From Bombella mellum (GTDB lineage: Bacteria; Pseudomonadota; Alphaproteobacteria; Acetobacterales; Acetobacteraceae), in assembly GCF_014048465.1 (NCBI RefSeq), contig NZ_PDLY01000003.1, positions 186,001 to 250,000 of the forward strand: 64,000 nt of DNA, written 5' to 3'. The notes below the pieces were generated by a model that saw nothing but the letters and a program-made list of their open reading frames with translations, had not been told where the DNA came from and did not search any database. Shown here piece after piece: positions 1-64,000 of this stretch. Within the stretch, counting starts at the first letter, position 1. The number at the start of each line of letters is the position of its first letter. The position numbers were made by a program, and so were the translations under genes.

Positions 1-1
1 G

Positions 2-1936
2 GCCAGGAATACGGGTGATCCGGTCGAGGACAGCCGCATCGAGGAAAATGTCCACAAGCTGGAAGCGATCATAGGGCAGGGGGGCGAGGGCCAGCCTGCG
101 TCCGGGGTCGGGGAAACGCCCGTGCCCGAAGATTTCACCCCTGTGACGGTGGACCTTGGTGGTTTCGATTTCGACGAGCCTGTCGAGGAGGCTCCGGCCA
201 GGACGCTGACCGTCAGGTTCCGTCCGCACAGCGAGCTTTACAGCCGTGGCGATGATGCCCGGAATCTCCTGATGGGTCTCAGGGAGCTTCTGCCGGAGGA
301 TGCCCTTGGCTCCCTTCAGGTGACCTGTGACATGCAGGACCTTCCGCCGCTTGCGGAGCTGTCGGCTGATGAGGCCTGCCTCGGCTGGACGGTCCAGCTG
401 CCGGAAGGGGCAGGGGGCACGACCGAGGATGACATTCATGCCGTGTTCGACTGGGTTGGTGATGTCTGTGGCCTCGAGATCATCCGTGAGGAGGCGGCCG
501 GAGCGGCGTCTTCCGATGAGGCGGAGGCGGCAGGCGACGGGGCCGAAGAGCTGCCCTTCATCGCCGAACCGGAAGCCGCAGTGGCCCTGGCCGAGGAAGG
601 GGCGGTTCCTGCCCCGGAGGCGGAGATGGCGGCCTCCTCCCGCCCGGCGGCACCGGCCAGGTCCGGGCGCAAGCGGGGGGAGCAGAATGCGTCCATCCGT
701 GTGGATATTGAACGGATCGGCATGCTGATGGACATGGTCGGTGAAATGGTCATTGGCCAGGCTTCCCTTGAATCGGCCCTCACGAGGGAAAATGCCCTTC
801 ATGACCAGGAGCTGCTCAAGCGTCTGGCGGTCATCAAGACCCTGACACGGGACATTCAGGAGGCCGTCATGGCCATCCGTGCCCAGCCGGTCCGGCACGT
901 CTTCCAGCGTATGCAGCGTGTGGTGCGGGAGGCCAGTGCCCTGGCAGGCAAGGATGTCGCCCTTGTTCTGGAAGGGGAGGAAACGGAAGTTGACCGTACC
1001 CTGATCGAGAACCTGACGGACCCGCTGACACACATGCTGCGCAATGCCGTCGATCACGGCATCGAAAATCCGGAGGCCCGTCAGGTCGCTGGCAAACCTG
1101 CGCAGGGGACCATACGGCTTTCCGCCCGTCACCGGTCCGGTCGCATCCTGATCGAGATTCTGGATGATGGTGGCGGAATCAATACCCAGCGTGTCCTTCA
1201 GACCGCCATCAAGCGTGGGATCGTTCCGCCGGGGGCGTCTCTGGGCGAGAATGAGATCAACGAGCTGATCTTTGCCCCCGGCTTCTCCACGGCGGAGAAG
1301 GTGTCCGACCTGTCAGGTCGTGGCGTGGGCATGGATGTGGTGAAGCAGGCCATCCAGAATCTTGGTGGCCGTGTGACCATCAAGAGCATGCCTGGCAAGG
1401 GAACGCTCTTCACGCTCAGTCTGCCCCTGACGCTCGCCGTGCTGGATGGAATGCTCATCGAGTGCCGCGGGTCCATCATGGTGGTGCCGGTATCGTCCGT
1501 GGTGGAACTGGTCACGGTACGGACGGACGAGGATGTCTATACCATTCCCGATGGCAGCCATGTCGTGTCCGTGAGGGGACGGTGTATTCCGCTGATCTAT
1601 CTGGGGGATGAGCTGACCCTTCCGGCCGAGCCTGCCGGGCAGGCAGGCTCCCACCACATGGGCCGGGCCGGTGAGGCGGGCCAGCTGATCGTGCTGGTCG
1701 TGGAGAATGAGGCGGGGGCACGGGCGGCCCTGGTCGTGGATGGTGTCCGGGATCAGGCGCAGGTCGTCATCAAGAGCATCGAGAAGAACTACCGGCAGAT
1801 TCAGGGTGTCTCGGCCGCCACCATCCTCGGGGATGGCAGCGTGTCGCTCATCCTTGATGTCTCCACACTCATAGTTTCTGCAACGAAACGTGTTGACACC
1901 CGTGCGCTCGAGGCGATTGCCGAGAGGGCGGCGTAA
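2..1936 (+). CDS. cheA: Chemotaxis histidine kinase CheA (5' partial)
   Basis: Histidine kinase that phosphorylates CheY and CheB in response to chemoreceptors; a cytoplasmic partner of CheW. The reading frame is open to the left edge, so the gene starts outside the window and the His-containing Hpt domain is not seen; 644 residues are visible. Numbering from the in-frame GTG at 122: a P2-like domain at about 28-122, an Ala/Glu-rich linker, the dimerisation helix near 190-260, the ATPase N-box HMLRNAVDHGIEN at 304-316, G1 box DDGGGI at 348-353, G2 box GRGVGMDV at 399-406, and a C-terminal CheW-like domain from about 435. It heads a same-strand che cluster; cheW follows after 23 bases. Family assignment is secure; only the N-terminus is missing. 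Confidence 0.96.
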   Translation, partial: ARNTGDPVEDSRIEENVHKLEAIIGQGGEGQPASGVGETPVPEDFTPVTVDLGGFDFDEPVEEAPARTLTVRFRPHSELYSRGDDARNLLMGLRELLPEDALGSLQVTCDMQDLPPLAELSADEACLGWTVQLPEGAGGTTEDDIHAVFDWVGDVCGLEIIREEAAGAASSDEAEAAGDGAEELPFIAEPEAAVALAEEGAVPAPEAEMAASSRPAAPARSGRKRGEQNASIRVDIERIGMLMDMVGEMVIGQASLESALTRENALHDQELLKRLAVIKTLTRDIQEAVMAIRAQPVRHVFQRMQRVVREASALAGKDVALVLEGEETEVDRTLIENLTDPLTHMLRNAVDHGIENPEARQVAGKPAQGTIRLSARHRSGRILIEILDDGGGINTQRVLQTAIKRGIVPPGASLGENEINELIFAPGFSTAEKVSDLSGRGVGMDVVKQAIQNLGGRVTIKSMPGKGTLFTLSLPLTLAVLDGMLIECRGSIMVVPVSSVVELVTVRTDEDVYTIPDGSHVVSVRGRCIPLIYLGDELTLPAEPAGQAGSHHMGRAGEAGQLIVLVVENEAGARAALVVDGVRDQAQVVIKSIEKNYRQIQGVSAATILGDGSVSLILDVSTLIVSATKRVDTRALEAIAERAA

Positions 1937-1959
1937 CAGGCAGGTCAGGAGGGAAAGTC

Positions 1960-2487
1960 ATGGAATTCATGTCATCAGACGATACGAAACAGAGGAACGG
2001 ACAGGCTGACGGGCAGGTTTCCGCCTCCACGGGCGGGCGGGAGCAGATGATCATCTTTACCGTGGGGGAGCAGCGTTACTGCATTCCCATCCTCAGCATC
2101 AAGGAAATCCGGGAGTTCGAGGACCCCACCTACCTGCCGCACTGCCCGCCTTATGTGGAGGGGGCCATCAACATCCGTGGCAACATCGTGACGGTCGTCA
2201 ATCTGGCCAATTATCTCGATACCGCACCGCAGCCGGACAATGAGCGGCGTGTCGTTGTCATCATCGAGGATGGCGGGCAGCGGGCTACATGCGGGCTGCT
2301 GGTGGACAGCGTGATCGGCATCACGGAGATCGCACTGGACGAGATACAGCCCATTTCTGTCGATGGTGGAGCGGCGGAGCTGAGCGGCCTCGTGAGCATT
2401 GGTGAATGTGTCATCCGTATCCTGCGGCTGGACGCCGTTCTGGGACGTCTGCTGGGGGATGATGCCATCACTGCGGCGGCGGGGTGA
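1960..2487 (+). CDS. cheW: Chemotaxis coupling protein CheW
   Basis: Adaptor that links chemoreceptors to CheA in signalling arrays. 175 residues. A low-complexity N-terminus of about 28 residues is followed by a single CheW domain (IIFTVGEQRYCIPILSIKEI near residue 30, then GAINIRGNIVTVVNL), which covers the rest of the protein. The ATG at 1960 is preceded by a strong AGGAGGGAAA Shine-Dalgarno. It sits between cheA and cheR on the same strand with very short gaps, so it is very likely co-transcribed with both. Confidence 0.95.
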   Translation: MEFMSSDDTKQRNGQADGQVSASTGGREQMIIFTVGEQRYCIPILSIKEIREFEDPTYLPHCPPYVEGAINIRGNIVTVVNLANYLDTAPQPDNERRVVVIIEDGGQRATCGLLVDSVIGITEIALDEIQPISVDGGAAELSGLVSIGECVIRILRLDAVLGRLLGDDAITAAAG

Positions 2488-2497
2488 GGGCGGGCCA

Positions 2498-3340
2498 ATG
2501 ACGAACCTGGACCCTCAGGGCGGTTTTTCCTACTCGGAGGCGGATTTCCGCCGGGTGCAGGAAATCGCCCGGCAGGAAGCCGGAATCAACCTGCCCATCT
2601 CCAAACGCAGCCTCGTTTTTTCCCGTGTGTCCCGGCGCATCCGTGCGACCGGGCGTGCCTCTTTTCGTGACTATCTGGATTTTGTCACCACCAGGGAGGG
2701 GGAGAGCGAGCTGCGGGAGCTCATCTGCGTCCTGACCACCAACGTGACGCAGTTCTTCCGGGAGAAAAGCCACTTCGAGCATCTGGAGGCTCATGTCCTG
2801 CCCCAGCTGGGGCAGAAGCTGCGGTCCGGTGGCCGGGGCCGGTTCTGGTCCGCCGCCTGCTCGACCGGGCAGGAGCCGTGGAGCATGGCCATGTCCATCA
2901 TGGCGGAGCTGCCGGACGCCCTGCGGCTGGACCTGAAAATTCTGGCCACGGACATCAACCATGCGGTGGTGGAGACCGGGCGCATCGGCCAGTATCCCGC
3001 CGAGGAGATACGGAGCGTGCCGGAACGCTGGCGGGAGGCCTACATGGAGGCCGTGGCGATGGAGCAGTTCAGCATGGCCCGGGAGATACGGCGTCTCGTG
3101 ACGTTCCGGTCCCTCAACCTCAACAGGGCATGGCCATTCCGTGGGCAGTTCGACGTCATCTTCTGCCGGAACGTGGTGATCTATTTTGATGACGAGACCC
3201 GCAACGCCCTCTGGAAGAGGCTGGCCGAACGGCTGGTGCCGGGCGGGTTCCTGTATGTCGGACATTCCGAGAGGGTGGACTGCATCAAGGAATGTTCCCT
3301 CGAGGCCGTGGCTCCCACAATCTACATGAAGAAGGGCTGA
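2498..3340 (+). CDS. cheR: Chemotaxis protein methyltransferase CheR
   Basis: SAM-dependent methyltransferase that methylates glutamates on chemoreceptors during adaptation, opposing CheB. 280 residues from the ATG at 2498; the frame is open further upstream, but that part overlaps cheW and a GAGGG element sits just before this ATG. Visible family signatures are LTTNVTQFFRE, the SAM-binding SAACSTGQEPWSMAM, ILATDIN and DVIFCRNVVIYFD. An N-terminal all-alpha CheR domain comes first and the catalytic domain follows from about residue 85. The gene is 10 bases after cheW and 4 bases before cheB. Confidence 0.96.
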   Translation: MTNLDPQGGFSYSEADFRRVQEIARQEAGINLPISKRSLVFSRVSRRIRATGRASFRDYLDFVTTREGESELRELICVLTTNVTQFFREKSHFEHLEAHVLPQLGQKLRSGGRGRFWSAACSTGQEPWSMAMSIMAELPDALRLDLKILATDINHAVVETGRIGQYPAEEIRSVPERWREAYMEAVAMEQFSMAREIRRLVTFRSLNLNRAWPFRGQFDVIFCRNVVIYFDDETRNALWKRLAERLVPGGFLYVGHSERVDCIKECSLEAVAPTIYMKKG

Positions 3341-3344
3341 TGCC

Positions 3345-4388
3345 ATGAAAGAACGGGTCAAGGTTCTTGTGGTGGATGATTCAAGAACCGCCAGGGAGCT
3401 GATAAGACGCTCCTTCCTCAGCTATCCGGAGATTGACGTCATCGGGATGGCTTCCAATCCGATCGAGGCGAGAGATCTCATCATCGCCGACCAGCCGGAT
3501 GTCATCACGCTGGACATCGAGATGCCGGGGATGAACGGTCTCCAGTTTCTGGAAAAGATCATGCGCCTGCGGCCAATCCCCGTGGTCATGGTCTCCAGCA
3601 TGACGACACGGGGGGCCAACACGGCCATCACGGCCCTCCAGATGGGAGCCTTTGAATGTTTCCCCAAGCAGGGTGGTTCTGGTGAGGCGTTTGCCGGACT
3701 GGGGCAGATCGTGCTGGAGGCTGCCCGCTATCAGCCCAACCCCCGTCATGCCGTTCCCGGCCCTCGGCCCGTGCGGACGGCCCCCGTCATGGGCCGGGCC
3801 GGTGTCTCGTGGCGGACATCGTTCGACGTGGTGGGGATAGGGTCCTCCACGGGGGGCGTGGAGGCGGTCGAGGAGGTGATCAAGGACTTCCCGGCCAGCA
3901 GCCCGCCAATCGTCATCTGCCAGCACATGCCGTCCCTTTACACGTCCAGCTTTGCGGCACGTCTGGACAGCCTCATCCCGCAGCTTTCCGTGGCCGAGGC
4001 CAAGGACGGGGAAATGCTGGCACCCGGCATGGTCCGCATCGCTCCCGGAGGGGAACGGCATCTCGTGCTGGATGGTCATGCCCCGCGGCTGTTCACGAGG
4101 CTGAAGGCCGGGGACCTCGTGGGGGGGCACCGTCCCTCGGTGGACAGGCTGTTCCATTCCATCGCCCAGACGGCGGGTGCCACATCGCTGGGCATCATCC
4201 TGACAGGCATGGGGAAGGACGGTGCCGAGGGGCTGCTGGCCATGCGGCAGGCCGGGGCCAGGACCATCGGCCAGGACCGGGCATCCTCCGTCGTGTACGG
4301 CATGCCCCGGGTCGCCGCAGAGCTGGGGGCCGTGGAGAAGGTGGCGTCCCTGATGGAAATACCCGGCCTGGCGATGGGCCTGCACTAG
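3345..4388 (+). CDS. cheB: Chemotaxis response regulator/methylesterase CheB
   Basis: Protein-glutamate methylesterase and glutamine deamidase that resets receptors after phosphorylation by CheA. 347 residues. The N-terminal receiver domain has D11/D12 and the phospho-acceptor D57 (TLDIEMPGMNG), S85 and K108. A linker of about 40 residues leads to the CheB esterase domain with the catalytic triad S168 (GIGSSTGG), H194 (ICQHMP) and D292 (GMGKDGAEG). All key residues are present, so it should be active. The start is 4 bases after the cheR stop. Confidence 0.97.
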   Translation: MKERVKVLVVDDSRTARELIRRSFLSYPEIDVIGMASNPIEARDLIIADQPDVITLDIEMPGMNGLQFLEKIMRLRPIPVVMVSSMTTRGANTAITALQMGAFECFPKQGGSGEAFAGLGQIVLEAARYQPNPRHAVPGPRPVRTAPVMGRAGVSWRTSFDVVGIGSSTGGVEAVEEVIKDFPASSPPIVICQHMPSLYTSSFAARLDSLIPQLSVAEAKDGEMLAPGMVRIAPGGERHLVLDGHAPRLFTRLKAGDLVGGHRPSVDRLFHSIAQTAGATSLGIILTGMGKDGAEGLLAMRQAGARTIGQDRASSVVYGMPRVAAELGAVEKVASLMEIPGLAMGLH

Positions 4389-4468
4389 AAGGCGTGAGTG
4401 TCTGTCAGGGCACTGTTGATGTCAGGCGATCCTGACGAGTGATTATCAGAAGGCAGAAAGGTTCATAC

Positions 4469-4858
4469 ATGCCGTCCGCATCTCAGATTCGAGCTTTAAT
4501 TGTAGATGACCAGGCCTCCATCAGGCAGGTTCTGGCCAGTCATATGGCGGACCTTGGCTTCAAGGGGGTCGTGCAGCGCAAGGACGGGAAGGAGGCTCTG
4601 GAGTATCTGGAGGCCAACCCCATCCACCTCGTGATTTCCGATTTCAACATGCCGGGTCTGGACGGGCTGGCCCTGCTGGAGGCCGTGCGCTCCAATCCCA
4701 AAACGGCCAAGCTGGCCTTCATCATCCTGACGGGTGAGGCCAATGCCGGGCTGGTGCAGAAGGCCGTGGCGGCGGGAGTCAACAATTTTCTGGCCAAGCC
4801 CTATACGGTCGCCAAGCTGAAGGAAACACTGGAGAAAGTTTTCGGGCCCATCAGGTGA
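4469..4858 (+). CDS. cheY: Chemotaxis response regulator CheY
   Basis: Single-domain receiver that carries the phosphoryl signal from CheA to the flagellar switch. 129 residues from the ATG at 4469, chosen because AGAAAGG lies about 7 bases upstream; an in-frame GTG at 4439 is less likely. D13/D14, phospho-acceptor D58 (VISDFNMPG), T88 and K110 (FLAKPY) are in place, and there is no output domain. About 80 bases separate it from cheB. Its stop overlaps the start of cheD. No flagellar genes are in the window, so motility is inferred only from this cluster. Confidence 0.93.
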   Translation: MPSASQIRALIVDDQASIRQVLASHMADLGFKGVVQRKDGKEALEYLEANPIHLVISDFNMPGLDGLALLEAVRSNPKTAKLAFIILTGEANAGLVQKAVAAGVNNFLAKPYTVAKLKETLEKVFGPIR

Positions 4859-5316
4859 CGGAACTGCTGGAGATCACGACTGTCATTCAGGGGGAAATTG
4901 CCATTTCTGATGACCCTGGCGTGGTGTTCGGCACGTTGCTGGGGTCGTGCATTTCGGTCTGCATGTATGACCTTCAGGCCGGCGTGGGGGGAATGAACCA
5001 TTTCCTGATTCCGGGTGAGGACTGCATGGGGGACAGGGATGCGGCGGCCTACCTGTATGGCATCAATGCCATGAGAGGGCTGACGGAGGGGCTGGTGAAG
5101 GCAGGGGGCGTGCGGGAACGCCTCCAGTGCAAGGCGTTCGGGGGGGCGGCGGTCCTCTCCATTGCCAGCGACATCGGGCAGGAGAATGTCGGCTTCCTGC
5201 TGGACTATTTTCAACGGGAGGAGATCCGCTGCGTGTCGTACAGTTTCGGGGGCAGCCGGGTGCGGCGCATCCGTTTCTGGCCGACGACGGGGAAGGTCAT
5301 GCAGAACCTGTGCTGA
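4855..5316 (+). CDS. cheD: Chemoreceptor glutamine deamidase CheD
   Basis: Deamidates receptor glutamines so that they can be methylated; in other bacteria it pairs with CheC, which is not found here. 153 residues. The catalytic set is visible: T27, C32 in LLGSCISVCMYD, and H49 in GGMNHFLIP. The start is a GTG overlapping the cheY stop in a GTGA arrangement, which implies translational coupling. The length is normal for CheD. Confidence 0.94.
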   Translation: MTELLEITTVIQGEIAISDDPGVVFGTLLGSCISVCMYDLQAGVGGMNHFLIPGEDCMGDRDAAAYLYGINAMRGLTEGLVKAGGVRERLQCKAFGGAAVLSIASDIGQENVGFLLDYFQREEIRCVSYSFGGSRVRRIRFWPTTGKVMQNLC

Positions 5317-5374
5317 GACCGGCCCGCCTGTCGTGCCTAGTCGAAGCGGGAGACACCGCTATGGAGAAAGAGAG

Positions 5375-5770
5375 ATGATATCCAAGGAAACAGGGGGACA
5401 GGCCACGGCGGAAGGGGAAGGCACCACCATACAGGCCGCCGTCCTGATGCAGAGGCTGGTGGCCATCCTGGATGACGTGTGTGGCCGCCTCTCTGACGTG
5501 CAGGGTGCCGTGTCGGACTATGTCGGAACGGGGCAGCTGGACCATGCCGGGATGGAGCGGCTCCAGAGCCTTGATGCCCTGACCCAGGAGGTCGAGGCCG
5601 TGCGGGCCGTTCTGGCACGGGTGGAGGAGGCCTCCATGCGGGAGGACAGCCCCCATTATGGCATGGGGGCCATTCTTGCCGGAGTGAAACTTTCCCAGAT
5701 CAGGGACATGCTGTGTCATGGCCGGGTTCTGGAAAGGGGAGATGAGCATGGCGATTTTACATTGTTCTGA
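5375..5770 (+). CDS. Unknown protein at the end of the chemotaxis operon
   Basis: 131 residues; I do not recognise the family. The ATG at 5375 follows a purine-rich GAGAAAGAGAG stretch and lies 58 bases after cheD, so it is probably the last gene of the operon. The first 15 residues are polar; residues 18-95 look helical with heptad-like spacing of Leu, Val and Ala (for example LMQRLVAILDDVCGRL), which suggests a coiled-coil or helical bundle. There is no signal peptide or membrane segment. By position it could be a chemotaxis accessory or phosphatase-like helper, but no CheZ, CheX or CheC signature is visible, so that is only a guess from context. Confidence 0.75.
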   Translation: MISKETGGQATAEGEGTTIQAAVLMQRLVAILDDVCGRLSDVQGAVSDYVGTGQLDHAGMERLQSLDALTQEVEAVRAVLARVEEASMREDSPHYGMGAILAGVKLSQIRDMLCHGRVLERGDEHGDFTLF

Positions 5771-5864
5771 CCACGACCTATGCTTTATGTCCCAAACAAG
5801 GCAATTTCACCCGAAAAAAGCCGCAGTCTGAGGCCCGGTCGCTCTGGCGTATCCGGGGCCGCTG

Positions 5865-6698
5865 ATGGCAGGTAAGGAACAGAGAGCGGATGTGATTGGT
5901 GTCATCGCTGAAACTGCCCATGGAGCCGTCTTCCAGCAGCAGGGCCATGTTGGAGAGCAGGCAGCCCGCTTTCTGGCAGGATACCACGAGGCTGCTGGAC
6001 TTGTCGGCATGGGAGTGCAGATGCTGCCCGTGGTTCTTGCGGGCCGGTGGCCTTTCCCCGGGACGGGAGAGCTGGGGGAAGAGAAGCGGTGTCTCGTTGG
6101 GCTGAATGATGGCAGTGGCAACAATAGCGTCTATGATTCCGTTCTGAGATGCCATCCGGCGATATCCCGCAATGTGGATGAGACGGTCATCTCTTTCATT
6201 TCCGTGGACATGTTCCAGAAGTTTCCGATGGCCGAGGCCCTGAATGTCGGGCGGCTGGCGGCCTGTTTCGACCTTGCGGCCTGGTTCGTGGATGCCCTGC
6301 CGGGCAAGGCCAGCAGGGGGCGGTACGAGCTGACTAAGTGGGAGGTGAAGGCCCTCTTTCTGGGCGTGTGGGTCAACATTCTGGTGACATGGCTTTACGG
6401 GATGGACGTCCTGTCCCACCAGACGCTGCACAGGATGCGGCTGGCCATCTGTGGCATCGTCATGGAGAAGCTGGCCCTGCTGAAGCTGGGGCGCAGACTG
6501 CATGGAAGTACCACTCCGCTGCCCGTGGCGCATGTCGTCGATGTCTATATGGGCCTGTATCCCGGGATCATGGGACGGGTCTCCCGGATGCTGGCCTGCT
6601 GCCCGGAGGACTACATCCTCCAGCCTTCCGATTATCCGGAGACGCTGTGCCGGGATGTGTTGGATAAGTCACTAAATTTTTTCCAGAGCGGCCAGTAG
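5865..6698 (+). CDS. Hypothetical protein, start uncertain
   Basis: Up to 277 residues; family not recognised. From about base 6100 onward the translation looks like a genuine folded protein, with alternating hydrophobic and polar residues and a helical stretch EVKALFLGVWVNILVTWLYG followed by CPEDYILQPSDYPETLC. The first 80 or so codons are less convincing: the other frames and the opposite strand look equally codable there, and no Shine-Dalgarno precedes the ATG at 5865. The gene may begin downstream, for example near 6009. It lies between the che cluster and the porin and is separated from both. No signal peptide was seen. Confidence 0.5.
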   Translation: MAGKEQRADVIGVIAETAHGAVFQQQGHVGEQAARFLAGYHEAAGLVGMGVQMLPVVLAGRWPFPGTGELGEEKRCLVGLNDGSGNNSVYDSVLRCHPAISRNVDETVISFISVDMFQKFPMAEALNVGRLAACFDLAAWFVDALPGKASRGRYELTKWEVKALFLGVWVNILVTWLYGMDVLSHQTLHRMRLAICGIVMEKLALLKLGRRLHGSTTPLPVAHVVDVYMGLYPGIMGRVSRMLACCPEDYILQPSDYPETLCRDVLDKSLNFFQSGQ

Positions 6699-6808
6699 GC
6701 TCAAACCTCTTTTTTTTGTCAAGGTTTCCCGATAGAAGCGGTGGAAGCTACTTTAATTGTGTCGTTTTTGCGATCTTTCGGGCCGGTTTATTGGGGAGAA
6801 GTAAGAAT

Positions 6809-8650
6809 ATGGCAGCGTTTCCCAGGCTGAATATTCTACAGTGTCTGGACAGGAAGGTAAAAGGGGGCGGAAGGGCCGGCGTAGTGTCGGCACTGGCTGT
6901 CCTGTGCCTCGGGACGTCGTCTCTCCAGGCTGCTGACGGGGCTGCGGCGGGCGGTCAGCCGCCGCTTTATTCGGCTCATGGCATTCTTCCCCATCCCGTG
7001 CAGGCTCCGGGCATCGTGGAGCGTACCCAGAAGACTGACGGGCGGCAGGCCCTGTTCACCCGGAATGGCCAGCAGGTGAGGCCATCCTCGGTGGTGGTGC
7101 AGCCCGGCAAGGAAGAGGCCGAGAAGGCTGCCAGAACCTATATCAGGCATATCGGTCTGCACCCCTATTCCAACTATCCGCCGGAAGAATTCGGCGTCTA
7201 TGGTGAGAATGGCCGCGAGCTGCTGGAACGCGTGAACATCCCCCTGCATGAGGGAGACCCGGATACGGGTGACGGCCCGCCCCTGCCCCGGCCGGAGGCC
7301 CTGTTCAACAAGATGCACTGGAACGAGTGGCTGCGGAACCGTGGCGTGGCCTTCATGCTGGACAATACCAACGAGTTTGCCGGGGTCATCACGTCTCCCA
7401 CGAAAGGGCTGGGCCTGAAGCAGGGGGCCTCCAATGCTGGCCAGTACAGCCTTGAGAATGACATAGACTGGTACAAGCTGGCCGGTATCCGTGGGTTCCA
7501 GACCCATATCATCGGTGTCGGCCGTTATGGCATCCCGGCCAGCAGGATGTTTGGTGACAACGTGAACCCCAGTCAGGAAATCTATGGTGGTGGTGGCAAC
7601 GTGGTCTTCCATCTCATTCATTTCTACGGGGAAGAAACACTCTGGGGTGGGCGGCTGAATATTGCGGCAGGCCGCATGTCCACCAACAGTGACTTCGCCA
7701 ACAGCCCGCTCTACTGTAACTTCATGAACAACGCCTTCTGCGGAAATCCCAAGGCGGTGACGGATACATACACGCGGTCCTCCTATCCGGGGACGAGCTG
7801 GGGTGCCCGTGTCCGTGGCCGCCCCACGAACAGCACCTACATCCAGGTCGGCATCTATTTTCCCGAACGTGGCATTTATGGCGTGCAGGAGAACCGTACG
7901 GGCTTCAAGTTCAACGGTGCCACCATCAGTGGCGTGCTGACCCCGATCGAGATTGGCTGGGAGCCTGAATTCGGCAAGCAGCAGCTGCCCGGTCATTACA
8001 AGTTCGGTTTTGCGCCGGATACGTCAGACCATTATCTGGGCGTGTACAATCCTCCGAACCGCCGCAATGGCTGGCGGACGCTCATGACCATTCCCAACTG
8101 TCCGACCTGCCAGGGTGTTGGTGATGAGGTGCCCGGCACGGGCATCCGTCGCAATTTCAACTGGGGCCTGTGGTTCCTGGCGGATCAGATGCTCATAAAG
8201 CACAAGACGGCGGATACGCCGGAAGGTGGCCTTGTGGCATTCTTTGATGCCTACTGGAACAAGGCGGACACCGCCATGCGTGGCAAGATGTATGCGTTCG
8301 GGCTTGTGGATACGGGGTTCTGGCCCGCCCGCCCGCTGGATACGGTCGGTGTGTCCTTCTCCTATACGGGGTCCAGCCGTTATACTCGTGATGCGCAGCG
8401 TTTCCAGATCGAGCACGGCATGGCACCGGCGCAGAGCAGTGCCTATTACGCAAGTGGTGGGGCACCGCTCCTGTGGGGGTCTTATGGCGAGCAGCGTTGG
8501 GGCAGCACGCTTGAGGCGACTTACCGCATCCATGTCATGCGGGGTGTGATCTTTGCGCCGGACTTCCAGTATTTTTTCAATCCAGGGATGCAGCGTGTCC
8601 TGAAGGATGCCGCCCTGCTGGGCTTCAAGTCCCACGTCCAGTTTTTCTGA
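6809..8650 (+). CDS. OprB-family carbohydrate porin
   Basis: Outer-membrane channel for sugar uptake, of the kind acetic acid bacteria carry in several copies. 613 residues from the ATG at 6809, chosen because GGGGAGAAG lies just upstream and an N-terminal signal peptide follows (basic start, hydrophobic AGVVSALAVLCLG, cleavage near LQAADG); the frame also runs open upstream to 6716. After a long N-terminal extension, an OprB-like barrel region runs from about residue 180 to the end, with many aromatic and Gly-rich strands (GVGRYGIPASRMFG, GGRLNIAAGRMSTNSDFANS). It ends in Phe, as outer-membrane barrels do. A strong terminator follows, so it is probably transcribed alone. Confidence 0.88.
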   Translation: MAAFPRLNILQCLDRKVKGGGRAGVVSALAVLCLGTSSLQAADGAAAGGQPPLYSAHGILPHPVQAPGIVERTQKTDGRQALFTRNGQQVRPSSVVVQPGKEEAEKAARTYIRHIGLHPYSNYPPEEFGVYGENGRELLERVNIPLHEGDPDTGDGPPLPRPEALFNKMHWNEWLRNRGVAFMLDNTNEFAGVITSPTKGLGLKQGASNAGQYSLENDIDWYKLAGIRGFQTHIIGVGRYGIPASRMFGDNVNPSQEIYGGGGNVVFHLIHFYGEETLWGGRLNIAAGRMSTNSDFANSPLYCNFMNNAFCGNPKAVTDTYTRSSYPGTSWGARVRGRPTNSTYIQVGIYFPERGIYGVQENRTGFKFNGATISGVLTPIEIGWEPEFGKQQLPGHYKFGFAPDTSDHYLGVYNPPNRRNGWRTLMTIPNCPTCQGVGDEVPGTGIRRNFNWGLWFLADQMLIKHKTADTPEGGLVAFFDAYWNKADTAMRGKMYAFGLVDTGFWPARPLDTVGVSFSYTGSSRYTRDAQRFQIEHGMAPAQSSAYYASGGAPLLWGSYGEQRWGSTLEATYRIHVMRGVIFAPDFQYFFNPGMQRVLKDAALLGFKSHVQFF

Positions 8651-8700
8651 CCTGATGAGATGTGCCTGCCGCCCCTCATGTGGGTGGCAGGGCTTCTGGA

Positions 8701-8736
8701 CCCCTTTCCGGCCCGTGGCCGGAGAGGGGTTTTTCT
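8701..8736. terminator. Bidirectional rho-independent terminator
   Basis: A 13-base GC-rich stem with a CGT loop is followed by a T run on the plus strand. It lies between the porin gene and the convergent PsiE-like gene and can serve at least the porin. Confidence 0.85.
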
Positions 8737-8750
8737 TGTGCGGGACGGCC

Positions 8751-9233
8751 TTACCGGTTGGGAGAGGGCGTCTGCGCCGTGGGTTCGATGCGGGCCATGG
8801 CCTTGCCACGGACGAGCCAGTAGGCCGCCGAGAGGGACAGGACGGCTGCCGAGAGAGCCAGAAGCTCGCTGACATTCACGCCGTTCAGGTCCAGCACGAT
8901 GAACTTGCGCACGGCGGCCATCATGCCGATGAGCAGGACGGACCGCATCCGGATCATGCCCTGTGATTCCGACCCGGGCAGAACAAGGATGGAATGGCGG
9001 AATTCCAGAGCAATCAGGACGGTGAAGAACAGTCCGAAGATTTCCTGCAATATGGCAGGTTCCGTAGGCTGGAGACCGGCATGGATGACGAGCTTGGCCA
9101 CTGCCACCACGACATGCAGCAGCCCCAGGCAGGCCACCAGCGTGATGCAGATGGACAGGACCAGCATGGCCGCTCCTTCGAACATGTCGAACAGGCGGGA
9201 CAGCGTGACGAAGCCGGGCAGGGTGCTTTTCAT
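8751..9233 (-). CDS. PsiE-like phosphate-starvation-inducible membrane protein
   Basis: Small integral inner-membrane protein of the PsiE family; the molecular function of the family is unknown. 160 residues from the ATG at 9233. Translation could also begin at a GTG at 9293, adding 20 residues, but that codon has no ribosome site whereas GAAGG lies 12 bases before the ATG. Four hydrophobic segments are visible: GAAMLVLSICITLVACLGLL, the IFGLFFTVLIALEF segment, MRSVLLIGMMAAV and LLALSAAVLSLSAAYWLV. The conserved LEFRHS and AAVRKFIVLD stretches between them are typical of the family. It converges on the porin gene. No Pho box was identified. Confidence 0.8.
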   Translation of the reverse strand: MKSTLPGFVTLSRLFDMFEGAAMLVLSICITLVACLGLLHVVVAVAKLVIHAGLQPTEPAILQEIFGLFFTVLIALEFRHSILVLPGSESQGMIRMRSVLLIGMMAAVRKFIVLDLNGVNVSELLALSAAVLSLSAAYWLVRGKAMARIEPTAQTPSPNR

Positions 9234-9341
9234 GAACAGGGAGAGCCTTCGTGTTGTGGGGTGGTTATGAAGCTGTATTGCTTCTACCGACACACACGAC
9301 CGGCGTGAAGTTCTGAAAGGGAGCAGATTGTACGGAAAATC

Positions 9342-9416
9342 TGGTGCCGGATGAGAGATTCGAACTCCCGGCCTTCGGTTTACAAAACCGCTGCACTACC
9401 ACTGTGCTAATCCGGC
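9342..9416 (-). tRNA. tRNA-Thr (anticodon UGU)
   Basis: The minus strand folds into a full cloverleaf. The acceptor stem GCCGGAT pairs with ATCCGGC, followed by discriminator A and an encoded CCA (9342-9344). The anticodon loop TTTGTAA carries TGT, and the T-loop is TTCGAAT. It reads ACA threonine codons. Confidence 0.96.
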
Positions 9417-9493
9417 GACGGGGCCGTACATCTCATTTTTCCTGTCAGGAATCAAGTGTAAAATGGGCGGGGCGGGAAATATCCCGGCCGGTT

Positions 9494-9730
9494 TTACAGG
9501 CCTGATCCTGTGGTGGTTCCGCCTTCGGAAGAGAGGTGGGGCTGTGGGGTGGCCTGATGATGCAGCAGATGATCCGGCGGGGGCAGGACAGGCCCATTCT
9601 GTACGAAACCGTAACCATCTGGGGACAGGCCGGGGTGGCTGGTGCCGTGGTGCGTGTCGGTGCAGCCCGTCAGGCCGAGCAGGGCGAGGGACAGGCCGGT
9701 GAGAACGGGGAGGCGGAAAGGCAGGAGCAT
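9494..9730 (-). CDS. Small putative lipoprotein
   Basis: 78 residues; no family recognised. The N-terminus is a lipoprotein signal: a hydrophobic LTGLSLALLGLTGC with a lipobox Cys near residue 23. The mature part is about 55 residues rich in Pro, His and Gly, with no Cys. It lies between tRNA-Thr and the Mrp gene on the same strand as mrp. The ribosome site is weak, so I keep confidence moderate. Confidence 0.65.
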   Translation of the reverse strand: MLLPFRLPVLTGLSLALLGLTGCTDTHHGTSHPGLSPDGYGFVQNGPVLPPPDHLLHHQATPQPHLSSEGGTTTGSGL

Positions 9731-9786
9731 GGGAATCCGTTTCTGCGACTGGCGGAGGTGAGGGCTGGATGGCGACAGGTCCGTTT

Positions 9787-10926
9787 TCAGGCGTCCCGTG
9801 CCGCCAGTTCTGTCATCAGGGTGCGTGCGATGGTCATGTAGGCCTGCGAGGCCGGATGGTCCGGCTCCCTCAGGACAAGAGGGGTACCTTCATCAGCACT
9901 GCACCGGATGTCCCGCAGGAGCGGGATTTCCCCAAGGAAAGGAATGTTGAGGGCTTCAGCTTCCTTCCGGGCACCACCGTGGCCGAAAAGGTCGGTCCGT
10001 TCCTGACAGTGGGGACAGCAGAAATAGGACATGTTCTCGATCAGCCCCAGCACGGGCGTTCCGGTCTTTTCAAACAGCGTGACCCCCCGGCGGGCATCAA
10101 GCAGGGCAATGTCCTGCGGGGTGGAGACGATGACGGCTCCACCGGCCTTCAGCCTGTCCGAGAGTTTGCGGGTCAGGGTCAGCTGGGCATCACCCGTACC
10201 CGGTGGTAGGTCCACGACCAGCACGTCCAGCGTTCCCCATGAAACATCGCTCATCAGCTGGGTCAGTGCGCCCATGACCATGGGACCACGCCAGATCATG
10301 GCCTGTTCCCTGTCGACCAGATAGCCGATGGACATGGTCTCCAGGCCCCAGCGTTCCAGCGGGCGCAGCCTGCCATCTTCCACGGTGGGTTTCTGCTGGT
10401 CTCCCAGCATGTGGGGCAGGGATGGGCCGTGGATGTCGGCATCCAGCAGGCCGGTCCTGAGGCCGAGGCGGGCCAGACAGCAGGCCAGGTTCACCGCCGT
10501 GGTGGATTTTCCGACCCCGCCTTTGCCTGAGGCGACGGCAATGACGGCTTTTACATCCGGAAGGCAGGCCTCCGGTGGGGCGGAGCGGCCTGCGGGTTTC
10601 CGGCCCAGTGCCAGCGGACGGTGTCCTCTGGCCGCATCGGCCTGACGGGGCTGGCTGGAGGTAGGGCGATGGGCTGTCAGGGAGAGGGTGAGGCCGGTGA
10701 CGGCAGGGTGCTGCGTCATCTTTTCCTCAAGCATCTTCTGGACATCCTGAAGGAAGGCGGCTCCCCGTGCCGTGGTCCGCAGGATGAGATGGGCATGACC
10801 CTCTTCCAGCGTCAGGGCCTCTATGCTGGTCTGTTCCGTCGGGCCGTTGGCGGCGAGGAAACGGGAGATGAGGTCCCTCAGGGAGGAGATGTCGGTAGCT
10901 GTCATGGGGCAAGAACTCTCATGCAA
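9787..10926 (-). CDS. mrp: Mrp/ApbC/NBP35-family iron-sulfur carrier ATPase
   Basis: P-loop ATPase that binds and transfers Fe-S clusters to target proteins in the cytoplasm. 379 residues. An N-terminal MIP18/DUF59-like segment (about 12-85) is followed by a linker and the ATPase, with the deviant Walker A GKGGVGKST at 134-142, the DADIHGPS switch region, VDLPPGTGD, and a CPHC metal-binding pair in the stretch NMSYFCCPHCQ. Length and domain order match alphaproteobacterial Mrp. The ATG at 10926 has GAGGGG just upstream; an internal ATG at 10905 is possible. It is divergent from the HtrA gene. Confidence 0.93.
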   Translation of the reverse strand: MHESSCPMTATDISSLRDLISRFLAANGPTEQTSIEALTLEEGHAHLILRTTARGAAFLQDVQKMLEEKMTQHPAVTGLTLSLTAHRPTSSQPRQADAARGHRPLALGRKPAGRSAPPEACLPDVKAVIAVASGKGGVGKSTTAVNLACCLARLGLRTGLLDADIHGPSLPHMLGDQQKPTVEDGRLRPLERWGLETMSIGYLVDREQAMIWRGPMVMGALTQLMSDVSWGTLDVLVVDLPPGTGDAQLTLTRKLSDRLKAGGAVIVSTPQDIALLDARRGVTLFEKTGTPVLGLIENMSYFCCPHCQERTDLFGHGGARKEAEALNIPFLGEIPLLRDIRCSADEGTPLVLREPDHPASQAYMTIARTLMTELAARDA

Positions 10927-11007
10927 CGCCCCTCATGAGGCAAAAAAACATAAAGGCCGCAGGCTGGAAGGATGACGTCCGGCCCGCCGTGGAGTAGATT
11001 TTACAGC

Positions 11008-12636
11008 ATGAGCCGATTCATGTCTTCTTCTCTTCTGTCTTCCTCCCGTTTCCGGGTGGCCCGCCTGCTGTCCTGTGTGGCTGCTGCCTGCTTTCTGGGG
11101 GGCGGGGTACAGGCGCAGGATGCCGCGTCCGGAACCTCTTCTCCTGCCGCAGTGCCGTCACCGGCAGGAGCGGGGCCCATGACGGCCCGTGCAGCTCATG
11201 AGGCGGCCATGATGCCCGGCTTTGCGGCACTGGTGGAGAAGCTGCTGCCGGCCGTGGTGAACATTTCCGTCTCCAGCGTGATCCACCCTGATGCCTCCCA
11301 GCCGGAAGGGCCGGATGGCAGTGCTCCCTCGGGGCCGCAGTCGTCACCGTTCCCGCCGGGGTCTCCGCTCGAGAAATTCTTTCACGATTACCTCCACCGC
11401 CGTCATGGTGATGGCCGCCCGGCCCGTCAGGTACAGGCTCTCGGCTCCGGCTTCATCATTGACCCGTCCGGCGTGGTGGTGACGAACAATCATGTCATCG
11501 ACAACGCCCAGCAGGTGAGCGTGACGCTCTCTGATGGCACGGAATATCCGGCACGGATCGTCGGGCGGGACAGCAAGGAGGACCTTGCCGTCCTTCAGGT
11601 GCAGGCGGACCGGCCCCTGCCGTCCGTCCCGCTGGGTCACAGTGATGATGCCCGCATCGGGGACTGGGTGCTGGCCATCGGCAACCCGTTCGGTCTGAGT
11701 GGTACGGTGACGGCGGGCATCATCTCGTCCCGCAAGCGCAATGTGGAGCATGGTCTGTATGACGATTTCATCCAGACCGACGCCGCCATCAATCACGGCA
11801 ATTCAGGTGGTCCGCTTTTCAATCTCAAGGGTGAGGTCATCGGCATCAACACGCTGATCTATGGCGGGTCCGGTGGTGATTCCATCGGGATCGGCTTTGC
11901 CATTCCGTCTGATGATGCCCGGGGAATCATCAGGCAGCTGCGACAGACGGGTTATGTGCGGCGTGGCTGGCTGGGCGTGAATTATCAGGACGTCACCCGG
12001 AGTATGGCGGATGACCTCGGGTTCCACAAGGCCGATGGCAGCGGGGAACGGGGAGCGGGGGCTATCGTGGCGGACGTTCACAAGGGTGGTCCGGCCCAGA
12101 AGGCGGGCATTCAGGTCGGAGATATCCTGACGGGGCTGAATGGCCAGTCTGCGACGGGCCAGACGCTGCCCCGGCTCGTGGCAGGTCATCAGCCGGGCGA
12201 GACCGTGCAGTTCACGCTGTGGCGGCGTGGCAGCTATCAGAAGCTGGACCTGACGCTCGGGAAGAATCCTGAGGAGAAGGACCCGCTTCCCTCAGACACG
12301 CACCTGCCGGACCAGCCGGTGAAGACGCTGCGTGATCTGGGCCTGAAGCTGGGCGTGATCGACCAGACGGCCCGCACGCAGTATGAGCTGACGGACGGTC
12401 AGCGGGGTGTGCTGGTGATGCGTGTCTATGAGGGCAGTCCGGCCGCCAGCCGTGGCCTGGCGGAAGGTAACCTGATCCTTCAGGTGGCGCAGCAGGAGGT
12501 CAACACGCCAGAGGCCCTTCAGATGGCCCTTGACCGTGCCCGTGAGATGAAAAAGACGGACATCCTGCTCTTGGTCCAGGACAAGGACGGCCTGCGCTGG
12601 GTGGGCGTGCCGCTGGGGGGGCAGCAGACCCCATAA
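11008..12636 (+). CDS. degP: Periplasmic serine protease DegP/HtrA (Do family)
   Basis: Envelope quality-control protease and chaperone that degrades misfolded periplasmic proteins. 542 residues from the ATG at 11008; the frame is open upstream to 10972, but a signal peptide begins here (hydrophobic core LLSCVAAACFLGGG, cleavage after VQAQ). The trypsin-like triad is H162 (NNHVIDN), D192 (KEDLAVL) and S266 (GNSGGPL). Two PDZ domains follow, at about 300-395 and 430-535. Length and layout fit Do/MucD proteins. It stands alone, divergent from mrp. Confidence 0.95.
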   Translation: MSRFMSSSLLSSSRFRVARLLSCVAAACFLGGGVQAQDAASGTSSPAAVPSPAGAGPMTARAAHEAAMMPGFAALVEKLLPAVVNISVSSVIHPDASQPEGPDGSAPSGPQSSPFPPGSPLEKFFHDYLHRRHGDGRPARQVQALGSGFIIDPSGVVVTNNHVIDNAQQVSVTLSDGTEYPARIVGRDSKEDLAVLQVQADRPLPSVPLGHSDDARIGDWVLAIGNPFGLSGTVTAGIISSRKRNVEHGLYDDFIQTDAAINHGNSGGPLFNLKGEVIGINTLIYGGSGGDSIGIGFAIPSDDARGIIRQLRQTGYVRRGWLGVNYQDVTRSMADDLGFHKADGSGERGAGAIVADVHKGGPAQKAGIQVGDILTGLNGQSATGQTLPRLVAGHQPGETVQFTLWRRGSYQKLDLTLGKNPEEKDPLPSDTHLPDQPVKTLRDLGLKLGVIDQTARTQYELTDGQRGVLVMRVYEGSPAASRGLAEGNLILQVAQQEVNTPEALQMALDRAREMKKTDILLLVQDKDGLRWVGVPLGGQQTP

Positions 12637-12651
12637 GGGAGAAGGCCGCCT

Positions 12652-13485
12652 TCAGAGGCCACGGTCCCGCTTGATCTGGTCCCAGGCCGCATTGATGCGG
12701 GCTATGCGCTCCTGTGCAGCCTGCCGCTGGGCGTCCGTCATGGGTTTCTGGGCCAGCCTGTCCGGATGATGTTCACGGATCAGCACCCGCCAGCGGGTGC
12801 GGATCTCGCCATCACTGGCGGTCGCACTGATTCCAAGAACACGGTAGCATTCGGCCGTTGACGTCGTGGAGGCTGCCCGGGGCTGTCCGCTTTCCGCCCG
12901 TTCCCAGGCCCGTTCAGACAGGCGGAAGGCCTTGTGTGTCCGGCGGAGAAAGTCCGTCTCCAGCGGGTGAAGCGGGGCACCGGCAGGCAGGTCGGCCCGG
13001 GCAACGAGAAAGAGGACACCAAGAAGGGTCTCGAGAGGTTCCGGCTTGTCGGTGAAGGTCCGGCCAAGCTCCCGTGCATACATTTCAAAGTCGTCCGTCC
13101 GTTCCCGGGCACGGTCAAAAAGGAGGCCGATTTCCTTCTGGTTGTCATCGGGAAAGCGGAAGGCCCTCTTGAAGGCGTCAATCTCAGCCCGGTTCACCGG
13201 TCCGTCAATCTTGGCCAGTTTGGCGCACAGCGTGACGACGCCAAGACCATAGAGCTGGTCCGTCTTCCCAAGCAGGGCGGACAGCTTTGCGGCGGTGAAG
13301 AAGGCGGCGTTGTGCGGGTCCGGCCGCCCCTGTGCGGGAAAGCGGTCTCCCCATGTGCCGGAAAGCGGGGTGAGCAGTTTGTCCGTATCAGACATGTGGC
13401 CAAGAATGATGCCGAGGAGTCCCCCGATCGGGCCTCCGGCTGCAAACCCGGCCACACCACCAAACATTTTCCCCCAGAAAGCCAT
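12652..13485 (-). CDS. DjlA-like co-chaperone: TerB domain plus DnaJ domain
   Basis: 277 residues. An N-terminal Gly-rich segment (GGVAGFAAGGPIGGLLGIIL), possibly a short membrane-associated helix as in DjlA, precedes a TerB-like all-helical domain at about 55-190. A C-terminal J-domain follows from about 212, with the HPD tripeptide at 240-242, so it should stimulate DnaK. GGGAGGG precedes the ATG at 13485. It converges on the HtrA gene, with a gap of only 15 bases. The partner and substrate are not evident from the neighbourhood. Confidence 0.88.
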   Translation of the reverse strand: MAFWGKMFGGVAGFAAGGPIGGLLGIILGHMSDTDKLLTPLSGTWGDRFPAQGRPDPHNAAFFTAAKLSALLGKTDQLYGLGVVTLCAKLAKIDGPVNRAEIDAFKRAFRFPDDNQKEIGLLFDRARERTDDFEMYARELGRTFTDKPEPLETLLGVLFLVARADLPAGAPLHPLETDFLRRTHKAFRLSERAWERAESGQPRAASTTSTAECYRVLGISATASDGEIRTRWRVLIREHHPDRLAQKPMTDAQRQAAQERIARINAAWDQIKRDRGL

Positions 13486-13552
13486 TGCTGCCCTCCCTGT
13501 TCACGCAGGCGGCAAGTTTACCACGGAGACGGGAGAGGCGGGAATAGGGATA

Positions 13553-13879
13553 TCATGTACCGTCGTGGTCCGGACTGTCCGGAATGGGGGAGAGGACAGG
13601 CTGTTGCAGGGCAAAACGGAGAGCCGTAAGTCGCAGCAGGGAGGCCAGTGCCTGCTCCGGAGGGCGGTACCTGTCCAGCCGGGCGATGAAGGTGGCAAGG
13701 GCCAGCTTTTCACGCCGGGCCATGAGTTCCAGAACCTGCCAGAATTCGCCCTCCAGAGCGATGGAGGTCCTGTGCCCGTAGAGGCTGAGGCTGCGTTTCT
13801 GCAACCGTGGCAGGGATGCTGGCCCGTACATGTGGCGTCGTCCGGGACCTAGCCCTGATGGTAGCGGGGCATGGGCCAT
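13553..13879 (-). CDS. Ribbon-helix-helix domain protein
   Basis: 108 residues. The segment from about residue 33 to 90 matches the RHH_4-type ribbon-helix-helix domain of Alphaproteobacteria: a basic beta strand ([20 protein letters not shown]) followed by helices [20 protein letters not shown] and [15 protein letters not shown]. Such proteins are presumed DNA-binding, with unknown targets. The start overlaps the end of tgt by 31 bases and has GAGGATGA before it, which suggests translational coupling in a queA-tgt-RHH operon. Confidence 0.82.
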
Positions 13880-15042
13880 TCATCCTCGCTCCAGTCGCCT
13901 TTCGCCCAGTTCTGGCGGAGCTGGGCGGCAGTCTGTTCCAGTGTTCCTGCCACGATGGCGGCCCTGATCTGCCGCATGAGCCGCTGGTAATAGGCGAGAT
14001 TGTGGAGGGTCAGGAGCATCGGTCCCAGCATCTCGTTGGCCCGGAAGAGGTGGTGCAGATAGGCCCGGCTGTAACGGCCTGCCATCGGGCTGTCATCCTC
14101 GGGGGAGATGGGGCGTGTGTCCTCGGCGAAGCGGGCATTACGGAGATTCAGCGTGCCTCGCTCGGTATAGGCCCGGGCAGTACGGCCCGCACGGGATGGC
14201 ATGACGCAGTCGAACATGTCGCAGCCCCGCATGACGGCACCAAGCAGGTCATCCGGCGTGCCGACGCCCATCAGATAGCGGGGCTGGTCTTCGGGCAGCA
14301 TGGGAGTCGTGTAATCCAGCGTGGAGAACATCAGCTCCTGTCCCTCGCCCACGGCAAGCCCCCCGATGGCGTAGCCCTCGAAGCCGATCTTCCGCAGGGC
14401 AAGAGCGGAGCGTTCCCGCAGGTCCTGTTCCGTGCCGCCCTGCACGATGCCGAACTGTCCATAGCCGGGGCGGGCGATGAAGGCTTCACGGGAGCGGGCG
14501 GCCCATCGCATGGACCGCTCCATGGAGGCTTCCAGCACGTCCTTCGTGGCGGGCAGGGCCGGACATTCATCAAAGGCCATGGTGATGGTGGCATCCAGCC
14601 TGTACTGGATGTCCGTCGAGCTTTCGGGCGTCAGACGGTGGGAGCTGCCATCAATGTGGGAACGGAAGGTGACGCCATCCTCATCCATCTTCCGCAGCGG
14701 CCCCAGAGACATGACCTGGAATCCGCCAGAATCCGTCAGGATGGGGCCGGGCCAGTCCATCATGCGATGCAGCCCGCCGAGACGCTGGACCCGCTCGGCC
14801 GTGGGGCGCAGCATGAGGTGATAGGTGTTGCCCAGCACGATGCCCGCCCCGGTGGCCCGCACATTGTCCATCGTGATTCCCTTGACGGTTCCGACGGTCC
14901 CGACAGGCATGAAGGTCGGTGTCGGCACGCTGCCATGACGGGTATGCAGCCAGCCGGCCCGGGCCTGCCCGCACTGGGCGTCCTTCTGCCAGTGCATGTG
15001 AGCGGACGGGGTGAGGTTCGGGCGGATGGACTCGGTCGTCAT
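13849..15042 (-). CDS. tgt: tRNA-guanine transglycosylase Tgt, zinc site degenerate
   Basis: Exchanges guanine-34 for preQ1 in tRNAs with GUN anticodons, the step before QueA. 397 residues with the family's TIM-barrel landmarks: [11 protein letters not shown] (substrate Asp), [20 protein letters not shown] and the nucleophile Asp region [11 protein letters not shown]. The C-terminal stretch SRAYLHHL and the His in LTLHN are conserved. However, the CxCxxC zinc ligands that normally precede SRAYLHHL are replaced by [12 protein letters not shown], with no Cys. The start overlaps the queA stop by 4 bases (ATGA), so the two are coupled. Identity is firm; whether zinc is bound or the enzyme is active is open. 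Confidence 0.93.
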
Positions 15043-16103
15043 GGGGCACGTTCCAGAAGGCAGGCATCACCGTAGGAATAGAAGCGCAGCCCTTCGGCAA
15101 TGGCGTGATGATAGGCATGGCGCATGGTCTCCGTACCGGCAAAGGCACAGACCAGCATGAAAAGGGTGGAGCGGGGCAGGTGTAAGTTGGTCAGCAGGGC
15201 GTCCACCGCCCGGAAGCGGTAGCCCGGCCGGATGAAGATGGAGGTTTCGCCTGTCCATGGATGAACGATGCCCTGTTCATCCGCCGCACTTTCCAGCAGG
15301 CGCAGGCTGGTGGTACCCACGGCAACGACACGGCCGCCGTTGGCACGGGTTTCATTGATGAGACGGGCCGTTTCCTCATCAATATGGCCCCATTCAGCGT
15401 GCATTTTATGTTCGGCAATGGTGTTGCGGACGGGCAGGAACGTCCCGGCCCCGACATGCAGGGTGAGGGTCTGTTTCTGTATGCCTCTGGCCGCAAGGGT
15501 TTCCAGCAATTCTTCTGTGAAGTGCAGTCCCGCCGTTGGTGCAGCCACGGCCCCACGGAAGCGGGAGAAGATGGTGCGGTAGTCGCTGTTGTCGGCCTCG
15601 GTTGGCCCATTGGGGCGGGCAATGTAAGGCGGCAGTGCCAGGACGGCCCGACGTTCCAGAAAATCGTCGAACTCATCGCCTTCGACCGAGAATCGGAGGG
15701 TCACGGCCCCATCGCCCTCATTGGTCAGGACGTCCGCCGTGACGGGATCATCCTCGAAGTGGAGACGGTCGCCGGGGCGGAGCTTGCGGGCATTGCGGGC
15801 AAGGGCATGCCACTGTCCTTCCGGCAGGATGCGGTCCAGCGTGATGCCGATTTTTGCCTCACCACGCCGGGCTTCCATTTTTGCCCGGATTACCTCCGTG
15901 TCATTGGCGACGAGCAGGTCGCCTTCCTTCAGCAGTTCGGGAAGATTGCGGATGCGGTGCAGGGAGAAGGAGGTGTCCTCATTTCCTGCAATGGCGGGCG
16001 GAATGACATGCAGCAGCCGGGCCATGTCACGGGGGCGGGCAGGTTCCGTGGCGATATGGTCACGGGGGAGTGTGAAGTCGAAGAGGGAGAGGTCGTCAGT
16101 CAT
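15039..16103 (-). CDS. queA: S-adenosylmethionine:tRNA ribosyltransferase-isomerase QueA
   Basis: Transfers the ribosyl part of SAM to preQ1 in tRNA to make epoxyqueuosine. 354 residues, full length. Typical motifs are [19 protein letters not shown] at the N-terminus, [38 protein letters not shown] and [18 protein letters not shown]. It is the first gene of the minus-strand queuosine operon and is coupled to tgt by a 4-base overlap. Confidence 0.97.
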
Positions 16104-16139
16104 TCCGGGGACACGGTTGGAGAAACAGGCCGGGCAGTG

Positions 16140-16160
16140 AAAAGGGGGCTGATGCCCCCT
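16140..16160 (-). terminator. Terminator of the mlaA-mlaC operon
   Basis: On the minus strand a GGGGGC/GCCCCC stem with a 4-base loop runs straight into TTTT. It lies 32 bases beyond the mlaC stop and upstream of queA. Confidence 0.75.
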
Positions 16161-16191
16161 CCACGCTGCTGATCCGTCGTGAATGGAGAGA

Positions 16192-16797
16192 TCAGGGGCG
16201 GCCCAGCTGACGCTTGAGGGCGTCGATCAGTGTCTGCACCTGTCCACCATGACGGGTGAGGTAGGTCGTGTAGTCGCTGCGCTGCGTCAGGCGCATGCTG
16301 GCACCCTCACCATACAGGTCCACCACCTTGGGTGGCTCGCCATCGATGACGGCCGTCATCAGGATGGAAGGCTGGTGCGGGCGGGAAATCTGAAGGGTCA
16401 CCTTCTGCCCCGCCGGGGAGGGCACGCTGTCCACCAGACGGACGGAAATATTCTGGTATTCCCCGACACGGGCAGTGACGGCATTCAGCAGCACGTCCTG
16501 GAACAGCTCGAGATAGAGCTTCTGCTGTTCCGGCGTGGCGGTGCGCCAGTAGCGGCCGAGGCAGTAGCGGGCGATTCCCGGCACGTCCACATTGGCCCGC
16601 AGGAGGGGCAGGAGGGCCTCACGCTTCCTGTCCAGCGAGGTGTCGCTGTTCAGGACGGCTACCAGTTTCCCGCCAAACTCGTTGACGAACGCCTTGGCCT
16701 CGTCGCTGGAGGGCGTGGCGAAGGCCAGCGTGGGAACGAGAGCGAACAGGCTGGCAGCTCCCAGAATGGTGCGGCGTGTAAGCTGACGGAGCATCAT
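16192..16797 (-). CDS. mlaC: Phospholipid-binding protein MlaC (Ttg2D/HpnM family)
   Basis: Periplasmic shuttle that carries phospholipids, or in some hopanoid producers acts as HpnM, between outer and inner membranes. 201 residues from the ATG at 16797, chosen for the GGAAGGA element 9 bases upstream. The signal peptide is twin-arginine-like (LTRRTILGAASLFALVPTLAFA). The MlaC fold follows: LLRANVDVPGIARYCLGRYW, TPEQQKLYLELFQ, and a C-terminal GEGASMRLTQRSDYTTYL. It lies 47 bases after mlaA on the same strand. The inner-membrane MlaFED complex is not in the window. Confidence 0.92.
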   Translation of the reverse strand: MMLRQLTRRTILGAASLFALVPTLAFATPSSDEAKAFVNEFGGKLVAVLNSDTSLDRKREALLPLLRANVDVPGIARYCLGRYWRTATPEQQKLYLELFQDVLLNAVTARVGEYQNISVRLVDSVPSPAGQKVTLQISRPHQPSILMTAVIDGEPPKVVDLYGEGASMRLTQRSDYTTYLTRHGGQVQTLIDALKRQLGRP

Positions 16798-16844
16798 GTT
16801 TAGGGATCCTTCCAATAAAGGCTGTCCTCACGGGGACGGAATGG

Positions 16845-17642
16845 TCAGTACCAGTCGGGTGTGGTGGCGCGGTGATCAGCCCGGAGGGCGTCGATCTGGC
16901 TCTGACGCTGCTGCTGCCATGCACTGCGCATGAAAGCGTAGGGGTCGAGGCTCTGGTGTTCCAGCTGGTCCAGCTGGTCCGTGCTGTCGGCAAAGGTGTT
17001 GAAGGTTCCGAGAATGTTGTAGCCCCAGTTGAAGCTGATGAGGCCATAGCCGCTGGGAACGTAGTTGATGGGTGTCAGCCCCTGGCTGATGGCATAGCCC
17101 GTCGCATCACGGAAGTTGGTGGGGCCGAGTCCCGGCAGGAAGATGTAGGGACCGGACTTGACCCCCCAGAGGGCCAGCACCATGCCCGGGTCCGTCTCGT
17201 GCTGCTTGTAGCCGAGATGCTGGGCGACATCATAGAAGCCGGCGGTCGTCATGTTCAGCAGGAAGCGCATGAAGGCGTCACCAGCCCGACGGGGCCGCCC
17301 CGCACCGACATCGGAGAAGAACACGGCAGGCTCACGCCATGTCTCGTTCAGCGTGGCGACGGAGGTGCGGATGGGTTGCGGGATGTAGTTCTTCCAGAAG
17401 CGGCCGACCGGCCTCAGTGCCTTGTGATAGACCCACATGTTGAGGCTGAACATCTTGCGGTTGAACGGCTCGTAAGGGTCGTTGACGGCCTTGTAGTCTG
17501 CCAGGTCATCCGGGTCTGTCGGCGGCTTGGCGTGGAGGGAGCCACATCCGCCGAGGGACAGCAGGGTCAGGCAGCCGATCAGTGTGAAAAGGGCAGGGGA
17601 TCTGCCCCGGTGATGCTGCGTTGTGCTGCCTGTGCACGCCAT
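16845..17642 (-). CDS. mlaA: Outer-membrane lipid asymmetry lipoprotein MlaA (VacJ)
   Basis: Outer-membrane lipoprotein that removes mislocalised phospholipids from the outer leaflet and hands them to MlaC. 265 residues. A lipobox LLSLGGC gives an acylated Cys near residue 33. The family signature NDPYEPFNRKMFSLN is followed by RPVGRFWKNYIPQPIR, FLLNMTTAGFYDVA and the conserved SGPYIFLPGLGPTNFRDATG. It is the first gene of the mlaA-mlaC pair. The C-terminal 40 residues are polar and Gln-rich. Confidence 0.95.
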   Translation of the reverse strand: MACTGSTTQHHRGRSPALFTLIGCLTLLSLGGCGSLHAKPPTDPDDLADYKAVNDPYEPFNRKMFSLNMWVYHKALRPVGRFWKNYIPQPIRTSVATLNETWREPAVFFSDVGAGRPRRAGDAFMRFLLNMTTAGFYDVAQHLGYKQHETDPGMVLALWGVKSGPYIFLPGLGPTNFRDATGYAISQGLTPINYVPSGYGLISFNWGYNILGTFNTFADSTDQLDQLEHQSLDPYAFMRSAWQQQRQSQIDALRADHRATTPDWY

Positions 17643-17994
17643 GTTGCTGCCGCTCCTGCTTCTTCAAGGCCCGGCTATGGCGGCAACACCACAGCCATTG
17701 CTGCTGGAGTGGCGTGCCTGAACGGGAACGGGCCGGGACTGTAACATACATTTGATTCTGTCTGTGCCAGTCACGAAGACCAGCACATGCCAAGCATATG
17801 TCACTTGCCGCATGATGCCTACCCCTTTCGACTGCCCGTCTTGTTAAGAAAAAGAAGTATTGCATTTTTGCATCGTTGGGTTTTCTCATAGAAACCAGCC
17901 CTGGCGTGGACGGCTTCTTTTCTAGCCCCCTCTCAGGAGAAACGGCCCATTGTCCTGATGGGTCCTGTAATTTCATAAATTGTTGAGAGATTTT
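17643..17994. promoter_or_regulatory. Divergent intergenic region mlaA / aldose epimerase
   Basis: 352 bases without a convincing gene. It must hold the promoters of both divergent genes. The part nearer the epimerase gene is AT-richer (about 17840-17900, including TTGTTAAGAAAAAG), as expected for a promoter, but I cannot assign firm -35/-10 boxes. No operator palindrome stands out. Confidence 0.5.
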
Positions 17995-19167
17995 ATGTCC
18001 CGTTTTCAGAAAGGTCGTAACTGGCTTCTGTCCGCCAGTGCACTGGTTGCCAGTCTTGCCATTTCCGGTATCGCTTCCGCAGCTCCGACGGTTCAGGTGA
18101 AGGACTGGGGTAAGCTCTCCACGGGTCAGAAGGTCAAGGCCATCACCCTGACCAACGATCACGGCCTGAAGGTTACCGTGCTGAGCTACGGTGCGATCAT
18201 CCACGAGGTGGACGTGCCGGACCGGCTGGGCCGTCTGGGCAACGTGGCACTGGGTTTCCCTGACATCGCCGCTTACGAGAATCATAACTCCGATCCGCAC
18301 TTCGGTGCCGTTCTGGGCCGCGTGGCCAACCGCATCGCCGGTGGCGTCTTCACGCTGGATGGCCAGACCTACCACACGAGCGTCAATGAGGGGCCGAACA
18401 CCCTGCATGGTGGTACCGAAGGATTCGACCGCAAGCTCTGGACCATCCAGCGCAAGGGCGTGGATTCGCAGGGTGCCTACGTGGTGCTGAAGCTGGTCAG
18501 CGAGGACGGCGATCAGGGCTTCCCGGGCGATCTGACGACACTGGCGACCTACCGTCTGAATGCCAACGACACGCTGAGCCTGAAGTTCAAGGCGAAGGTG
18601 AAGAAGAATCCGACCGTCGTGAACCTGTCCACGCACAACTACTGGAACCTCAACGGCGAGGGGTCCGGGACTATCGCTCCGGAAGTGGTGCAGATCTATG
18701 CTGACCGCTACCTGCGGACCAACGACCAGTCCATCCCGACGGGTGAGCTGGCTTCCGTTGATGGCACGCCGTTCGACTTCCGTCAGCCCCGTGCCGTGGG
18801 TGATGGCCTGCTGAGCCGTGATCCGCAGATGGTTCCCCAGGGTGGCTATGACAAGTGCATGGTGCTGATCGGTCCTTCCCAGCCGGGCAATACGGAGCGT
18901 GTCGTCGCCCGTGTGACGGATCCCCGCTCCGGCCGCGTGATGGAAGTGGCCACCAATATGCCGGGGATGCAGTTCTATTCGGCCAACCACCTGTATGGCA
19001 ACTATCAGGGCACGTCCGGCCGTCCTTACAACAAGTGGGATGCTCTGGCTTTCGAGCCGGAATTCTATCCCAACAGCCCGAATACACCGAGCTTCCCGAG
19101 CATCGAGCTGAAGCCGGGTCAGACCTATGACTATGGGATGAGCTTCCACTTCACCCATCAGCAGTAA
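17995..19167 (+). CDS. galM: Exported aldose 1-epimerase (mutarotase)
   Basis: Interconverts alpha and beta anomers of glucose, galactose and related sugars. 390 residues from the ATG at 17995; a TTG 15 bases upstream is in frame but unlikely. The signal peptide (WLLSASALVASLAISGIASA) makes this a periplasmic enzyme, unlike the cytosolic GalM of enteric bacteria. GalM-fold landmarks: SYGAIIHEVDVPD, FGAVLGRVANRIAGG, LHGGTEGFDRKLW, the catalytic-His region VNLSTHNYWNL, and ALAFEPEFYPNSPN carrying the catalytic Glu. A strong terminator follows. A periplasmic mutarotase fits the periplasmic sugar oxidation of acetic acid bacteria. Confidence 0.93.
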   Translation: MSRFQKGRNWLLSASALVASLAISGIASAAPTVQVKDWGKLSTGQKVKAITLTNDHGLKVTVLSYGAIIHEVDVPDRLGRLGNVALGFPDIAAYENHNSDPHFGAVLGRVANRIAGGVFTLDGQTYHTSVNEGPNTLHGGTEGFDRKLWTIQRKGVDSQGAYVVLKLVSEDGDQGFPGDLTTLATYRLNANDTLSLKFKAKVKKNPTVVNLSTHNYWNLNGEGSGTIAPEVVQIYADRYLRTNDQSIPTGELASVDGTPFDFRQPRAVGDGLLSRDPQMVPQGGYDKCMVLIGPSQPGNTERVVARVTDPRSGRVMEVATNMPGMQFYSANHLYGNYQGTSGRPYNKWDALAFEPEFYPNSPNTPSFPSIELKPGQTYDYGMSFHFTHQQ

Positions 19168-19204
19168 GGTCTGGGACTTCTGCAACCTTGAAGCAGAAAG
19201 AAGG

Positions 19205-19241
19205 GGCCACCCCGGTGCATCCGCACCGGGGTGGCCTTTTT
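19205..19241 (+). terminator. Terminator after the aldose epimerase
   Basis: A perfect 14-base stem with a 4-base ATCC loop is followed by TTTTT, 37 bases after the stop codon. Confidence 0.92.
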
Positions 19242-19402
19242 CGTGCGGTCCTGTGGAAAGGAGCCGTCCCGGATGGTCTGTCAACAGCCCGGAGTGGCGG
19301 TTTTTCAGGAGTCGTCAGAGTCTGTCCACAGTTTTCCCGGCCCGGCACACAGGATGATGCCCCGACCTGTCCCCCGAACTGGGGATAAGTGGGGTTTCCG
19401 TC

Positions 19403-20209
19403 TCATATCTGGTAGTTCGTGAAATCCTGGTCCATGTCGCCGAAGCGGACGATGCGGGCAGGGTTGCCGACGGCGGTGGCCCGGGGCGGGACGTTGCCGA
19501 GAACGACCGAGGCCGCCCCGACACGGGCATGGGCACCGATTTCCAGATGCCCCAGTATCTTGGCTCCGGCTCCGATCAGGCAGCCCTGACGGATGATGGG
19601 GTGACGCTGCCCGCTGTTCTTGCCGGTGCCCCCAAGGGTGACGTTCTGGAAGATGGACACGTCATCCTCAATGATGGTGGTTTCCCCGATGACGATGCCC
19701 GTGCCGTGGTCGATCGTGATGCGCTGGCCGATCCGGGCGGCGGGGTGGATGTCGATGCCGAATTTCTCGTTCACCCGGCTCTGGAAGTGATAGGCCAGTG
19801 GCCGACGCCCCGCTTTCCAGAGATGATGGGAGATGCGGTAGGCCTGAAGGGCATGGAAGCCCTTGAAGAACAGGAAAGGCGTGGCGAGGTCAGGGCAGGC
19901 GGGGTCCCGCTGGAGGGTCGCCACGATGTCCGAGGCGGCCGCCCGTGTGATGGCGGGGTCTTCCTTCAGTATGGAGGTGACCAGCTCCATCAGGGTCTGC
20001 TCCGACATGGCCCGGTCCGTCAGCTTGGTGCTGATCAGCGAGGCAAGGGCAGAGGCGAAGTCCGGATGGTTGCAGATGTTGACGGCAAAGAGATCCCGGA
20101 TCAGCGCATCAGCACAGCCGCAGGCCTGTGCCTTCATGACGGTCCAGAATTTTTCCAGAAATCCGGGTTCTGAGGAGGAGTGAGGGAAGCTGTCGAGAAA
20201 ATCGGCCAT
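19403..20209 (-). CDS. cysE: Serine O-acetyltransferase CysE
   Basis: Makes O-acetylserine from serine and acetyl-CoA, the first committed step of cysteine synthesis. 268 residues. An N-terminal helical SATase domain (about 10-140) with FFKGFHALQAYRISHHLW is followed by a left-handed beta helix of hexapeptide repeats. Active-site segments include DIHPAARIG, IDHGTGIVIGET and QNVTLGGTGK. The C-terminal tail FGDMDQDFTNYQI ends in Ile, as in SATs that bind O-acetylserine sulfhydrylase. It lies 16 bases after the UbiH-type gene on the same strand. Confidence 0.95.
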   Translation of the reverse strand: MADFLDSFPHSSSEPGFLEKFWTVMKAQACGCADALIRDLFAVNICNHPDFASALASLISTKLTDRAMSEQTLMELVTSILKEDPAITRAAASDIVATLQRDPACPDLATPFLFFKGFHALQAYRISHHLWKAGRRPLAYHFQSRVNEKFGIDIHPAARIGQRITIDHGTGIVIGETTIIEDDVSIFQNVTLGGTGKNSGQRHPIIRQGCLIGAGAKILGHLEIGAHARVGAASVVLGNVPPRATAVGNPARIVRFGDMDQDFTNYQI

Positions 20210-20225
20210 AAATGATCACAGTTTC

Positions 20226-21446
20226 CTATAGTCCCATGGCTTTCTGGACGAAGCCGTGCCGCAGGGCGGGCAGGCGTTTCATGGCCATGAGTCCGGCATG
20301 GCGGGCATGACGGATGAGAGGCATGTCGGTGCTGAAAAGGCGTTCCATCAGGTCACAGCCTGCCAGCATGGCGAGATTGCCCGGGCGGCTGAGCCGCTGA
20401 TAGTGCTGGAGGAGGGCAGGCGAGCCGAGGTCCTGACCCCGGGCATGGGCGTCTCCCAGAAGGGTGTCGAGCGTACGGACATCCCGGAAGCCGAGATTCA
20501 TGCCCTGTCCGGCGACGGGATGAAGCCCGTGTGCCGCATCGCCTGCCAGAAGGAGGCGTGTGGCGTGGTAGCGGTGGGCGTACTGGGAGGCCAGAGGGTA
20601 CGTCCAGTGTCTGCCCGTCAGTTCGATGGCCCCGAGGTCCTCGCCGCAGAGGCGGTCTTTCACCAGTCTGGTGAAACTGGCGGGGGACAGGCCTGTGAAA
20701 TGGGTGATGCGCCCGGGTCGGTCCGTCCAGACGCTGGCGGAACGGTTGGGGTGTGTCTCCGTGCCGGGGAGAGGCAGCCGGGCGAAAGGCCCCTGGGGAA
20801 GGAAGTTTTCCAGCGCACTGCCGTGATGGGGTTTTTCGTGGGCCAGCACGCTCACGAGGGCGGTCTTGTTGTAAGGGATGCGGGTCAGCCCGATTCCGGC
20901 CTGCTGGCGGAGAAGCGACTGACGCCCGTCCGCAGCGATGACGAGGGAGGCTGTCACCGTCTCGCCCGTGTCCAAGGTGATCCGTGCCTTGTCCTGCAGG
21001 AAGGTGAAACGGCCCGTGGCGGGAGCACGGACATCCAGCCCGGGCTGGCCGGTGAGGGTGCGGGCAATGGCGGCCAGAAGGTTGTGGGCCTCCACCATCC
21101 AGCCGAAAGGGCGTCCTTCCGGGGCGTCATCGCCGGTGAAGCTGAGGCCGTCGGCAATGGTGCTGCGGGAGGCGGCGGGAATGCGGCCCTGGCTGTCCGT
21201 CACATGGATGGTGCTGATGGGCTGGGGCGGGAGCGGAAGGGCCTGCCAGATTCCGGCTTCTTCCAGCAGGGGGCGGATGCCCTCGGCAAGGGCGTAGGCC
21301 CGGCCGTCGGGATTGCTGGCCGGTGTCGTGGAGAGGGGGGAGCGTTCGACAAGAAGGATGCGCAGCCCCCTGCGGGCGAGAAGGCAGGCCAGCGTGGCCC
21401 CGATGGGGCCACCACCGTTTATGCAGAGGTCATAATCCGTGCCCAT
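20226..21446 (-). CDS. UbiH/UbiF/COQ6-family FAD monooxygenase
   Basis: Probable aromatic-ring hydroxylase of ubiquinone biosynthesis. 406 residues. The N-terminal FAD-binding Rossmann motif is [19 protein letters not shown] at about 8-26, the mid-chain [10 protein letters not shown] motif follows, and the second FAD motif is [20 protein letters not shown]. Which ring position it hydroxylates (UbiH, UbiF, UbiI or UbiM type) cannot be told from the sequence alone. It is divergent from glnK and upstream of cysE, with which it is probably co-transcribed. Confidence 0.88.
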
Positions 21447-21636
21447 GACAGGTGCTCCTTCCCGGCCGGATGGATGGCAGGACGCTCCCGCTGTGGCGGC
21501 CTACGGGGCCGGGGGAGCAGGTCTACCGTGTCTAGCCTTATCTTTGCCGAAAAGAAAGTCTTGCAGAAATCGTTATGAAGGTGGCACGATTTTCCCCTGG
21601 ATCAGCGAAAGACCAACGGGAGAAGGGCCGGAGGGG

Positions 21637-21975
21637 ATGAAACTTGTAACGGCGATCATAAAGCCATTCAAACTGGATGACGTGCGTGAAGCCCTTGCCG
21701 AGCTTGGGGTTCATGGCCTGACGGTGACGGAGGTCCGTGGTTTCGGGCGGCAGAAGGGCCAGACGGAAATTTACCGTGGGGCGGAATATACGGTCAGCTT
21801 CATTGCCAAGATCAAGATGGAGACGGTCGTGCCGGATGAGCGTGTCCCCGACATCATCGAGGCCATCACCGGGGCGGCCCGGACGGGCCGCATTGGTGAC
21901 GGCAAGATCATGGTCACGGATGTGGAACAGATGGTCCGCATCCGGACGGGCGAGACTGGGGAGGGGGCTCTCTGA
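21637..21975 (+). CDS. glnK: Nitrogen regulatory protein P-II (GlnK)
   Basis: Trimeric signal protein that senses 2-oxoglutarate, ATP/ADP and glutamine status and blocks AmtB when nitrogen is plentiful. 112 residues from the ATG at 21637; the frame is open upstream, but this is the family start ([12 protein letters not shown]) and has GGAGGGG before it. The T-loop carries the uridylylation site Y51 ([10 protein letters not shown]), and the C-terminal signature [11 protein letters not shown] is intact. The gene is directly linked to amtB, the usual glnK-amtB pair. Confidence 0.97.
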
Positions 21976-23246
21976 TGCGTGCGATTGATACGGGTGACAC
22001 CGCATGGATGCTGGTCAGCACGGCTCTGGTGCTGATGATGACCGTTCCCGGTCTGGCCCTCTTCTATGCGGGGATGGTGCGGCGGAAGAACGTGCTGTCC
22101 ACCATGATCCAGTCTTTCGGCATCTGCTGCATCGTCAGCATTGTCTGGATGGTGCTGGGCTACAGTCTGGCCTTCTCGACCGGTACGGCATGGATCGGGG
22201 ATCTTTCCCGTTTCTTCCTGCGGGGGATTGCGGACCATCTCCATCAGGGAGTGGACGGGGCCTTCACCCTGGGGGCAGGGACGCCGGTCGAGACGCCCAT
22301 GACCATCCCCGAGAGTGTCTATCTGATGTATCAGATGGCCTTCGCCATCATCACGCCGGCCCTTCTGACGGGGGCTTTTGCAGGACGCATCCGCTTTGCG
22401 GGCCTGTGCGTGTTCACCGTCCTGTGGACCCTGCTGGTCTATTCCCCCATTGCCCACTGGGTCTGGAGTCCGCTGGGCTGGGTTGCCGGTCTCGGGGCCG
22501 TCGACTTTGCGGGCGGAACGGTCATTCACATCAATTCCGGCGTGGCCGGGCTGGTCTGCGCCATCATGATCGGCCGCCGGTACGGGCTGAAGCGTGATGA
22601 CATGTCCCCGCACAATCTGGCCTTTGCCATCATCGGGGCGTCCCTGCTCTGGGTGGGCTGGTTCGGTTTCAATGCCGGGTCGGCATTGGGGGCGAACGGG
22701 CGGGCCGGGATGGCCATGCTGACGACGCAGGTGGCGGCAGCCGGTGGTGGCATGGGCTGGATGCTGGTGGAATGGTGGCGGCATGGCAAGCCGACGGCTC
22801 TGGGAATCATTTCAGGTGTCGTGGCCGGTCTCGTGGCCGTGACCCCGGCTGCCGGTTTTGTCCTGCCTGGTGGTGCCCTCGTCATCGGGCTGATTGCCGG
22901 TGGCATCTGTTTCTACAGTGCCGCCGTCCTGAAGAACAGGCTGGGCTATGATGACAGTCTGGACGCTTTCGGCGTGCATGGCGTGGGGGGTATTGTCGGT
23001 GCCCTGCTGACGGGTGTCTTCGCCTATGGCCCCCTGTCCGCCACGGCGGCAAGTCCTGCCGGTGTCAGCGGGAGCTGGGCGCAGCTTCTCCGTCAGGCGG
23101 AAGCGGTTGGCGTCACGGTCGTCTGGTCCGTGGTGGTGACGGCCGTGATCTTCTGGGTCGTGGACAGGCTGGTGGGCATGAGGGTGTCCATCGAGGAAGA
23201 GCAGATGGGACTGGACCTCACCCAGCATGGCGAGCGGCTGAACTGA
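21975..23246 (+). CDS. amtB: Ammonium transporter AmtB
   Basis: Inner-membrane ammonium channel of the Amt/Mep/Rh family. 423 residues with about 11 membrane segments. Unlike some homologues it has no long cleavable signal. The pore histidine pair is visible in GTVIHINSGVAGLVC and DAFGVHGVGGIVGALL, and the signature region DFAGGTVIHINSG is intact. The ATG overlaps the glnK stop by one base (TGATG), so the two are translationally coupled. The C-terminal tail (about residues 395-423) is the expected docking site for GlnK. Confidence 0.97.
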   Translation: MRAIDTGDTAWMLVSTALVLMMTVPGLALFYAGMVRRKNVLSTMIQSFGICCIVSIVWMVLGYSLAFSTGTAWIGDLSRFFLRGIADHLHQGVDGAFTLGAGTPVETPMTIPESVYLMYQMAFAIITPALLTGAFAGRIRFAGLCVFTVLWTLLVYSPIAHWVWSPLGWVAGLGAVDFAGGTVIHINSGVAGLVCAIMIGRRYGLKRDDMSPHNLAFAIIGASLLWVGWFGFNAGSALGANGRAGMAMLTTQVAAAGGGMGWMLVEWWRHGKPTALGIISGVVAGLVAVTPAAGFVLPGGALVIGLIAGGICFYSAAVLKNRLGYDDSLDAFGVHGVGGIVGALLTGVFAYGPLSATAASPAGVSGSWAQLLRQAEAVGVTVVWSVVVTAVIFWVVDRLVGMRVSIEEEQMGLDLTQHGERLN

Positions 23247-23400
23247 CGGTCCGGGGCCGTTCCATTCTTCCGGCAGTGTGGAGCGGCCTCATGAAAGATC
23301 AGGGTGATCCGGTGGCCGGATGGGGGAGAAAAGATGCGGGTCTTTTTCTGCCATCTTCATTATAGATAGTGTGTAACCGTGCGAGATGAGGATTGAATCT

Positions 23401-23916
23401 ATGAAACTGACACGTCTGTGCCTGTCCGTGGTGGCGTGCTCCATGCTGGGCAGTACGGCTGCGATGGCGGCTGCACCGGCTCCGGCGGCGGGCAAGCTGT
23501 CCTTCCTGGCCTGTCACCGGGCTTTCAGTGATGCCAAGAAGGCTGGCACGCTGAACGGACAGAAGTATGCCGACTTCAAGCAGGGTCACTGTAATGGCAC
23601 GTCCGCATCGGCAGCTTCCCAGCCTGCTGCTCCGGCAGCTGCTGAGGCCAGCAGGCCATCCCCTGTGTCTGCTCCGGCGGCCCCTTCTGCTCCTGCCGCC
23701 GCAGTCGCTCCTGTTGCCAGCGGCAATGTCGTGTTCCCGGCCCGGGTTTCGCCAGAGTTTGCGTCTCTCACTCCAGGCAAGGCCCGGATGCAGACCTGCC
23801 TGGCCCAGTATAATGCCAACAAGAGCACGGGCCGCAATGGTAGCCTGAAATGGATACAGAAGGGCGGCGGATATTATTCCGAATGCAACGCCCGCCTGAA
23901 AGGGGCCGCCCAGTAA
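23401..23916 (+). CDS. Small secreted protein with two Cys modules
   Basis: 171 residues; family not recognised. The signal peptide is LCLSVVACSMLGSTAAMA, from the ATG at 23401 with GAGG about 9 bases upstream. The mature protein has two Cys-bounded modules: one near residues 37-64 (LACHRAF ... YADFKQGHC) and one near 133-164 (QTCLAQY ... GGYYSEC), each with a C-x(24-28)-C spacing. They are joined by a linker of about 60 residues that is almost entirely Ala, Pro and Ser. The layout suggests two copies of one small disulfide-bonded fold on a flexible tether. Some resemblance to PsiF-type repeats is possible but not secure. Confidence 0.78.
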   Translation: MKLTRLCLSVVACSMLGSTAAMAAAPAPAAGKLSFLACHRAFSDAKKAGTLNGQKYADFKQGHCNGTSASAASQPAAPAAAEASRPSPVSAPAAPSAPAAAVAPVASGNVVFPARVSPEFASLTPGKARMQTCLAQYNANKSTGRNGSLKWIQKGGGYYSECNARLKGAAQ

Positions 23917-23933
23917 GCTGTTCCGGCAGGAGA

Positions 23934-23967
23934 GGAGACCCACCCCATGGGGTGGGTCTCCTTTTTT
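23934..23967 (+). terminator. Terminator after the secreted Cys protein
   Basis: Near-perfect inverted repeat (GGAGACCCACCCC and its complement) with a minimal loop, followed by TTTTTT. It is nearly symmetrical and lies between converging genes, so it may also serve ispE. Confidence 0.9.
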
Positions 23968-23987
23968 CTGGTCAGGGCATCAGGGCA

Positions 23988-24881
23988 TCAGGGCAGGACG
24001 GGTCCGGCCCAGTGCCACCAGCCGTGGGCGCAGTCCTGCCCTGCCAGATGCCGGGCGGCTGCCATGGCTTTGTCGGCACTGTCGAACAGTGCGAAGCATG
24101 TCGCCCCTGACCCGCTCATGCGGCTGAACCGGACATCCGGGAGAGCCGCAAGCCTCTCCAGCACCGTGGCGATGACAGGTTCCTGGGCGATGGCGTGGGG
24201 CTGGAGGTCATTCTCCGTGGTGTCGAGGAAGGCGATGAGAGAGGCCAGCGTCGGCCAGCCTGTTTCCGGAAAGGACAGTGCCGGGCGGGGCGTGATGCCA
24301 CCCGTGGCTGCCAGTCTTCTGAAAATGCTGGGCGTGGAGACGCTGACACCCGGATTGACCAGCAGGATGCCCATTTCCGGCAGGGCCGGGGCAGGTGTCA
24401 GGATGTCGCCGATGCCTTCCATGCGTGTGGCTTTCTGTACCAGACAGACCGGGACGTCCGCCCCGAGGGTGGGGGCTGCTCTGGGGGCCATGTCGTCCGG
24501 AAGCTGCCAGTGGCGGGCGAGCAGGCGCAGGGCGCAGGCGGCATCGGCAGAGCCGCCTCCAATGCCGGAGGCCACGGGCAGGTGTTTCTCCAGCCGCAGG
24601 GCAGCGGCAGGGAGTGTCCGGCCTGTCGTGCCTATCTCGTGGCGCAGGGCTTTCGCAGCCCTCAGCACGAGGTTGTTGTCGTCTGCTTCCAGCCCCTCCG
24701 AGAAAGGGCCATGCAGGGTGAGGCTGTCCTCATCTCCTGATGCGGCGGACAGGGTGACCCGGTCCCCGGCTCCGGCAAAGACGGCCAGGCTGTCCAGCAG
24801 ATGGTAGCCATCCTCACGACGGCCCGTGACATGGAGGAACAGATTGATCTTGGCGTGAGCCATATCCTGAAGCGGGGCCAT
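23988..24881 (-). CDS. ispE: 4-diphosphocytidyl-2-C-methyl-D-erythritol kinase IspE
   Basis: GHMP kinase that phosphorylates CDP-methylerythritol in the MEP isoprenoid pathway. 297 residues. N-terminal [20 protein letters not shown] carries the catalytic Lys; the GHMP ATP loop is [21 protein letters not shown] at about 100-120, and the C-terminal motif is [15 protein letters not shown]. Length is typical. GGAG precedes the ATG at 24881. It is divergent from the uracil-DNA glycosylase gene. Confidence 0.95.
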
Positions 24882-25018
24882 GACGGGGCAACTCCGGGTG
24901 AGGGGTGTTCATTCGTGGTGAGGCTATGTAACAAATTGGACGACCAAAGGCCATGCGGAGGGGTGAACCGGCCCTTCCGGCTTTCTGACCCGCAGAATGA
25001 GAAGAGTGCGCATCCATC

Positions 25019-25822
25019 ATGACGTCAACCCCGGCATATCCTGTTCAGGACGTTCTTGCAGCCCTCAGCCTGCATCAGGAATGGGGCGTGGATGGCCTCA
25101 TGGAAGACATGCCATGGAATGTCTGGGAGGAGAGCCCCGTTGCTTCCATGAGGGAGCGGACAAGGCAGCCGTTGGCTCAGGAGAGGCCGAAGATGGCGTC
25201 CCGCCCGGTCGTGAAAGGGCATGATGAGGTGCTGGCGGAGATCGCCGGAGCACGGGATGTGGAAGCCCTCACCAGAGCCAGCCAGAATCTGCCGGGTATC
25301 AGCCTGATGCGGACGGCCAAGCATCATCTGGCACCGGTCATCGTGGAGGAGGCTCCCTTCCTGCTGGTGGGCGAGGTGCCCAATGAGGACGAGGACCGTC
25401 ATGGCATCCTGTTCGCCGGGGCGGCAGGTCAGCTTCTGGAAAAGATTCTGGCATCGGTCGGGCTGAAGGGAGGGCAGCTCTCCATGGCCCCTGCCATTCC
25501 GTGGCGGCCGCCTGGCGGGCAGCGTGTGTCGCAGCGTGATCTGGAGGTCTGTCTGCCCGTCCTGCACAGGGCTGTCGCTCTGGCCCGCCCCAGGCGGATC
25601 GTGACGATGGGGGCGACACCAGCCTGGATGCTGCTTCGGAAGAGTTCCCGTCTCGGCCAGCTGCGGGGCCGCTGGCATGAAGCGGAGATTCCCGGGATCG
25701 AGGGGACGGTGCCTCTGCTGCCCCTCTGGCATCCGTCACAGCTCGGAGAGAATGCAGGCCGCCGGAAGACCCTCTGGTCGGACATGCTTCTGCTGGATGA
25801 AACCCTGTCCTCCGGGAAGTGA
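25019..25822 (+). CDS. Uracil-DNA glycosylase family 4-like protein, divergent
   Basis: 267 residues. The C-terminal about 190 residues have the family-4 UDG layout: LLVGEVPNEDEDRHGILFAGAAGQLLEKIL (motif 1 region, given here in two parts: GEVPNEDEDRHG and FAGAAGQLLEKIL), PWRPPGGQRV, and the His motif LWHPSQLGE near the end. It differs in key places. Motif 1 is GEVPN instead of GEAPG. The N-terminal CxxC cluster pair is absent (NLPGISLMRTAKHH is found there), and the Cys before RPP is Trp, leaving a single Cys (LEVCLPVL) of the usual four. It could be a repurposed or cluster-free form. The N-terminal 70 residues are a poorly conserved extension. Confidence 0.8.
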   Translation: MTSTPAYPVQDVLAALSLHQEWGVDGLMEDMPWNVWEESPVASMRERTRQPLAQERPKMASRPVVKGHDEVLAEIAGARDVEALTRASQNLPGISLMRTAKHHLAPVIVEEAPFLLVGEVPNEDEDRHGILFAGAAGQLLEKILASVGLKGGQLSMAPAIPWRPPGGQRVSQRDLEVCLPVLHRAVALARPRRIVTMGATPAWMLLRKSSRLGQLRGRWHEAEIPGIEGTVPLLPLWHPSQLGENAGRRKTLWSDMLLLDETLSSGK

Positions 25823-26081
25823 ACCGGGGAGTCGTCTTCACCGAGTCGCAGCCCGAAAACGGGGACACACAGAGGGGTACGGGGCCAGTATGGGGGTAAA
25901 ATTGGCGAATTGTTAATGATACCGGAGGCAGGGCGTAAAAAAAATGCTAACAGCGTGTAAAATCAGAAGAATATTCTGGATTCCCGTCTGGGTAGGCGTT
26001 AGTATCAAAGATGCACTGGAATTCTCTGCTTGAACGTCAAGGGTTGCCAGCGGCGCAAAAGCGGGCTAGTCCACCGGCATT

Positions 26082-28019
26082 ATGCGATGGATATTTCCAT
26101 GTGGGTCTCCCGCAATGTGGTCTGGCGTTGTGCTCAGTGCCGCCATGCTGACGGGACACACTGTTTTTTCGGCGCAGGGGCAGGCTATCTCTCTTCCGTC
26201 CCATGTGCCGGATCATCCAGACGGTGAGGGCCACGATGCACCACCTTCTTCCATGGCGGGCGTTTCTCTGCCACATCCGCTTCCGGCCGCCGTGGCCAGC
26301 CACTATTTGGCTCTCTTTGCGGCTGTCCGGGAGGGGAACGCTGCCCGCCTGAAACAGCTGACTCATGGTCCGGGGACAGACGGAACTGCCGGGCAGCTGC
26401 TTCTCCCGGACTATCTGGCCGAGCGTTATCTCAGCACGGCTTTCCATACGTCGGAGGCCGAGCTGACGGCCTGGCTCCAGCGTTATCCCGCCCTTCCTGA
26501 TGCTCCTCTCCTGAAACGTCGGCTGGACGGGCTGCACAAGGGGCCTGCCTCGGCAGGAGATCCCCTTCCGTTCGGCTACGGGAACGTGGCCGACCTCCAG
26601 CAGGTGGACAGGGCCGCTTCCTTTTCCCAGACACTGGCCCGCAACGGTCTTCTGGAACGTGACCTGCTGGACAAGGCCTCTTCGGGTGAGGCCGGGGTCC
26701 ACAAGGCCCTCAGCCAGCTGTACCGCACGCCGGGGATGACACCGACCTATGCGGCGCAGCTGCATGGCGAGATAGCCATGCAGGCCCTCAGCCAGGGGGA
26801 TACACGGACGGCCCTGCGTGTCGGGTCTGCCGGGCTGGAAAAGGGACAGTACAAGGTCGGCCTGCCTGCCTTCGTGGCCGGTCTGGCAGCCTGGCGTGAA
26901 GGCCAGCTTGACGCGGCCTACAGCTTGTTCGAGACGGCGGCCAATGCCGACCAGACGGACGGGGACGTGCAGGCGGCGGCCTCCTTCTGGGCCGGACGTG
27001 TTGCGGAGCGGCACGGCAACAGGACCCTGTACCGGACATGGTTGCACCGGGCCTCGATACAGGGTGAGAGTTTCTATGGCCTGCTGGCCGGGCGTCTCCT
27101 GCGGTCCGAACATTCCCAGGCGTCGATGCTGTCGGGTGCGCTCTCGAGCATTGGCCGGGCCGGAGCCAGGCAGAGCGTCCTGAGCGAGGTGGATGTCAAT
27201 CTCGTGTCCTCCATGCAGGAAGGGGCGCATCTTTTTGCCCTGATCCAGATTGGCGAGCAGGGCCGTGCCGAGATGCTGGCCCGCCAGATGTGGCAGGATG
27301 CGCTGGTGGATCCCGTCCGTGCCCATTCCCTCCAGCTGGTCGTGAGACGGGCCGGGATGCGTCTGCTGGCGGACCAGATGCAGCAGGCCCTGGAGCGGCT
27401 CGATCACAAGGAGTTCAAGGAGGTTCTTGGCCCCCTGCCGGACCTGCGGCCCTATCATGGGTTCCGTCTTTCCTCGGCACTGGTCTATGCGGTGGCCCGG
27501 ATGGAGTCCAATTTCGATCCCACGGCCTCATCCTCGGCCGGAGCCTACGGGATGATGCAGGTCCGTCCGATGACGGCCAGTTTCGTGAGTGAGCAGTATC
27601 ATCTGCCACAGGGCGTGACGGCCTCCGGTGACGAATTCAATCAGGCGATGGAGCGTCGCCTGCGGGAGCCGGGCTATAATCTTGAGGTCGGGCAGCTCTA
27701 CATGCTCTATCTGGCCCGTAGCATCGCCCAGAGCGAGCAGAAGGACGAGGCCTCCCTGCTGAAGGTTCTGGCCTCCTACAATGCGGGGCCACAGGCCATC
27801 CTTCGGTGGGAGAGCGGGCAGAAGGGCCTTCAGGACCCGCTGATGTTCATTGAATGCCTGCCCAGCCAGGAGACCCGGCAGTATGTCCGGAATGTCCTGG
27901 CCAATGACTGGGTGTATGGCCGTCGTCTCCATGTCGCAACGCCTTCTCTCGTCTCCCTGGCCGATGGCCAGTGGCCGAGCTTCCGGGAGGAGGAGCAGGG
28001 GCGTGACTCGCCCAGCTGA
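26082..28019 (+). CDS. slt: Soluble lytic murein transglycosylase (Slt family)
   Basis: Cleaves the glycan strands of peptidoglycan with 1,6-anhydro product formation, in the periplasm. 645 residues. The signal sequence lies within the first 35 residues (VVLSAAMLTGHTVFSAQG). A long alpha-superhelical region (about 65-430) precedes the lysozyme-like catalytic domain, with E475 in VARMESNFDP, then SSAGAYGMMQVRP and the SYNAGPQAILRW motif. Size and layout match Slt70. The gene is isolated; a terminator follows 35 bases downstream. Confidence 0.94.
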   Translation: MRWIFPCGSPAMWSGVVLSAAMLTGHTVFSAQGQAISLPSHVPDHPDGEGHDAPPSSMAGVSLPHPLPAAVASHYLALFAAVREGNAARLKQLTHGPGTDGTAGQLLLPDYLAERYLSTAFHTSEAELTAWLQRYPALPDAPLLKRRLDGLHKGPASAGDPLPFGYGNVADLQQVDRAASFSQTLARNGLLERDLLDKASSGEAGVHKALSQLYRTPGMTPTYAAQLHGEIAMQALSQGDTRTALRVGSAGLEKGQYKVGLPAFVAGLAAWREGQLDAAYSLFETAANADQTDGDVQAAASFWAGRVAERHGNRTLYRTWLHRASIQGESFYGLLAGRLLRSEHSQASMLSGALSSIGRAGARQSVLSEVDVNLVSSMQEGAHLFALIQIGEQGRAEMLARQMWQDALVDPVRAHSLQLVVRRAGMRLLADQMQQALERLDHKEFKEVLGPLPDLRPYHGFRLSSALVYAVARMESNFDPTASSSAGAYGMMQVRPMTASFVSEQYHLPQGVTASGDEFNQAMERRLREPGYNLEVGQLYMLYLARSIAQSEQKDEASLLKVLASYNAGPQAILRWESGQKGLQDPLMFIECLPSQETRQYVRNVLANDWVYGRRLHVATPSLVSLADGQWPSFREEEQGRDSPS

Positions 28020-28346
28020 TGCCTTGCCCGGCATGTCGAGAGGTTCGTTTCACAAAGCCCAGACTGGAGTTTCATGCATGGCAGCATGAGGGTCCGTCTG
28101 GGCTTTTTCCTGAAAAACCCTTGCGGAAGGCCTCTTTTTCATCAGTGGCCTGTGTGGGGTGGTGGGGTGATGATTGAGATGTGCATGGGTGGCCCGCTTG
28201 CCCGGTAAGGCGTCTTTCCTTACAAAAGGCGATGCGTGCTTTCCTTGCGAGAATGGAAAGCGAGCGGATGATAATATGATACCGTGTCTCTCAGGGGGAA
28301 TTATCCGTCTGTCTGTGGGGTGTCCAGCCGAACAGCGAGTGCTTCA
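28020..28346. promoter_or_regulatory. Intergenic region between slt and edd
   Basis: 327 bases without a gene. The first part holds the slt terminator (listed separately). The second part must contain the edd promoter: a possible -35 TTGCGA at 28245-28250 with a GATAAT at 28270-28275, although the 19-base spacing is long. No clear operator was seen. Confidence 0.4.
28054..28108 (+). terminator. Terminator after slt
   Basis: The 11-base arms AAAGCCCAGAC and GTCTGGGCTTT enclose a loop that itself has a small hairpin (TTCATGC/GCATGA). A T run ends the structure. Confidence 0.82.
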
Positions 28347-30215
28347 ATGTCTCTGAATTCCGTTGTTGAGAGTGTAACGTCCAGAATTATTGAGCGGTCC
28401 AAGACGTCCCGCCGTCGTTACCTCACTCTTATGGAGCGTAACCGTGAAAAGGGTGCAGACAGGTCCCGGCTGACCTGCGGCAATCTGGCCCACGCCGTTG
28501 CGGCCTCCAGTGCTGCCGACAAGCAGGAGCTGGTGTTCGAGCAGCGTCCCAATCTGGGAATTGTCACGACCTATAACGACATGCTCTCTGCGCATGAGCC
28601 TTATGGCCGTTACCCGGAGCAGATGAAGATTTTTGCTCGTGAGGTTGGTGCCACGGCACAGGTGGCCGGTGGAGCCCCGGCCATGTGTGACGGTGTCACG
28701 CAGGGGCAGGAGGGGATGGATCTGTCCCTTTTCTCCCGTGACGTGATCGCCCAGTCCACGGCCGTCGGTCTCAGCCATGCCATGTATGATGGTGTCGCCC
28801 TGCTGGGCATCTGTGACAAGATCGTGCCGGGCCTGCTGATGGGTGCGCTGCGTTTCGGTCACCTGCCGGGCATGCTGATCCCCTCCGGCCCGATGACGTC
28901 CGGCCTGCCGAACAAGGAGAAGGTCCGTGTCCGTCAGCTTTACGTGCAGGGCAAGATCGGCAAGGACGAGCTGATGAAGGCCGAAATGGCCTCCTATCAC
29001 AGCGAGGGGACCTGCACCTTCTACGGTACGGCCAACACCAACCAGATGATGGCTGAATTCCTCGGGCTGATGATGCCGGATTCCTCCTTCATTCCGGTTG
29101 ACACCTCCCTGCGTCAGGCCATGACCCGGGCCAGCGTGCACCGTCTGGTCGAGATCAGCACGAAGGGCAAGGACCCCCGCCCGATGGCCGAGGTCGTCAA
29201 CGAGAAGGCTATCGTCAATGCCATTGTCGGCCTGATGGCGACGGGTGGTTCCACCAACCACACCATCCACATTCCGGCCGTGGCCCGTGCCGCAGGCATC
29301 ATCGTGAACTGGGAGGATTTCTCCGATCTTTCCGCCGTCGTGCCGACACTCTGCAAGGTCTATCCGAGCGGTCCGTCCGACGTGAACAAGTTCAACGAGG
29401 TTGGCGGTCTGCCGACGGTCATTGCCGAACTGTCCGGTGCGGGTCTGCTGCACCGTGATGCTCCGACCATCTCCGAGAACGGTCTGGACGACTATGCCAG
29501 ACGTGCCCTGATGGGCAACGACAAGAACGTCGTCTATACCCCGGCCAAGCCGTCCAGTGATCTCGAGATCCTGCGTGGGGCGAAGGAGCCGTTCCACCCG
29601 GTCGGTGGCATCCAGCTGCTCCAGGGCAATCTGGGTCGTGGCGTGTACAAGTCCAGTGCCGTGGCGGACAACCTGCTGACCATCGAGGCTCCGGCCCGTG
29701 TCTTCCAGTCCCAGACCGCCGTGAAGGAAGCCCAGAAGGCTGGCGAGCTGCACCGTGACGTCGTTGTGGTCGTCATCGGCCAGGGTCCCCGCGGCAACGG
29801 GATGCCCGAGCTGCATAACCTGATCCCGTCCCTCGGCGTCGAGCTGGACCAGGGCTTCAAGGTGGCCCTGGTGACGGATGGCCGCCTCTCCGGTGCCAGC
29901 GGCAAGGTCCCGGCCGTGGTACATGTCGGTCCTGAGGCTCAGGTGGGTGGACCGCTCGCCAAGGTGCGTGATGGCGACATCATCCGTGTCTGTGCCCGCA
30001 CCGGCAAGCTGGAAGCTCTGGTGGACGAGAAGGAATGGGCCGCCCGCACGCCGACCAAGCCGCACCGTGCGACAGCCGGTACGGGGCGTGAACTGTTCGC
30101 CCTCATGCGTGAGGTGGCTCCGTCCGCCGAGGAGGGTGCTTCACCGATGCTGTTCATGATGGATCGTGAACTCGAAGAAATCGGTGATGATGTTGAGAAA
30201 GGAACCGAGGTATGA
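28347..30215 (+). CDS. edd: Phosphogluconate dehydratase Edd
   Basis: Dehydrates 6-phosphogluconate to KDPG, the first specific step of the Entner-Doudoroff pathway; an Fe-S enzyme of the IlvD/Edd family. 622 residues from the ATG at 28347; an upstream in-frame GTG at 28284 is unlikely. Signature regions: [60 protein letters not shown] (cluster Cys), [16 protein letters not shown] (cluster Cys) and [15 protein letters not shown]. It overlaps eda by 4 bases (ATGA). The pathway is the main glycolytic route in many acetic acid bacteria. Confidence 0.97.
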
Positions 30216-30832
30216 GCTACATCGAGAGACTGGATGCGGTGATGGACCGCAGCCCGATTATGCCTGTTCTGGTTGTTGAGGATGTGGCCAAGGCCCGCCC
30301 GATCGCCGAGGCTCTGGTCGCTGGTGGCATCTCCACTCTGGAAGTGACACTGCGTACGCCGGCTGCTCTGGATGTCATCTCCGAGATGTCCAAGGTTGAG
30401 GGTGCGCTCGTCGGTGCCGGTACGGTGCTGAACACGGAGCAGATGGACAAGGCCATCAAGGCCGGTGCGAAGTTCATTGTCAGCCCGGGCATCACGCCGG
30501 CTCTGGCCAAGGGTGCTCTGGAGCGTGATATTCCGTTCCTGCCTGGCACGGCCAATGCCAGCGACATCATGATGGGTCTGGACCTGGGGCTGCGCCGCTT
30601 CAAGTTCTTCCCGGCCATGACCAACGGTGGCATCCCGGCCCTCAAGGGCCTGTCCGCCGTGTTCGGCAATCTTGGCGTGCGTTTCTGCCCGACAGGCGGC
30701 ATCACTGAGGCCACCTACAAGGACTGGCTGGCCCTGCCGACCGTTGGCTGTGTCGGTGGTTCCTGGCTGACAGCTGGCGATGCCTCTCCTGAGGAAGTCG
30801 CCAAGCGGACCAAGGCTCTGGGCCTGCGCTGA
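30212..30832 (+). CDS. eda: KDPG/KHG aldolase Eda
   Basis: Splits 2-keto-3-deoxy-6-phosphogluconate to pyruvate and glyceraldehyde 3-phosphate, completing the Entner-Doudoroff pathway. 206 residues. A class I aldolase TIM barrel with the Schiff-base Lys131 in RRFKFFPA and the catalytic Glu44 in LEVTLRTP; the phosphate-binding segments RFCPTGGI and GGSWLT are intact. Coupled to edd through an ATGA overlap; a terminator follows. Confidence 0.97.
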   Translation: MSYIERLDAVMDRSPIMPVLVVEDVAKARPIAEALVAGGISTLEVTLRTPAALDVISEMSKVEGALVGAGTVLNTEQMDKAIKAGAKFIVSPGITPALAKGALERDIPFLPGTANASDIMMGLDLGLRRFKFFPAMTNGGIPALKGLSAVFGNLGVRFCPTGGITEATYKDWLALPTVGCVGGSWLTAGDASPEEVAKRTKALGLR

Positions 30833-30880
30833 GACCAGCGTTTCATGAGGTGGAGGGTGTAAGGCCTTCCAGTTTCAGGG

Positions 30881-30922
30881 TGGCGGAACAGGCGGCATGG
30901 CCGTGTGTTCCGCCATTTTTTT
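30881..30922 (+). terminator. Terminator of the edd-eda operon
   Basis: The arms TGGCGGAACA and TGTTCCGCCA flank a 15-base loop and are followed by seven T, 49 bases beyond the eda stop. Confidence 0.9.
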
Positions 30923-31064
30923 GTTGTGATGCGGGTCGGGATGGCCCGGATGTCCGGCTGTTGTATTCAGGTAACAGACTGGTCGGATAATCATGAAAAA
31001 GTGATCTTTCAGTTAAAATGTATCCCGTTCCCTGATACAACTCTGACCAGTCAGTCAGGAGGGA

Positions 31065-32687
31065 TTGTTGCAGGCTGTTCGTGCTCATATGATGTCAATC
31101 ATCGGCCTGTCCGGTGTGCTGCTGACGGCCATCATGACGACACTGAACGAACAGGTCTCGGCGCAGGGTCTCAATGACATCATGGGCGGGATGGGGCTGA
31201 GCCATGATCCGTCCCGCTGGTTTGTCAGTCTCTATACGTCAGCACAGGTCATCGGGGCCGGACTTTCGCCGTGGATGGCCATTACTTTCAGCCTGCGGCG
31301 GTGGGCCTTTTTCGTGCTGGGACTGGCGGTGTGCAGCATCGTGCCCACGGCGTTCTGCCAGACGCCGCTCCTGCTTTACATCCTGCGGAGTGTGCAGGGG
31401 CTGGCCGGTGGTTTCGCCATCCCGCTGCTCATGTTTTCCATTCTCAAGATACTGCCCTTCAACCTTCGGGCCTATGGTCTGGTGGCCTACACGCTGGTTT
31501 CCACCTGTTTCCCCTATCTTGGGACAATGCTTGCCGGATTATGGACGGACCTGCTCAGCTGGCAGTGGATCTTCCTTCAGGCCATTCCGCTGGGAGCATT
31601 GGCAGGGCTGCTCATCTGGTACGGGATGCCCGTCATGGAGCCACAGCATCATCGGCTCCAGATTTTCAACGGGTATGGTCTTCTGTTCTTTGCCGTGGCG
31701 GCCTGGTGCCTGACGACCGTCCTCTCCCTTGGGGACTGGCTGGACTGGTTCAATTCACCGCTGGTCTGTGTGCTGGGCGCCATCGGGCTGGCAGCTGTGC
31801 CACTGCTGATCTGGAATGAATGGAAGCATCCTCTGCCGTTTTTCCGTTTTCAGCTGCTCAGCCGGAACAATTACATTTACGGGGTCGGGGGGATCAGCCT
31901 GTTCGTGGTGGTGTCCCTTTCGGCCTCCGCCGTGCCCTTGCAGTTCCTGACGAAGGTTGTGGGGTACCGGCCCGAGCAGAGCTATCTCGTGACGCTGGAA
32001 GTTGCCGCCGTGGAGATCGCCATAGCCCCGCTGGTGGGGTACCTGCTCAACCGGCGGGACGTCGACTGCCGGATTGTCGGCTTCTTCGGCATGGTCTGCA
32101 TGTTCATCGCCTGCTGTGGGGATTCACTGGTCACCTCTGTGTGGCAGAGGCCGGAATTCTATCTCTGGCAGTTTCTTCAGGGGATTGGCGGGGTGATGGT
32201 GCTGTCCTCCCTTCTGCTGATGTCCACCAACGCCGTGGTGGCGGAAGAATCGCCCTTTGCCGTGGCTCTGGTGAACATGCCACGGGCCTTCATGATGGTC
32301 GGTGGGACATGGCTGATGGAGCTTGTGGGCCGCTGGCGGGGCGGGCTTCATTCGGACAGACTGGCGGATCATCTGGGGCAGTATCGTTATGCGTTGGTGC
32401 AGGGCAGCAGCCCGCTCATCCAGAGTCCGACACCGCTCCTGCCGGACGGACGGCCCCGCTATCGGGGAAGCATGGGGTACCTCAAGGAACAGTTTCATCA
32501 TCAGACAGCCGTTCTGACCCTGTCGGACCTGTTCTGCGTTCTGGCCGCCCTGCTGGTGGTGCTGATGGTCTTCATCCTGCTTGTCCCCGTGCGGACCTAT
32601 CCGCCGTGGGTCGTTTTCGCTCCCCGTGGAGCAGGGAAATCCCCTGACCATCCGGCAGCTCATCACAAGGAGACAATCAGGGCATGA
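31065..32687 (+). CDS. DHA2-family MFS efflux transporter (EmrB-like)
   Basis: Proton-driven drug exporter of the inner membrane. 540 residues with about 14 hydrophobic segments. The DHA2 landmarks are TTLNEQVSAQGLNDIMGG in the first loop region (a variant of the usual LDxTIVNVALP) and LRSVQGLAGGFAIPLLM (motif C-like region). The start is a TTG: AGGAGGG sits immediately upstream, and two TTG codons (31065 and 31068) are both possible; an ATG at 31089 is too far from the ribosome site. The next genes encode a membrane-fusion protein and an outer-membrane factor, so this is the pump of a tripartite system. The substrate is unknown. Confidence 0.9.
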   Translation: MLQAVRAHMMSIIGLSGVLLTAIMTTLNEQVSAQGLNDIMGGMGLSHDPSRWFVSLYTSAQVIGAGLSPWMAITFSLRRWAFFVLGLAVCSIVPTAFCQTPLLLYILRSVQGLAGGFAIPLLMFSILKILPFNLRAYGLVAYTLVSTCFPYLGTMLAGLWTDLLSWQWIFLQAIPLGALAGLLIWYGMPVMEPQHHRLQIFNGYGLLFFAVAAWCLTTVLSLGDWLDWFNSPLVCVLGAIGLAAVPLLIWNEWKHPLPFFRFQLLSRNNYIYGVGGISLFVVVSLSASAVPLQFLTKVVGYRPEQSYLVTLEVAAVEIAIAPLVGYLLNRRDVDCRIVGFFGMVCMFIACCGDSLVTSVWQRPEFYLWQFLQGIGGVMVLSSLLLMSTNAVVAEESPFAVALVNMPRAFMMVGGTWLMELVGRWRGGLHSDRLADHLGQYRYALVQGSSPLIQSPTPLLPDGRPRYRGSMGYLKEQFHHQTAVLTLSDLFCVLAALLVVLMVFILLVPVRTYPPWVVFAPRGAGKSPDHPAAHHKETIRA

Positions 32688-32739
32688 GAGGAGAGCAGAG
32701 ACGCAGGATGATGGGCATGACAGGGCGGGAGAGATGGGT

Positions 32740-33906
32740 ATGACGCAGAAAACAGATGAACGGACCGGAGATGCCCGCCCGCAGGCCAGTGTCACCAGAA
32801 CGGTTCCGGATGATCGGGCCGCCCTGGCACGGGAAAGACGGCGACGCTGGCCGTTCCTGCTGGCAGGAGGGATCATCCTTGCCTTCATCATCAGCGTGCT
32901 GTTCACGGTCTTCGTGCCCGCAGCGCATGTCTGGACGAATGATGCCTACGTGACGGCCCATTACAGCGTCATTGCTCCCCGTGTGCCGGGGCAGGTCGTG
33001 TCCGTCCCGGTGGATGACAATCAGACCGTTCATGTCGGGGACATTCTGGTGCAGCTGGATCCACGGGACTATCAGACGGCCCTGGACCAGGCCCGGGCGG
33101 TGGAAGCCCATGACCGTGCGCTCGTGATGGATGCCGCTGCCAGCGTGGCCCGCCAGCCCGCCATCATTGCCGAGGCAAAGGCACGGGTGGCCCAGCTTTC
33201 CGCCCAGCTCCTGTTCGCACGACAGAATGCCAGCCGTTATGCCCATCTGGCCCTCAATGGTGCAGGTAGTCGGGAAGAGGGCGAGCGGACCCGGGCCAGT
33301 CTGGATGATCTGACGGCGTCCCTTCAGGCAGCGGAGGCCCAGAGGGATGCCGCCGAGGCGCAGCTCCGTGTGCTGGAGGCCCGGCAGGATTCCAGCCGCC
33401 GCCAGGTGGACGTGGACCGGGCACGGGTGCATCAGGCCGAGCTGAACCTGTCCTATACGGCCATCCGTGCGCCCTTTGATGGTATGGTCGGGGAGCGCAC
33501 GGTGCAGAGCGGCAATTATGTGCCTGATGGCGCAGCCCTGATGGTGGTCGTGCCGATGGACCAGCTCTGGATCGAGGCGAACTATCGGGAGCTGGCCCTC
33601 CAGCACATGCGCCCCGGTCAGAAGGCTCACATCCATGTGGATGCGTACGACATCGACCTTGATGGTGTCGTGGACAGCGTGCCTCCGGCCTCCGGTGCGG
33701 CCTTTGCGCCTCTGGCCCCGGAGAATGCGACCGGCAACTTCACCAAGATCGTCCAGCGTCTGCCCGTCAAGATCACGCTGGTGCCGGGGCAGCCTCTGGC
33801 CCGCCTGCTGCGGATGGGTTTCTCTGTCGAGACGACCGTAGATACGGGGCTGAGTTCCGTGGTCAGGGCGCAGACCCGGACGGACTGGGCGGTGACGGAC
33901 AAATGA
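32740..33906 (+). CDS. EmrA/HlyD-family membrane fusion protein
   Basis: Periplasmic adaptor joining the MFS pump to the outer-membrane channel. 388 residues from the ATG at 32740 (GGGAGAG upstream; the ATG at 32734 is the alternative). A single N-terminal anchor helix (FLLAGGIILAFIISVLFTVF, about 41-60) is followed by a lipoyl half-motif (APRVPGQVVSVPVDDNQTV), an Ala/Arg/Gln-rich coiled-coil hairpin (about 115-235) and the second lipoyl half (YTAIRAPFDGMVGERTVQSG). The stop overlaps the start of the next gene in ATGA. Confidence 0.93.
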   Translation: MTQKTDERTGDARPQASVTRTVPDDRAALARERRRRWPFLLAGGIILAFIISVLFTVFVPAAHVWTNDAYVTAHYSVIAPRVPGQVVSVPVDDNQTVHVGDILVQLDPRDYQTALDQARAVEAHDRALVMDAAASVARQPAIIAEAKARVAQLSAQLLFARQNASRYAHLALNGAGSREEGERTRASLDDLTASLQAAEAQRDAAEAQLRVLEARQDSSRRQVDVDRARVHQAELNLSYTAIRAPFDGMVGERTVQSGNYVPDGAALMVVVPMDQLWIEANYRELALQHMRPGQKAHIHVDAYDIDLDGVVDSVPPASGAAFAPLAPENATGNFTKIVQRLPVKITLVPGQPLARLLRMGFSVETTVDTGLSSVVRAQTRTDWAVTDK

Positions 33907-35450
33907 GCATGAAGGGTCTGTCTGTCTGTGGTCGGGGGAAAGTGGCCATATGGGCCATGCTGGGGCTGGTCTCTCTGGGTGGATGTGTGCGGATGGGGCC
34001 GGACTATCACACCCCGAAGGAGAACGATCAGCCTGCGGCTTGGCAGAAGGCGGCGGATGTGCGGGAGAGGCGGAGCCGTGGTTTCACCAGTCCGGCCACG
34101 GTGGATGTCAGCTGGTGGCAGCAATGGCATGACCCGGTCCTGAACCGGCTTGTGGAGCGGCTCTCCCGGGAGAATCTGGACATCCGGCAGGCCGCCACCC
34201 GTGTGCTTCAGGCCCGGGGGCAGCTGAAGGTCGTGGCGGCGGAAGGTGTCCCCAGCCTGAGCTGGGCCGGATCCTATACATGGACACAGCAGAGCCGGAA
34301 GGGCTTCCTGACGCTCGCCCAGCCAGCTCCGGGGTCCAACCTGCAATATGAGCAGTATGCCAATATCGGTTCGGCCTCGTGGGACATGGATGTGTTTGGC
34401 CGCATCCGCCGTCTTGTGGAGGCCGGAAAGGCCCGTGTGGACGAGCAGCAGGCCTATGCCCGTGGCATTGCGCTGGCCCGTCTGGCCGATTTCGTGGAAG
34501 CCTATCTGCGCCTGCGGGCGGTTCAGGCCCAGATAGTCCTGACAGAGCGGCATCAGGCCCTCGTGCGGCACGATCTGGCCCTCGTGCTGGCCCGCCAGAA
34601 GGAGGGTGCGGCCAATGATCTGGAAGTGGCGCAGGCCCGTGGGCAGGTGGAGCAGACGGACAGTGCCCTGCCGCCCCTGCGGGACATGCAGGCGGCCCTG
34701 ATCAACACGATGGGGGTCATGCTGGACCTTCCGCCCCGTGCGCTGGAGGAGGACCTTCTGCCGGTCCAGCCCCAGCTGGATGTGCCCGTTTCTGTCGGGG
34801 TGGACGTGCCCTCCAGTCTGGCGCAGCGCAGGCCGGACATCATGGTGGCGGATGCCCGCCTCCATGCGGCCACGGCGGAGGTCGGAGCAGCGAAGGCGGC
34901 CTTCTATCCGGACATCAATCTGGCAGGCAATCTGGGGACGCAGAGCCTTTCGGCCGGGGACTTCTTCATGCCTGCGGCCAAGTATTTCACGCTTGGCCCG
35001 ACCGTGAACGTGCCGATCTTTGAGGGGGGACGCCTGCGGGGTACGCTGGCCCTGAAGAAGGCCGAGCAGCAGGAAGCTGCTCTGGCGTATCGGCAGACGG
35101 TCCTGAATGCGTGGCGGGATGTGGATGATGCCATCACGAGGCTGGCTCAGCTTCAGCTCCGTCATCAGCATGTGGCGGAACTTGTGGCGCAGAACCGGAA
35201 GGCCTACCGGGCTGCCCGCCTGCAGTATGAGGATGGAGCCGTGCCGTTTCTGGAAGTGGATCGGGCGGAGTCCATGCTGCTCTCCAGTCAGGTGACGCTG
35301 GCTGATATGCGGATGGAGACGACACTGGCTGCCGTCAGTCTCTATCGGGCACTGGGTGGGGGATGGCAGTCCGTGCTGGCCGCCACCGGGCAGCGCATGA
35401 CGGCGGAGGCCGGCAGGGCCGATGGTGGCCGGAGCAGGGCGGGCCGATGA
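33903..35450 (+). CDS. NodT/OprM-type outer-membrane efflux lipoprotein
   Basis: TolC-like outer-membrane factor of the tripartite pump. 515 residues. The signal ends in the lipobox LVSLGGC near residue 28. Two repeated outer-membrane-factor halves are visible; RPDIMVADARLHAATAEVGAAKAAFYPDINL and the SLYRALGGGW terminus are typical of the NodT subfamily (the first is given by its landmarks RPDIMVADARL and AAFYPDINLAG). Coupled to the fusion-protein gene by a 4-base overlap. All three parts of the pump are therefore encoded in one operon. Confidence 0.94.
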   Translation: MSMKGLSVCGRGKVAIWAMLGLVSLGGCVRMGPDYHTPKENDQPAAWQKAADVRERRSRGFTSPATVDVSWWQQWHDPVLNRLVERLSRENLDIRQAATRVLQARGQLKVVAAEGVPSLSWAGSYTWTQQSRKGFLTLAQPAPGSNLQYEQYANIGSASWDMDVFGRIRRLVEAGKARVDEQQAYARGIALARLADFVEAYLRLRAVQAQIVLTERHQALVRHDLALVLARQKEGAANDLEVAQARGQVEQTDSALPPLRDMQAALINTMGVMLDLPPRALEEDLLPVQPQLDVPVSVGVDVPSSLAQRRPDIMVADARLHAATAEVGAAKAAFYPDINLAGNLGTQSLSAGDFFMPAAKYFTLGPTVNVPIFEGGRLRGTLALKKAEQQEAALAYRQTVLNAWRDVDDAITRLAQLQLRHQHVAELVAQNRKAYRAARLQYEDGAVPFLEVDRAESMLLSSQVTLADMRMETTLAAVSLYRALGGGWQSVLAATGQRMTAEAGRADGGRSRAGR

Positions 35451-35538
35451 GGTGGAAGAAGCGGCCATGTGGCTCTTTTGCGGGTCACGGACATGAATCT
35501 GTCTTGCACAGCCGCAAGGTGGGGGATATGCCACAAGC

Positions 35539-37128
35539 ATGACTGATACACGCTTTTCTCCCCGTCGTGCCCTTCTGTCCGTTTCCGACAAGACAGGGCT
35601 GGTTGATCTGGCCCGTGCCCTTGTGGCCCGGAATGTTGAAATCCTCTCCACGGGTGGATCGGCCCGCACGCTGCGTGAGGCTGGCCTGCCCGTGAAGGAA
35701 GTGTCCGAGCATACGGGCTTCCCCGAGATTCTGGATGGCCGGGTCAAGACGCTGGTACCGTGGATTCATGGTGGCATCCTCGGGCGGCGGGACAGGGAAG
35801 AGCACAGGGCGCAGATGCAGGAGCATGGCATTGCGCCGATCGATCTGGTCTGCGTCAATCTGTATCCTTTTGCAGCCACGGTGGCCTCCGGTGCGGATGC
35901 AGAGCAGTGCGTGGAGAATATCGACATTGGCGGTCCGGCCATGGTGCGGGCTGCCGCCAAGAATTTTGCCTCCGTGGCCATCCTGACAAGCCCGGCCCAG
36001 TATGCGGGCTTTCTGGCGGCTCTGGAGCAGGGCGGCACGACGCTGGCAGAACGCCGGGATTGGGCCGCTGCGGCCTACACTCATACGGCAGCCTATGATG
36101 GCATGATCTCCGCCTGGTTCACCCGTCAGGGTGATGAAGAAGGCAAGGTCGCCCTGCCGCCGGTCCTGACACTCTCCGGCCAGCGTGACGAGCTGCTGCG
36201 CTATGGCGAGAATCCTCATCAGGCAGCGGCCTTCTATCGGGATGGCAGTGCCCGGCCCGGTCTGGCCACGGCAAGGCAGATTCAGGGCAAGGCTCTGAGC
36301 TATAACAACCTGAATGACACGGATGCTGCTTTCGAGGCCGTGGCCGAGTTTGACGAGCCGACGGTGGTGATCGTCAAACATGCTAATCCGTGTGGTGTGG
36401 CTTCTGCCGCCACGCTGGTCGAGGCATGGAAGGCTGCACTGCGCTGTGATCCGGTTTCAGCCTTTGGTGGAATCGTGGCCATGAACCGCACGCTGGATGA
36501 AGCCACGGCGGAGCAGATCAGTGCGATCTTCACCGAGGTGATCGTGGCCCCTGATGCAGACGAGGGGGCGAAGGCCATTCTGGCGAAGAAGAAGAACCTG
36601 CGTCTGCTGCTGACCGGTGGCGTGCCGGATGCCCAGGCTCCGGGCCTGTCCTTCCGGTCCGTTTCCGGCGGGTTCCTTGCCCAGAGCCGGGATAACGGGC
36701 ATGTCACGGAGGACATGCTGAAGGTCGTGACCAGACGCAGGCCGACAGAGCAGGAAATGGCCGATCTTCTCTTCTCCTTCCGTGTTGCCAAACATGTGAA
36801 ATCCAACGCCGTGATCTATGTGAAGAATCAGGCTACGGTGGGCATCGGTGCCGGGCAGATGTCCCGTGTGGACAGTGCCCGGATCGCCGCCCGCAAGAGT
36901 GAGGATGCCGCCCATGCAGCCGGGGAGTCCGAGGCTCTGACAGAAGGGTCCGTTGCCGCTTCCGATGCGTTCTTCCCCTTTGCGGACGGGCTGGAGAGCG
37001 TGGTCGCCGCAGGGGCCACGGCTGTCATCCAGCCCGGTGGGTCCATCCGGGATCAGGAAGTGATTGACGCAGCCGATGCTGCCGGGATTGCCATGGTCTT
37101 CACGGGGATGCGCCACTTCAGACATTGA
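35539..37128 (+). CDS. purH: Bifunctional AICAR transformylase/IMP cyclohydrolase PurH
   Basis: Carries out the last two steps of IMP synthesis. 529 residues. The N-terminal IMP cyclohydrolase domain (about 1-200) starts with [18 protein letters not shown] and contains HGGILGRRD and INLYP-like [10 protein letters not shown]; the C-terminal AICAR transformylase contains the catalytic [10 protein letters not shown] and the end motif [20 protein letters not shown]. Full length, with no defects seen. A short exported protein and NAD kinase follow closely on the same strand. Confidence 0.97.
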
Positions 37129-37134
37129 GGTTCC

Positions 37135-37524
37135 ATGATGATCACCCGATTTTCTGCTCTTTTCGTCCTGATGGGGAGCCTGCTGGGCGGGTTTCCTGCG
37201 GTGGCCCGGGCGGCCGACTGCCAGTATGACGTGAAGCCCGTTCCGGTCTTCACGGGTACGGTCAGCCGCATCACGGGGGATGGAGTCCTGTTCGCTGACG
37301 GGCGGGATGTCGTCATGCCGGAATCCCTGCTGCCGTTCGTGCGTCTGGCCAACGAGGTGAAGGTGCACGGGCTGGTCAGCCTCGACGGGCGGAAAATCTG
37401 GGTGCTGGCCCTGTATGACAGGGACAGGCTGGTCTGTCCTTCCGCACTGGATGTCCGCAAGGGGGCCTATCCCGGGTCGCCAGCCTATGATGTGATCGAG
37501 CATCAGGGCGGCGGGTCTCCCTGA
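37135..37524 (+). CDS. Small exported protein of unknown function
   Basis: 129 residues; family not recognised. A signal peptide of about 26 residues (LFVLMGSLLGGFPAVARAA) is followed by a beta-rich domain of about 80 residues bounded by two Cys (DCQYDV near residue 29 and RLVCPSA near 101). The pattern of short strands (FTGTVSRITGDGVLFADG, VKVHGLVSLDGRKIWVLAL) suggests an OB-like or nuclease-inhibitor-like barrel. It lies 6 bases after purH and 8 before the NAD kinase, so it is probably co-transcribed with both. Confidence 0.78.
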   Translation: MMITRFSALFVLMGSLLGGFPAVARAADCQYDVKPVPVFTGTVSRITGDGVLFADGRDVVMPESLLPFVRLANEVKVHGLVSLDGRKIWVLALYDRDRLVCPSALDVRKGAYPGSPAYDVIEHQGGGSP

Positions 37525-37532
37525 GACGCTTT

Positions 37533-38291
37533 ATGAACATAGCCTTCGTGGCCGCCTCGACCGAGGCCGCACAGGAAGCCCTGAAACGGTTCGTCAGACG
37601 CTATGGCAATGTCCCGCTGGATCAGGCCGAGGTGCTGGTGTGTCTGGGTGGTGATGGCTTCATGCTGGAGACACTGCTGCACATTCCCGGCCGCAACATT
37701 CCCGTTTTCGGCATGAATTACGGCACGGTCGGTTTCCTCATGAACAGCCCGGAGGAGGATCATCTTCCCCAGAGGCTGGCCTATGCCCAGCATACTGAGA
37801 TCGCTCCCCTGCACATGTGGGCGAAGACGACCTCCGGTGAGGTGCATGAGGGCATCGGCTTCAATGACGTTTTCCTGTATCGGGAGACCCGGCAGACGGT
37901 TCATATCGGCATCGAGGTTGATGGCCGGACCCGCATGTCACGTCTGACCTGTGACGGCATCATTCTGGCGACGCCGGCGGGGTCCACGGCCTATAACCGG
38001 TCGGCTCACGGGCCGATCATTCCTCTTGGGGCGGACCTTCTTTCCCTTACGCCCATCTCGCCTTTCCAGCCCCGGTACTGGCGGGGGGCGTTGCTGCCGG
38101 CCGACGTGACGGTGCGTTTCACCCTGTCGGATACGGCAAAGCGGCCTGCCTCTGCCGTGGCCGGGCCGGAGGAAATCCGGGATGTGGAAGAGGTGGTCGT
38201 GAGGCTGGATCATGACAGGAAGGTGACCCTTCTGTTTGACCCTGACCACAGCCTGTCCGAGCGGATCATAGCGGAACAGTTTGCGGAATGA
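37533..38291 (+). CDS. nadK: NAD kinase
   Basis: Phosphorylates NAD to NADP; cytoplasmic. 252 residues, on the short side but normal for alphaproteobacterial PpnK. The GGDG motif is in VCLGGDGFMLETL at about 33-45, NE/D motif equivalents include GFNDVFLYRE, and the substrate loop is ATPAGSTAYNRSAHGPI. An NADPH role suits the redox metabolism of this group, but that is inference. It follows the small exported protein closely. Confidence 0.95.
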   Translation: MNIAFVAASTEAAQEALKRFVRRYGNVPLDQAEVLVCLGGDGFMLETLLHIPGRNIPVFGMNYGTVGFLMNSPEEDHLPQRLAYAQHTEIAPLHMWAKTTSGEVHEGIGFNDVFLYRETRQTVHIGIEVDGRTRMSRLTCDGIILATPAGSTAYNRSAHGPIIPLGADLLSLTPISPFQPRYWRGALLPADVTVRFTLSDTAKRPASAVAGPEEIRDVEEVVVRLDHDRKVTLLFDPDHSLSERIIAEQFAE

Positions 38292-38393
38292 TCAGGGATT
38301 TTTAGGTTGTCCGGGCCTATCCTGCGGGGAGGTGGTTCTGTCTGCCCTGATCTCCCTGGAGCATGACGGGGCCTGCATATGTGGAGACGAGAG

Positions 38394-38870
38394 ATGCGTG
38401 GAACAATTCTGACTTATGACGTGAAGGCCGGTGAGGGTCTGATTAGCGGAGATGATGGCAGGCGTTACTCATTCAAGGGAGCCAGTTTCGGCTCTGACAG
38501 CAATTTTCTGCGGAATGGGACGCTTGTCGACTTTGAAGCCCGGGATGATGAAGCCCTCTCCATTTTCATGGTACCGGGTGGGGCCGGGAGCGGTCTGGGG
38601 GCCGTCTTCAACGAGATTGGCGGGAAGTCCAAGGTCATTGCGGGACTTCTGGCCCTCTTCTTTGGTGGGCTGGGCATCCACAAGTTTTATCTGGGTTATA
38701 ACCGGGCCGGAATCATCATGCTGCTGGTGACGGGTTTCGGTCTGCTGCTGCTGGGGATTCCAAGCCTCATCATCGGGGCTGTCGCTTTCATCGAGGGAAT
38801 CCTCTATCTGACGAAATCTGATCAGGCTTTCTATCATACATATGTGGAGAACCGCCGGGAGTGGTTCTGA
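38394..38870 (+). CDS. TM2-domain membrane protein with N-terminal cold-shock-like segment
   Basis: 158 residues from the ATG at 38394 (GGAGACGAGAG upstream). Residues 1-60 read like a small OB/cold-shock-type domain (RGTILTYDVKAGEGLISGDD, RRYSFKGASF). Then a TM2 domain follows: KSKVIAGLLALFFGGLGIHK with FYLGY, then a second hydrophobic segment (IIMLLVTGFGLLLLGIP) and a third (LIIGAVAFIEGILYL). The function of TM2 proteins is not known. The combination of nucleic-acid-type fold and membrane domain is seen in other proteobacteria, but its role is unclear. Confidence 0.85.
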   Translation: MRGTILTYDVKAGEGLISGDDGRRYSFKGASFGSDSNFLRNGTLVDFEARDDEALSIFMVPGGAGSGLGAVFNEIGGKSKVIAGLLALFFGGLGIHKFYLGYNRAGIIMLLVTGFGLLLLGIPSLIIGAVAFIEGILYLTKSDQAFYHTYVENRREWF

Positions 38871-38896
38871 CGGTTCCAGCCTGCATGTGACAGGGG

Positions 38897-38933
38897 CAGC
38901 CAGAAGATGTTGCGAGTCGGTATCTTCTGGCTG
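38897..38933. terminator. Hairpin between convergent genes
   Basis: A perfect 12-base stem (CAGCCAGAAGAT with its complement) and a 13-base loop, extendable by ACAGG/CCTGT. It separates the TM2 gene from the convergent dehydrogenase gene. There is no T run, so termination is inferred. Confidence 0.6.
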
Positions 38934-38948
38934 TCCTGTACTGGGCTG

Positions 38949-39896
38949 TCAGCAGACCGGAGTGAGCAGGGGTTTGCCACTGAAGAAGGCAAGCAGGTTG
39001 TCGATGATGTTCTGCCCCATGGCCAGCCGTGTCTCCACGGTGGCGGAAGCCTGATGAGGCTGTAGCACGACATTTTCCAGCGAGAGGAAGGCCGGATTGA
39101 TCTTTGGCTCGTTTTGGAACACGTCCAGTCCGGCCCCGGCGATGGTCCTGTTCTTCAGGGCTGCCAGCAGGGCGTCTTCGTCAATGACGCTGCCACGGGC
39201 CGTATTGATGAGAACGCCATCCTTTCCGAGAGCTTCCAGAATGTCGGCATTGATGATGTGTTTCGTTTCCGGGGTAGCTGGCAGCGTGATGACGAGGACA
39301 TCCGCCCAGCTGGCCAGTTTCCCGAGATCAGGCTCGAAGGTCAGGGGGCTGCCGGTGCGGGGGTGCGGGTTGAAATAGGCCACCTCCATGTTGCTGGCTT
39401 CTGCCCGCCGTGCCACGGCCTGTCCGATGCGCCCGAATCCGGCGATCCCCAGTCTGCGGCCATTGAGGGAATGGGCCAGGGGCGGGAGCTTTCCATCAGC
39501 CCACTGGCCATCCAGAAGAAACTGTTCGTTGCTTTTCAGGTTACGTTTCAGGGCCAGCAGGAGAAGCATGGTCATGTCGGCCACATCATTGGTGGAAATG
39601 TCCGTCGTGACGGTGACGTGGATGTTGCGCCGCTTGGCTTCGGCAACGTCGATCCTGTCCAGCCCGACACCATTGACGGCGATGATCTTCAGGTCCGGCA
39701 GGGCCGCCATGACCTCAGGAGCCACACCGTAGGAGCCGCCCGTGGCAATGGCCTGGATGCCCGAGGCGATCTTTGCCAGCTCATCCATGCTGGTGAAGGG
39801 ATGGATGGTGAAATGCTCCGACAGGGTTTTCAGGGTTGGTTCGGGGAGCGGCTCCAGCAGAAGGAGAGGCCGTTTTGTCTGAGATGTTTCGGTCAT
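38949..39896 (-). CDS. D-2-hydroxyacid dehydrogenase (GhrB/glyoxylate reductase-like)
   Basis: NAD(P)H-dependent reductase of 2-keto acids such as glyoxylate or hydroxypyruvate; cytoplasmic. 315 residues. The Rossmann motif GFGRIG lies at 153-158, and the catalytic trio is R234 (NTARGSVID), E263 (QNEPKIN) and H281 (LQPHQASAT). The residues after the Rossmann beta-2 strand (NPHPRTG, with Arg) favour NADPH. The exact substrate is not readable from sequence. It lies upstream of no obvious partner; the phosphatase gene ends 33 bases before it. Confidence 0.9.
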   Translation of the reverse strand: MTETSQTKRPLLLLEPLPEPTLKTLSEHFTIHPFTSMDELAKIASGIQAIATGGSYGVAPEVMAALPDLKIIAVNGVGLDRIDVAEAKRRNIHVTVTTDISTNDVADMTMLLLLALKRNLKSNEQFLLDGQWADGKLPPLAHSLNGRRLGIAGFGRIGQAVARRAEASNMEVAYFNPHPRTGSPLTFEPDLGKLASWADVLVITLPATPETKHIINADILEALGKDGVLINTARGSVIDEDALLAALKNRTIAGAGLDVFQNEPKINPAFLSLENVVLQPHQASATVETRLAMGQNIIDNLLAFFSGKPLLTPVC

Positions 39897-39929
39897 GAGT
39901 GATGTCTCCCGTTGAAAGGCAGGGGAAGC

Positions 39930-40439
39930 CTATTCCGTAATGGTTGAACCGTCCAGATAACGGGCTGCCAGGGCCTTGCAGCCCCTCTCGACATCCCGCC
40001 ATGTGGTTTCAAAACCATCTTCTGGACCATAATAGGGGTCGATCACATCCCGCCCCTTCTGTCCTGCAACATGGTCCAGAAGGAGGGTGACGTGGGCCTT
40101 GCTGCCAGCGGGCTGGAGTGTCTTCAGGGCCGCCAGATGGGAGCGATCCAGGGCGATGATATGGTCGAAGCGTTCAAAATCATCCTGCCGGACCTGACGT
40201 GCCCTCAGCACGTCGGCATTCAGACCGTGCCGACGGGCCGTGGCACGGGCACGGGGGTCCGGACGGTCCCCCTCATGCCAGTTGCCGGTCCCTGCGGAAT
40301 CAATCTCGACCATAAGGCCCCGTGTTTCTGCCTCCCGGCGCATTGCCAGCTCGGCCAGTGGCGATCGGCAGATGTTGCCCGTACAGACGAAGAGGAAAGA
40401 GGGAGTGTGCGGTGTGTCTGTCATGGATGTGTCAGCCAT
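39930..40439 (-). CDS. Low-molecular-weight protein-tyrosine phosphatase
   Basis: Cysteine-dependent phosphatase. 169 residues. The P-loop FVCTGNICRSPLAE has catalytic C19 and R25; the general-acid Asp is in VIDPYYGPEDGF. All catalytic residues are present. No Wzc-type kinase or exopolysaccharide operon is nearby, so a housekeeping role is as likely as control of capsule. The start overlaps the end of the AEC transporter gene by 19 bases, so the two are coupled. Confidence 0.93.
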   Translation of the reverse strand: MADTSMTDTPHTPSFLFVCTGNICRSPLAELAMRREAETRGLMVEIDSAGTGNWHEGDRPDPRARATARRHGLNADVLRARQVRQDDFERFDHIIALDRSHLAALKTLQPAGSKAHVTLLLDHVAGQKGRDVIDPYYGPEDGFETTWRDVERGCKALAARYLDGSTITE

Positions 40440-41401
40440 ATGAAGAATGCCAGGGTAAATATGGAACTGATCGTGCCGAAAAAAAGGACCGAGGCGATTT
40501 CACGCTCCATCATGTGATAGCGCATGGCGAGGATGACATTCATGGCGGCACTGGGCATGGCCATGGCGAGGATGCCTTCCTGCAGGGTGAGGGAGGGAAG
40601 CCGCCAGATGAAGGCCAGAGTACAGACGCCAAGGGGTATGAGGATGTTGCGCCCGAGGACCATCAGCCCGACAGGGAGGCTGAACCTGACCTGCCTGGCG
40701 CAGAGCACCACGCCAGAGGCGAAAAGGGCCGTTCCACCGGTGGCGTGCCCCAGCAGCTGAAGTGAGCTTCTGAGCGACACTGGGAGCTGGAGACCGGCAA
40801 GAACCATCAGGAAAGCCAGCATGGGTGCCCAGACGACAGGTTCCTTGCAGGAATGGAGCAGATGCCCGCCCAGTTCCCGCAGGGTTGTCTGCCATGTCGG
40901 AGCCATCTGGCTGTCCTGACGTTGCTGACGCTGCTGGTCGTGATTCATCAGGATCAGGGTCAGAGGAATCTGGCACAGATTCATGACGAGTGAAGCGACC
41001 GAAATTGGCACGGCACTGGTAGGGCCGAAGAGCTGGCTAAGCACCGGGATGCCGATGAAGGGCACGGAAGGACCGGTTACGGTCATGGCGATCAGGGCGG
41101 CCTCTCCCTGTTTACGTTTCAGGACCAAGCGCAGGGTGATGAACAGGAGGACATGGACGCCAAGCATGGCGATAAGAATCAGCGCAGCCAGCGGACCTGC
41201 CGTGAGCACACGCTCCCGTGGCGTGCTGAGGATGGAAGAGAGAAGGGCCAGCGGCAGGGCGTAAAGCATGACAAGCCGGATGAGAACCCCGGCCTGATGG
41301 GAATCAAAGTCCCGTCGCCATGCCGCCAGATATCCCAGCCCAAGCGTGACCAGTATGGGCAGGATGGCTTCTATGATTGTCAGGAAAAGGGCTGTCGTCA
41401 T
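40421..41401 (-). CDS. AEC-family (auxin efflux carrier-like) transporter
   Basis: Inner-membrane transporter; in bacteria the family moves malonate, malate or related organic acids. 326 residues with about ten hydrophobic segments. Typical features are ILPILVTLGLGYLAAWR at the start, ALPLALLSSI in the first half, a polar central loop (about 160-195, Gln-rich) and FASGVVLCARQ and MPSAAMNVILAMRYH in the second half. Substrate not determined. First gene of a pair with the phosphatase. Confidence 0.87.
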   Translation of the reverse strand: MTTALFLTIIEAILPILVTLGLGYLAAWRRDFDSHQAGVLIRLVMLYALPLALLSSILSTPRERVLTAGPLAALILIAMLGVHVLLFITLRLVLKRKQGEAALIAMTVTGPSVPFIGIPVLSQLFGPTSAVPISVASLVMNLCQIPLTLILMNHDQQRQQRQDSQMAPTWQTTLRELGGHLLHSCKEPVVWAPMLAFLMVLAGLQLPVSLRSSLQLLGHATGGTALFASGVVLCARQVRFSLPVGLMVLGRNILIPLGVCTLAFIWRLPSLTLQEGILAMAMPSAAMNVILAMRYHMMEREIASVLFFGTISSIFTLAFFIWLTHP

Positions 41402-41455
41402 GGGCTGCCATCAGTCCTGCATGGGAGGGTGGTGGAACAGCCTATGACGTTTCAG

Positions 41456-41490
41456 CATCCAGGGGAACAGGCCTGTCGCTCCCCTGGATG
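41456..41490 (-). terminator. Hairpin downstream of the Hint gene
   Basis: A 10-base perfect stem (CATCCAGGGG/CCCCTGGATG) with a 15-base loop, 15 bases beyond the Hint gene stop on the minus strand. The T run is poor. Confidence 0.6.
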
Positions 41491-41504
41491 TATGTGGCGT
41501 ATGC

Positions 41505-44500
41505 TTACTTCCTGTAAGGACCGCCAGCCTGTACCTCGATGCTCAGCATGTGCTGACCTGTGCTGGAGGACGGGGCATCATGCAGGAGCAGCTCTGCCTC
41601 GCCTTTGGTCCAGCGGTGAGGACCGGCCTCGATGACGTCCCAGCCTTCCAGAAGTTTTTCCGTCAGGTGGCGGGTGATGATGTGCTCCTGTCCACCAGCC
41701 CAGACGGAAACCTGTCCGACCAGCATGCCGAGTTCACGACGGTCATCCAGATGCGGACCGACGGCCTCGGAGGGACGGAAGGTCCGGGAGCCGAGAACGA
41801 CCCTGCGGGCATGGGCCGGCAGGGCGAAGAGGTAACGGCCTGCCTCATGACGCTGCGGACGCAGGGTCCGGCCATCATCCAGCCGGATGTAGGGGGCTGG
41901 GTCTGTCGTCATGTCATCGGCTAGCGTCTCGGAGGATGTTTCGGCCTTTGTCAGGCCCAGCTCCTTCGCACGGTCGGCAAAGCTGGTGTGCAGCGGCTTC
42001 ACGAAGTCCTGGGAGACATCAAGCGGTGCCGCAGCATGTTCGTTCCAGTTGAGCTGCTGACGTTCCACCAGACGCATGGCCCCGTCGGTCGAGGAATCAG
42101 GCTGGTAGATGTCCTGCTCATCCGTATCCAGCCAGCTTTCCGTCAGCACGTCATTGGCCCAGATGATGGAGTGAGGCTCCGTCTTCACATGGTAGTAGTC
42201 ATATTCCACCTGACTGTGGTCATACCGGATGGAAGTCCCGTTCACGAGCATACGGACAGGAACAAACTTCCCTTCAAAGTAGAAGCAGTGTTCCGGCGTG
42301 ACGGACAGGTCCTTGTTGGGCAGGCCCTTGCCGAAGGCATCCTTGGCAATGATGACGGACCAGCCAGCCATGTCCTCAGGCTTCGAGCTGTCAACACGGG
42401 CACGACGCTGGATGACGCCGGTGATTTCCCGTGTCTCCTCCCTGCCGTCCACATGGATGCAGACCTGCTCACCCTTGCGCAGACGCTCCACGGCCTTCTC
42501 ACCCTTGGGCGTGCGGATCATGCTGCCAGCAAGGAAGCACTTCTGATAGATCAGGAAGCTGTTGCCCTGTCCGTCATCGCTGAGGACAAAGCCGGTCGGA
42601 TCGTAAGAGCCGGCGAGGCTCATGGACCACGTCTGGCCCTTTTCCGTGACGGTCAGGGTGTTGCCGCTGATGGTGACAGACTTGTTCTGGTCATCATAGG
42701 ACATGCCGTTGAGCTTGATGCGGGCATTGTAGCCCATGGACGTGTTGACCAGCGTGGCACCGGATTCAACGGTCAGGAGGCCGCCAAGATTCTCCCTGTT
42801 CACGCTGCCCGTTGCCCCGGCGATGGTCGCATTGGATACGACACCGCCGGACTGGATGACGGAGGCAGGGGTTGTGGCACGTGTCGTGCCGCTGTCATAG
42901 GTGATGACGCTCTGGATGGCCGTTCCGCCAGAGGAAACGATCAGCTCACTGTTGTTGGAGACCGTTGCGCCGCTGACCCAGCCGCCATTGCCGATTTCGA
43001 TATTCTGGACGGTTGCACCGGGCATCAGCACGCCGGACGCGCCGCTCAGGATGGTCAGTTTGCTGATGAACACGCCGGAAGCAACGGTGGCCTTGGCGGA
43101 AGACAGGAACATGCTGTCGAGTTTGGCTCCGGCACTGATGACGCCCGTTGCCCCGGAGACGGCGGACAGGACCTGCACGCCAGCCCCGCCTGCCGGGATC
43201 TGAAGGGTTGCCCCGCTGAGCATGACGTTCGGCACCGTGGCACCACTGGAGATGGTGATGGAGGCCCCGGAGGCAGCCGTCAGGGAGCTGACGAGACTCT
43301 TGGACCCGATGACGCTCGTGCCGCCGCTCTGGGCATTGAGGGCACTGACAAAGCCGCCGCTGGAGATGACCTGGGTGCCGCCCAGGGCATTGAGCGTGAG
43401 GATGGACGCCCCACTGCCGATGGTATCGACACCGCCGGTAGCGTTGAGGGTTCCGATCGTGCGGTTGATGATGGAAGCCGTGGCACTGCTGCCGATATCC
43501 AGCTCGGTAAGCAGGTTGCCGGAATCGATGGAGACGGAGGCAGGGATGGCCGACGTGCGGCCCCCGCTGACCACCGTGCCCCCGCTGGCCACCACCGTGG
43601 CACCACTGACGAACTGGCCACCGGAAAGGACGGACGCCGCACCGGCACTGACGGTCAGTATGTTGGCGAGAGTACCGCCGTTGGAAATGATGGCCGTACC
43701 AGCATTCTGGATGCTGATGCTGTTCACGACACCACCGCTGCCGATGGTGACCGTACCGCCCACACCGCTGGAACCGGCCATCATGGTGCTGATGGAGGCC
43801 CCTGCTGCCACGACGTTGGCGGTCGTGCCGGCAGCAAACATGCCGCTCGTGACCGAGGCACCGGACATGGCGATGGCCGTACCGGCACTGGCCAGCACAT
43901 AGTCGACCGTGCCGCCGTTATTGATGGTGAAGCGCGAGTTGGGGGAGTTGATGGTGGCACCACCGGTGACGATACCACCGGAGACGCCCCCGGCTCCACC
44001 GTTCATGACGAGATGGTTGACCGTACCCCCGTTGTTGATCTGGATGCTGCCACCGCTGCTGGCGACAAACTCGGACCCTATGGCCCCGGAGGAAAGCTCG
44101 GCATAGCCTTGGCTGGAGGCGGTCAGGCCGGAGACCAGACTGCTTGAGGTGATGAAGGCTGAGCCACCGCTGGTGATGGTGGCATTGCTCACGGTACCGC
44201 CAGAAGTGACGAACTCTGTTCCGCCCTTGACGGTCGGGGAGATGCTGGTGCCCCCGCTGATGATGTCAATACCACCGGAGCTGATGATGGAGCGGAGTGC
44301 CGAGCCGTCTGATCCGACAAGTTCCGTACCGCCATTGAGGATCACGCTGTCGGCAGTCGTGCCCTGACCGTATGAACCGAACTCGGCCTTGTATCCGGCA
44401 TGAAGCCAGCTGACATAGGTACCGCCGATGACATGGAGCAGACCGCCGCTGGCGACCGTGGGAGACTGTGAAGACCCCCCGGAGTTGTACAGTGTCCCGC

Positions 44501-45260
44501 CCAGGATGGTGGCGTTGGAGGAAAGACCGTTGCTGACAACGATCTGGACCGAGGAGCCACCCACGAAGAGCTGGTTGATCGACGTGCCGTTGGAGAAGAC
44601 GGCCTGGCTGCCGAAGATGGTACCGCCCGTACCGACACCACCGTTTCCGACACCATAGAGGCTGCCGGGGTTGAACGTTCCCCCCGACATGAGGCCCCCG
44701 ACCCCGTTGACCTGGAAGCCCTTGATGATGAAGTCGTTTCCGCCGCCGCCCACGAGGGCATAGCCGGCTGAACCGACGACGGGGTTGAGCACGGTACCGA
44801 AGCCGTTCAGGTTCGGGTTGTCGGCACTGACGGCCCCGGCGAAGATGGCCCCGGAGGACCCGACGACGCCGCCGGAAATGACACCGCTGCCCACGGCCTC
44901 GATGGAGGCGTTGTAAAGGGCCGTGGCCCCATACATGCGGCCCCCGTTACCAATGATGGCCAGGGAGCCGCCGTCCACGGCGATGGCGTTGGAGATGACA
45001 TGGTTGTATGCGTAGGCCAGCGAGTAGGCCGTGCTGGTCCCGGTGGCTCCGCTGTTGGCCCCGGTGGAGATGATGTACGTGAAGGGCGAGGCACCACTGA
45101 CGTAGAAGTTCTTGATGTCGATCGAGGTACCCTGACTGTCCGTACTACCCGAAAGGATCTGCGTCCATCTTGCGGGGGCCTGACTGACACCAAGGGAAGT
45201 CAACTTGTCGTATTTGCTGTCGTAGCTGTAGCTTGTATTGCCGAATGTAATGGTGGGCAT
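41505..45260 (-). CDS. Large repetitive surface protein with Hint domain
   Basis: 1251 residues. Residues about 110-880 are tandem beta-helix repeats rich in Gly, Ser, Ala and Thr, of the AIDA / autotransporter strand-loop-strand type (repeating units like SGGTVSNATITSGGSA). A Hint domain (hedgehog/intein type, Hint_2-like) begins at C908 in QKCFLAGSMIRTPKGEKAVE, with PEHCFYFEGKFVPVR about 115 residues later. About 190 residues follow the Hint core. There is no classical signal peptide and no C-terminal autotransporter barrel, so the export route is unknown. Hint cores can cleave before the catalytic Cys, which would free the repeat region. No type I secretion genes are adjacent. Surface role inferred from the repeats. 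Confidence 0.88.
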   Translation of the reverse strand: MPTITFGNTSYSYDSKYDKLTSLGVSQAPARWTQILSGSTDSQGTSIDIKNFYVSGASPFTYIISTGANSGATGTSTAYSLAYAYNHVISNAIAVDGGSLAIIGNGGRMYGATALYNASIEAVGSGVISGGVVGSSGAIFAGAVSADNPNLNGFGTVLNPVVGSAGYALVGGGGNDFIIKGFQVNGVGGLMSGGTFNPGSLYGVGNGGVGTGGTIFGSQAVFSNGTSINQLFVGGSSVQIVVSNGLSSNATILGGTLYNSGGSSQSPTVASGGLLHVIGGTYVSWLHAGYKAEFGSYGQGTTADSVILNGGTELVGSDGSALRSIISSGGIDIISGGTSISPTVKGGTEFVTSGGTVSNATITSGGSAFITSSSLVSGLTASSQGYAELSSGAIGSEFVASSGGSIQINNGGTVNHLVMNGGAGGVSGGIVTGGATINSPNSRFTINNGGTVDYVLASAGTAIAMSGASVTSGMFAAGTTANVVAAGASISTMMAGSSGVGGTVTIGSGGVVNSISIQNAGTAIISNGGTLANILTVSAGAASVLSGGQFVSGATVVASGGTVVSGGRTSAIPASVSIDSGNLLTELDIGSSATASIINRTIGTLNATGGVDTIGSGASILTLNALGGTQVISSGGFVSALNAQSGGTSVIGSKSLVSSLTAASGASITISSGATVPNVMLSGATLQIPAGGAGVQVLSAVSGATGVISAGAKLDSMFLSSAKATVASGVFISKLTILSGASGVLMPGATVQNIEIGNGGWVSGATVSNNSELIVSSGGTAIQSVITYDSGTTRATTPASVIQSGGVVSNATIAGATGSVNRENLGGLLTVESGATLVNTSMGYNARIKLNGMSYDDQNKSVTISGNTLTVTEKGQTWSMSLAGSYDPTGFVLSDDGQGNSFLIYQKCFLAGSMIRTPKGEKAVERLRKGEQVCIHVDGREETREITGVIQRRARVDSSKPEDMAGWSVIIAKDAFGKGLPNKDLSVTPEHCFYFEGKFVPVRMLVNGTSIRYDHSQVEYDYYHVKTEPHSIIWANDVLTESWLDTDEQDIYQPDSSTDGAMRLVERQQLNWNEHAAAPLDVSQDFVKPLHTSFADRAKELGLTKAETSSETLADDMTTDPAPYIRLDDGRTLRPQRHEAGRYLFALPAHARRVVLGSRTFRPSEAVGPHLDDRRELGMLVGQVSVWAGGQEHIITRHLTEKLLEGWDVIEAGPHRWTKGEAELLLHDAPSSSTGQHMLSIEVQAGGPYRK

Positions 45261-45340
45261 GTCAGAAAGGTCCCTCAGCTAGGGTGGGATAGGTAAGGTG
45301 AAGGAAGAATAAATGAACCCTTTATGGAAAGCTAGCAGAA

Positions 45341-45883
45341 TCAGGGTGTCTTTTCATGCCGGGACTGGAGGTGACGGATGCAGCTGCCGTCGCTGCCTTC
45401 GTAAAAGCTGAAGAGCAGCACAAGGCCATCCCCCCTGGGGGAGGAAAAGGCAATCCAGCTTTCTTCACCCTCAGCAAGGATCAGGCTGCGGTGTTCCTGC
45501 GGTTCCAGCATGATCGGATGAGGGCCTTCCAGGTCCTCCTGCTGGAAGCTGGTCCGTGATTCCTCAAGGAACACGTCGGGTACATGGTGACGCCCCAGAT
45601 GGTGGGGGTAGCTTGGTATCGTGGAGGTGTCACAATCCAGTGATCCTCCCAGGAAGGCCATGATGGCATGCTGGCCCGCCGGAAAATCCAGCACGTACTG
45701 TCCTTCATGAGGGATGATGCAGAGTTCGGCCTGGTAGCCGTTGCGCCGGTACAGGGTGATGGCCGTCAGTCCGTCCCTGTGGCAGGTCGGGCAGTGGAGG
45801 GGAATGTGCGTCAGGCCGGGACCGGCGGGGGAAAGGAACCATTTCTGGAAAGCCCGCAGGGAGGTGATGTCTCGCTGTGTCAT
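45341..45883 (-). CDS. Unknown protein with CPTC motif
   Basis: 180 residues; family not recognised. A CPTC pair near residue 31 could bind metal. The middle is beta-rich (YQAELCIIPHEGQYVLDFPAG, given here by its landmarks ELCIIPHEGQ and VLDFPAGQHAIMAFLGG), and there is a long polar stretch with several His (STIPSYPHHLGRHHVPD). There is no signal peptide or membrane segment. It lies between the Hint gene (81 bases downstream) and the split tRNA-Arg, on the same strand as both, so it could be functionally tied to the Hint protein, but nothing in the sequence proves it. Confidence 0.7.
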   Translation of the reverse strand: MTQRDITSLRAFQKWFLSPAGPGLTHIPLHCPTCHRDGLTAITLYRRNGYQAELCIIPHEGQYVLDFPAGQHAIMAFLGGSLDCDTSTIPSYPHHLGRHHVPDVFLEESRTSFQQEDLEGPHPIMLEPQEHRSLILAEGEESWIAFSSPRGDGLVLLFSFYEGSDGSCIRHLQSRHEKTP

Positions 45884-45967
45884 GCCGGTTTTCCTCAGGT
45901 GACGGGGAATGCGGCCCCGTCGTCATATGTATTCTGCCGTATCCGGGAACCGCCTGCATGGGCAGGC

Positions 45968-46280
45968 TGGTGTCCGCGGGGGGATTCGAACCCTCGACCC
46001 CAGGATTCATACCACTTCGGCTTTCGCCGCCCGGCCTCGTGATGAGGCCCGTTCGTGGTCTGGACTGTCTCTTCACCACGGGGCCGAAGCCCCGCCACGG
46101 TGTCGCCCGTACAGTCTCTACACCTTCCGGCCCGCTGGGAGGGGCTGGCTTGGCTCGGGATTGGCATGGCCCGGAGGGCGTTAGCGTTCCCCGACTTTGA
46201 GCGAATTCACCGGGCGGTTTGCCATCCCGGTGCCCAATTATTTAGGAATCCTGTGCTCTATCCTGCTGAGCTACGCGGAC
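45968..46280 (-). tRNA. tRNA-Arg (anticodon CCU), interrupted by a group I intron
   Basis: The two exons are 46280-46244 and 46007-45968. Joined, they form a cloverleaf with acceptor GTCCGCG/CGCGGAC, D-arm GCTC...GAGC, anticodon stem CAGGA/TCCTG, loop TTCCTAA (anticodon CCT), T-loop TTCGAAT, discriminator A and encoded CCA at 45968-45970. The intron sits directly after the third anticodon base. The T-stem GAGGG/CCCCC has one A-C mismatch at its second pair. It reads the rare AGG arginine codon. Confidence 0.95.
46008..46243 (-). ncRNA. Group I self-splicing intron in tRNA-Arg(CCU)
   Basis: 236 nt on the minus strand, ending in the expected terminal G. The internal guide GGG lies nine bases into the intron and can pair with the exon end CCU, with the conserved U-G wobble at the 5' splice site, giving a short P1. 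A 7-bp P2 (CACCGGG/CCCGGTG) follows. The core motifs are clear: CCAATCCCGAGCCAAGCC (P/Q region), GGTGTAGAGACTGTACGG and GAAGAGACAGTCC (P7/P3 region), with GACTGT/ACAGTC forming P7. These match the subgroup IC3 tRNA introns known from Azoarcus and from tRNA-Arg(CCU) of Agrobacterium. No homing endonuclease is encoded. Confidence 0.93.
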
Positions 46281-46290
46281 ACGCAAGGAT

Positions 46291-46319
46291 TGCCTAGCGT
46301 TTTTTTTACGGTTTCGCAA
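46291..46319 (-). promoter_or_regulatory. Promoter of the split tRNA-Arg
   Basis: On the minus strand TTGCGA (46319-46314) and TAGGCA (46296-46291) are 17 bases apart, ending 10 bases before the tRNA 5' end. Spacing and position fit a sigma-70 promoter with a very short leader. Confidence 0.6.
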
Positions 46320-46472
46320 GCCTGCTCTCCCACCATGCCCCTTGGCCTGTGTGGACGGGCAGGATATGTAGGGAGCAGTTCTGATCTGTTCTGACAGTTG
46401 ATGCTTCCACCCCTGCCATGCTGGAAGCCTTGTTCAAGACCGGCCCTGGCACGGCCTTCTGCAGGTTTGCCC

Positions 46473-47012
46473 ATGTTCTTTTCGTCATCGTATCCGGTAC
46501 CCCGTCTGTCCGCTTTCCTGGGGGGGCTGCGTCGCCCCGTGGTCCTGTCCCTGATGGCAGTGGTGGCTGTCGGGGGACTATCTGGCTGTGGTGGCGGAAA
46601 GCGCAATCCTTCCTCGCTGACCCTGCCCCGCAATCACCTGCTGGGTGTGGACCGTGGCGCACAGGGGGGGGATGACCAGCTCCGTGGTGGGGTGAACGCC
46701 TATCTCTGGCGTGGGGCGATCGACACGCTGTCCTTCATGCCCATGGCCTCGGCCGATGCGCAGGGAGGTGTCATCCTGACGGACTGGTACCAGCCTTCCG
46801 GCTCGCAGGATGAACGTTTCAAGATCGCCGCCTATATCCTGGACCGCCGCCTGCGGTCTGATGCCATCCGGCTCAGCGTCTTCCGCCAGACCCGCACCAA
46901 TGGTGGGGAGTGGCAGGATACGCCGGCCGCCTCCAACACGGCGGCGGACATCACCTCCCGCATCCTGGAGCGTGCCCGCCAGCTGCGGGCCGAGAATGGC
47001 GGCGGAAAATAA
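46473..47012 (+). CDS. DUF3576-family lipoprotein
   Basis: 179 residues from the ATG at 46473; the frame runs open upstream to 46398 but the lipoprotein signal starts here. Hydrophobic VVLSLMAVVAVGGLSGC gives a lipobox Cys near residue 39. The mature domain, LGVDRGAQGGDDQLRGGVNAYLWR ... TLSFMPMASADAQGGVILTDWY (landmarks VNAYLWRGAIDTLSFMP and GGVILTDWY), is the DUF3576 signature common next to leuS-lptE in Alphaproteobacteria. It is presumed to act at the outer membrane; the family function is unknown. It lies 9 bases before leuS and heads a leuS-lptE-holA operon. Confidence 0.9.
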   Translation: MFFSSSYPVPRLSAFLGGLRRPVVLSLMAVVAVGGLSGCGGGKRNPSSLTLPRNHLLGVDRGAQGGDDQLRGGVNAYLWRGAIDTLSFMPMASADAQGGVILTDWYQPSGSQDERFKIAAYILDRRLRSDAIRLSVFRQTRTNGGEWQDTPAASNTAADITSRILERARQLRAENGGGK

Positions 47013-47021
47013 GATAATCTG

Positions 47022-49634
<2,613 letters not shown>

Positions 49635-49648
49635 GCGGGAGAGGCTGG

Positions 49649-50395
49649 ATGAGCAAGGTCTCCCGGATGGAGAAGATGGCCCGCTTGGGTTTTGGTGTCC
49701 TGCTGGCCGGGGCGGGGCTGGCCAGCCTGGGGGCGTGTGGATTCCAGCCTCTTTATGGCAGGCAGGCCGACCAGAAGAATGCTGACGTCAGCCGGCAGCT
49801 GAAGGATGTGTTCGTCGCCAACATCCCGACCCGTTTCGGTCAGGAGCTCCGTCTGGGTCTCCAGAAGGAAATGGCCGGAGACGGGCCAGAACGGCCGGAA
49901 GGCTATGTCCTGCGCGTGAGTGCCACGGCCTCTCTGGAGTCGATCGACATTCATCAGGACAACACGTCGGGCCGTACCCGTGGGGTCGGTTGGGCGGACT
50001 GGCGGCTCTATCGTGTCGGGGATACCAATACCGTACTGGCGAAGGGTTATGCCCGGACGCTGGATGGGTACAACATGTATATCGAACAGTATTTCGCCCA
50101 GACGCTGAACAATGAGACATTGTACAAGCGCATCGGGGAGAATCTGGCACACGAGATCACCACGCAGGTGGCCATCTGGTTCCGTGCCCACCAGTCCCTG
50201 GGGGAGGAGAAATCCGTCCGTCCGGGTCGGAACCCGTATCTGGACCAGCTGCCCGGCACGCAGCGGACGAACCTGCGTTCCCTGGGTGTTGACGGTTTCC
50301 CTGCCAATGCCGTGGGGCGCAGCAGCAACAATGCGTCCACATGGACGGGTGAAGACAGTCGGAATCTGGAGGAAGAAGAGGATAACGGTCTGTGA
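49649..50395 (+). CDS. lptE: LPS-assembly lipoprotein LptE
   Basis: Plug partner of LptD in the outer membrane, needed to insert LPS. 248 residues, longer than enteric LptE because of a polar C-terminal tail of about 60 residues ending in EEEED. The lipobox LASLGAC gives Cys30, followed by GFQPLYG, the family hallmark. Central landmarks are FVANIPTRFGQELR and KGYARTLDGYNMYIEQYFA. Stop overlaps the holA start (GTGA). Confidence 0.92.
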   Translation: MSKVSRMEKMARLGFGVLLAGAGLASLGACGFQPLYGRQADQKNADVSRQLKDVFVANIPTRFGQELRLGLQKEMAGDGPERPEGYVLRVSATASLESIDIHQDNTSGRTRGVGWADWRLYRVGDTNTVLAKGYARTLDGYNMYIEQYFAQTLNNETLYKRIGENLAHEITTQVAIWFRAHQSLGEEKSVRPGRNPYLDQLPGTQRTNLRSLGVDGFPANAVGRSSNNASTWTGEDSRNLEEEEDNGL

Positions 50396-51402
50396 AAATC
50401 ACGGCGCAGGCTGTCGGGCGGACCCTGAAGGACGCTGGCAGCTGGCGTGTCATCCTCCTGCATGGGGATGACGGTGGACTCATCCGGGAACGGGCCAGGG
50501 ATGCGGTCCGGACGGTCGTGGATGATCTGGATGACCCGTTCCGGCTGGCCCGGCTGGAAGCTGAGGAGCAGGACCGGCTGGAGGAAGAGGCCTTGGCCCT
50601 GTCTCTCACGGGGGGGCGGCGGGCCGTCTGGCTGCGGGGGGTGCAGGATGGAGCCCTCGACCAGCTGAAGACGGTCCTGAAACAGGAAAGCGATACTCTG
50701 ATCGTTCTCGAGGGGCTGGGCCTGGGAAGCCGCTCCAGACTGCGACAGTTTGCAGAAAAACATGAGCATGTGGCGTCCATCGGCTGTTACCCGGAGGAAG
50801 GGCGGAATCTGGCCCGGACGGTGGCGGACATTCTGGCGGAGGATGACCTTCGGCTGGATCGTGACGGGATGGCATGGCTGCTGGGCCATCTGGGGCACGA
50901 CCGGACACTTGTCCGCAGTGAGGTGGAGAAGCTGCGTCTTTATGGTGAGCCGGGCAGTATCCTGACCGTTGATGACGTTCAGGCCTGCGTGGGGGATTCG
51001 GGGCAGGCATCACTTGATGATGCGGTATATGCGGCTCTGGCGGGGAACCGTCTGGCCGCTGACCGGGCCTTTGAGCGGGCCGTGGGGGATGGTGCCAGTC
51101 CTGTCGCCTTTGCCCGTGTGACGCTCTCCGTACTGGAGCGGTTCCAGCAGGCTGCCCTTCTGGTCCGGCAGGGGCGGTCCCGGCAGGAGGCGATGGCGGC
51201 CCTGAAGCCGCCCGTTTTTTTCCGCCGCAAGGATGAGTTTCTGGCCGGGCTGAAACGCTGGCCGTTCTCTTCCCTTTCCCAGGCGGCGCAGGCCACGCAG
51301 GCTCTGGAACTGGCCTGCAAGCAGAGTGGAGCACCCGACGTGCTGCTCTGCCGCCGCCATCTGGTCCGGCTCTGTCACCCCCGGGCTTTTGAGCAGGACT
51401 GA
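50392..51402 (+). CDS. holA: DNA polymerase III delta subunit HolA
   Basis: Clamp-loader subunit that opens the beta sliding clamp. 336 residues starting at a GTG that overlaps the lptE stop. N-terminal VILLHGDDGGLIRERARD is the family's degenerate nucleotide-site region; the middle has AWLLGHLGHDRTLVRSEVEKL and the C-terminal collar domain has FFRRKDEF. The lptE-holA order is common in Proteobacteria. Last gene of the operon. Confidence 0.94.
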   Translation: MKITAQAVGRTLKDAGSWRVILLHGDDGGLIRERARDAVRTVVDDLDDPFRLARLEAEEQDRLEEEALALSLTGGRRAVWLRGVQDGALDQLKTVLKQESDTLIVLEGLGLGSRSRLRQFAEKHEHVASIGCYPEEGRNLARTVADILAEDDLRLDRDGMAWLLGHLGHDRTLVRSEVEKLRLYGEPGSILTVDDVQACVGDSGQASLDDAVYAALAGNRLAADRAFERAVGDGASPVAFARVTLSVLERFQQAALLVRQGRSRQEAMAALKPPVFFRRKDEFLAGLKRWPFSSLSQAAQATQALELACKQSGAPDVLLCRRHLVRLCHPRAFEQD

Positions 51403-51562
51403 GGCCACGGACCTGTTTCATAGGCAGGTACATTCCCTGTCATATATATGACTGGTTTTTCCTTTTATTAATGGATATTAACTTGGGCGGCGGTGGGAGT
51501 TTCCTGCCATTCATGGCTGGAAAAGAGGGGCGTGCGGGCGTTCTTTAAATTAAACTTTAGTA

Positions 51563-51581
51563 TATAATGATAATTATTATC
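51563..51581. promoter_or_regulatory. Fur box upstream of the first siderophore receptor
   Basis: A 19-base site matches the Fur consensus (GATAATGATAATCATTATC) at 17 of 19 positions, differing at positions 1 and 13. It lies 43 bases before the receptor start, in an AT-rich stretch that is unlike the surrounding GC-rich DNA. Confidence 0.85.
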
Positions 51582-51623
51582 ACCTAGATAGCCACCAGAA
51601 AATATCCTTTTTTGGTGGTGTTC

Positions 51624-53984
51624 ATGAGTCGTTTCATCCGCAGTGGTCTCAGGCCGTTATCAGCCGCTCTGACAGTAGGGGGCGTTGTAGGGAGTGCCCA
51701 TGCAGAGCCGGGAGCGGCGGCCGGTGTCACCCAGGATGTGGCCACGCCTGCCGAAGGGACGGATGGTGCAAAAGGTGTCCAGGCCGCCGGAGTTGAGCAG
51801 ATCCATGTTGTCGGTCATCCGTTCAACACGATGCATGCCAGCAACGACATGGGCCGGATGCCGCAGGACGTCATGCACACGGCCCAGACGATTGATGTCG
51901 TGCCCCGGGAGCTCATCAGGCAGCAGAATGCGAAATCGCTTGAGGAAGCCCTGAAGAACGTTCCCGGCATCACGTCCTCCGTGGGGGAAGGGGCCGGAGG
52001 CATGAGTGGCGACCAGTTCCTCATCCGTGGCTTCCCGGCGCAGAATGACATCTATGAGGATGGCCTGCGGGATTTCGGTGTCTATACCCGTGACAGTTTC
52101 TTCCAGGATTCCGTCAATGTCATCAAGGGGCCGTCCTCCGAGGTGTTCGGTAATGGAACGACAGGCGGGGCCATCAACATCATCACCAAGACCCCGACAC
52201 TGAGGGATCATTACGGAGCTGATTTCAGTGGTGGATCGGGGAATTTCTACCGTGGCACGGTGGATGTGAACAAACGCATCGGGGATACCTCGGCCTTCCG
52301 TCTGGAGGGCATGGGGAATTCTAATGATGTGGTGGGGCGTGATTACGCCTATTCCCACCGCTGGGGTATTGCGCCGTCCATCGCTTTTGGCATCGGCACG
52401 AAAACGACGGTCGTGTTGCAGGTGATGCACCAGACCTCCCGCAACGTGCCGGATTATGGTGTGCCGGTCGTCAACGGCCATCCTATCACGGAGCAGTCGT
52501 CTCTCGGCGTGCGCCGGGGCAACTGGTACGGCAAGACGCAGGACCATGACAACAGCGATGACACGATGGAGACATTGCGGCTGAAGCATGTCTTCAACCG
52601 TCATTTCACGTTCCACAATGACCTGCGCTTCGGTGAATACAGCCGGGACTTTGCGGCCTCCACGCCGCAATGTGCCAATGCGTCCTGCTCCGAGATGCAG
52701 ATATATAATCCGGGGTACAAGAAGGTCGATCCGGCTGCCGGTGTGGGCCTCAATGGCGGACCGATGCCGTACAGGCAGTCCAGCTGGTCCTTTCAGGACG
52801 TGGCCTCCCTGCAGGCGGACTTCAATACGGGATTCCTGCGCCATCAGGTCGTGACGGGATTCGACATGGAGTATGTGCAGGATTCCCGTCGTCAGTATGC
52901 GTATGATGCCGTGGGTGCCCATCGGGCCATTCCGTGGCAGAACACCTACCATCCACAGCGTGACGATTATGGTTATGCGACCTGCCGGGCGGATTCTGGA
53001 AACTGCTGGAAGAACACCAATTACAGTCTGGGGCGGCCGGATTCCCGTGGCTATGGATTCGATACGGGGCTTTTCCTGTATGACCAGATCTGGTTCACCA
53101 AGTGGCTGTCCGCCAAGGGCGGGCTGCGCTGGGACCGCTGGCAGACCATGTACAGGACATGGGGAGCGGACGGGCAGGAGAGTGCGGCGGCCCGTGGTCC
53201 GCTGGGCAAGGCTCCGTCTGCGGCACTGGACTATCATGACACGAAAGGCGTCATCAATCCGACGGCCAGTCTGCTGATCACGCCCAACAGCTGGCAGACC
53301 TTCTACTTCACCTATGCAAGCTCCACGACGCCGATGGGCATGTATGTGACCAACGGTGCCCTGCCGATCCGCCCCGTGAACGGGCAGGTGGCTACCCAGC
53401 CTGAACGCTCCCAGCTCTATGAGGTGGGGTCCAAGATGAGCCTGCTGCATGACCGTCTCGGGGCCACGATCTCGCTCTTCCGGCTGGACAAGAACAACGC
53501 CCTGACGACGGACCCGGTCGCCGGGCAGGTGCTGGCCACGGGCGTGAAGGAACGCAACCAGGGACTGGAACTGTCCCTGGGAGGCATGATCCTGCCGGGC
53601 TGGAACGTGACGGCGACATATGCCCTTTATGACCCGCGGGTGATGTCCGGCCCCAATCATGGCCGGAATATCCAGTATGTGCCGCACAATCAGGCGACGC
53701 TGTGGTCCGCCTATGAAGCCTTTCCCGGCAAGCTCTGGAACTTCACGATCGGTGGGGGGCTGACATGGCGGCAGGACGTGTATCTGGACCTTGCCAACAC
53801 GGCGAAGGTGCCTGCCAACGTGGAGTTCGATTCCTACATCTCGCACCGCATCAACCGGCACTGGGTCGTGTCGCTGAATGCCTACAACCTGTCCAACCGT
53901 CTCAACTACAACTCACTCTTCACGAACCGGGTGACACCGGCTCCGGGGAGGGCCTTCCTCGGGCGGTTGAGCATGGATTACTGA
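51624..53984 (+). CDS. TonB-dependent siderophore receptor, copy 1 of 3
   Basis: Outer-membrane receptor for ferric siderophores. 786 residues from the ATG at 51624. Signal peptide RPLSAALTVGGVVGSAHA. The plug domain (about 65-215) has QTIDVVPRELIRQQN, ALKNVPGITSSVGEGAGG, LIRGFPAQNDIYEDGLRD and GPSSEVFGNGTTGGAIN, as in catechol-type (Fiu-like) receptors. The barrel follows, ending in FLGRLSMDY. Copies 2 and 3 lie directly downstream; copy 1 is the most divergent, with a distinct loop around residues 340-470 (CANASCSEMQIYNPG). The PiuC-type hydroxylase downstream fits the same iron system. The exact siderophore cannot be told. Confidence 0.92.
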   Translation: MSRFIRSGLRPLSAALTVGGVVGSAHAEPGAAAGVTQDVATPAEGTDGAKGVQAAGVEQIHVVGHPFNTMHASNDMGRMPQDVMHTAQTIDVVPRELIRQQNAKSLEEALKNVPGITSSVGEGAGGMSGDQFLIRGFPAQNDIYEDGLRDFGVYTRDSFFQDSVNVIKGPSSEVFGNGTTGGAINIITKTPTLRDHYGADFSGGSGNFYRGTVDVNKRIGDTSAFRLEGMGNSNDVVGRDYAYSHRWGIAPSIAFGIGTKTTVVLQVMHQTSRNVPDYGVPVVNGHPITEQSSLGVRRGNWYGKTQDHDNSDDTMETLRLKHVFNRHFTFHNDLRFGEYSRDFAASTPQCANASCSEMQIYNPGYKKVDPAAGVGLNGGPMPYRQSSWSFQDVASLQADFNTGFLRHQVVTGFDMEYVQDSRRQYAYDAVGAHRAIPWQNTYHPQRDDYGYATCRADSGNCWKNTNYSLGRPDSRGYGFDTGLFLYDQIWFTKWLSAKGGLRWDRWQTMYRTWGADGQESAAARGPLGKAPSAALDYHDTKGVINPTASLLITPNSWQTFYFTYASSTTPMGMYVTNGALPIRPVNGQVATQPERSQLYEVGSKMSLLHDRLGATISLFRLDKNNALTTDPVAGQVLATGVKERNQGLELSLGGMILPGWNVTATYALYDPRVMSGPNHGRNIQYVPHNQATLWSAYEAFPGKLWNFTIGGGLTWRQDVYLDLANTAKVPANVEFDSYISHRINRHWVVSLNAYNLSNRLNYNSLFTNRVTPAPGRAFLGRLSMDY

Positions 53985-54017
53985 TCCGTCTTTCAGACAC
54001 GGACCATCTGCCGGACT

Positions 54018-54053
54018 CTGCGCCCTTCCTGTTCGGGAGGGCGCAGTTTTTTT
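54018..54053 (+). terminator. Terminator after siderophore receptor copy 1
   Basis: The 9-base arms CTGCGCCCT/AGGGCGCAG enclose an 11-base loop and are followed by seven T, 34 bases after the stop codon. Confidence 0.9.
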
Positions 54054-54149
54054 ATGGAGAATCATAAAGTTTAACTTCTTATAATTGTAAGTTTAACTAA
54101 AAGTTAAATAGAGATTTGCCTGTCTCATAGGAAGTAAAATGAAGATTAA

Positions 54150-54179
54150 GATAAATGTGTTGTTTCCGACACATTTATC
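54150..54179. promoter_or_regulatory. Perfect 11-base inverted repeat in receptor 2 leader
   Basis: GATAAATGTGT at 54150-54160 and ACACATTTATC at 54169-54179, with an 8-base spacer TGTTTCCG. It lies 113 bases before the copy 2 start. It could be an operator for a repressor or an RNA hairpin in the leader; no T run follows. Confidence 0.55.
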
Positions 54180-54292
54180 AAATTCCTGCAAAAGAAGAAC
54201 AGTTCCTTGAAGTTAAAATTAAGAATCAATCGCATTTATGGAGCCGCTGTCCCACCGGGACGTGCATGACCCTTTCAGACAGAGGTTGTTCC

Positions 54293-56668
54293 ATGAGTCG
54301 ATTCATCCATCAGTGTCTCAGGCCGGTTTCGGCAGTGCTTACCTTGGGAAGCGTGACAGGGGGAGCCTGGGCGGCGTCCTCGCAGGAGGAGACCATGCCC
54401 GCAGGACTGGGAATGACCACACCGGCCAGTCCCGTTGGCGACGTGCAGGCGCAGGGCGTGCAGGCGACGCAGGTGGAGCGCATCCATGTCATCGGCCATC
54501 CGTTCAACACGATGCATGCCGGGAATGACATGGGCCGCCTTCCGCAGGATGTCATGCACACGCCGCAGACCATTGATGTCGTTCCCCGTGAGCTGATCAG
54601 GCAGCAGAACGTGAAGTCTCTGGATGAGGCCCTGCGGAATGTTCCCGGCATCACGGCTTCCGTTGGGGAAGGGGCTGGCGGCCTGAATGGCGACCAGTTC
54701 CTCATCCGTGGGTTCCCGGCGCAGAATGACATCTATGAAGATGGTCTGCGGGACTTCGGTGTTTATTCCCGTGACAGCTTCAACTATGATTCCGTCAATG
54801 TCATCAAGGGGCCGTCCTCACAGGTTTTCGGTAATGGAACGACCGGCGGTGCCATCAATGTCGTGACGAAGACGCCGATGGCCAATGACCATTACAACGT
54901 GGATTTCAGCGGCGGGTCCGGGGACTATTTCCGTGGCACGGTGGATGTGAACAAGACCCTCAATGACAGGACGGCCTTCCGTCTGGAAGGACTGGGAGCG
55001 TCCAACAATGTGGTCGGGCGTGACCATGTCTGGGATCATCGCTGGGGCATTGCGCCGTCCATCGCCTTCGGGATGGGAACGAAGACGACCGTCGTGCTTC
55101 AGGTGATGCACCAGACGGACAACAGCGTGCCTGACTTCGGTATGCCGGTCGTCAGGACGAAATGGTCGGCCTATGGGCGGCCACTGTCCGAATATGGCGT
55201 GCCACGGCACAATTTCTTCGGCAAGCAGCAGGACCACAACCATACTGACGACACGATGGAGACGCTGCGGCTGAAGCATGTCTTCAACCGGCATTTCACG
55301 TTCCATAATGACCTGCGTTTCGGGGAGTACAGCCGTAATTTTGAAGCCTCGAAGGTCGTGTGCCGGGCTGGCTGTGTTGATGCGATCAATGGTGGCAATT
55401 TTGGCAGGGGGCTGGTCAACCGCACGACGCCGGGCAACAGCGTGCCGCTGCCCTACAGGCAGAACAGCTGGTCCTTCCAGGACGTCGCTTCCTTACAGGC
55501 AGACTTCAGGACAGGGTTCCTGCGACATCAGGTCGTGACGGGGTTCGACATGGAATACGTCCATGATTCCCGTCATCAGGATGTCTATGCGGGAGCCATT
55601 CCGGCGGCCAACCTCCTGTATCCCAACCCGCATGAGGTGACGGATGCACAGGCCCGTCGTATGCGGGGAGAAGAGAACCCGAAGAACATGCCGTACATTG
55701 CGGGGCTGGGCAGGAAACCGGACAATCATGGTTACGGGTTCGACACGGGCATTTTCCTGTACGACCAGATATGGCTGACGAGCTGGGCGTCCATCAAGGG
55801 CGGATTCCGCTGGGACCGCTGGCAGAGCGGTTACACCATAACCGGTGGACCTGACACGACCCTGAATGAGAAAAACCGTCCCGTATCGAACGGGGACCGG
55901 CATTTCCCGCAGACGAAGAACACCTTCAATCCGACGGCCAGCCTCGTGCTGACACCGACAGGTTGGCAGACGATCTATTTCACCTATGCCAGCTCCACCA
56001 CGCCGACGGGCATGTATGTGACCAGCGGGGCCGTGCCGGTCCGGCCGGGCAAGAATGAGGGTACGGTGGACAACCGGCCGCAGCATGCCCGCCTGTATGA
56101 GGTTGGCAGCAAGTTCAGTCTGCTGCATGACCGTCTCGGGGCCACCATTTCGCTCTTCCGTCTGGACAAGGACAATGCCCTGACGACGGACCCGGTCTCC
56201 AACTCCACCATCAACACGGGTGCCCAGCAGCGCAACCAAGGCATGGAGCTTTCCCTTGGTGGCATGATCCTGCCGGGATGGAACATTACCGGAACATATG
56301 CCCTCTACGATCCGAAGACCTCAGCTGATGGCGGCGGGAAGATGCATGGTCAGATTCAGTATGTGCCGCACAATCAGGCGACGTTGTGGTCCGCCTATGA
56401 GGCCTTTCCGGACAGGACGTGGAACTTCACGATCGGTGGCGGGCTGACCTGGCGGCAGGGCGTGTATCTGGACAACAAGAACACTTCCAGGGTGCCTGCC
56501 AACGTGGATTTTGACACGGTCATCTCCCATCATTTCGGGCCGCACTGGCAGGTCTCCCTCAACGGGTACAATCTGGCCAACAGGCTGAATTACAGCACGC
56601 TGTTCAGCGGCTATTCCACGCCTGCCCCGGGGCGGACGTTCCTTGGCCGTCTGACCATGGATTACTGA
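54293..56668 (+). CDS. TonB-dependent siderophore receptor, copy 2 of 3
   Basis: Second copy of the tandem set. 791 residues from the ATG at 54293 (GAGG 7 bases upstream). Signal peptide and plug resemble copies 1 and 3 closely (QTIDVVPRELIRQQNVKSLD, GEGAGGLNGDQFLIRG). The barrel is near-identical to copy 3 in many strands. Differences cluster in the extracellular loops, for example around residues 350-390 and 450-480 (VYAGAIPAANLLYPNPHE). It ends in FLGRLTMDY. Loops that differ while the scaffold is kept suggest related receptors tuned to different ferric siderophores. Confidence 0.92.
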   Translation: MSRFIHQCLRPVSAVLTLGSVTGGAWAASSQEETMPAGLGMTTPASPVGDVQAQGVQATQVERIHVIGHPFNTMHAGNDMGRLPQDVMHTPQTIDVVPRELIRQQNVKSLDEALRNVPGITASVGEGAGGLNGDQFLIRGFPAQNDIYEDGLRDFGVYSRDSFNYDSVNVIKGPSSQVFGNGTTGGAINVVTKTPMANDHYNVDFSGGSGDYFRGTVDVNKTLNDRTAFRLEGLGASNNVVGRDHVWDHRWGIAPSIAFGMGTKTTVVLQVMHQTDNSVPDFGMPVVRTKWSAYGRPLSEYGVPRHNFFGKQQDHNHTDDTMETLRLKHVFNRHFTFHNDLRFGEYSRNFEASKVVCRAGCVDAINGGNFGRGLVNRTTPGNSVPLPYRQNSWSFQDVASLQADFRTGFLRHQVVTGFDMEYVHDSRHQDVYAGAIPAANLLYPNPHEVTDAQARRMRGEENPKNMPYIAGLGRKPDNHGYGFDTGIFLYDQIWLTSWASIKGGFRWDRWQSGYTITGGPDTTLNEKNRPVSNGDRHFPQTKNTFNPTASLVLTPTGWQTIYFTYASSTTPTGMYVTSGAVPVRPGKNEGTVDNRPQHARLYEVGSKFSLLHDRLGATISLFRLDKDNALTTDPVSNSTINTGAQQRNQGMELSLGGMILPGWNITGTYALYDPKTSADGGGKMHGQIQYVPHNQATLWSAYEAFPDRTWNFTIGGGLTWRQGVYLDNKNTSRVPANVDFDTVISHHFGPHWQVSLNGYNLANRLNYSTLFSGYSTPAPGRTFLGRLTMDY

Positions 56669-57016
56669 GTGGGTCGTTCAGGCCGGGCGTCCTGTTCGGC
56701 CTGAACCGTTACGGTGCCGGGACAGGTTACGGAATGTAGAGCTTTCCTGTCCCTGAACATGGAAATGCCTATGAAATGAGATGAAAGACAGGTTCTGTCG
56801 ATGAAACATCCTCCGGTACGGGAGGGAAGGTGCCTGAAACTGGCAGAAAACGGACATTTTTATCGCTCCTGCATCATATGTGGCTATTAAGACACAATTG
56901 CAATCATAAACAGTTCGTCATGTTTTTTATGGTTTGAAACTGAGAATAATTATCATTTATGAGGTTCCATCACCTCTTGGTGAGGTCATGTCAGTTTGCC
57001 GTGGAGCATCTTTCGT
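56669..57016. promoter_or_regulatory. Leader region of siderophore receptor copy 3
   Basis: 348 bases without a gene. Just after copy 2 a hairpin (TTCAGGCC at 56677-56684 with GGCCTGAA at 56698-56705) may end transcription, although no T run follows. The AT-rich half from about 56850 contains the Fur-like site listed separately. Confidence 0.6.
56942..56960. promoter_or_regulatory. Fur-like box upstream of receptor copy 3
   Basis: GAGAATAATTATCATTTAT agrees with the reverse-complement Fur consensus at about 14 of 19 positions. It lies 57 bases before the receptor start. It is weaker than the site before copy 1. Confidence 0.65.
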
Positions 57017-59410
57017 ATGAGTCGTTTTATCCATCAATGTCTCAGGCCGGTTTCGGCCATCCTGACGCTGGGCGGTGTAGCCGGTGGAGCCCATGCTGCC
57101 GGTACGACAGCCCTGAATCAGAATGATTCAGCCATGTCGGAAGGGAAACGGACGACGGCGGGTGCCAGCACGACGGCCACCATGGGAGGCCAGCCCGTCG
57201 GCGACGTGCAGGCGCAGGGCGTGCAGGCAACGCAGGTGGAGCGCATCCATGTCATTGGCCATCCGTTCAACACGATGCATGCCAGCAACGACATGGGGCG
57301 TATGCCGCAGGATGTCATGCACACGCCGCAGACCATTGATGTCGTGCCCCGTGAGCTGATCAAGCAGCAGAATGCGAAGTCTCTGGATGAAGCCCTGCGC
57401 AACGTCCCTGGCATCACGGCTTCCGTGGGGGAAGGGGCCGGTGGTCTCAACGGCGACCAGTTCCTCATCCGAGGGTTCCCGGCGCAGAATGACATCTATG
57501 AGGATGGCCTGCGGGACTTTGGTGTCTATTCCCGTGACAGCTTCAACTATGATTCTGTCAATGTCATCAAGGGGCCGTCCTCACAGGTTTTCGGTAACGG
57601 GACGACTGGCGGTGCCATCAATGTCGTGACGAAGACACCGACGGTCAACGACCATTACAACGTGGATTTCAGTGGCGGGTCAGCGGATTATTTCCGTGGC
57701 ACGGTGGATGTGAACAAGCGGATCAACGACACCACGGCCTTCCGTCTGGAAGGACTGGGAGCGTCCAACAATGTGGTCGGGCGTGATCATGTCTGGGATC
57801 ATCGCTGGGGCATTGCGCCATCCGTGGCCTTCGGATTGGGGACGAAGACGACCGTCGTGCTTCAGGTGATGCATGAGACGGACAACAGTATTCCGGATTA
57901 CGGGATGCCGGTCGTCAAGGCCCGTGGTTCCGCCTATGGGCGGCCGATCTCGGAATATGGCGTACCCCGGCAGAACTGGTACGGCAAGCAGCAGGACCAT
58001 AACCATACCGATGACACGATGGAGACGCTGCGCCTGAAGCACATCTTCAACGATCATCTGACATTCCACAATGATCTGCGCTTCGGTGAATACAGCCGTG
58101 ACTTTGAGGCCTCCAAGGTGCAGTGCGGCACGAAGTGCGTCAATGCGCTGAACAGTGGCAATTACGGTGCCGGTGTGATCACCCGCAACACCAACGGGAG
58201 CGTGCCGCTGCCCTACAAGCAGAACAGCTGGTCTTTCCAGGACGTCGCCTCCTTGCAGGCCGACTTCAAAACAGGGTTCCTGCGGCATCAGGTCGTGACA
58301 GGGTTCGACATGGAATATGTCCATGATTCCCGTCATCAGGACACCTATGAGGGTGCTTCCCTCACCAAGGCGGTGCCGACTGCCAACATGCTGTATCCAG
58401 ACCCGCACAATGTGCCGGATGCCATGGTGCGCCGTGTTTCCGCCCAAGCGAACTCCATGCCCAACATTGCCGGTATCGGCAAGAAGCCGAACAGCCGCGG
58501 TTACGGGTTCGACACGGGTATTTTCCTGTACGACCAGATATGGCTGACGAACTGGGCGTCCATCAAGGGCGGGTTCCGCTGGGACCGCTGGCAGAGCAAC
58601 TACTGGACATCCGGCCTGTCCGAACTGCCGAACAATCCGGACAGGAGCTTCCCGCAGACGACCAACACCTTCAACCCGACGGCCAGCCTCGTGCTGACAC
58701 CGACGAAGTGGCAGACGGTCTATTTCACCTATGCCAGCTCCACCACACCGACGGGCATGTATGTGACCAGCGGGGCCATACCGGTCCGTCCGGGATCAAA
58801 GGGAACCGTGGATACACGTCCGCAGCGTGCCCGCCTGTATGAGGTCGGCAGCAAGTTCAGCCTGCTGCATGATCGCCTGGGGGCCACCATCTCGCTCTTC
58901 CGTCTGGACAAGAGCAATGCCCTGACGACGGACCCGGTCTCCAATTCCACCATCAACACGGGTGCCCAGCAGCGCAACCAGGGCATGGAACTCTCCCTCG
59001 GTGGCATGATCCTGCCGGGCTGGAACATCACGGCCACCTATGCCCTGTATGACCCGAAGACATCCTCCAATGGTGGCGGCCGGATGCATAACCAGATCCA
59101 GTACGTGCCGCACAATCAGGCGACCCTCTGGTCCGCCTATGAGGCCTTCCCTGGTACGCCGTGGAACTTCACCATCGGTGGTGGTCTGACATGGCGTCAG
59201 AAGGTGTATCTGGATAATAACAACACCTCCAAGGTGCCCGCCAACGTGGATTTCGACTCCGTCATCTCCCATCATTTCGGACGGCACTGGCAGGTTTCCC
59301 TCAACGGGTACAATCTGGCCAACAGGCTGAACTACAACAGCCTTTTCAGCGGCTATGCCACGCCTGCACCGGGACGGACGTTCCTTGGCCGTCTGACCAT
59401 GGATTACTGA
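57017..59410 (+). CDS. TonB-dependent siderophore receptor, copy 3 of 3
   Basis: Third tandem copy, the closest relative of copy 2. 797 residues from the ATG at 57017; an in-frame GTG-type start at 56996 has no better ribosome site. Plug motifs as in the other copies (QTIDVVPRELIKQQNAKSLD, IYEDGLRDFGVYSRDSFNYD). Loop sequences differ from copy 2 around residues 350-410 and 455-485 (TYEGASLTKAVPTANMLYPD). It ends in FLGRLTMDY. The dioxygenase gene follows after 68 bases, a pairing known from piuA-piuC. Confidence 0.93.
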   Translation: MSRFIHQCLRPVSAILTLGGVAGGAHAAGTTALNQNDSAMSEGKRTTAGASTTATMGGQPVGDVQAQGVQATQVERIHVIGHPFNTMHASNDMGRMPQDVMHTPQTIDVVPRELIKQQNAKSLDEALRNVPGITASVGEGAGGLNGDQFLIRGFPAQNDIYEDGLRDFGVYSRDSFNYDSVNVIKGPSSQVFGNGTTGGAINVVTKTPTVNDHYNVDFSGGSADYFRGTVDVNKRINDTTAFRLEGLGASNNVVGRDHVWDHRWGIAPSVAFGLGTKTTVVLQVMHETDNSIPDYGMPVVKARGSAYGRPISEYGVPRQNWYGKQQDHNHTDDTMETLRLKHIFNDHLTFHNDLRFGEYSRDFEASKVQCGTKCVNALNSGNYGAGVITRNTNGSVPLPYKQNSWSFQDVASLQADFKTGFLRHQVVTGFDMEYVHDSRHQDTYEGASLTKAVPTANMLYPDPHNVPDAMVRRVSAQANSMPNIAGIGKKPNSRGYGFDTGIFLYDQIWLTNWASIKGGFRWDRWQSNYWTSGLSELPNNPDRSFPQTTNTFNPTASLVLTPTKWQTVYFTYASSTTPTGMYVTSGAIPVRPGSKGTVDTRPQRARLYEVGSKFSLLHDRLGATISLFRLDKSNALTTDPVSNSTINTGAQQRNQGMELSLGGMILPGWNITATYALYDPKTSSNGGGRMHNQIQYVPHNQATLWSAYEAFPGTPWNFTIGGGLTWRQKVYLDNNNTSKVPANVDFDSVISHHFGRHWQVSLNGYNLANRLNYNSLFSGYATPAPGRTFLGRLTMDY

Positions 59411-59478
59411 GTGTCGGGACCGGCCATGCCCCGCATGTCCGGTCTTGAAACCGGTGGATGATGGTGTGAAGGTTTCAC

Positions 59479-60237
59479 ATGGAGCAGGCAGGTCTGTCTG
59501 CTCCTTTTCCTGTAGATGGTGGGGCTGCTGGCCTGCCTGAAAGGCATGATCTCATGATGTTGCATATTCCGGGTGTCCTCTCGGCAGAAGAGCTGGCCGA
59601 CCTGCGGTCCCGTCTGGCGGAAGGCGAGTGGGTGGATGGCCGTGGAACGGCCGGGGCCCAGTCAGGCAGCGTGAAGAACAACCTCCAGATCGCTCCGGAC
59701 AGCCCGCTGGGGAAGGAGCTTTCCACGTTCGTCCTGCGCAAGCTGGGCACGAATCCGCTCTACAACAGTGCCGTGCTGCCCCTACGTCTCGTGCCGCCGC
59801 TCTTCAACCGTTATGATGTGGGAATGAATTTCGGGGCGCATGTCGACAACGCCCTGCGGCCCATTCCCGGTACGGGGCACCGCATCCGTACGGACGTGTC
59901 CAGCACGCTCTTCATTTCCGATCTGGACGAATATGACGGGGGCGAGCTGGTCCTTCATGGGCCGTCGGAAGAAAAGCGGGTGCGCCTACCTGCGGGGGAC
60001 ATGATTGTCTATCCCACCACGGCCCTGCATACGGTCACCCCCGTGACACGGGGCAGCCGCTGGGGGTCTTTTTTCTGGGCGCAGTCCGTCATCCGCTCGC
60101 AGGAGCACCGGTCCATCCTGTTCGACCTTGACCAGAGCATCATGGCCCTGACCCAGAGCCACGGCCCCAAGGATGCGGAGGTCCTGCGGCTGACCAATGT
60201 GTATCATAACCTGCTGCGGACATGGGCCGAGATGTGA
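59479..60237 (+). CDS. piuC: PiuC-type Fe(II)/2-oxoglutarate dioxygenase (PKHD hydroxylase)
   Basis: Member of the Fe2+-dependent dioxygenase family found beside iron-siderophore receptors. 252 residues. The iron triad is H121 and D123 (GAHVDNA) and H184 (ALHTV), with the 2-oxoglutarate Arg at 194 (GSRWGSFFW). GAAGG lies 6 bases before the ATG at 59479, although family members often begin near the later MLHIPGVLS, so the first 25 residues are less certain. Directly downstream of receptor copy 3. The hydroxylated substrate is not known. Confidence 0.93.
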   Translation: MEQAGLSAPFPVDGGAAGLPERHDLMMLHIPGVLSAEELADLRSRLAEGEWVDGRGTAGAQSGSVKNNLQIAPDSPLGKELSTFVLRKLGTNPLYNSAVLPLRLVPPLFNRYDVGMNFGAHVDNALRPIPGTGHRIRTDVSSTLFISDLDEYDGGELVLHGPSEEKRVRLPAGDMIVYPTTALHTVTPVTRGSRWGSFFWAQSVIRSQEHRSILFDLDQSIMALTQSHGPKDAEVLRLTNVYHNLLRTWAEM

Positions 60238-60244
60238 CCGTCTG

Positions 60245-60265
60245 GCCCACTTTTCAGAAGTGGGC
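60245..60265. terminator. Hairpin between piuC and the convergent receptor
   Basis: The 8-base arms GCCCACTT/AAGTGGGC enclose TTCAG. It overlaps the 3' end of the minus-strand receptor and follows piuC. No strong T run follows, so termination is likely but not proven. Confidence 0.6.
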
Positions 60266-62767
60266 TGACACGTCCAGATAATAGTAGCCGCCATTGATGC
60301 CGAGCTGGGATGTGCTCAGGTAGTATTTGGCGGCTCCCAGATAACGGTTGCCCTGAGGCACCTTGCTGGGGAAGGCGGCGAAGATGTTGTTCCCGCCCAG
60401 TGTTGTACTCCAGATTTTGTTGATGTTGTACGTCACCGAAAGATTGGTCGTCCATTTCGGTCTGTTATGGAACTGGAGGTAGTTGGTGGTCGAGGCTGTC
60501 GAGGTATTGTTGTTCCGGTAATAGGTCAGGGCGGAGGTCGTCTGCCCGTACCGGATTTCATGCAGGGAGACGGCCCAGCGATGCGCCGGAGATACCCATG
60601 TGCCACCAAAGATGATCTTGCTGCGGGGATAGGCTGTCGTGATGTAGGCCCGGCTGGGGGCGTTGAGGACCGGCGTGCCGTCGCTGCGGGTCGCCTGATG
60701 GCGCAGTCTGGTGCGGTTCAGGTTGATGGCGGCATCCCAGTTGATGCGCCCGGCGTGGCGTAGTTTCGTGGTGTAGGTGATGGTCATGTCCATGCCCTGC
60801 GTGCGGGTGTTCGCCACATTGGCAAACCACTGGGTGGACAGGTTGTTGTTCGTGATGTTGGCGGGAAGGTCGGTGATGCCGTTGGCTGCCAGAATGTTGG
60901 CGGCTTCCACACCATAGAGATTGTTCCCGGGCAGGATGCGGCCCCGCAGGTCGATCTGGTAGAAATCGGTCGTGACATGCAGCCCTTTGAAGGGTTCGGC
61001 AATGATGCCGCCTTCCACATTCGTGCTCTGTTCCGGTTTCAGACGCTGGGCCCCGCTGGCCAGGGCTCCGGGAGAGGTGGCGGCCACCAGCCCACGGGCC
61101 ACGGTCGGGGAGAGGGTCAGGGCGGAATAATGTTCCTGCGCCAGTGTGGGAGCGTGGAAGCCGTTGCTGAATGTCCCCCGGAAGGCAAGTCTCCTTGACA
61201 CGTCATAACGGGTGGAAATCTTGCCGGTCTGGGTGTTGCCGACATCGGTGTAATGTTCGTACCGTCCGGCCATGTCCAGCTGCCAGTGCTTTGTCAGATG
61301 GGTGGAAATGTCGACATAACCGGAGACCACGTCACGGTTGGAGTTGCCTGCACTGCGGGGGCTTGTTCCGGCGAGGGCCAGGCTGGTGCCGCCGCCATAG
61401 GTACTGGCACTGGAGCCTTCGGCAATGGAATAGGCTTCATAACGGTATCCGGCCCCTCCGGCGAGATTGATGCTGTGGGGCCAGAAGGACAGATGGAATT
61501 TCCGGTTCAGGTTCAGCTCGTTGTTCCATTGCGTGTCATTGAAGCCCTGCACCCTGTTGTAGGTGGTCTGTAGGGCGGAGGCGGGAAGGGCCTTGTTGGC
61601 GTCATTCTTCAGGCCGATATTGTCGAAATCCCGCCCGTACGTGCTGGACAGGTCCCAGTGCCAGCCTGCCAGACGGCCTTTCAGCCCTGCCGTGATTTCA
61701 AAATCATTTTCTTCCAGCGTCTGGAGGGGGGAATAGCCGTTCGGGTAGATGGCGGCGTAACCGGGCGTGCTGGCAAGGGATGAGGGCAGACGGTAATTCT
61801 GGAAGGCCTCCGCATGGCGGTGGGCATAGGTGGCCGTGCTGTAGAGCTGGAGCGTGTTGGTGATGTCATAGCCTGCATTGATGGCTACGGACTCCCGGGT
61901 CTGTTCTGGCTGGCTCAGGATCTTGTTGATGGTCGTTCCGGTCCGGCTGTCCGGTCCGGAGCGGAAGCTGTGGTCCTGATGCACGAGGTCGCCACTGACA
62001 TGGATGAAGCCACGGTCCCCCCCGAAGGAGGCCCCGCCATCAATGAAGATGCCCTGCTGGTAGCCGTCTCCCTTGCTGGTGATGCCGCTGTTGGACCGGA
62101 TCGTCAGTCCGTGATCCTGCTTCTTGAGGATGATGTTCACCACCCCGGCAATGGCATCTGATCCGTACTGGGCCGAGGCACCATCTCGCAGCACTTCAAT
62201 GTGGTCGATGGCGGAGAGGGGGATCATGTCGATGTCGGTCGGGGTCGTGCCCTGCTGCGGCCCGGAATCGGCGTAGATGTTGGCTGTGGTGTGCCGCCTG
62301 TGCCCATTGACGAGGATCAGCGTCTCGTTGGAGCTCAGACCCCGCAGGCTGATGGAATCCGTCAGGGCACCCGCATCAAAGCCGCCTGTGGGGACGGTGA
62401 GGGATGGCAGCAGGAGCTGCATGGCATCCCGCAGGGTTGGCTGGCCGGTGCTGGTGAGCTGCCGGCTGGAGACGACATCAATGGGTGCAATGGAATCACG
62501 GGCTTTTTTCCCGATTTCCCGTGTCCCCGTGACGATGAGTGTTTCTGTTCCGCCGGACACCTGCTGGACGTGCTTCTGGTGAAGGGGGGCCGCTGCCGGT
62601 GCTCCTGTTGCCTTTCTGGCAGGAGCGGCTTTCTTCTGTTTCTGGTTGATCTGCTGGTCCGTGGTGGTGGCACCGGCCTGAAGCGGAAGCATGGTCAGAC
62701 AGCCCATGCCCAGTCCGAACAGGGAAGGAAGGGTGGTGAGATAACGGGGGAAAAGAGGGGAACGCAT
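60254..62767 (-). CDS. TonB-dependent outer-membrane receptor
   Basis: 837 residues, of a different subfamily from the three tandem copies. Signal peptide near residues 10-33 (LFGLGMGCLTMLPLQAGA). Plug: IEVLRDGASAQYGSDAIAGV and LILVNGHRRHTT, which place it in the broad group with ferric or vitamin-type ligands. The long barrel contains many GGTxxxA-type strands and ends in YYLDVSAHF, with the terminal Phe expected of outer-membrane barrels. Ligand unknown. It faces piuC tail to tail, so it may or may not belong to the same iron locus. Confidence 0.9.
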   Translation of the reverse strand: MRSPLFPRYLTTLPSLFGLGMGCLTMLPLQAGATTTDQQINQKQKKAAPARKATGAPAAAPLHQKHVQQVSGGTETLIVTGTREIGKKARDSIAPIDVVSSRQLTSTGQPTLRDAMQLLLPSLTVPTGGFDAGALTDSISLRGLSSNETLILVNGHRRHTTANIYADSGPQQGTTPTDIDMIPLSAIDHIEVLRDGASAQYGSDAIAGVVNIILKKQDHGLTIRSNSGITSKGDGYQQGIFIDGGASFGGDRGFIHVSGDLVHQDHSFRSGPDSRTGTTINKILSQPEQTRESVAINAGYDITNTLQLYSTATYAHRHAEAFQNYRLPSSLASTPGYAAIYPNGYSPLQTLEENDFEITAGLKGRLAGWHWDLSSTYGRDFDNIGLKNDANKALPASALQTTYNRVQGFNDTQWNNELNLNRKFHLSFWPHSINLAGGAGYRYEAYSIAEGSSASTYGGGTSLALAGTSPRSAGNSNRDVVSGYVDISTHLTKHWQLDMAGRYEHYTDVGNTQTGKISTRYDVSRRLAFRGTFSNGFHAPTLAQEHYSALTLSPTVARGLVAATSPGALASGAQRLKPEQSTNVEGGIIAEPFKGLHVTTDFYQIDLRGRILPGNNLYGVEAANILAANGITDLPANITNNNLSTQWFANVANTRTQGMDMTITYTTKLRHAGRINWDAAINLNRTRLRHQATRSDGTPVLNAPSRAYITTAYPRSKIIFGGTWVSPAHRWAVSLHEIRYGQTTSALTYYRNNNTSTASTTNYLQFHNRPKWTTNLSVTYNINKIWSTTLGGNNIFAAFPSKVPQGNRYLGAAKYYLSTSQLGINGGYYYLDVSAHF

Positions 62768-63166
62768 ACAGGATCAGCTTTCCGGTTTCCAGCAGAAGAG
62801 AGAAGGCCTGTCTGGCTGAAGATATGGCGACGAGAACTAAATAGGCAGTTCCGATCGTGAAAAGTGAAAAGAACTACTGGCCTGTCTGCTATAGGACAAT
62901 GGCTCCAAAGGCCATGCTCTGGAGCCACTTTGTGGGCAGGGAAATACTGAAAATAAGGGGAGTGTGCTCTGTGGAACACAGAAATAACTATTAGAAATAG
63001 TTATTTATATACACGAAGAAACGCCAACTTTCTGCCAGAAGAGAAACTAACAACCTGTTAAAGTAAACCTCAAAATCAGAAAGACCACACCGCCGGAACG
63101 GACAAAACTGATGGAAAAATGGTGGCTACGACCTCCTGCCCAGAGACTCAACCTGCCATGAGGAGA
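62768..63166. promoter_or_regulatory. Intergenic region upstream of the fourth receptor
   Basis: 399 bases without a gene. It is AT-rich and holds the promoter of the minus-strand receptor. Two adjacent palindromes are present: CTGTG-GAA-CACAG at 62969-62981 and a perfect 11-base repeat (listed separately). No clear Fur box was found. Confidence 0.6.
62982..63006. promoter_or_regulatory. Perfect 25-bp palindrome (candidate operator)
   Basis: AAATAACTATT and AATAGTTATTT are exact complements around AGA. The site lies 215 bases before the receptor start and about 160 bases past the minE stop on the minus strand. Its symmetry and AT-rich makeup suit a dimeric repressor. Confidence 0.6.
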
Positions 63167-63475
63167 TTACGGCTCCTCATTTGGCGTCGTGGTGGAGACC
63201 TGTGCCCGCAGGCCACTCTGAGGGACCTGGATGTCGATCTCCAGCTTGGAATATCGCTGCCCCCGGTCCATCTTGATCTGCACGTTGTCCTCATCAATGG
63301 AGACGTGTCTGGCGAGCACTTCAAGTATTTCCACATGAAGCGTGCGGAGGAGGGTCGTGTCCCCATCCTCCTGAGCCTGCCGTTCCTGAGCGAGAAGAAT
63401 CTGTAGACGGTCCCGTGCTACAGTACTGCTCATTTCCGAAGCTTTTTTGGCAAAGAAACCGTCCAGAAAACTCAT
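63167..63475 (-). CDS. minE: Cell-division topological specificity factor MinE
   Basis: Drives the oscillation of MinCD so that the septum forms at midcell. 102 residues. The N-terminal MinD-binding helix is FLDGFFAKKASE, followed by VARDRLQILLAQER and the C-terminal dimerisation region HVEILEVLARHVSI ... KLEIDIQVP. Its start overlaps the minD stop by 4 bases (ATGA). Confidence 0.96.
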   Translation of the reverse strand: MSFLDGFFAKKASEMSSTVARDRLQILLAQERQAQEDGDTTLLRTLHVEILEVLARHVSIDEDNVQIKMDRGQRYSKLEIDIQVPQSGLRAQVSTTTPNEEP

Positions 63476-63999
63476 GAGCCCCTCTTTTTGAAGATACGGT
63501 CCAGAAGGCCACGTTTTTCGGTTGGAATGCTGACAGGAATGTTCCTGCCTTCCAGACGGTCAACGGCTTCGAAATAGGCACGGGCTGGCGCACTCTCCGG
63601 GGAGGCGAAAGTGACGGGGGCACCCACGTTGGAGGCCTTGAGAACATCTTCGCTCTCGGGGATCACTCCCAGCAGGGGCAGGGAAAGAATGCCCACCACG
63701 TCCTCGACGCTCAGCATCTCTCCACGGGAGGCACGGAGAGGGTCGTATCGTGTCAGGAGCAGGTGCTTCTCGACCATCTCGCCTTTCTGTGCACGGGCCG
63801 TCTGGCTGTCCAGCATGCCGATGATGCGGTCAGAGTCACGGACGGAGCTGACCTCGGGATTGGTGACGATCACGGCATGGTCGGCGTGGTGCATGGCCAG
63901 ACGTGCACCACGCTCGATCCCGGCAGGGCTGTCGCAGAGGATCCAGTCGAAGCGTTCCCGCAGCTCAGCCATCACCCGGGCCACGCCATCATCCGTCAG
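63472..63999 (-). CDS. minD: Septum site-determining ATPase MinD (5' partial)
   Basis: ParA-type ATPase of the Min system that recruits MinC. The frame is open to the right edge, so the Walker A N-terminus is outside the window; 175 residues are visible. CDSPAGIERGARLAM (switch II) and TNPEVSSVRDSDRIIG are the MinD signatures. The C-terminus KRGLLDRIFKKRGS is the expected amphipathic membrane-targeting helix. Coupled to minE; minC would be expected further upstream. Confidence 0.97.
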   Translation of the reverse strand: MTDDGVARVMAELRERFDWILCDSPAGIERGARLAMHHADHAVIVTNPEVSSVRDSDRIIGMLDSQTARAQKGEMVEKHLLLTRYDPLRASRGEMLSVEDVVGILSLPLLGVIPESEDVLKASNVGAPVTFASPESAPARAYFEAVDRLEGRNIPVSIPTEKRGLLDRIFKKRGS

Positions 64000-64000
64000 C

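Follow-up and report, generated by a model that had tools for sequence, protein, structure and literature searches.

Group I introns in the tRNA-Arg(CCU) genes of Alphaproteobacteria have been described from Agrobacterium and Bartonella (Paquin et al. 1999, as cited in PMC7717549). For acetic acid bacteria, a footnote to Table 1 of PMC4596401 marks a tRNA-Arg gene split by a group I intron homologue in Asaia, Acetobacter, Gluconobacter, Komagataeibacter and Gluconacetobacter; the footnote gives no anticodon, and Granulibacter is unmarked there. Two GAAA/11-nt contacts are listed for the Azoarcus ribozyme in Table 1 of PMC3494683, joining loop 24-27 with 146-151/160-164 and loop 189-192 with 60-65/80-84.

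Here, a 64,000-nt stretch of the Bombella mellum genome (contig NZ_PDLY01000003.1, in the following called the window) was analyzed; all coordinates refer to this stretch. We are highly confident that the only tRNA-Arg(CCU) gene of this Bombella species contains a tRNA-borne, IC3-like group I intron, that this intron is most likely self-splicing, and that, within its part of the Acetobacteraceae, it has been passed down along with its tRNA locus next to leuS. Structure and conservation were computed here; the splicing reaction, and whether it needs a helper, are inferred. The gene resembles the split tRNA-Arg genes of the acetic acid bacteria in belonging to the same family and in sharing its site with the Gluconobacter, Acetobacter and Asaia copies; it differs in its genus and in the CAAA loop L2 and the A or G in P8 found in Bombella. 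With the Agrobacterium and Bartonella family it has the tRNA in common, and 39 Bartonella rows of our intron tree share site and guide, but the introns fall into separate clades of that tree.

On the minus strand, the 5' half of the tRNA ends with CAGGAUUCCU at 46244 and the 3' half starts with AAUCCUGGGG at 46007, so that 236 nt (46243..46008) interrupt the gene directly behind anticodon base 36. This insertion point directly after the anticodon is that of the alphaproteobacterial tRNA-Arg(CCU) introns. Excision of the 236 nt yields a tRNA of 77 nt that includes an encoded CCA and is called tRNA-Arg(cct) by ARAGORN; when introns of up to 300 nt were allowed, the program also called tRNA-Arg(cct) with an intron (38,236) in the unspliced stretch. 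Thus, sequence and ARAGORN agree with a first-pass annotation that had placed the tRNA halves 236 nt apart and had read a CCU anticodon after removal. Using default settings, ARAGORN called no tRNA at the split locus, and an Rfam scan of the whole window at the gathering score returned tRNA-Thr (9416..9345) as the sole tRNA and missed the split tRNA-Arg. Because both searches miss the split gene, the genome would appear to be devoid of a tRNA-Arg(CCU); naming the intron fills this gap. The features of the locus are listed in Table 1.

Table 1. Features of the split tRNA-Arg(CCU) gene and helices of its intron; rows and pairs refer to the alignment of 18 distinct introns.
Feature	Position	Strand	Evidence or variation
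tRNA-Arg(CCU) 5' half, last bases are the anticodon CCU (positions 34-36)	46244..46280	minus	sequence and ARAGORN
tRNA-Arg(CCU) 3' half, CCA encoded	45968..46007	minus	sequence and ARAGORN
Group I intron, 236 nt, last base G	46008..46243	minus	Rfam match, covariation, ARAGORN
P1: exon CCU and guide GGG, with U.G as splice-site pair; lengthened here by AA/UU	46233..46246	minus	constant in 18/18
P10 strand AUU, partner 3' exon AAU (46007..46005)	46236..46238	minus	96.3% of cells paired; 2/18 rows with one unpaired position; hardly varies
P2 hairpin, CAAA loop (GAAA outside the genus)	46208..46232	minus	both-side changes in 6/7 pairs
P3: 46204..46199 with 46108..46103	46103..46204	minus	both-side changes in 3/6 pairs
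P4: 46194..46189 with 46160..46155, around P5 and P5a	46155..46194	minus	P4 constant; both-side changes in 2/2 (P5) and 4/4 (P5a) pairs
P6 and base of P6a	46122..46154	minus	P6 constant; both-side changes in 1/2 pairs of P6a
P7, guanosine-binding helix: 46116..46112 with 46067..46063	46063..46116	minus	constant in 18 rows
P8 hairpin; CACC is followed by G here and by T outside the genus	46074..46102	minus	both-side changes in 3/4 basal pairs
P9, P9a, P9b (GAAA loop)	46011..46059	minus	both-side changes in 2/5, 6/6 and 4/4 pairs

A local search with the Rfam group I model RF00028 (Intron_gpI), the check proposed along with the first-pass annotation, gave a full-length alignment at 46256..46048 of the minus strand with 29.5 bits and an E-value of 9.6e-6 for a 451-base search. 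A full-length match was therefore found, but at a score below the gathering score of 50 bits, and for this reason a default Rfam scan of the window misses the intron. Among 100 relatives, 24 were matched by RF00028, four of them above the cut-off, and of these four only the match in genome G049 is located at the tRNA-Arg(CCU) site; the small number of passing matches indicates that the cut-off is strict for this intron group. This search of the relatives, run with stricter filters, missed the window's own intron and those of genomes G001 and G007, which were recovered by a home-built model. The folding energy of the whole pre-tRNA (z = -1.92) is weak evidence by itself. Matches to RAGATH-28, a plastid 3' UTR, tmRNA and lncRNA at or near the same place were all below their cut-offs and were rejected.

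The 24 matching relatives provided 26 loci, of which 18 have the tRNA-Arg(CCU) site as judged by the exon pattern and the remaining eight lie elsewhere or have a different exon; together with the window, and after removal of one duplicate from these 19, 18 distinct introns were aligned. For the 54 proposed pairs from P2 to P9, 96.8% of 962 cells contained standard pairs, as compared to 31-42% when the partners were slid by one to three columns, and both-side changes occurred in 31 of the 54 pairs. The top of the P8 hairpin (P8b) aligned poorly and was left out of this count. The covariation score was 0.357 as compared to a shuffled mean of 0.158, and none of 500 shuffles reached any observed value, although relatedness of the sequences may by itself lift values above such shuffles, and the structure had been modelled with the window's own sequence as template. 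P1, P4, P6 and P7 are constant in the 18 introns, and covariation is therefore no test of them. The core from P3 to P9 is conserved together with its P3/P7 pseudoknot, in which P3 covaries and P7 never varies.

The single elements named in the first-pass annotation could largely be found again. P1, described as CCU/GGG with a U.G pair, keeps this U.G at the 5' splice site in all 18 introns, and among 146 distinct introns the guide region is ATTGGGC in 131 cases and ACTGGGC in 15. In the window, P2 is present as described, and so are the core CCAATCCCGAGCCAAGCC and the terminal G; for the relatives, the terminal G was built into the extraction pattern. The helix P7 exists as well, but the six pairs GACTGT/ACAGTC had to be shortened: relatives have U, G or A as the sixth base, opposite an A that is invariant, and P7 is better read as the 5 bp GACUG/CAGUC. 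Taken together, Rfam match, covariation and ARAGORN bear out that tRNA-Arg(CCU) contains a group I intron of the type found in tRNAs (IC3-like). The IC3 label presumably applies, given a likeness to the Azoarcus and tRNA-Leu introns; the Azoarcus tRNA-Ile (IC3) ribozyme has the same helix order and a three-base guide ending in U.G. Furthermore, position 46111, the base following the 5' strand of P7, and the J8/7 base 46070 covary in a manner other than Watson-Crick pairing (of 146 distinct introns, 59 have G/G, 47 T/A and 40 A/A, without exception); judged from this coupling, the two bases may take part in a tertiary contact within the core.

The splicing route proposed here is the established group I mechanism. 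The transcript would fold, and a guanosine bound in P7 would attack after the CCU anticodon, the U36 of which would form a U.G pair with the guide GGG in P1. In the second step, the 5' exon, now free, would attack behind the terminal G while P10 keeps the 3' exon AAU in place, and the joined tRNA would subsequently be matured. Self-splicing is supported because the helices covary, P1 and P10 are kept, the tRNA is intact after removal of the intron, and no other CCU tRNA was found. Against it, the L2 loop and the P8 base, both constant elsewhere, are changed in the genus, and this might weaken folding.

This change was followed through 146 distinct tRNA-Arg(CCU) introns. In 135 of them, L2 is GAAA (closed by G-C or A-U) and a T follows the CACC-like strand of P8; ten, all from the window's genus (two of these are labelled only Acetobacteraceae bacterium), have CAAA in L2 and G (six) or A (four) as the P8 base; and one, from Bartonella tamiae, has an ambiguous L2 loop and T in P8. 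Of 109 named loci, 104 yielded an intron by the extraction used here and five were lost to a cut at the locus end or to a variant exon or core; these five, including Saccharibacter sp. EH611, as well as locus L026, show GAAA and T. Judging by their numbering, we take the two Azoarcus contacts to be L2-P8 (the first) and L9-P5 (the second). Most relatives are like the Azoarcus ribozyme in having GAAA in both L2 and P9b, whereas the Bombella intron, which also sits in a different tRNA, has CAAA in L2. The sequence pattern suggests an altered L2-P8 contact in the genus, and its restriction to one branch indicates one event. That docking was lost or re-specified on the branch to Bombella (GAAA to CAAA, receptor U to A/G), so that the tRNA gene would now rely on a ribozyme whose natural loop-receptor pair is new or absent, a protein possibly acting as substitute, is a serious possibility that we hold to be somewhat short of probable. 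The joint change seems to be unreported; among open-licence papers, none on Bombella with a group I intron was found. It would provide a natural case for the evolution of tertiary contacts in ribozymes, though on a single branch.

The same change speaks for the alternative that the Bombella intron, with a weakened L2-P8 contact, splices only in the presence of a protein helper, since it affects all ten distinct introns of the genus; moreover, protein co-factors are required in vitro by some group I introns according to PMC7717549. However, the other docking loop, the GAAA of P9b, is retained by the window's intron and is seen in 17 of 18 rows (locus L017 has GCAA), and we consider obligate help by a protein unlikely, self-splicing remaining the preferred reading.

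The distribution of the intron was determined with a core covariance model built here and run on 249 sampled genomes of the family Acetobacteraceae. The model matched 115 genomes, and a pattern of 5' exon plus core matched 89, all of them within the 115. An empty tRNA-Arg(CCU) site (up to two mismatches) was found in 71 genomes, an occupied together with an empty site in none of the 249, and 73 genomes matched none of core model, exon-intron pattern and empty site. Of the 26 genomes with a model match outside the exon-intron pattern, ten have an empty CCU site, and their intron is therefore probably located in another gene; in genome G024, the halves read as tRNA-Leu. One genus (g108) is mixed, with an occupied site in one genome (G270) and empty sites in three (G117, G188, G234), indicating that gain or loss continues; the title of Paquin et al. 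1999, as cited in PMC7717549, agrees with this. These counts extend the known patchy distribution of the intron family. A strict exon-intron pattern, which misses variants such as L026 and the 26 model-matched family genomes, was present in 3 of 142 genomes of a class-wide sample, including B. mellum itself and one more of the family.

A scan of named genomes returned 109 stretches with the exon-P1 pattern, from Bombella, Parasaccharibacter, Saccharibacter, Gluconobacter, Acetobacter, Asaia, Acidomonas, Commensalibacter and Bartonella and, in addition, from several Rhodobacterales, Azospirillum, Skermanella, Roseospirillum and others. The length of 145 distinct introns free of N ranged from 216 to 278 nt, and none of the distinct introns collected contained an ORF of more than 88 aa; since the collection pattern allowed 170-420 nt, a small endonuclease-free form is the norm within these limits. 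The novelty that the first-pass annotation had seen in the host and in the tiny endonuclease-free form therefore has to be withdrawn: the site is occupied in the 89 family genomes, split tRNA-Arg genes are published for five acetic acid genera, and 236 nt is mid-range. The Bombella intron is genuine, but it is an ordinary representative of an intron family already known.

Related introns were also seen in other alphaproteobacterial tRNA genes, identified by their halves: tRNA-Leu-like genes (L003, L004, L019 and probably L023), probably tRNA-Thr(GGU) in L012 and probably tRNA-Lys in L024. Locus L026, outside the family, is a tRNA-Arg(CCU) with different exon letters, and genome G034 contains two introns.

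In a tree of 103 distinct introns, whose bootstrap had not settled and whose deep branches are weak, the window's intron stands beside that of Bombella dulcis (90% identity, support 100/85). The ten introns of the genus form one clade (100/96), joined by Saccharibacter floricola (99/89) and then Gluconobacter (99/95); the intron thus clusters with other tRNA-Arg(CCU) introns, and the tree groups by genus. In the window, the tRNA lies beside the gene leuS. Among the 109 named 8-kb loci, 37 contain this gene, every one of them labelled Acetobacteraceae; where it is lacking, the 8-kb cut may be the cause. A recent horizontal arrival in the species would fit the patchiness within the family and the coexistence of occupied and empty sites inside genus g108, but we rejected it as very improbable: the intron is carried by all 11 genomes of the window's genus, the introns of the genus form a single clade next to Saccharibacter, and leuS as neighbour is common to relatives. 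Inheritance with the tRNA locus is the reading we retain.

The genome of B. mellum (11 contigs, 100% estimated completeness) yielded 51 RF00005 matches, namely the tRNA-Thr of the window and 50 others, all 50 of which were named by ARAGORN. Their arginine anticodons are UCU, ACG (two) and CCG, and a second tRNA-Arg(CCU) was absent among these 50. The empty-site pattern had no match in the genome and the home-built intron model had one; from all three results, no tRNA-Arg(CCU) other than the split gene was found, as the first-pass annotation had supposed. Its further statement that this is the only tRNA for AGG was too strong, as a tRNA-Arg(UCU) gene is also present. A tRNA-Arg(UCU) may read AGG through wobble. 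AGG accounts for 5 of 67 arginine codons in leuS and for 4 of 36 in the ORF at 41505-45260. That the intron is a remnant which no longer splices, leaving a dead tRNA and AGG to tRNA-Arg(UCU), could draw on the low Rfam score, the existence of that second gene and the altered L2 and P8 of the genus, but is extremely improbable, given that both halves still form a standard tRNA, the helices are paired with compensatory changes, the split gene is kept in all 11 genomes of the genus and leuS uses AGG.

Two further ORFs were noted on the minus strand. The ORF at 41505-45260 encodes a repetitive protein of 1251 aa, the C-terminal part of which (CFLAGSMIRTPKGEKAVERL) presumably resembles Hint-type domains of large adhesin-like proteins. 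The ORF at 45341-45883 (180 aa) adjoins the tRNA and has matches in 10 of the 109 named loci, all from the window's genus; with identities of 32-54%, far below those of leuS or of the ORF at 46398-47012, it is, by this comparison, fast-evolving.
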